Assembly: GCF_025602895.1 (NCBI RefSeq)
Contig: NW_026516483.1
Location: 1 to 33,190 of the forward strand
Reading direction: 5' to 3'
DNA from: Polychytrium aggregatum
Taxonomy: Eukaryota; Chytridiomycota; Chytridiomycetes; Polychytriales
DNA: 33,190 nucleotides
Shown here: in pieces, positions 1-33,190 of the stretch
How the letters are laid out: every line of letters starts with the position of its first letter
How positions within the stretch are numbered: position 1 is the stretch's first letter
Position numbers and translations under genes: made by a program
Notes under the pieces: model-generated
What the model was told of the DNA's origin: nothing
What the model saw: the letters and a program-made list of their open reading frames with translations, nothing else
Database searches by the model: none

Positions 1-1533
1 AGGCTCGATGGTCTCGGTGCGATCGGTTCGACGCACAAACTTGACGAGGCCGATGGTGCATCCAATGCCATCGGTGCTGATCTCGTAGTTGAACAGCTTG
101 TGATTGATATCCCGGTCACGGAAGAGGGAACTACGCAGCTTGAAGCAACTGCGCCAGAGACGATCCTGGTTGTTAACACCGTCCTCACCTTCTTCCTTGA
201 GCATGTCCCAGGTGAGTCCAAGGCGCTTCTTTGGACCCAGGAGATTCCAAAGAGTGACCGTGTCAATCTTGACATACTTGGCCTTCGCAGTGCATAGAGG
301 AACTATCGTGCACACGGCCGGAGGAGTGTCCAGAGCGAGCTGCTTGAGAGCCCACTTGAGTCTGGATGCCAGCTTGTTGATCTTGGCCTTGGTGGTGCCG
401 AGCTCAGACTTGGCCGTGGTGAACCTCTTGTCGTCGGAGGGGAATGCCTCGGGCAGTGAGCTCGTCCAGCTTGGCCTGGCGCTGCAGCTCGGTGACTCGG
501 AGGGCGGGCATGTCACAGTCGATCCACTTGTGGACATTGTCGCCATCTTGTCTCGGGCGAGGATTCTCACATGGTGTGAGAGGCGATGGAGGGCCCGGAA
601 GCGGTCCTGGTCGCTGCTGTACCGAAACTCGTCAGGACGTGGCCAAAGTCGGGATAGAGGAACTCGAGATCGGCCTTGGGTGGAGTCTGCCCTGGTTTCT
701 CGAAGAGCTCAAGACAGGCCTCGATGGCTTCGTGCTTGTGCTTGTTGGCTGGGAAGACGGCAGCGCAGAAGCGGCGAAGGAGTCGCCAGTAGGCCAGGTC
801 GAGATGGGTGGTTGCAGTTGGTGGCATAGGCATTGACAGCGAGAGTGAGAAGCTGACTGTGAGCACCATCAGGCAGACGAGGGGCCGGAGGCAGGTCTGC
901 GTGCCGAGTGGTCTGGTAGTCGCGAAAGGAAGCGACCAGATGCTCGTTGTATTTCTTGGTCTCCCTGGCCGTCGAGAGGGCACCGGCCTGGACAATCTTA
1001 AAGCACTGGCGAACGAAAGCAGGGGTGGACTTGGAGATGACGGGGACGGGAATATCCTGCTCGATGCACCTCAGGATGTGCAGGTTGAGCAGCCTGGATG
1101 CCTCGAACTGGATCTGGGTCATGGCCTCGACGGTGGCCTGGATCTTGTCGCGGAGAGCGGGATTGAGACAACAGCCATCCATCGTCTGCTTGAAGCAGCT
1201 GAACTGAGGGGCGGATGACCTTCCATCCACGAGTGGGACGACAGAACTCTTGAGGGGCCGGTATTTGGGACACTTGCTAGTGTTGCTTCGCTCGTGATCG
1301 GTACCATCGCACTGGCGACATCGCTTGACAGGACCAGATGAGGGACCAGGCTCGGTGGGATCGACATCCATTGGATCTGCAGAAGCAGTGGTGGTGAGCG
1401 ACGGAGCAACAGACGACCAAGCATGCGTGGGGTCAGAATACGAACCAGAGACAGGCTCCGACTGTGACTTGGCTTTCTTGGGCCTGGGTGGCCGAGGCTG
1501 GCCATCACCGGTACCCTTGCGCTTCGGAGGCAT
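1..1533 (-). pseudogene. Fanzor-like (TnpB-related) protein, N-terminal half, frameshifted
   Basis: Minus-strand reading starts at an ATG at 1533 with a Lys/Arg/Pro-rich head. A CX2CX4HX7C zinc-knuckle-like motif (CRQCDGTDHERSNTSKC) follows, then a helical segment with EASRLLNLHILRCIEQ, and near the window edge FNYEISTDGIGC. From memory, this order (zinc finger, EASRLxNLHxLR, then a TDG strand just before the first RuvC aspartate) is that of fungal Fanzor1-type proteins, the eukaryotic relatives of TnpB. The RuvC core would lie to the left of base 1. The frame changes at about 830, 625, 540 and 440, yet sensible protein continues on each side, so this looks like a decayed copy. The gene continues outside the window. 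Family assignment is from pattern memory; the frameshifts are directly visible. Confidence 0.6.
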
Positions 1534-1784
1534 GGGGACAGAGGGTGCTGGATGTCTGCCAGTGGTACTGGTCAGAACAGAGACTTTTTTTATCGTACAA
1601 TAGCGCGATGATCAGATCAAGGCGAGATGAGGGAAGAAAGCAGCAGGACGAAGGTGTGGCATTTATACCCGAGAGCAGGAACCCGTCGTTGCGGGCTGGT
1701 TGGGGAAGTGACCCTGTTCAAAAATCGCCGAGAGGTTCAAGCCAGGGATGTGAACGCGAAAATGGCGGCGTGATTGGAGGGAAC

Positions 1785-2581
1785 TCAACCCCAAATCGGT
1801 GGGGACTCGATCCCAAAGAAGTTCTCGATGGGATTGAAGTCGGGTGAGGCAGGTGGGGTGAAGATCACTGACCATCCTCGGTGCTCGATGCAGTCCAGGA
1901 CAGCCCTTGTCTTGTGCATGCTGACATTGTCCATCACAACCACAGAGTCGTCTGGGAAGGTCGCTCGCTCAAAGAACTCGACCATCGAGTGTGTCTTGAA
2001 TGATGTGGGGATGTACATGCGATGCAGCACACCAGAGTGGTTGATGGCAAATGCAGCCGAGACAGACTTGTGTTCCATGTGATTGCGCTGGCGAAGCGGA
2101 GCACCCTTCGGTGAGTATCCGTAAAGAGGAAAAATGGATCTCCTGATCCCTGTCTCGTCGACAAAAACGAATCGTCGTGGGTCAATGGAGCGGACCTGGT
2201 CCCTGAACTGTGCCACTCGCTCATCCAGTCGCTTGGACTTGTAGAGGTGTGTTGCCCTCTTGTGTGAGAGACCTGCTCGGTGGATGGCAGTGTGGCAGAG
2301 TGAGAGTGATACTTTCCTCTGGAGGATGGACTCGAGCTTGCACCGCAGCACAGGACCAGTCTGGAACGGGTCCTGTTCAATCAGGGTGCGAATGACTGGA
2401 CATGCCTGCTCGAAGAAAGTGGATCTGCGAGCTGTGACTCGGTTGGCTTGTGTCCTCGGTGCCATCGATGGATGGTGCTCTTGGACACACTGAATATGGA
2501 GGCAACCTTGCGCAGGCTATGGATGAGATCGTAGCATCGCAATGCGGCGGTGCGAAAGTCGGATGTGTGGCGAATGGTCAT
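1785..2581 (-). pseudogene. Tc1/mariner-type (IS630 superfamily, DD34E) transposase, frameshifted
   Basis: The N-terminal part (ATG at 2581) has a helix-turn-helix, with VSKSTIHRW as the recognition region. After a frame change near 2450 the catalytic DDE domain follows: first Asp in FVFVDETGI, second in VVMDNVSMHKT, Glu in TPPASPDFNPIENFF. There are 34 residues between the second Asp and the Glu (DD34E). The frame stops shortly after the Glu (stop at 1785), losing the usual last helix. DDE transposases of this class excise and insert DNA at TA dinucleotides. The broken frame and short C-terminus mean this copy is probably inactive. It has the same orientation as the Fanzor-like relic 250 bp away. 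No matching terminal inverted repeat pair was found by eye. Confidence 0.85.
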
Positions 2582-2807
2582 GGCCAGCGCGCGATAACAT
2601 TGGGTAACAAAATATTCGATGAATGGTCAAAAACCCGGGTGTCCCGTTTTTTATTGGATCGCCCGTAATATGCCGAGGGCTCGTCGGGCAGCAACGAGAG
2701 TGGTGCTGGCGTGCTCCTCTGTGCGCTCTGCCAGGCCCAGCACCATCTTCTCTTCCCTGATCGCAGCACCCACACCCCATCCCGTCCCTGCCCCCCCCCC
2801 GCTCCAA

Positions 2808-3435
2808 ATGGCCCACAGCGTCGACCCCGATACCCTGGCGACCTACGTCGAGGGGCTCACCCGGCAGATTGCTGAACTAAAGGAGATTATCGCTGCCGGT
2901 GAGTCTACTCATCCCGGATGTCGCCGTCCACGCCGAGAATCGATCGTCCGCGCCGAGACTCGATCGTCTGCGATCAATCTGTGTTGGCAACAGGGCGGCG
3001 GCGTGTATGTACTGTTGTGCTCATATTCGCCTCGTGCTGTGAAGGACCCTCGGCGCCAAGCGGTCCTGTCAAGTCGTCCGACGACGACGAAAAGAGCAAG
3101 GAGATTGCCGAGCTGAAGGAGCAAAAGTAAGGCGGCCGGGTGTGGACCGATGCTGCCCAATTGTCGTCGACCAGAGGCTCCAGCACGGCAAGCGGGGTGT
3201 TCGTCCTCGCCCTTCATGAGCCAAAGGATGCTCGCTCGCCGTCGGCTCTAGTCGCTGGCCTCTCGTCCTTCTCCCCGATCGGCCTGCTCTGTGAATGTCC
3301 CTCCGATCCGTGGGTGCGATCGAGCTTTGCTGATCCCGAATGAACATGCTCCTGTCTCTCTTGACCTCCAGCCGCAAGCTGGCCTACCGCATTGAGTTCC
3401 TCCTCCGTGCCCTGGACGAGCGGGATCGCCAGTAG
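2808..3435 (+). CDS. small coiled-coil protein (78 aa), family not recognised
   Basis: Three exons: 2808-2898, 3045-3126, 3372-3435; introns GTGAGT..AAG and GTAAGG..CAG; phases fit and the stop is TAG. The protein has two amphipathic heptad stretches, LTRQIAELKEIIAA and IAELKEQNRKLAYRIEFLL, so it is a short acidic coiled coil, with a Ser/Asp spacer between. Nothing identifies a function. An in-frame ATG at 2670 would add 46 residues rich in Arg, Ala and Ser with no acidic residue, which resembles a mitochondrial presequence. The ATG at 2808 has the better context (CAAATGGCC) and follows a C10 run, so it was preferred. It may function as an adaptor or subunit in a small complex; that is a guess. 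Confidence 0.6.
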
Positions 3436-3942
3436 GCAGAAGAATCTTGCGAATCAAGTTGCCGGAGACGATGTCCCCTCCACACAGCCCCCGGCTGTCG
3501 GGCCGATGCGACCGGCAACCTGAAGCAAGTCCACTCCTACTGTTGAGACCAACGACCACTCCTGGATCTTGAATACATACATGCTTCATCCATCGCCCAC
3601 ATCGCCGTCCGCCTCATGGATACGATGCAAGAGGCGTGTCGAGCCGATCTGCTCGCCTCAAACGATCCGATCACGGAGCGAGGACATCGCAAGCCAGCCC
3701 TCTGCCAATGTCAGTCCATGGGTCTGCCTGATTCAAAAGGGAATGTATTAACAGCGTTCGACAGCGAGAGCAGGCTTGAGCTCACGTATATTCCAAATGC
3801 AATCGATGGAACTGTCGTCCTCATCGACCCACGTCGGTGCTCGAACGGGATCGGGAGCAGTCGGATGGACGAGGTATGGCTGCGATCAGGACGATCAGGA
3901 CGAGGACCAGGACGAGGATCAGGCCGGTGGACCTTGTGGGCT
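3436..3942. other. intergenic region between convergent genes
   Basis: About 500 bp lie between the stop of the coiled-coil gene (+) and the stop of the U1A/U2B'' gene (-). It must hold both 3' UTRs and terminators. There is a short purine-rich patch at about 3894-3925 (repeats of GGACGA/GGACCA). No reading frame with protein-like composition was seen. Confidence 0.5.
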
Positions 3943-5927
3943 CTACTTTTTGGCATAGGTGACCTTGATCTCGTGGGTTTCGGTGATCTTGCAGCCGTGC
4001 AGGCGCACCTTGGCCTCGGTTGCAAAGAACTCGTTCTCGTACTCGACGAATGCAATCGGCTCGCCCTTGCGAGTGAGCATGCGGACTTCCTTGAAGCCAG
4101 GGAATCTGGACAGTGGGAAAGAGCGAGAGATATCGGTGTTAAGTACACGAGGAAACACCGACTGTCCGGCCCATCGGTTGATCGTGAAGGGGCGGCAGGA
4201 CGTGGGTGATTGGCTCCGCATGCTGGGCAAAAGAAGGGCCATCAATTGGCTTGTGACTGCAACGTACTGTTTGAACAGATCGGTGACGATCTCTGAGGTG
4301 GTGCCCTCGGGGAAGTTCTCGACGAATAGCAGACTGTTGGGCGGCAGCTGCTCCTCTGTGTGGCAGCAAGGACATAGTCAGCATATTGTATATAGGCTAG
4401 CGAGCGAGATGACGCTATGCAGCGAGGGAATGCGCCAAGTGCAGGACGCTTGTCGACAATTACCGATGATCTCGGTCTTGATCTTCTGGGCCTCCTTTTC
4501 GCGCTCAACTGGAACACGGCGCCATCATAGGTGTTAGCAATCAAGCAAAGAGCCGAGCTAGTCTGTCGTGCGCTGCAGACCGATGGCTTAACGAGGCCCT
4601 GGTCAGTTGGCTTTCGGCCGGAGAGACGAAGCGATCGTCCGGACACATCCACCCACGTTCACGCAATCGGGAAATACGATGGAGTCCCGGGGTGATGATC
4701 GAGAAAGGATCGAACACACAGGAGCCCGCCACGATTGGACCCGTGGGTAACTTACGTTTCATCTGCTCTCTACGCTGCTTCAGCTCCTCAATACTGCCGC
4801 CTTCTTGCAGGACTGTGGTGTAGTGGGGCGTTCGAGCAAACTGGATATCCTGTGGTCGCCGTACAAACAAAGCCGAGGTTAATCTTGATGGCGACGCGGC
4901 CCCACACAATAATCTTGTGGGCGCCCGACTAAAACGAGCCAAAGATGGGAGATCGCAGCAGATTTCCGTCATCCAGGGCCCGCTCACCATGGGTCTCTGA
5001 AAGAGCGGGAAGGCGTGCAGTTCCTGTTTGGCTTTCTGGGCCGACTCGAGTGTCTTGAAGGTGATGAACGCCTGTCCACGCAGCTTCACGTTCCGTTTGG
5101 CCCGAACCTCCACGATCTCTCCGTACTGGGAAAAGACGGCCTCCAGATTCTTTAGCAGAGCTGGAGACGGCAGCGGATCGACAGGATGGTTGGCGGATTT
5201 GTCCGGCGACGACGTTGTTGGGCGGTGCATGTTTTCGGGCACGCACGATCAGCGCATGTTGGTCCAGTGTAGTGCCCACGGTTGAGTCGGCATGTCCCAG
5301 ATCCGAGCAACGAACGACGATCGAGCGTGTTGCGTCGTGTTGCGTTGTGTTGCGTTGTGTTGCGTTGCGTTGCGTTGTGTTGGAGGAGCAGATCCAGATA
5401 ATCGTGGTTGGCATGTCGGGCATGGTCGGAAAGCGAGCAAGTTGAGGATCGCATCCGATTTGGCACAGGGCAGGCACGATAGAAGGAAAGTGATGACCAT
5501 ATTTGACACATATGGCCGATATGATAGGGTCAGCTGTGGATCATGGATGTTGCGATGCAGCTATGGGCTGCTGGTCATGCAAAGTGTCAAGTCCATCACA
5601 CGGACAGATCTCGAGCGTCTGGGCTGTCGCTCCAGCAGATCTGCCTGGTGTGGAGCCGGAGATACCCATGCGCCTGCCGCAGATCCATACAGCCAACGTA
5701 CTTTTGTGGTTGATGCGCTCATTCAGCCTTCGCACATACAGCGTCTTGTTGGGCTCTGTCGGCGGTGGGGCCATCGGCTCTCGTGGGGCAGGCACCAGTG
5801 GCATCCCGATCGGAGCTGGCATCGGGGCAGGCGGATACATGGCCGGAGCGCCCATCATCGGCGCTGGAGGCACCATCGAAGGGCCGCCGGGGGGAAACGG
5901 CATGGGCGGGGGGCCGGACGGGTTCAT
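3943..5927 (-). CDS. SNRPA/SNRPB2: U1A/U2B''/SNF-type spliceosomal RNA-binding protein
   Basis: Six exons (5702-5927, 4988-5160, 4756-4849, 4464-4508, 4268-4355, 3943-4105) give 262 aa, with all phases consistent. Residues 1-58 are Pro/Met/Gly-rich. RRM1 (about 60-138) has RNP2 LYVRRL and RNP1 RGQAFITF, with the U1A-type loop NERI and KRNVKLRG. A basic helix follows (EELKQRREQMKLEREKEAQ). RRM2 (about 183-262) contains SLLFVENFPEGTT, FPGFKEVRML and ends in KVTYAKK. This two-RRM layout is that of animal U1A and U2B'' and fly SNF, which bind U1 or U2 snRNA stem-loops in the nucleus. The sequence does not tell which snRNA is bound; many lineages have one dual-role protein. The N-terminal extension is longer than in human proteins. 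Confidence 0.92.
5326..5382. repeat. pentanucleotide tract (GTTGC/GTTGT)n in U1A intron 1
   Basis: About 11 imperfect copies of GTTGY sit inside the 541-nt first intron of the minus-strand U1A/U2B'' gene, about 165 nt upstream (in gene direction) of the intron's acceptor. On the transcript they read as an A/C-rich tract (GCAAC/ACAAC). Confidence 0.85.
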
Positions 5928-6342
5928 GGCGCTGCGGGTCTTGCGGGGCTTCGTTGCTGCAGGAGATCAGGACGAGCCCAGGCGCAAGGACGAGCTTGGG
6001 CGGCATCGGCGAGTCTGCCTTGCTCACGTGGCTGAGATCGCGTGACCAGTGCTGCGCACCGCGTGGCTCGAGCCGAGGCCGTGGGAACGGTGCTGGAGGG
6101 GATGGAGCGATGGGATGCATCGGCTCTCTGACAACGCACGCCGCGACTGGATCGCATAGAATTATGCACTTGGTAGCGAACGAGCAAGCTGGTGAGCTCG
6201 TTAAATTGGGCGTCTGTCCCATTTCAATTTGGGAGTGAATGTATTACGCGGACACAACAGTCGGATGATGCGTGGGAGAAGCAGTTCCAGGGACACTGCC
6301 TCACCTCCCACCTCCCGCTCCTCACCTCTCGCCGCTTGCCGT
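5928..6342. other. intergenic: U1A/U2B'' promoter and TBCCD1 3' end
   Basis: The 415 bp between two minus-strand genes should contain the TBCCD1 terminator and the U1A/U2B'' promoter. No clear TATA element, repeat or additional coding frame was seen. Confidence 0.45.
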
Positions 6343-8563
6343 TCATTCCGCAGCACGAGACAGCTCAGACACATATTCTCCGGCGCGATCGTCGACCAAG
6401 GACATCAGTCCAAGGGTGAGCTGGATCTGTGACGGTTGCTTGAGCCACGCACGAAAGTCTGTCTCGATCTCAGCCAGCGAGGACGAAAACATGGACTTGA
6501 TCTTGGATCGTAGCGGGCGAGGCGGATTGGCCTTGTATCCCTCCGGTAACTTGAACGGGTAGCTGTGAGACTCGGGTCGGCCTGGCTCCGGATGCATCTG
6601 GAAGGGCAACTGGTAGGCATAGAACCGAGCTGGGTCCAAAACGATTGTGCTGAGTTCACGCGCAAGCTCCTCGTGCTTGGAGTGGTGAGAAACGTTCCAG
6701 AAGAGGACCCTGTTCCAAAGGTTGTGCTGCGGTCGCAAATCAATCTGAGCCATCTGGGTGCAGGCCAGGATGTTGGTGTGGAATGCGTTCATTGGCGACA
6801 GCATTGATATCACACTGCGAGCCTGCGGGGCCTGTGACAACGGCTGGTCGTCAGCGCGATCGGTCACGATGATGGGGGTGTTGGTGATGCACGCAACCTT
6901 GACTAAAGTGCAGTCCGAGAGCCGAACACTTCGAGCACATGTGGAGAGGCGCACGTTGTGGCATCCGCGAAGGTGAAGCAGCGACGCCACGACAAAGATG
7001 CTGACGTTGGTGCAGTCAGTGACGGTGACGGCTGTGGATGCTCCCAGCACATAGACCACGGCGTTGCTTATCCGACAAACGTGGAGGTGAGGCGGGGTGG
7101 CCCGCGGAGGAATCCAGATCAGAGGACAGCGAGGAAAACGAATGTACACGGCTGGTGGTGCGGTCGATATCAGCGCATGGTAGAGTTGGTTATACATGGA
7201 GGGTATCGGCGATGCCCAGAGCCAGCAGCAAGAATGGTGCGGGCCACACCCACTGTGCGACTATATGATTCAACCTTGCGACTTGGCTGGGAAGTGACGG
7301 AAGCCAGTCCCCGCTGGACTCACCTCGATCATCTGGCGCATCCGTCGAGTCTCTCAGGGGCAGACCTTCGATCATGCCGCTCTTTGAAAACGATATCGCA
7401 AAGCTCGGATCCTCATACATGACTCCGGCACGGATACTGGCTGAATGGCAGCACCACTCGAAAAAGGCGCTGACCAGCTCGATGTTGACTTGGTTGTCCC
7501 GAGGGTGGATGCCAAACTCGCAGAGCCTGGCCACTGCCTGAGAAACCAGCACAGGGACACTGCCCGATGATGACGAAGGGGTCAACAGATCCGAGAGGCC
7601 GCTATCCACGGACGCCTCGGGCGACGGCACATCGGCTCTGGTCGGCCCGTTTCGGCACACGGCCTCATGCAGCGACGCTGCCGAGCTGGATGATGACAGG
7701 GCCGAGGAGCCAAGGCGCGACTTGAACCAGAGCCGAAAATTGCGCAGAAGCCCCGATTGGTCGCGGTCCAGAGCCGGAAGGGTGCATTTCCAGACAAAGT
7801 CCAGGCAGCACAGGTCGTCGAGGCAAAAGTTGAGACTGGCACTAGCGGCGCTGTCGAGGTCCTCGACGGTTTTGTACTCGCCGAGGCCGTAGTAGACGAC
7901 AAACACGGGCTTGAGCCACTGGTGGCTCGCACCGAGCCAGAAGGCAAGGTGGTTGCCATAGCAGGCTTGAAGTGCCTCGGCCTCGTTTTGGAACTGCGGG
8001 GCGCTTGCTTCCGGGTCTGGTGTGGGGCGGGGCGTCTGGTCGCCCTCGAATGCCGACTCGCAGCCGGGATATTCGCCACACGCCAAATGGGCCAACTGGA
8101 TGAAGAGAAAGAGACAGAAGCACGCGCACTCGATCCGACAGAGTGTTCTGACGTGGGCCGTACTCTTGCCAGCTTGCGCGAACGGCGTTTCTTGCAGCAG
8201 CAATTCAAAGTCCGTCGCGAAAAGAGCTCGGTGGGTGTCGTCGGGCCCTATGCTTGCGCTGTGCTCGTCCCGGACGCCGTTGCTGCTCGTGCTGCGTCCG
8301 TCGCGAGTGCGGTTGACGACGGGCCACACTGCATCGAAGAGTGCGCAAAACGTCGTGAAGAGGGCCGAGGCATGCAGCGCCGACAGATTCATTCGATGCT
8401 GACCGATAGCCAGCCAGTCGGGATACGCGACGTGCCCATTGCAGGCAACCGCAGCATGAAAGTCGTGGGCAACCAGAAGCAGGATGGATGGAGTGATGCG
8501 AGTCCCAGGCGGGATGGGCAGCAGCGAGTGAGAGAAGACAATGTTGTTGAAGCAGCACGACAT
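6343..8563 (-). CDS. TBCCD1: TBCC domain-containing protein 1 (centrosome/basal-body protein)
   Basis: Two exons, 7324-8563 and 6343-7151 (intron 7152-7323, GTGAGT..CAG), give 682 aa. The C-terminal part (about 414-600) is a C-CAP/TBCC beta-helix: repeated short strands such as RISNAVVYVLG, VTVTDCTNVSIF and LHLRGCHNVRLS, then the TBCCD1-type tail NLWNRVLFW and YQLPFQM. The N-terminal half matches TBCCD1 in the stretch after the PPG motif and in the helical ELVSAFFEWCC segment. TBCCD1 (ASQ2 in Chlamydomonas) keeps centrioles/basal bodies correctly linked and placed. Unlike cofactor C it lacks the arginine-finger GAP role. The start at 8563 was chosen because it matches the family N-terminus. 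The frame is open further, to 8773, but without an ATG. Low-complexity Ser/Pro linkers make it longer than the roughly 557-aa human protein. Confidence 0.88.
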
Positions 8564-10405
8564 TGCTGGTGCGAAGGCGATTGAGACGACGGTGTTGGAT
8601 GCAGAGAGCAGAATGGATAGGCAAACTTGGTGGTTTGCAGGGACAAACGCTGCCGTTGAGGCCTCTGAGAGCCTCGAATCATGAGTCGCGCGGGCTGGTG
8701 TCGCTTCAGGAACAACCCAGAGGCCGGGCCCGGAAGCCTGGCCCGAGAGACGGTCGCAGTGCAGACGAGGCACCCGCCATGCCAGCCTGGTGCACTCATG
8801 CTCGAGAGTGATGTCTATGGCGATCCAGAGGCGATCCAGAGGCGATTCAGAGGCGATTCAACGGGGGCGGCGACGAGCGACATGCGTCATCCAGCGTCGG
8901 TCATGGCGCTCGCCGATCGGTGTGCTCGTGCAGACATGTCCAGTCAGCAGAATTGTGCAGCTGCACAGCCTCCCCCCGTTTGGAAGACAAGACGCAAGCG
9001 CAGCACCGATGTCCATGCCGATGCTCGTTGTGCGGCTGGAGGCGATCCGAAGCAAGGCTGCCGAGGAACTTGCATGCCGGATTGGTTGCTTGTCAAGGCT
9101 GTTTCGGCTTTCTGCCAAGGCTGCGAGCGCCTTGGATGCACGTGGGCTGGCAACAAGCCGCTGACGCCAGCGCCACATGCAGCCAGACGATCCAGCATTC
9201 GATCCGCACTCGGTCTGGATCGAGCCGGGCAGTCTTGGAATGTTCCGCCATCGCGACAGCCAATCGCCAGCCGCGAACGATCAAGGGCTGGCCAAGGAGA
9301 TGACCAGGAGCACCAGGAGACCGGGGGTCGGTCAAGGATATGCGCACATGCACAGGCGCTCGCTCGCAATATCACACTGCTTTGGCACACAAACAGCAGC
9401 GAGGATCCAGCTGCGACGTTTGGCAGTCCGCTGTCGTTTGGATCCAGCGGGACACGCTCTGCGGTTGCAGGCCCAGAGGAGTCCGTCCGTCGCGCACGGC
9501 CGTCCATTGTTCGACGCGAAAGTCGACGACATTGGCTCGTGGTTGGTGCTGTGCGTCGCGAGGGCCGTTTCTCTTGGCGGAACACAGCTTGCCGTTGGCC
9601 AGATGATGCAGAATGTCGACGGCGATGCCGCCGGTGGTCGTCGAGGAGGGCGCCGAGCCACGGCAACCGCAAACCCGCGTCCAGGAACCAGCATCCTCGA
9701 CCACGAAGACACATCGCTGCCGGGCATGCCAGCCAATTGGCAGGACAGATTCGATGGTCCACCCCAGCCGCGAAGGATTCATGGAGCGCCCATGTTGGCA
9801 AGGAGCCGGACCGTGTGGCGGGTTGGCGGCCCGATTTGGACGCGGCTGTGTTGATTGGAGCACAGCACAAGCGAGCGCACAGTATAAGGGAGCGGCGGCG
9901 AATAGTAAGGGACAGGGTGTGTCGACAGAGAATGTGTGTGGGCAGTGTGGGGAAAGCAACGCGCGCCGGAGCGGCGCCGGTGGGACAGGCGCTCCCGCGG
10001 GCGTGCTGTGCGCGGCGCCTCCCTTGCTCCCCGCCGCTGTTTGCGCGTCCGCCTTGCTTGTGCTGTGCGAAGTGCGGGGTCACCCGCCAGGCAGGCGCCG
10101 CCGCCGATTGGCCACGGCCTCTGTGCCACAGGTGCGCCGGTGCGACACGTCTCCCACTCCCACACACAGCCCGGTCCTCAGACCGCGGCGTCGCGGCCTT
10201 GTCGCTTGCCAGCCGCCCCCTTCCTTGACCCGCGAGATGCGAAGGAGTATTTCTCGCAGGCGCTGCCCCGCTGCCCCCCCTCTTCCTTCGCCGGAGCACC
10301 TCCTGCCAGCCAGCGAAACCTCCCCCCAAGCAAGCCCAGGGCCCTCTGCCTGAGCTCCTCCTGCCCAATCCTCGAGCGGCCCCGAGTATTCCCCACCCTT
10401 CTGCA
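8564..10405. other. long GC-rich intergenic region (divergent promoters)
   Basis: This 1.84-kb stretch separates the divergently transcribed TBCCD1 (-) and hyaluronan synthase (+) genes. Several long open frames run on both strands (for example 8681-10228 + and 8944-10428 -), but they are Arg/Pro/Cys-rich, mirror each other codon for codon, lack usable splice sites and resemble no family, so none is called. A TATA-like TATAAGG lies near 9891, about 510 bp before the synthase ATG. The region is CpG-rich near 9960-10100. Confidence 0.5.
8820..8863. repeat. 11-bp direct repeat, 4 copies, upstream of TBCCD1
   Basis: Four head-to-tail copies of GCGATYCAGAG (the last diverged) lie about 260 bp upstream of the TBCCD1 ATG. 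They could be a small promoter array or slippage product. Confidence 0.8.
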
Positions 10406-13118
10406 ATGGAGCCCTTCGCAAAGAACACACAGCGCTACGGCGATAATCCGAACCAGCCGGGTTACGAAATGGCCCACATGTCCGAGCTCGAGGCCAGCTA
10501 CAAGCAGCAGGCCCAGCAGGACCCGTCGCTGGCCGATTACAGCACCGAAACGCAGGGCCTGTTTGGCGGGCCGGGCGTCACCCGGCGTCAGTCGCGATTC
10601 ACAACGGCCCCTCGATACATCACTGGGTCCCGTCGCTTCGTCAAGAAGAGAGATCCTCGATTCCTCGTGGTCGTGAAAATCCTCTTCACCTTCCTGGGTG
10701 CCCTCTGCCTGGTGTGCCCCGTCATCGTCGGTGAGAATCCTCGGGATACGGTCGAGCTCCACCCGCTGCCTGCTTGACTCGTCGCTGACGCATGGCTGCT
10801 GGCTGATGTTGCTCTCCTTGTGCACAGGCTATATCTTCCACTTCAACCTGATCAGCACACAGCAGGGCTTCTTCTTCGGCCTCTACGGTGTCTTTGTGAT
10901 CTGCCATTACTTTATCCAGGCGTGCTTTGCCACAGCCAACCGCCTTACCGTCAACCGAAAGGTGCGGAATCGCGATCCCAACTGGAGAGGTCTCGCAACC
11001 GGTGTCCTGGTCGTTGGTTATCGCGAGGACCCTGAACTCTACCGCCAGTGTCTCGAGAGTTGCAAGGCTCTGCAATACAATAACCTCCGCCGTAAGTGAC
11101 TATTGCCTATCACCCGTAGCGGCCTGGCTGGCTGGTTTGCAAACGAGAGCCAGCGGGCTTTGACGGGCCTTGGTTGTGCTTCCGGCACTCTGGCTCATGC
11201 CAGTCTCTGACTCATCCATACTGACAATCGGGCTTTCCTCATGCGCGTTTGATAGGCGTCATGATGGTTGTTGACGGCGACGAACAGGAGGACGAGTACA
11301 TGGGCACAATCTTCCAGGAGGTCTTTGGCCCCGAGGCAACCGTCATCGCCCCAGGCTTCAACCTGGTCGAAGTCGGTCCTGACTCGCGCGAGGCCAAGTG
11401 GCTCTACAATGAACTTGCCCAGGCCAGAGGTCCTATTTGCATCCTGCAGAGTATGTGTTCCTGCCTCGTGTGCTTGCTTTGCTGCCATGTTCTGCGATCT
11501 GGCCCTATCCGCTGCTGCCGATTGCTGGCCGTGGCTGCCACCGCCGTGATCAACCAACTTGCCGGCCACTGACTGTCGTTCGTGCAATCCTCACACTCAC
11601 ACTCACACTCACACTCACACTCACACTCACACTCACACTCACACTCACACTCACACTCACACTCACACTCACACTCGCTCCAGAGCACGGCGGCAAGCGC
11701 CACGCCATGTACTGCGGCTTCCATGTCTTCCTCAACTGCATCCCCACCGACGCCATCATGGTCACCGATTCGGACACCTATCTGGACTGCAACGCCGTCA
11801 AGGAGCTTGCCTTCATGCTCAACGACCCCAAGGTCGGCGCTGCTACCGGCGACGTCCGCATCTGGAACGACGACAACTGGATCTCCTTCCTCTCGGCACT
11901 CCGCTACTGGTTTGCTTTCAATATGGAGCGAGCCTGCCAGTCCTTCCACAAGTGTGTTGGATGTGTCTCTGGACCCCTCGGTATCTACCGAACGGAGATC
12001 ATTCGTGTCATCATCGAACCCTGGGTCAGCCAAAAGTTCCTTGGAATCCAGTGCACCTACGGAGACGATCGTCACTTGTATGTATCAATATCTGGGTGGC
12101 GTGTGTGGTGTCGCCTGCCTGTCGAATACTGATCCCTCTGTCCTGCGATCTCCTCCTTCAGGACCAACCTCACACTGAAGCTTGGCCAGCAGGTCGTCTA
12201 CACTCACTATGCCTGGTGTCTGACCGAAACCCCGACCCAGTTCATCCGATGGACTGTCCAGCAAACCCGCTGGAGCAAGAGTTTCTATCGGGAAGGCCTG
12301 TACAATTCTCGCTGGTTCCACAAGCACAGTATCTGGATGGCGTATGTGTCCTCCTCCGTCCCATCAACGCGCCATGCCTTGTCTATCCACTGCCGGCCTT
12401 GTTCCTTGTTCCTTTGGCTCTCTCGAACTAACGAGGATTCTTTCTGCATCTCAGCTACGAAATGATTTTCCAGACGGTCTATCCCGGCGTGCTGCTCTAT
12501 ATCTTCCTGTACACGCTCTTCTTTGGCACCCTGTTGCGCATGCTCATGTGGGCCAACGTTCTGATCGTCATGGGCTTCCTGAAGGCAACTTATGCCGTCA
12601 TCATTACCAAGAACGTCAAGTATCTCCTGGTCTCCTTCTACGGCTTCCTGTATCTCTGCGGTCTGATGATTGGTAAGGAGTCCACTGCGAGCCCGTGCTG
12701 ACGATGGCGATCCGTATCCAAAGCAGCTGCAAGTGCGAGTCCTCGACTCACACACAGCCCCCCTTGTTTTCGTCCTTGTGCAGCCAAGATCCATGCGGTG
12801 CTCTTCCTCTGGGACAACGGATGGGGAACATCCTCTCGTCTCGGTGCCAAAATGTCCAAGTGGCAGCAGTACGTCTTCCCCTTTGGGTGGAACCTGATCA
12901 TCATCGGAGGCATGAGCTACAACATCACCAAATTCGTGCTTGCCAGCAAGGCCGATGTCAAGCCCATCTGGTACCACGGCTTCGACTTTTGGCACATTCT
13001 CTTCTCTTGCACCCTGGCCGGTGCCATCGTCATCGGACTGATAGGCTATGGCCTCTACAAGACGAACAAGTGGATGATGACCCGCCGTGGCCTCACGGCT
13101 ATCCAGCAAAAGGTCTAG
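10406..13118 (+). CDS. HAS: hyaluronan synthase, animal-type (GT2 family)
   Basis: Seven exons (10406-10730, 10828-11091, 11256-11450, 11684-12077, 12162-12341, 12455-12672, 12784-13118) give 636 aa, with every phase fitting. Two TM helices precede the catalytic domain and about five follow it. Catalytic motifs are intact: VVDGD (res 201-205), GGKR (264-267), the DxD motif in TDSDT (289-293), SGPLG, GDDRHLT (388-394) with the acceptor-base Asp, and QQTRW (426-430). Stretches such as AFNMERACQSF and QQTRWSKSFYREGLYN match vertebrate HAS closely, where chitin synthases have QRRRW. HAS alternates UDP-GlcNAc and UDP-GlcA at the plasma membrane and extrudes the chain. An N-terminal cytosolic extension of about 80 residues is longer than in vertebrates. 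It could make a related GlcNAc polymer (chitin-like oligomers). Confidence is high for the family and moderate for the product. Confidence 0.87.
11590..11676. repeat. (CTCACA)n microsatellite in HAS intron 3
   Basis: About 14.5 perfect copies of a hexamer fill the 3' part of intron 3 (11451-11683), ending 7 nt before the CAG acceptor. The tract therefore takes the place of the polypyrimidine/branch-point region on the transcript. Confidence 0.97.
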
Positions 13119-13738
13119 GAGCCGCACCGCTGTCAACCCGACAAGCTTTGTGCATCTCCAGCGATCAGTACGAGATACGCCGTCCGGCTCAGTTGGCCAG
13201 TGGTATTGGAAAGCGATGCGCTCGGGCCTTGGTTGTGCTTGGATGATCAGTCTTGAGCCAGCCGAGCGGGCCTTGTCGCACCCATTCCTGCTTCTACTTT
13301 CACTATTTGCCCACTTTCCCCTCCCCGTCGTTTGATCACCCATGACCTCTCCGCCCTGCGGCTTTGACTTGACGACGCCTCCGAGCCAACGGCGATCCAT
13401 CCCCACATCATTTCATCATTATAATATAGTCTCGTGCTAGAGTGTCTTGAATCTATCTGCTCTTCTTTGCTGGTCGGTCTGCGATGTCAAGCAGACACCT
13501 GTGGGACCACCTTAGGCATACCGTTTGTGGTGAGAGCAGCCCACCCTCCTCGACGAATCGCTACGCCACCTCCGCCATATCAACCTCTCTCCCCACCTCG
13601 CTTTGATTTCGAGTCTGTCTCGGTGACAGCTGTGCTCGCAAAAGTGCATCGGGACAGTCTCATTCTTGTATTTGATTGATGGTACGCTCTTTTTTGATGG
13701 AAATACATGCATCCGTCACCTAAAACCGCTCCCTTCCG
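13119..13738. other. intergenic region between convergent HAS and Sel1 genes
   Basis: The 620 bp hold both 3' UTRs. An AT-rich patch (CATTATAATATAG, about 13418-13430) could serve as a poly(A) region for HAS. No protein-like frame was seen. Confidence 0.5.
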
Positions 13739-15247
13739 CTAGAACATTCTCAACATGCTCGACCAGTAGAGCCTGATCTTGGCGCCTTGGTGACCGTGCT
13801 CCGCTGCAGAGCTGAAGTGCTCCTGCGCTCTTGTCTGGCTTCTTTCGACGCCCATTCCGGTTCCGTACATCAGTCCCAGGGCATAGTGAGCATCGGTGCT
13901 TCCGCGGCCTGCAGCGTCCATATAGTATTTCGCCGCCCGTTCGAGATTCTTGGGGGTTCCGATTCCATTTTCATAGCAACGACCCACGTCGTATGTTGAC
14001 TTGCAGCCGCCATTCGAGGTCGAAGCCGTCAGGTAGGCCTGGAAGGCTCTTTCGGGCTCCTTGGTAGTGCCGATGCCATATTCGTAGCAGCGAGCGACTT
14101 GGTGGCGGGCTTCGATACTGCCCCGTTCGGCGGCCCTATGGTACGCCTCGAAGGCTTTCGGAAAGTCCTTGCTGGTGCCAAAGGCATTTTCGTAGCAACG
14201 GCCAAGGCTGATGCACGCCTCGATATTTTGCCCATTGTCGGCCTTCTTGTAGCAATCGAACGCCTTGGTGCTGTTTGGAGTGGTTCCGATGCCAACTTCG
14301 TAGCAGCGCCCGAGATGATACATAGCGCCGACACTATTGTTCGAGGCTGCTCGGCTATACCAGTGGAAGGCCATCTCGACGCTCTTGACGCAGCCCAGCT
14401 CAAACTCATAGCAGCGAGCGAGACGAAACTGCGCCTCAGGGTACCCTTGCGCCGCGGCCTTATCGAACCAGGAAAATGCCGCAGCCAGGTTGACGGGAAC
14501 TTCGACTCCGGATTCGTAGTTGCACCCGAGCTTGAATTGGTATTCAGCGCTTCCGGATTCGGCATTGACCTGCCACAGACGGAGGGCCGCCACCTTGGAT
14601 TCTGGGTGTCCTTGGTCAGCAGCCCTGTTGAACCAGTCGAGGGACAACGATTTGTTTGCTTCGACGCCGATTCCTTCTTCGTACAGCCGACCGAGAGCGT
14701 TCTGAGCCAATACATGGCCTTGCTGGGCCGCCCGCTGGTACCAGTAAAATGCCAGGGTCGGATTCTTGCCTACACCCTGTCCGGTTTCGTAGTAGTCGCC
14801 GAGGATGTATTCGGCTTCTTGGTGCCAAAGGTCGGCTGCCGCATGATACCATTTCACGGCCGTCGAAATGTTCTTGAAAGTGCCAATGCCGTTTTCATAG
14901 CATCGGGCCACATGAAAGAGGGCGTCAAAGCTTCCATCTGCAGCTGCTTGTTTGTATAGAGACAAGGCCTCACTCTTGCTCGCCGATATCCAGGTTCCGT
15001 TTTCGTAGCATTGTCCGAGACGGAATTTGGCATCGACGTGAGATTTGCTGGCCGCCGATGAAAACCCTTGAAAAATATACTGCTGCTGTTCCTTCGAGGG
15101 ATTCTCACGCTCGAGGACCAGGGCCAGGTGGTAAGCAGACTCAGGATAGGCGTCGCTAAGCGTACATCGGTAGAGCTCGGATGCTTTGACCAACAGTTGG
15201 GGAGAACCCTGACGGTTCTCGTAGTAGTAGGCCTGCAAGAAGCGCAT
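13739..15247 (-). CDS. Sel1-repeat (SLR) protein, possibly the C-terminal part of the NLR
   Basis: One uninterrupted frame of 502 aa, almost wholly Sel1-like repeats of about 36 residues. Around 12 units are seen, with the signature RCYENGIGT / A..WY..AA..G (for example ARCYENGIGTFKN, GRCYENGIGTPKN). Sel1 repeats are TPR-related helical pairs that form a solenoid for protein-protein contact, often in ER quality control or signalling scaffolds. No signal peptide or catalytic domain is seen. The first repeat begins almost at the ATG (15247). Just upstream, at 15260-15262, is a CAG acceptor that would join in phase (DNQYM...) to a GTAAGC donor at the 3' end of the TIR-NACHT-WD40 gene, so this may be its last exon (13739-15259) and not a separate gene. 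Confidence 0.85.
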   Translation of the reverse strand: MRFLQAYYYENRQGSPQLLVKASELYRCTLSDAYPESAYHLALVLERENPSKEQQQYIFQGFSSAASKSHVDAKFRLGQCYENGTWISASKSEALSLYKQAAADGSFDALFHVARCYENGIGTFKNISTAVKWYHAAADLWHQEAEYILGDYYETGQGVGKNPTLAFYWYQRAAQQGHVLAQNALGRLYEEGIGVEANKSLSLDWFNRAADQGHPESKVAALRLWQVNAESGSAEYQFKLGCNYESGVEVPVNLAAAFSWFDKAAAQGYPEAQFRLARCYEFELGCVKSVEMAFHWYSRAASNNSVGAMYHLGRCYEVGIGTTPNSTKAFDCYKKADNGQNIEACISLGRCYENAFGTSKDFPKAFEAYHRAAERGSIEARHQVARCYEYGIGTTKEPERAFQAYLTASTSNGGCKSTYDVGRCYENGIGTPKNLERAAKYYMDAAGRGSTDAHYALGLMYGTGMGVERSQTRAQEHFSSAAEHGHQGAKIRLYWSSMLRMF

Positions 15248-15318
15248 ATACTGGTTGTCCTGGTATATGGGCTGACAGACACGACGGTGTTGGAAACTTA
15301 GTCATTGGCAGGTCTTGC

Positions 15319-15420
15319 CCACAACCACAACCACAACCACAACCACAACCACAACCACAACCACAACCACAACCACAACCACAACCACAACCACAACCAC
15401 AACCACAACCACAACCACAT
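15319..15420. repeat. (CCACAA)n microsatellite between the NLR and Sel1 frames
   Basis: About 17 near-perfect copies of the hexamer lie between the WD40 frame and the Sel1 frame. They fall inside the possible 172-nt intron 15260-15431. On the minus (coding) strand the unit is TTGTGG. Confidence 0.97.
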
Positions 15421-15422
15421 CT

Positions 15423-18400
15423 CTAGCTTACGTGGATCGCAACAAAATGGCAGGGCGGACTCTTGTTCCACATTCGGAGGGTGCCGAGGGTGCTAGTTTG
15501 GCGGCCCTCCCATCCAAAGTAGGCATGTGGAACCTTCAGCATGTGCATGTCATGCCGGATCCAGTTTGATGACGAGGTATCCACGAGCGACCACCTGTCT
15601 GGATTGAGAGGTGCTTTCCCGGACATCGACGGCGTCTCGAATGAGTTTGAAGCCCGCGTGAATTCTCCCTGCTTCAGCGTCCAATTGATGGTTTGGCCGT
15701 GAGCATCTTTTGAGACGATAGTCTTGCGATCGGATGCGATCCGGACAGATATGACGTTGCTGTCATGTCCCTCAAGTGTCTGCTTCAGTCTGCCGGACAC
15801 CGCATCCCACACCTTCACGGTTTTGTCGTTCGATCCCGAGATAACCATGCGGCTGTCCCTCGATATGCATGTGGATGTGACGATTCCCTTGTGTCCTTCC
15901 AGAGTATACTTGTGCTTGCCCGTAATCGCATCCCATATCATCAGCGTCTCGTCAGCCGATGCAGACACCAGCGTCTCGTCATTCTCAGAAGTCACGAAAG
16001 ACCGGACAACGCCTTGGTGCTGTTGACGCTGTCGTCTGGTTTGGACAGTGTTGCTGTCCCAGATTCGGATGGTGGTATCGTAGGAGCCCGACACCACCGT
16101 ATTTCCGTCCGATGAAATCACAACTGACTTGACGGAATCACTGTGTCCCATAAGAGTGCGGACATGTTGGCCCGCAGCAGCATCCCAGCGCATAACCGAT
16201 CGGTCCTTTGATCCGGAAACTAGAGTGTAGCCATCAGGGATGAAGGTCACGGAGTTAACGGCCTCGGAGTGCCCAGAGAGCGTGGTCTTGAGCTTTCCTG
16301 TGGCGAAATGCCACAATTTGATCGGGCCGCTATCGGAGCCTGACGCAATCAGTTTGCTGTCTCCGGAAACTGCGACAGATATGACGGCATTGTCTTGCTC
16401 TTCCAGGACCCGTGTGCTTCGGCCCGCGGGCAAATCCCAGATCCGAATTGTTCTGTCGAGAGATGCCGACACAATGTACCGCTCGTCCTTGGTCAGCGCA
16501 ACGGCGGTAACAGTGCCTGTGTGTCCCTCGAGAGTGTGCTTCGCCTCTCCACGGGCTGCATCCCATACTTTGATGGTCTTGTCTTTCGAGCCAGAGACAA
16601 TCCACTTTCCACTGTTGGAGATCGCCACCGAAGTCACCCAGCCGGTGTGGCCCTTGAGTGTAGCTTGCAGTCGTCCGTTGATGGTCCAGACTTTGACATC
16701 GTTGTCATTTGAGCCCGACAAGATGACTTTTCCATCAAAGGAAACACAAACCGAACCGACCGAGGCAGTGTGTCCTCGGAGAGTGTTCTTCAGCTGGCCC
16801 GTGATGGCATCCCACACCTTGATCGTGTTGTCGCCCGAGCCCGACACAATCATGCGTCCGTCTGGAGTCAGCGTCACAGAGCTAATGCCGTTTTTACCGC
16901 TAGACATCGTAATATCGCAAGGGTCCCAGGTGGGTGCTGGACCAGCCGTGACCAGGAAAGGGATCTTGTCCTCGAGTCGGTTGGCATATGTCTTGTAGAT
17001 CGCCGTCTCCTTCGGTGTGAATGCATACCCCGAGTTGTACACCTGTGGTGCACTCGCAATGATCGGGTCGGCAAACTCGCGGATGAATCGATACGTGTCC
17101 TTGACCAGTTCCTTTGTGATGTCGTCGACGGTGCTTTTTGGTGCATTAGCGATCACTCCTCGCAGCACAGCCAGTTGGCCGATGATCGACTTGACCACAT
17201 GTGTGAGAGACCCACACTCGAGCCAGAAGAACACATGGGACTTGACGAACCGAGTGAGCACCGCTGCCACATCGGCGAACTCCGTCTGCCCCCACACCGA
17301 ACTCGACTCGGTCGCTCCTTCCAGACACCACACAAAGTGTGTGATCCAGTGGGCGACGCTGTATCGCAGCGACGGTGTGATCTTGGCTGCGACCTTGTCC
17401 TCGAAGTCTGGGATCTTGTCGCGAAAGTCGTAGATATCGCAGATGTTGATCACTGGCTCGTGCGAGAGGATCACACCGAGACATCCCTTGGCAAACACCG
17501 TGTGGAACGAGCTCGACACATGCCATGCTTCATTCTTGGAATTGTCCCCGAGCAGATAGTCCGCCACCGACTTGTGGTTGAACTTGACCTCGGTGTTGGT
17601 GGACTGGCTGTCTCGGAGACCCAATCCATTGGCGCCAAGATCGAGGACCAGACTGAGGCTCTTGAGACACTCGCGAACAGTTTCAATGTCCAATTTGAAT
17701 ATTTCCGCGATACTACGGGGTGTGAGTGTGGACTGGGCGGTGGCGATTGCGGAGATGACGGTTTCAAGGGCGTCTTGGTGCTTCGATTGTCGGTAAATCA
17801 GAGCGAACGTCTTATTGTACAGATCAGGAAGGTTTTGGGAGCCGCCAGTGACTTGCTTGATTTTCTCCATGGTCAGAATGCTCCATCCAACCTCCTTCTC
17901 CAGAGAATTGAGTAGGAGGTTTACTGACACAAATGTCTTGTCTGGGTCATATCGGCTCTGGCTCAAGAACCCCAAATATGAACTCGACTTGTTCAGCATG
18001 ATATCTACCGCTTCTTTCCGCTCCTTCTCGCCGAAACTGAGTGTGTCGATCATCTTGAGTCTGTGGTGGATATACAGCTCGAGGTCTTTGATGTTGTTCT
18101 CGCTTGTGGGGACAATTTCTTTCGTTTGGATACTTGCGAGGGCTTCCTTAATATCAGGCTCAGGCCGAGCGGTTATCAACAGCTTCAGCCACGACTGATG
18201 TGTCCCGATATTCTGCATGTCATTGGAGAGAAGCCCGAGGATCTCGTCTCGGGGATAGCACTCGTCTAAACCATCGATGATGATTATGACGGCCCCCTTT
18301 GGCATATCGTCGCCAACCGCTTGAAGAGGATCAAGGATGATGGTTTTGAATAGCTCGCGAATGTCCATTTTGTCCAAATCGTCCCTGGTCAGGCTTCTTC

Positions 18401-19850
18401 CTCGCGGCCCGTTGCTAGCCCGAGCCCCGGCTTCGCCTTGCACCATGGTAGAAAGTAGTCTTCGACCGATTTCGCCGTACCAAGTACAGAGGCCGTAGGC
18501 AATCGTGGTCAAGAGGTCACGGGGGTTACTCTTGCGAGGATTGTTGTATTTGAGGAAAATCGATGTCACCAGCTGATTGCGGCTTTGGAGGATGTTGGCA
18601 ATCTGTGCAGCAGCAACCGACTTGCCGACGCCGGCAATGGCTTGAATCCACAGAACTTGGTTACCATCATGACCATCCGCCCAATCCAAGACACTATCAA
18701 AGAGCCATTGGCGAGTTCCCGGAACGAACGCCTTCTGTAATTGAGTCAGATCCTCATCAGATTCGATGGGGCGGAGGAGATCGCGGAGTCTTCGGGTTTC
18801 GTCCGCAGTAGACACAATGTAGCCTTTGGGGACGTTTCTCCAATACATAGTGGACACCCGTCGGGCTTTTGAGAGGAGCTCTTTGATCCGCGGCACGAGT
18901 CTAAATGTAGTAACGATGTGTTAGTTATCAAGATGGCTTTATGATACACGTCATGCCCCAGCCGATTATGAGACGTACCGGCGTATAGAGTTACTATCAG
19001 CTGAAAGAAGTGCTTGGAGTTTCATAACTCGGCGAATAGTGTCGTGCATGGTCAACTTTGCCCCGTTGATGGTCGGAGTCAAGGGGTGGCATGGAACCTG
19101 GTCGGGAAAATCCTCAGGCTTCGGATAGTACAACTCGAGAGTCTCCATGTTGTTGGCGTGAATCCTTGTGTACAAGAATATGGGCTGAAGTAACACTGGA
19201 TTGGGAGTTCCTTTACTTGTCTCTATCTGTTGTATCGCCAACTGAATCTGCAGGGAAAATGGTGAAGGTCGAAGTGGTCATGATCTCGGAGATTGAGTGA
19301 GGCGACCGTGGTTGCGCGGGTTGGCCTTGCGGAGAGCTAATACCATCACTTACCTCAAGGAAGAAGTTGTCGTCAGTTTTATGGGCCTTCTTGGATTTCT
19401 CGAGACCTTCTTTCGAAAGCAAGAGCACGATAACTCGGGAGTTCCGGAGCCCATTGATAAACTGACGCTCAAATTCAGTCGCAGTTGGGATGCACGCACG
19501 GTCGAGAAATGTATGAATAGGATCTTCGTTCGCGCTGTGGGCGCTCAAAGCTGAATGGAGCTCTGTAGCAACTTCTTTGTCTGCGCTCACTCGGTAACTA
19601 TTCGCACAGGTGCGGGGTCAAACGTTATTGGAGTCAGGCTGGGGGACGGAGACGAGGTTGGCCAGTATATCGCTTCGAAGATGGCCATACCTGATGAAAA
19701 CGTCGTGTTGATTATACCCCAAGCCACACTTCCAGGTGGAATCTTGAGGTTGAAGCGTGGTAGCTGAGAGACAAAGCAGGCATGTCGAAGAAAACAAAAG
19801 TCAATACTACAGGGCAACAGTGGATTCGATATGCCCTGGCAGAATTGCAT
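15423..19850 (-). CDS. NLR-type receptor: TIR-NACHT-WD40
   Basis: Five exons: 19811-19850, 19691-19763, 19354-19597, 18979-19247, 15423-18900. They give 1367 aa if the stop at 15423 is used. TIR domain about 33-165: HDVFIS|YRVSAD spans a junction, then FLDRACIPTATEFERQF, SRVIVLLLS and NFFLE|IQLAI, where Glu119 aligns with the catalytic Glu of SARM1/plant TIR NADases. NACHT about 290-450: Walker A AIAGVGKS (Lys302) and Walker B IIIIDGLDE (Asp418). About ten WD40 repeats span 875-1280 (SGSxDxTIKVWD). By family knowledge this is a STAND ATPase that oligomerises when the WD40 sensor binds a ligand, bringing TIR domains together for NAD+ cleavage or signalling. The first exon and its 47-nt intron are the least certain part. 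Fungal NLRs usually carry HET, Goodbye-like or phosphorylase N-termini, so TIR is unusual. The protein is probably cytosolic; no signal peptide is seen. Confidence 0.88.
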
Positions 19851-20800
19851 CCCGGATGAGGGAGGACGGCGACTGCTCAAGCGACTGCTCAAGCTACCAA
19901 CGATCTTCGGCCACAAATCAGGACTTGCTCACCTTCGGCGTCTGGAGCTACTGCGATGGGCATGTTTGGGCGATGGGCGAGCGATGTCAGAGGATGGATC
20001 TCCCCCAGCAGCTTCTGTCGCCTCGTCTTTTTGTAGTCTCGCTCGCCGTCGCCGCCTTTCGATTCTGGCACTGCAGCGGCTGGTCGGTATGACGGCGGCC
20101 GGTCGGCACCCTTTCCGCTTTTGGCTTTCCCAGCCACCGCGCGCGTACAGCAGCGAATTGCGGTATCAGTCACATGAGCCATCCTGGTCAGCTGCGCTGT
20201 CTGCCGCATCCACGAGGCAAAATTCCACCCAGAATGTCTTTGAAACCGCCGCATGCCCCGCCTTGCTAACGCGGCAGTTTCAGAGTTGCATACCCACCAA
20301 GGTATCATTGTCCTCGGCTTGGAGGTGGGGGCGAGGGAAAGACAGCCGCCAGGCAAAGACATCGGGCCGCTATCTGGTCTCTGAAAGCCCTTGGCACGAT
20401 GACGATGTTGCCCGCGGCAACGGACAAGCTGCTGGATCGTGGATGGATGAACGTGCTCAGGATCCAGAGAAAAATGGAACGCCTGGCTCAAAACAGGATG
20501 TCCCGTTTCGGCTTGTGGATACATCGACGAGTGTATTTCCGATGGATTCCCGATGCACTATCCTGGAGGGTATCCAAAAGCGCTTCGCTGGCTCTGAGCG
20601 GAGCCGGTGCACACCACGCTGCTGCGGGAATCGAGGCATGGCTCAACAAATCGAGCGGCAGAGCGGCGAGCATGCCGTCGAGATGATGTATTTCACAGAG
20701 ATTGTGGCGGCAGAGTCGCAGATATGAGCCTTGGCGTGGGCTGGAGAGAACGCTACGCCAACCGTGACAGGGATATTGGGTATGGCTTCGCGCTGGCGAA
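19851..20800. other. intergenic: NLR promoter side
   Basis: About 950 bp separate the NLR start (-) from the stop of the SH3 membrane protein gene (-). Open frames on both strands (for example 19889-20524 -) have no family likeness or splice support. No promoter element, repeat or RNA gene could be named. Confidence 0.45.
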
Positions 20801-22957
20801 TTACAACGAGGGAAGATACCGTTCCTGGCCAAGCGGCACAATGCTGTCCACGGGAATACGGCCCGAGAGTCCCGTGGTCTGGTTGAAAGCCTGTGTGCAG
20901 AGGATGAGAATCAACGAGTGAGAATCTTGGACGAGCGCAGGTGGGGCAGCGAGAGCAAATGCGTTCGGGCAGGGACTCGCCACAATAGCAGACCTGCGCA
21001 AATCCTTCCTGGAACTCATTCTGAAGAATGACAACATCGCCGGGCTTCAGCGGTAGGTCCGAGGGGCTGTTGCGCCCGACAGGGACGACAGCAACGCATC
21101 GCGAACCAGCACCAAGCGAGCCGGAATAGTCCAAAGTTCGGTGTTTGGAGGCACCCGGGGTCGGGTCGGAGTCGGAGTTTGGCACATGGACCGGGTCCTG
21201 TTCGTCTCGCCGGAAGCTCGCGATCTGGAACTTTTGGTCCACATAGACGGGCCCGCTGGGCTGGCCCTTGACCAAGGATCCATAGTTGGGTGGCTGGTCC
21301 GACTCGGGCGAGAGCTGAGCCGAGAACCGATAGGCAGTAGGATCGGTCGGGCTATACGACGAGTTCTGGGAGTTGCGGTTCATGCCAGGATCGGGGAGAG
21401 CGTGGTAGCTAGAATAGGCGTGGTTGGGATAATAGGGCTGGGCAGGTGGGTATGAGGCGGCAGGGGAATAGGCCGGGTTGGTCGAGTAGCCAGAGTCTGG
21501 GGGATAATGCTGGGAATAGCGAGGATTTTGAGGAAGGCCTGGACTGTTGGGATAGGATGCCGCTGGAGGATACTGAGGTCCAGGTGCGTACCGAATGCCA
21601 GACGAATAGGGAGCCTCAGAGAACCGCGAGGCGGGGGCCTGTACCGGAAGCGGCTCTACTGGTGCTGAATACTGAGCATGGGCTTGGAGGGAGACGGGGC
21701 CATCACGGGTGTCCAAAGACTGGTCGGGTGGGGAGGGTGCAGCTGGGCTCGGGAGTGCAGCGGCAGCACGCTCGGCCTGGGGCTGGGTCTTTTTCGATCG
21801 TGCCCGAGTCCAGGCGAAGAGCCCGATGGCGAGGACGGCAACAGCTGACGGCACAGCACCCAAGAAAACAGTCAGTCGTGAACCAACATGCTGCCATATG
21901 AAGATTGGCGGATCATGACAAGGGAGGGCAGAATGTGGACGGACGCGAACGCCTCGCGGATTTGTTTGCTGCCACCTCGGACTGCGACGAACTCACCAAC
22001 GACACCACCGACAATCCCACCAATGAGGGCTCCGTTGCTAGCGGGCCCAGGGGTGGGACTGGGATCTGGAGACGAGGTCCGAGAGGGCTTGGACGATTGG
22101 GTCGTCGTTCGGGTGGGCAAGCTGGATTTGAGAGCCAGCGACGGATCGCTCAGCAAGCTGCCTCGGAGATAGATGCTGAAATACGTCCCTGAATCCTTGG
22201 AGTCGAGCGAGCATGCGCTGCTGATCGAGAGAGAGCTCGCCATCTGACACGCGCTGCATGCCGAGTCCGAGCATGCATAGAACTCGAGGCGGTTGAGGGC
22301 CGTGTTCTTCAGGGTGATTGAGTAGAGCCCAGTCTTTATCTGGGTGCAGGTTGGGTAGACAGAGGTGCGGTTGACATCGACGACGGTGCTACAGCTTGCG
22401 TCGTTGAGGCTGAAGGTAGTGTAGGCAAAATATTTTGTCTTGAAACTGGAATCCCAGAGGCTGCGGAAGCGACGAGCCCGGGCCGAGTAGGTGCAAAGCC
22501 AGAGTCAGCGGTCGCAAGCAAAGCGTTGTGGGGAGGGAGACCGAGCGAGGACAGCGACGGATCCACCGACGGGTGGCCACGCAACTCACGCCGTTGTGGT
22601 GAAGTCGAGCGAGCTGAATGCTCCGCTGAGGAAGTTGGTCGAGCACGGGTTTGGATTCGTGGTCGAGTACTGGCCAACCACCCGACAGCTCTTCTTGCAG
22701 GTGGGGTCCTGACCGCAGTCGTTTGCAAAGATGGAGCTGTTGGCGGGAACGACGGAGATGTACTGGCAGCTGCTGGGGACGCTGCCTGTCGCCGGAGAGC
22801 AGGTGCATCGATTGGAAGCAATCAAAAAGTCGCCCAGGTTGTTGATAACGTTGACGGCAGAACTTGCGCTCGGTGCACACTGGGGCGGAGTGCGGTTGCT
22901 TTGGTAGTGGGACACCCACTGGATGCTCGATGGGTTGATGGGGATTGCGGCGGCCAT
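20801..22957 (-). CDS. single-pass membrane protein with Cys-rich ectodomain and C-terminal SH3 domain
   Basis: Four exons (22590-22957, 21997-22445, 20994-21844, 20801-20890) give 585 aa. Residues 1-250 form a Cys-rich, N-glycosylation-rich ectodomain (CTCSPATGSVPSSCQY, DPTCKKSC, YACSDSACSACQ), then a Ser/Thr/Pro stalk. One TM helix follows (ALIGGIVGGVVAVAVLAIGL), then RARSKK. The cytoplasmic part is very rich in Tyr, Pro and Ser. The end is an SH3 domain: CVAVVPVGRN, LPLKPGDVVIL, EGFAQ|AFNQTTG, GRIPVDSIV. The last intron has the weak donor GTCTGC, but the junction rebuilds the SH3 fold. The layout recalls yeast Fus1 (one TM plus SH3), so a surface sensor that recruits proline-rich partners is likely. 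No signal peptide is seen after the ATG at 22957. A signal-like stretch (LLASSAFLLTSFRLLAVLG) lies upstream in another frame, so the true N-terminus is uncertain. Confidence 0.75.
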
Positions 22958-23714
22958 TGCGGCGGGTTGCTTGGGAGGCAGAGCCAAGCACGGCCAGTAA
23001 ACGGAATGAGGTCAGCAGGAAGGCAGACGAGGCGAGCAGGCGATGAAGGAAGGAGGGAGGAAGCGAGGGAGAAGACGCAGACAAAGCCAAAAACGAAAGG
23101 GGCAGGCCACCAGAGGAGCGACAAAACGCAAAGGAGCACAAGTGTGGCTGCCAAGGATGCAAGCGGCACAACCCAAACTCTCGCACACAGCCGACGAGAC
23201 GACCACCAGGACGGCTGGTCGAGCGAAGGCAGCAACGGCCACTGGGTGCTCGCTGGCTTGCCGGCAGCTGGGAACCGTCCAGACTCGGCACCGGTTGCGA
23301 CCAGAACCACCGCTCCGGAGCCAATGCTGTTCCAGACCCGGCAACGGGCACGACGCACAGCGACGGTCTTGGCATGGGTGCATGCCCACGTTGCCACGGT
23401 ATTTGGACTGTACATCGCCAGCCATGACTCACGGATCCGAGGCCGTGGGCCATGGTTCATGATTCATGATTCATGGGTCGTCCACATATCGAAGGCAATG
23501 CCGTCATGGTACCCGGGAACATCCCGCGGGCGGTGGCGCCGAGGAATCGTTTTCCGCTGGCCCTGCGCCAACGCACGGGGATGGCTTCGTCCATTTTTTC
23601 CGGTCGCGCTCCTGCCTCGTCCTGCCTCGTCCTGCCTCGTCCTGCTCCACATCTCCCTCGCCCCGTCGTCCAGTCGCCCCGCCGTCCAGTCGCTCCGTCT
23701 CCATCACGCATACA
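22958..23714. other. divergent promoter region: SH3 protein (-) / glutaredoxin (+)
   Basis: 757 bp between two starts. It contains a hydrophobic signal-like coding stretch on the minus strand around 22990-23050 that may be a missed first exon of the SH3 protein. It also has a short ATGATTCATGATTCATG repeat (about 23459-23475) and the 10-bp repeats listed separately. Confidence 0.5.
23611..23645. repeat. 10-bp direct repeat (CCTGCCTCGT) x3 upstream of glutaredoxin
   Basis: Three perfect head-to-tail copies and a half copy, about 70-105 bp upstream of the glutaredoxin ATG, in a pyrimidine-rich leader. Probably 5' UTR or core promoter. Confidence 0.85.
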
Positions 23715-24255
23715 ATGAGCGCCGCAAAGACCCTCCAGAAGCTCCTCAGCGAGAACACCATCGTGGTAGGGCAGAGCGACCCAGCAGCATCGAGGAACAT
23801 TTGCTATCCTGGCTGTCCAGGCTCAACTGACGGATTTCCTCCCGCCTCGCCGCTGGTCCAACTCAGGTCATCTCCAAGAGCTGGTGCCCCTACTGCAGAG
23901 CCGCCAAGCAGCGCCTGCAGCAACTCAACCTCAACTTCCTTGCCGTCGAGATCGACAGCGACCCCGAGGGTCTCCAGGCCTACATCCGCCAAACCTACAA
24001 CCACTCGACCGTCCCCGCCATCTTTATCCACGCCAAGCTGCTTGGTAAGCGCCGATGCTCTGGTTTGCTCTCGGCCTCGGATCTTTTGAGGCCGTTGATA
24101 CTATCCGATCAACTCTGGTACCGTTTGGCAGTCAAAGTCCCCGTTCTGTACATCTCACCCCGCCGCCCTGGTTATTGCTCGGTATCATCCCAGGCGGCAA
24201 CAGCGACCTCCAGGCCCACCCCAACATTGTCGGCCTCGTCAACCAGACTGATTAG
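23715..24255 (+). CDS. GRX: dithiol glutaredoxin (CPYC class)
   Basis: Three exons (23715-23765, 23867-24044, 24194-24255) give 96 aa, the usual size of a class I glutaredoxin. The active site is SWCPYC (Cys24, Cys27). The cis-proline loop is STVPAIF (Pro67) and the glutathione-binding GGNSDL motif starts at 77. It reduces protein disulfides and glutathione-mixed disulfides, using glutathione as the electron donor. There is no targeting sequence, so it should be cytosolic. Helix 1 (MSAAKTLQKLLSENTIVV) is normal. The last exon lacks the long C-terminal helix extension but ends close to the usual place. A canonical AATAAA lies 40 bp after the stop (24296). Confidence 0.93.
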
Positions 24256-24295
24256 CCGCACCCTAGAGCTATCGGCATCAGCTCTATAGCACCGA

Positions 24296-24301
24296 AATAA
24301 A
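24296..24301 (+). terminator. poly(A) signal AATAAA of the glutaredoxin gene
   Basis: A perfect AATAAA followed by an AT-rich stretch, 40 bp downstream of the TAG. It lies before the convergent hexose transporter gene, whose stop is at 24463. Confidence 0.6.
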
Positions 24302-24462
24302 AATATGCCTGGGCTGTATTGTCAATCGTCTCGAGCAACGCTGTTCGCATCCCACTCCACGTTCTGTCCAGTGCCAGATCCGTCCGAGATCAGAGAGCCA
24401 AGGATCCAGTTTGCCACCCAGTGTGCCATCCAGTTTGCCTGCCATCACCTGCTTTGCCCAGC

Positions 24463-27342
24463 TTACAAATCGTCGAGGGAATCGGCCACCTCCTCAGGGG
24501 TCTTCCCCTTGGTTTCCGGCATGAGTAGCTGGGTGAAGATGGCAAAGGCAAGGAGGGCCATCGAGAAGAACAGGAACACGTAGTAGCCGGCTGTGTTGCG
24601 GCCAGGGCCCGACAGCGAGACAAGTTAGCATCGAATCGGTGAAAAGTCCGAGCGGCAGCAAGGGGCTTTTGCAAACCCAAGTCTTTCGTACCAATGGCAA
24701 TCGCGGCAGGCAAAAAGAAGGCCAGGATGAGGTTCGAGGTCCAGTTGAGGGCGGTGCAGATCGACGATGCGGAGCCGATCGCGGCTTGGGGCAGGAGCTC
24801 AGGGACAATCAACCTGCCATCGACGCAATACCACAGGTGGTGATCAAGCAAGCAGTCAAGCCGCATGTCAGTCAAGATGGACGGAGCAGCCACGGCTCAG
24901 CCACGAACAAATGCGCTGGACTCGTCGAAGCGACCTTTCGAGGCAGCAGCAATAGCAGCAGTAGCAGTAGCAGTAGCGACGCCCGCCCATTTCAGTTGCT
25001 CACTCACCAGGGAATCGCACCCAGGCCCATCGAAAAGCCGCCGACAAAGCACATCAAGAAGACGGCCATGAGCAGCGGCGAAAGATCAAACTGGAAGGCG
25101 ATCACGATGCCAAAGGCAAACAGCGACATGGACAGAAGAGACAGAAGCAGCATGTACTTCCTGCCCATGCGGTCGATGACCATGGTCGAAGCCAGCGTTC
25201 CCACCAGATTGATGACGCTGACAAAAGTGGTGAGGCGAATCGCTGTCTCGGGGTCGAAGCTTTGCTGGAAGATGGTCGTCGAGTAGTATATGGCTGCGTT
25301 GATGCCGCTGAATTGCTGGGCCACTTGCAGGCCAAAGGCCACGGCCAGCGGGCGGACCAAAGAGGGCGTCTGGAAGAGCTCGACAGTCGACAGGGGAACG
25401 ATCGACTCTTGCGAGATCAAGGGAGAGTGTGGCTCGAGCGAGCCGCTGGAGCCAACGTCGAACTCATCGTCGAGTTGGTTGAAGACGGCGAGCAGCTCCG
25501 TGAGCTCATCGTCGACGTCGACGCAACCGCGGAGTGTTTGAAGGGCTTTCCTGGCTCCGATTCGGTCGCCCTGGGACACAAGCCATCTTGAAGCGACCGC
25601 ATGCGAAGGAGGGTCGGTACATCAGTCGCAATTTGTCTTTGCCAAGCTCACTTGGCTCCCCGACACGTTGCCACAAGGCTTTCCGGTCTTACCTGGGGCT
25701 CTCGACGCAGTATCTCAGCAACCAGAGCTGAATGATGCACGGGACTGCACATCAAGCGGGGTGACGTCGCAGGGTTGGGACAGAAGCAAGTGCCCGCCGG
25801 AGCGGTAAGAGGTCAGCGCAGCCGTGCGAGAGAGCGGGGATAAAACATTGTTAGCAATGATCGCCCTCGCATTAATATCAAGGGCCGCGACAGGCAGTAC
25901 ATACCCGCCGTGAACATGAACAGTATTCTCCAGGTTGCCGGACGGGAAAGTGAGTAGCCCATGATCTGGGAGACCAAGACACCGAGAACGATCGACAGCT
26001 GGTTCACGCCGCCAAAGAGTCCTCGCCGAGCAGCCGGACTGATTTCGGAAATGTAGAGCGGCAGCACCACCGTTCCTGAGTTCCGTAGTTCGGGCGAGAG
26101 AGACCAAGGGAGAAGGGCCAGGGCGTGGGAACCGATTCAGTATTGCAACGAACAGGTTCCAGTCTGCGGCCAGACGACTCCCCCTCTCCCTCTCGAACGA
26201 GAGCATGAAGCCAAGGCCGTATCCAAGAGACATCACAGCCAGTCGACCTGGAGCACCGTCGCTTTCCCTCCGCCGAGCCTCACCTGTGCCGGCACCGATG
26301 CCGATGAACAAGCGGCCGAGACATAGGACCGCAAAACTGGTGCCGAACGACAAGAGCGCTGCACCCAGCAGGAAATGGATGTTGGTGTAGAGTAGCGAGC
26401 TACGCCGTCCCAGCATCGAGGCTAGATGACCACCCGAGAGGCCGCCAAAGACGCCGCCTGTGGATCAAACCAAGCAACGACGGAAGGGGGGGGAGGAGGG
26501 ATCCGATCAGTATCAACACCAAAAGTGCTTGTGTTGAGGCTCACAGATCTCGGATTCTGCAGCCGGTCACGGATCAGTGGCGGATGCATGCATTTCATGT
26601 GCGGGCTTGCCCTACCCAGCAGAAAGATCGACACAAAGGCACCCCACTGCGACCCCCCATCGTCCAGTGCAGTCCAGTGCAGTCCAGTCCGAAAGTTGGC
26701 AGTGGAAGGAGAAGAAGAAGAAAAGAGTCCCAGAGTGGTTTGGTGGCGACCGACAGCCAAGGCGAGAGAGCATCCAAAATCAGTATCGCACCCTCCGGAA
26801 GTGCATGCCAACGATCAGCGGGCCAGAAGTGGGAGGGCAGAGATTGGGAGGTTGCATGGTAGTGATGGGCGCTGCTTGCTCGTACCTGCCAGTCACTCAT
26901 GGGCACGCAGTCTCGAGGCCAGCGCTCATCCACGATGCTGCAGTTGGTCTGGGAAGCCCCAGAGCCCAAAGAGCATCGCGACGATGAAGGACGGAAGGCC
27001 AGAGGTGACGGGCGATATGAGAAATGGAGCAATGTCAGCAGAAGAGCCTGCCGTCGACATGCCCAAGGGAGAGAAGGAAGAGGAAGATGGGGAGGGGAAC
27101 GTAGTTGATCAAAGCAGCAGCATGCGAGAAGATGCAGAGAAATGCGGGGAGCGACGCTGGAGGAGGCGGATAGAATGCAAGACGACATGCAGAAATGATG
27201 CAGAAATGATGCAGTGAGCGTATCTGACCATGGCCTCTCGTGGTTGGTTGATGACGCCGCTATGGTAGCCGAACTGCAAGGCCGAGATCGAAGCCACCGC
27301 GACGCAGGTGATGAGATAGAAGGACGTTGGAGGCGAGGACAT
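24463..27342 (-). CDS. hexose transporter, MFS sugar porter (GLUT/HXT family)
   Basis: Nine exons (27229-27342, 26886-26948, 26616-26646, 26284-26457, 25905-26075, 25693-25744, 25008-25586, 24692-24813, 24463-24590) give 477 aa. All phases agree. Sugar-porter signatures in order: FGYHSGVINQP in TM1, GHLASMLGRR in loop 2-3, GRLFIGIGAGTG, ESPRWL after TM6, QQFSGINAAIYYST in TM7, DRMGRK in loop 8-9, and PETKGKTPEEV at the end. The 12-TM plan is complete. QLSGIN/QFSGIN-type TM7 points to glucose or another hexose, by facilitated diffusion or proton symport at the plasma membrane. Exon 3 is only 31 nt. The loop between TM6 and TM7 is acidic. A 14-bp repeat array sits about 60-130 bp upstream of the ATG. 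Confidence 0.92.
24935..24978. repeat. AGC/AGT trinucleotide tract in a hexose transporter intron
   Basis: About 14 near-perfect AGC/AGT/AAT triplets in the intron 24814-25007, outside coding sequence. Confidence 0.75.
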
Positions 27343-28340
27343 GGTGACGGTGGGCCTGCTGCACGAGAGGTGGGACGGGAAGAAAACGGAGGCGGAATAT
27401 GAGTATCAGTCCGAAGTATCAGTCCCGAAGGATCAGTCCCGAAGGATCAGTCCCGAAGGATCAGTCGGAACGGAGACCTGGCCACCAGTTCTACTGGCCA
27501 CGACCAGCCTGGTTCAGCATCCCGATCACCCAACCGGAGAAAGAGGGCTCATGGAGCGGATGCAGCAGCTTGCGGGCTAGCGCTATGGCAGCATGAACAG
27601 GGCCATGACGATAAGTGCAGGTACCTGAGCAGCGAAAGGGATATGGTTGGCAAATGCAGTGATCAGCGGCTGGCCGGTGAGTTTCTGGGAAAGGTTTAGA
27701 GAGCCGGACGTCGTGGAGAAAGTGGCGAGAGGCAAATCCACTCCAGAGCCAAGATGCAATGAACAAGACGGGGGGTCAGAATGTCCAGCCGGGCTTGCTG
27801 GGTCGATAGGAAAGCAGCAAGTTGACAAACACGACCGGGGGAAGAACGAAACAGACCAGGGCCCCAACGAGACATGGCGAGCGCCGGCAGTTGGGCAAAG
27901 CCAGGCAGCCGAGGCGGGCAGAGTGGAGACCGAGCCCGCCGGCGCAACGACGCAGCGGAATGGGGGCCGGGTCAGCAGGATAGGGCACCCTCGGCGGTCG
28001 CAGATGGAGGAATATCGGAGACCGACGAAGCAGAAACTGAACATGCTGTATTGGGAGGTATGCGAGCAAGACGACATCCGGTCTGCGCCCAGCCGCCTGA
28101 GCAGGGCCAGAAGGTTGGTGCATCAGATTCTCTGGATGCTCTGGATACTCTGGACTCGTCCCGCCGTCGCATCGGCTGCCCAGTCCATAAGCGCTCTGAC
28201 TTGCCAGCGACCGCATTTGCGAGAAATCTTGGCGCTCGTCGGCCCGCCATCGGCGACAGAGCACCTTCCGAGGAGCAACATCCAGCCAAGATGTGTGGGA
28301 GGGGGGCAATGTCCGAGATTCGGAGGCGATCTGGAGTCTG
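27343..28340. other. intergenic: hexose transporter promoter and PEX39 3' end
   Basis: One kilobase between two minus-strand genes. Overlapping minus-strand frames give a few hydrophobic stretches (LVGALVCFVLPPVVFV at about 27810-27860; VPALIVMALFMLP ending at 27586), but they are in different frames and no consistent splicing joins them. They are therefore not called as a gene. The array at 27403-27471 is the clearest structure. Confidence 0.45.
27403..27471. repeat. 14-bp tandem array (GGATCAGTCCCGAA) x5 upstream of the hexose transporter
   Basis: Five adjacent copies, three nearly perfect and the outer two diverged, 61-129 bp upstream of the transporter ATG (minus-strand gene). Each unit contains TCCCGAA / TTCGGGA. 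The position fits a promoter or 5' UTR element; replication slippage is the plain alternative. Confidence 0.9.
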
Positions 28341-28890
28341 CTACGACTCCCAGGGCTTCTTGCGAGGCGCCATGGACGACACCGATGCCGGGCTCGGATT
28401 CAGGATGTTTGGGATGGTTCGGATGCCAGGGATGGTTTCACCTCGGGCGACCATCTCGCAGATCTGCTGGAAGGACAGCCGCTCGTCTGCGTTTTCGCTG
28501 GAATCGGTCCCAGCAGGAACTGCTTGCCGAGATTGCTGTTGTTGTTGTTGGTGTTGGTGCTGGTGCTGCAGGTCGCTTGAATGGAGATGATGGTGGAGTT
28601 CGGGATGCGAGGCAGGCAACTCGGCAGAGGTGTCTGGGGTATCTGCCACTGGACGCCCCTCTGTCGGACGGCCGGGCGACTGTGTGTCGTGGGTTGCTGG
28701 ATCCACTGGATGGGCGATGGTACGGTGTAAGGATCCTGCCGATGTGGTTCATCCTGGCTCCATCAACAGCCATATTCAACGGCCAGCTGGCTGCCAGGGT
28801 CGAATGTGATGTTGTGTGATGCGAGGCGGCGTGAAAGTGTTGGGTCAGGCCAGGAGCTCGGGTGCTGAGGGGGTGGGGAAGTGACTTACT
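28341..28890 (-). CDS. PEX39: PEX39-like small peroxin (KPWE-motif protein)
   Basis: The main exon 28341-28705 encodes 121 aa when joined to the base at 28890, where the GTAAGT donor follows. This A plus TG from the exon makes the ATG (MDPATHDTQ). The head is disordered with a His/Gln tract (QHQHQHQQQQQQ). The conserved C-terminal part is LSFQQICEMVARGETIPGIR, then IPN, a Ser-rich spacer and RKKPWES at the stop. The amphipathic helix, the PGI/L motif and the terminal KPWE are those of the C6orf226/YJR012C family. That family was recently named PEX39, which helps PEX7-dependent import of PTS2 proteins into peroxisomes. An alternative is that the upstream exon is coding (LVARIGKLPSAASGL reads into it in frame) and adds an N-terminal extension; no ATG was found for it. 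Small size is normal for the family. Confidence 0.68.
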
Positions 28891-29421
28891 CTGCCAATGT
28901 TGAGAGGAGAGGCCGGATGCAGCAGAGGGCAGCTTGCCGATGCGGGCGACAAGGTTGGGTGAAGGAAAGAGGCTGTTGCGACCAGGGACGGCCGATCAAG
29001 CTGCCTGAAGAAGGGGTGTGCAGCGCATTTGTTCTGGAAGAGCGAGACCCTGGATGACGCGTGATGGATTGGCCAGCACCAGCACCATCAAGACCCACCA
29101 AGATCGCCGAGGGGGACCTCCGGTGCTGCGGCACTCGCTGGCGACAGAGGATCTGGGACGGTTCATCGACATTCTGATAGAGAGGCCTATTCACTGTCCG
29201 CTGGAGCGGGTGTATTCAAGCGTGCTGTATTGGGCCAGCAAGTGGAGCGCCATCGGGTCTCGGTGCACATGTACAGAAAGGCCGTTGGCGAGGGATCGCG
29301 GGCATGGATGGGGCGAGCGGGATAGAAGGGTCAGACATGACGGCCTGCTGGTACGTAGAGACGACATTGTGACGCTGGGGGGGGGGGGGGAGGTGAGGAG
29401 CATGGCGGATGCACCGCACGA
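28891..29421. other. PEX39 5' exon/promoter region and IDH 3' end
   Basis: 530 bp between the IDH stop and the PEX39 donor. It should hold the PEX39 first exon and promoter. A G12 homopolymer at 29379-29390 lies just beyond the IDH stop. A plus-strand frame (29018-29425) and a minus-strand frame (28886-29194) are low-complexity and not supported. Confidence 0.45.
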
Positions 29422-32484
<3,063 letters not shown>

Positions 32485-33190
32485 GTTGGTTTGGAGGGAG
32501 CGGATGGGGGTGTCGAAAGCAGTTGGAGGGATATCCGGAGGAGGCAGAGTGGATGAGCGGATGGAAGGTTAGCGACAGGCAAACGAGGCGAGGCGGATGG
32601 CCCTCCCGATGGCAAGGCCTCTGCGGTCCGGAAAGCCTCGGCGCGTGACAGAGCTGGCGGGGAGAAGGCCGGGAGAGTGCCGGGAAAGCTCAAGAAGAGC
32701 ATGACAGAGGCAGCTCGTGGCGCTCTCGTGGCAGCTCGAAACGCTGGCGAGCGGGACCGAGTGGTGTGGTCTTGGGGGGAGGGCGACTCATGCAGCAGCA
32801 AGCACGAGTCAGCGACGATTGTGTCTCTGTCGGTCTGGCCAAGGAAGCAACGCCTATGGACCCAAGGACGTACACATTCTGGCGGGAGTGTAGATGAAAG
32901 GCCGGCTGGCGGCCAGGAGGGGCGATCGCTTGAGCATGAAGGTCATGGCGGGAGACGGAGGTTGAGGCCGAACGGGTCCGGAGATGGAGCAAGATGGCGG
33001 CGAGGCTGATCTGCGTGTGGATCCAGATCAAAAGGGGCAGCGGACAGGACAGGACATCGGGACGGGCAATCGGAAGGATGCGCTGCTGCGCGGCATGCTG
33101 ATAAGAGCCGCTGCGCACCAGGGCAAGGGCAAGGGCAGGGGCAAGGGAAGGGGCAGGGGCAAGCCCGAGACACGGGGATGCATGTGCCTG
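32485..33190. other. IDH upstream region
   Basis: About 700 bp upstream of the IDH ATG, GC-rich, ending at the window edge. Open frames on both strands are Pro/Arg/Ser-rich and unsupported. It presumably carries the IDH promoter. Confidence 0.45.
33119..33166. repeat. purine-rich hexamer tract (GGGCAA/GGGCAG)n
   Basis: About eight imperfect copies of GGGCAR with a G-run every six bases, close to the right edge. Four or more G3 runs are spaced closely enough to form a G-quadruplex on the plus strand. Confidence 0.8.

Follow-up and report, generated by a model that had tools for sequence, protein, structure and literature searches.

The question raised by this locus, which lies in a 33,190-nucleotide stretch of DNA (the window), is whether a TIR domain, a NACHT ATPase and WD40 repeats form a single receptor here and, if so, what such a receptor does. 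We find a six-exon gene on the minus strand, running from 19963 to 13739 and encoding a TIR-NACHT-WD40-Sel1 protein of 1872 aa, in which all introns are GT-AG and the junctions are conserved. We consider it probable that the product is an intracellular NLR-type receptor whose TIR domain would cleave NAD+ on oligomerisation and which belongs to a repertoire with diversified sensors. The features are as follows.

13739-19963, minus strand: whole gene, from the splice model with junctions conserved in paralogues
19933-19963, minus strand: exon 1, with the start codon, ending in phase 1 and reading into the TIR frame
19691-19763, minus strand: exon 2, first TIR strand (HDVFIS), with a similar exon in most of 30 loci
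19354-19597, minus strand: exon 3, TIR core, matching TIR_2 and ending with Glu116 (codon 19356-19354)
19185-19701, minus strand: TIR domain, residues 32-137, split by two introns (PF13676, TIR_2, 34.9 bits, E 2.4e-8)
18979-19247, minus strand: exon 4, end of TIR and linker, from the splice model
15432-18900, minus strand: exon 5, NACHT, helical region, WD40 array and cap, from the splice model and Pfam
18165-18719, minus strand: NACHT (NPHP3_N, PF24883), residues 267-451 (89.5 bits; 92.0 bits in another scan)
18618-18632, minus strand: Walker A GVGKS, residues 296-300, from the sequence
18261-18287, minus strand: Walker B IIIIDGLDE, residues 411-419, from the sequence
17553-17582, minus strand: FNHKSVADYL, candidate winged-helix motif of TLP1-like NACHT, from the sequence (motif class from the available part of PMC12258605)
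15654-16928, minus strand: WD40 array of about ten blades (PF00400, 291.7 bits, 9 stretches)
15272-15431, minus strand: intron 5, 160 bases, with a (TTGTGG)n hexamer array
13739-15271, minus strand: exon 6, about ten Sel1 repeats (PF08238, 300.7 bits, 10 stretches; junction)

Exon 1 is 31 nt long (19963-19933), has a consensus donor and joins the TIR frame; L015, the paralogue nearest to the window gene, matches it in first-exon length and phase. For the TIR exons (19763-19691 and 19597-19354), in-phase splicing to the NACHT frame had been proposed, and the splice model bears this out. We read 30 loci in detail, these being the 30 best of 72 scored NACHT matches with the window gene included; exon 3 is present in all 30 and exon 4 is matched in all, being partial only in L065. 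The preliminary description took the receptor to be complete in five exons between 15423 and 19850. However, it had overlooked the Sel1 exon and misplaced the start, and the gene has six exons that begin upstream of 19850 and end at 13739. The frame of the ATG at 19850 never reaches the TIR frame, and the stop at 15423 was rejected because it falls within intron 5, which joins the WD40 exon to the Sel1 exon. A second copy of the gene is found on contig C375. Both copies are open throughout their 1872 codons and differ at 14 of 5619 bases, affecting 12 codons (7 synonymous and 5 nonsynonymous), with intron 5 of the C375 copy being 30 bases shorter than that of the window. A DDE_3 transposase is also present within the window.

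The protein has the composition of an NLR, or NACHT STAND protein, namely an effector, a NACHT with Walker A and B motifs, and C-terminal repeats. Both Walker motifs are intact and the WD40 repeats number about ten, as first described; the repeats are recovered by PF00400 and by a structure model (pLDDT 83; Foldseek) in which the array is predicted to form one closed 7-blade propeller and a partial second. The TIR assignment held for one profile and failed for another: when the N-terminal 271 aa were scanned alone, PF13676 exceeded its Pfam cut-off of 28 bits, whilst PF01582 scored 14.4 bits, under its cut-off of 21.3. In the whole-protein scan neither TIR, NB-ARC, LRR nor any ARM family is among the best 25 of 59 Pfam matches, which are filled by NPHP3_N and WD40. 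Moreover, the window is not among the matches listed in a six-frame genome search with PF13676, as expected because introns split the TIR domain. The scan of the N-terminal piece, which matches TIR_2, contained no HET match, and a genome search with PF06985 returned 0 matches, its controls being equally silent. In place of the N-NACHT (NAIP-like) motif FhHxxhQE[YF]hxA the protein carries FNHKSVADYL, which points to a T-NACHT by the motif classes given in the available part of PMC12258605. PADLOC returned weak TIR matches only (best E 1.6e-5), and therefore no bacterial defence family is assigned. The suggested zoosporic fungal origin agrees with matches to IFT57 and Fungal_trans, both over their cut-offs, and with a NACHT-region search in which the three best matches overall were JGI proteins and the best from named organisms were four Chytriomyces proteins.

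The paralogue search proposed at the outset showed that the gene does not stand alone. In the 64.7 Mb genome that contains it there are 106 NPHP3_N matches, of which 90 were used and 16 weaker or partial ones dropped. At least 81 of these 90 have TIR exon 3 on the same strand, no more than 2.5 kb upstream, and three of the remaining nine have a PF13676 match there. There is no NACHT match behind 12 of the 93 exon-3 matches used, which were taken among the matches listed of 208 in total with those to exon 4 left out. Pairing near-identical matches by eye, we estimate that the repertoire comprises ~60 to 70 distinct loci. In many paralogues a SAM domain precedes TIR. No better-than-chance match was obtained when Chytriomyces SAM pieces were compared with the whole window, or paralogue SAM pieces with the 2.5 kb upstream of 19933; Pfam left the SAM of paralogue L055 unrecognised and scored that of the Chytriomyces protein P0004 under its cut-off, and the SAM assignment draws on the Chytriomyces SAM pieces and on the profile match to the SAM of Caskin.

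We then come to the chemistry of the TIR domain. The best solved relative of its profile is the TIR of SARM1 (E 4.4e-5), and Glu116 aligns with the SARM1 glutamate in HKEIVTAL (E642), which we take to be catalytic. A glutamate is kept at this position in 29 of the 30 loci and in three aligned Chytriomyces homologues, and the only locus that lacks it has lost Walker A too. These data argue against a role without NAD+ cleavage, in which the TIR domain of the same receptor would serve as scaffold or adaptor and bring in other proteins with TIR or SAM. SAM is an oligomerisation module, and its position ahead of TIR in many paralogues would suit such a scaffold, as would the TIR_2 matches found away from NACHT matches in the genome; on balance we regard this alternative as rather unlikely. 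We infer instead the likely role of an NAD-cleaving cell-death or defence receptor.

The extent of the receptor at its C-terminus rests on the junction between the WD40 and Sel1 exons. This runs in phase 0 from the donor CAC/GTAAGC at 15431 to the acceptor GTCTGTCAG/CCC at 15271, and the window gene, L070, L073, L075 and L077 all share the position of this GT-AG junction. Sel1 matches (77 were used, one per cluster, among the matches listed of 155) lie downstream on the same strand, at 1.5-6 kb, of at least 14 of the 90 NACHT matches, about nine distinct loci after pairing, compared with 0 downstream on the opposite strand, 2 upstream on the same strand and 0 upstream on the opposite strand among the matches listed. 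Moreover, no Met occurs among the first 95 residues of the Sel1 exon of L077. We therefore give little credence to the Sel1 ORF being a separate gene, with the receptor ending at 15423, even though the Sel1 exon contains a Met nine residues from its start, Sel1 is missing from the end of several paralogues (L070, L073) and the Sel1-repeat ORF of L078 begins ~2.3 kb past the end of the WD40 frame.

Across the family, the sensor varies more than the effector half. In seven loci TIR exon 3 is 100% identical and NACHT DNA 96-98% identical, whereas sensor DNA is only 48-79% identical, or 54-79% once L048 and L058 are set aside, in which the sensor frame is short or meets an early stop. The WD40 repeats were numbered with GH at 8 and 9, a numbering fitted to published positions rather than taken from a published repeat definition and aided by the HET-E repeat as we assume it to read. 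In an entropy sample of 160 repeats, comprising the family's own repeats alone from 23 of the 30 loci (7 near-identical loci dropped), positions 10, 11, 12, 14, 30, 32 and 39 occupy ranks 1, 2, 3, 4, 5, 8 and 9 of 42. These are the positions given as diversifying in the WD40 repeats of Podospora HNWD proteins in the available parts of PMC2873952 and PMC12222747. Pooled over four chosen, more homogenised paralogues, dN/dS is 1.34 at the seven positions versus 0.21 elsewhere; entropy and dN/dS alike score all repeat positions. Bootstrapping supports a ratio above 1 for L061 alone (0.3% of resamples were 0 or lower); for L054 it does not (10% were 0 or lower), and L043 falls below 1. The repeats of the window gene are 42% alike, the best paralogue reaching 75% mean identity, and their contrast is weak (0.83 vs 0.51, uncorrected). 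On the fitted numbering, the family shows diversification at the HNWD positions, and the window gene taken by itself shows it weakly. Most WD40 proteins are variable at loop positions, which counts against this diversification being special.

A uniform effector half combined with a diversified sensor is what one would expect of a system that recognises parasites or non-self. It fits such arms-race recognition better than it does a receptor for development or symbiosis, an alternative that we think quite improbable and that draws on NLR and TIR genes shifting expression in symbiosis and fruiting, as described in the available part of PMC10197012. Several copies carry early stops or broken motifs (L045, L048, L065 and L066), so that some members may be in decay; that the family as a whole was amplified recently, is decaying and has little function, as the transposase in the window could also suggest, is very improbable given the two open copies of the window gene, a repeat dN/dS of ~0.2 outside the seven positions in four paralogues and Chytriomyces homologues at 42-44% identity. 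The architecture, intact switch motifs, glutamate at the catalytic position, expansion and sensor variability can all be read directly from the DNA. The best reading of the sequence, which the expansion, the variable sensors and the conserved glutamate strengthen, is that of a putative immune or allorecognition receptor with TIR chemistry.

Such a receptor would act through ligand binding, oligomerisation, NADase activity and cell death. The WD40 blades, and here also the Sel1 array, would bind or guard a ligand. Release of autoinhibition by the ligand would allow NACHT to swap ADP for ATP and oligomerise, packing the N-terminal TIR domains together and switching on NAD+ cleavage. Loss of NAD, or a cyclic-ADP-ribose-type product, would then stop or kill the cell, and across the repertoire the effector half would remain uniform whilst the sensor diversified. 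More tentatively, early-diverging zoosporic fungi could possess a large, diversifying TIR receptor repertoire (SAM-TIR or TIR, NACHT, WD40 and optional Sel1) that combines sensing by evolvable repeat arrays, through the surface positions used in Podospora HNWD, with SARM1-like killing by NAD+ cleavage. If true, a third major repertoire of TIR-NLRs would stand beside those of plants and bacteria.

TIR in Chytridiomycota NLRs occupies one clause in print (PMC9815663), which in the available text cites four works, including the 2020 chapter of Daskalov, Dyrka and Saupe, for TIR-NLRs of chytrids, plants and bacteria. Our literature search did not find the family scale, the SAM-TIR and Sel1 architectures or the sensor diversification in print. 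In their available parts, one published survey reports no NLRs in chytrids (PMC4986451) and another source has NLR counts of Chytridiomycota species starting at one (PMC12258605). One chytrid-like genome with 90 strong NACHT matches, at least 81 of them TIR-linked, changes this picture. The window gene is a member of a large, fast-changing and likely self-defence family in a fungal branch where such receptors were thought rare. The genome offers a fungus for testing genuine TIR chemistry, not a HET domain, as the death effector, and raises the question of whether the diversifying WD40 sensor predates Dikarya or had two origins.

Lastly, we compared the gene with known systems. Hypothetical proteins of Chytriomyces hyalinus and Chytriomyces sp. 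MP71 (P0004-P0007) have the same TIR-NACHT-WD40 order and are 42-44% identical to the window gene over the NACHT region; in the three that were aligned the TIR is 37-39% identical and the glutamate is kept. Unlike the window gene they have a SAM-like stretch ahead of TIR and no Sel1 is seen in their sequences, Sel1 being absent from the best 25 Pfam matches each of P0004-P0006. We found no published description of these proteins. Protein searches with the TIR region returned nothing but the query, missing the Chytriomyces proteins found with the NACHT region; these are therefore false negatives and say nothing on distribution. The Podospora anserina HNWD proteins (HET-E, HET-D, HET-R) share an N-terminal TIR-clan effector, NACHT and a WD40 sensor and, on our fitted numbering, the same diversifying repeat positions, according to the available parts of PMC2873952 and PMC12222747. 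However, their effector is a HET domain where the window gene has a true TIR, and their repeats are given there as 80-100% identical, compared with 42% in the window gene and at most 75% on average in the paralogues measured. They also differ from the Sel1 extension of the window gene and the SAM of many paralogues. SARM1, an animal SAM-TIR NAD hydrolase, shares the TIR profile match and aligned glutamate and, with many paralogues, a SAM adjoining TIR. Its ARM-SAM-SAM-TIR order differs from the window, where no SAM was found upstream and NACHT-WD40 follows TIR, and the paralogue SAM profile is nearer to Caskin (E 1.4e-10) than to SARM1 (only 0.097). Plant TIR-NB-ARC-LRR receptors share the TIR effector, NTPase switch and repeat sensor, but have NB-ARC and LRR where the window gene has NACHT and WD40 or Sel1.

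The receptor gene of the window is a TIR-NACHT-WD40 NLR with an optional Sel1 array, drawn from a large diversifying repertoire, and we infer its function as a receptor. The splice model gives a product of 1872 aa from six exons on the minus strand (19963 to 13739), with GT-AG borders at all five introns.

Exons of the receptor gene
19963-19933, minus strand, exon 1: TIR and linker, with exons 2-4
19763-19691, minus strand, exon 2: TIR and linker, with exons 1, 3 and 4
19597-19354, minus strand, exon 3: TIR and linker, with exons 1, 2 and 4
19247-18979, minus strand, exon 4: TIR and linker, with exons 1-3
18900-15432, minus strand, exon 5: NACHT, helical region, WD40 repeats and cap
15271-13739, minus strand, exon 6: Sel1 repeats

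Both ends differ from those of the preliminary description, which had begun the gene at an ATG at 19850, from which the reading frame misses the TIR. The ATG at 19963 reads into the TIR frame via a first exon of 31 nt, and L015 on contig C358, the closest paralogue, also opens with a 31-nt exon that ends in the same phase. The Val-Ser-stop codons presumed to end the gene at 15423 are a splice donor. The WD40 exon ends at GTAAGT or GTGAGT in the paralogous loci L070, L073 and L075 and at GTACGC in L077; the intron behind it spans 60-139 bases in these four loci, 160 in the window and 130 in a second copy on contig C375, and the following exon begins in phase 0. Its first residues are Pro-Ile-Tyr in the window, L070 and L073. 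This second copy, perhaps the other haplotype, differs at 14 of 5619 coding bases and is free of internal stops. The window is the complete 33 kb contig C203, and its receptor is near-identical to the C375 copy, near 778-785 kb.

The TIR domain proposed earlier is present (Pfam TIR_2, 34.9 bits, N-terminal 271 aa scanned), and the protein matches the NACHT profile NPHP3_N (89.5 bits), WD40 (291.7 bits) and Sel1 (300.7 bits). AlphaFold was run on the WD40 part together with the cap (508 aa, 12 sequences), and the resulting model (mean pLDDT 83, pTM 0.59) contains about ten blades from 40 strands. With Foldseek, about seven blades match closed seven-blade propellers (TM-scores reaching 0.98 when scaled to the target length), and the Apaf-1 double propeller aligns only loosely with the whole WD40 model.

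Sel1 is an optional extension of the receptor, since L070 and L073 have just a short last exon. The post-intron exon is a Sel1 array in the window and L075 (42% identical over 463 residues), and Sel1 ORFs also directly follow the WD40 frame in L077 and in a pair of loci on contigs C42 and C201. Sel1 follows 14 of 90 strong NACHT rows in the genome (about nine distinct loci) on the same strand at a distance of 1.5-6 kb downstream, compared with none downstream on the opposite strand, two upstream on the same strand and none upstream on the opposite strand. The near-identical C42 and C201 copies (L072 and L076) have Sel1 ORFs of 1207 and 568 aa respectively; therefore, array length changes too. 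Their arrays appear strongly homogenised, a second fast-changing repeat array.

These 90 rows are among 106 NPHP3_N matches in the host genome, which has 64.7 Mb on 418 contigs. In 81 of the 90, the same strand carries the TIR exon 0-2.5 kb upstream; in three of the other nine, Pfam TIR_2 matches that interval. Because many rows are near-identical pairs on different contigs, we estimate, pairing them by eye, 60-70 distinct receptor loci. Thirty loci were detailed, the top 30 among 72 scored NACHT matches (the window, the C375 copy and 28 others). The TIR core exon is present in all of them, followed by a GT donor; an AG acceptor precedes the exon in 29, and its terminal Glu is kept in 29. The acceptor is missing from L065 (C334:1122736-1127442), which also has an early stop in its sensor. 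The other exception, L066 (C57:271719-276422), is a degenerate member: Gln occupies the catalytic position, Walker A is disrupted and the frame stops early. Further TIR-like matches with open frames lie away from NACHT rows (L001 on C386, L006 on C46, C13:217847 and C101:313236), possibly partner or standalone TIR proteins.

The host was earlier taken to be probably a zoosporic fungus, and there is good support for a chytrid-like, zoosporic one: IFT57 and Fungal_trans are both present, and Chytriomyces gives the best NACHT-region matches among named organisms (42-44% identity; three higher-ranking matches are JGI proteins). Elsewhere in the window lie a DDE_3 transposase fragment (1785-2516, minus strand, 77.8 bits), an exon resembling a Family-2 glycosyltransferase or chitin synthase (11413-12132, plus strand; PF13641 28.8 bits, PF03142 26.4 bits, the latter slightly below cut-off) and three further exons.

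Other exons in the window
25004-25621, minus strand, sugar transporter exon
23831-24289, plus strand, glutaredoxin exon
3943-5248, minus strand, RRM exon

Diversification is seen in the sensor. Seven loci share identical TIR exon 3 DNA and 96-98% identical NACHT DNA, and the 1.5 kb behind their NACHT is 48-79% identical (54-79% excluding L048 and L058). We took 160 WD40 repeats from 23 of the 30 loci, leaving out seven near-identical ones. We fitted their numbering ourselves, partly to a HET-E repeat. In it GH occupies 8 and 9, as derived from the pairs 7, 9, 25 and 27 (PMC2873952). In PMC12222747, repeats of the Podospora anserina HET-E/HET-D/HET-R (HNWD) family are classified by positions 10, 11, 12, 14, 30, 32 and 39, which have high dN/dS. 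In our repeats these rank 8, 3, 1, 4, 2, 5 and 9 in entropy among 42, and none of 100,000 random seven-position sets equalled them. Pooled dN/dS in four homogenised paralogues was 1.34 at the seven positions versus 0.21 elsewhere (L054 1.60, L061 2.00, L043 0.73, L055 1.15 at the seven); bootstrapping of L061 and L054 supported the excess for L061 and left it unsupported for L054. WD40 loop positions are expected to vary generally, and these entropy and dN/dS values describe family repeats alone. In the window gene mean repeat identity is only 42%, and the contrast at the HNWD positions is weak.

In the accessible parts of the published record, a 2014 survey detected no chytrid NLRs (PMC4986451), Chytridiomycota species have NLR counts from one upward (PMC12258605), TIR in NLRs is reported for plants, bacteria and Chytridiomycota (PMC9815663), and Mortierellomycota are reported to share NLRs with bacterial endosymbionts (PMC11291939). 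Among the papers listed on chytrid and early-diverging fungal NLRs and TIRs, on SAM-TIR or SARM1 in fungi and on Sel1 with NLR domains, titles, abstract openings and passages of mostly non-subscription literature yielded no description of SAM-TIR-NACHT-WD40 or Sel1-bearing fungal NLRs or of such a receptor expansion.

SAM-like pieces (E <= 0.01) lie upstream of the TIR in 20 of the 28 other loci, and some loci stop too near the TIR for such pieces to be judged; none was found upstream of the TIR in the window gene. One annotated Chytriomyces hyalinus homologue (P0004) carries a second SAM-TIR at its end, after the WD40 array, possibly a neighbouring tandem gene that the annotation has joined to it. 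A SAM profile that combines four Chytriomyces pieces with four from this genome (L055, L053, L052, L022) is nearer to the Caskin SAM (E 1.4e-10) than to that of SARM1 (0.097). For a TIR profile built from this genome (six TIRs) and Chytriomyces (three), the SARM1 TIR was the first match among solved structures (E 4.4e-5), and the Glu of SARM1 HKEIVTAL, which we take to be the catalytic E642, aligns with the invariant Glu of the family TIRs. This match and alignment make NAD+ cleavage by the family TIRs plausible, as judged from sequence.
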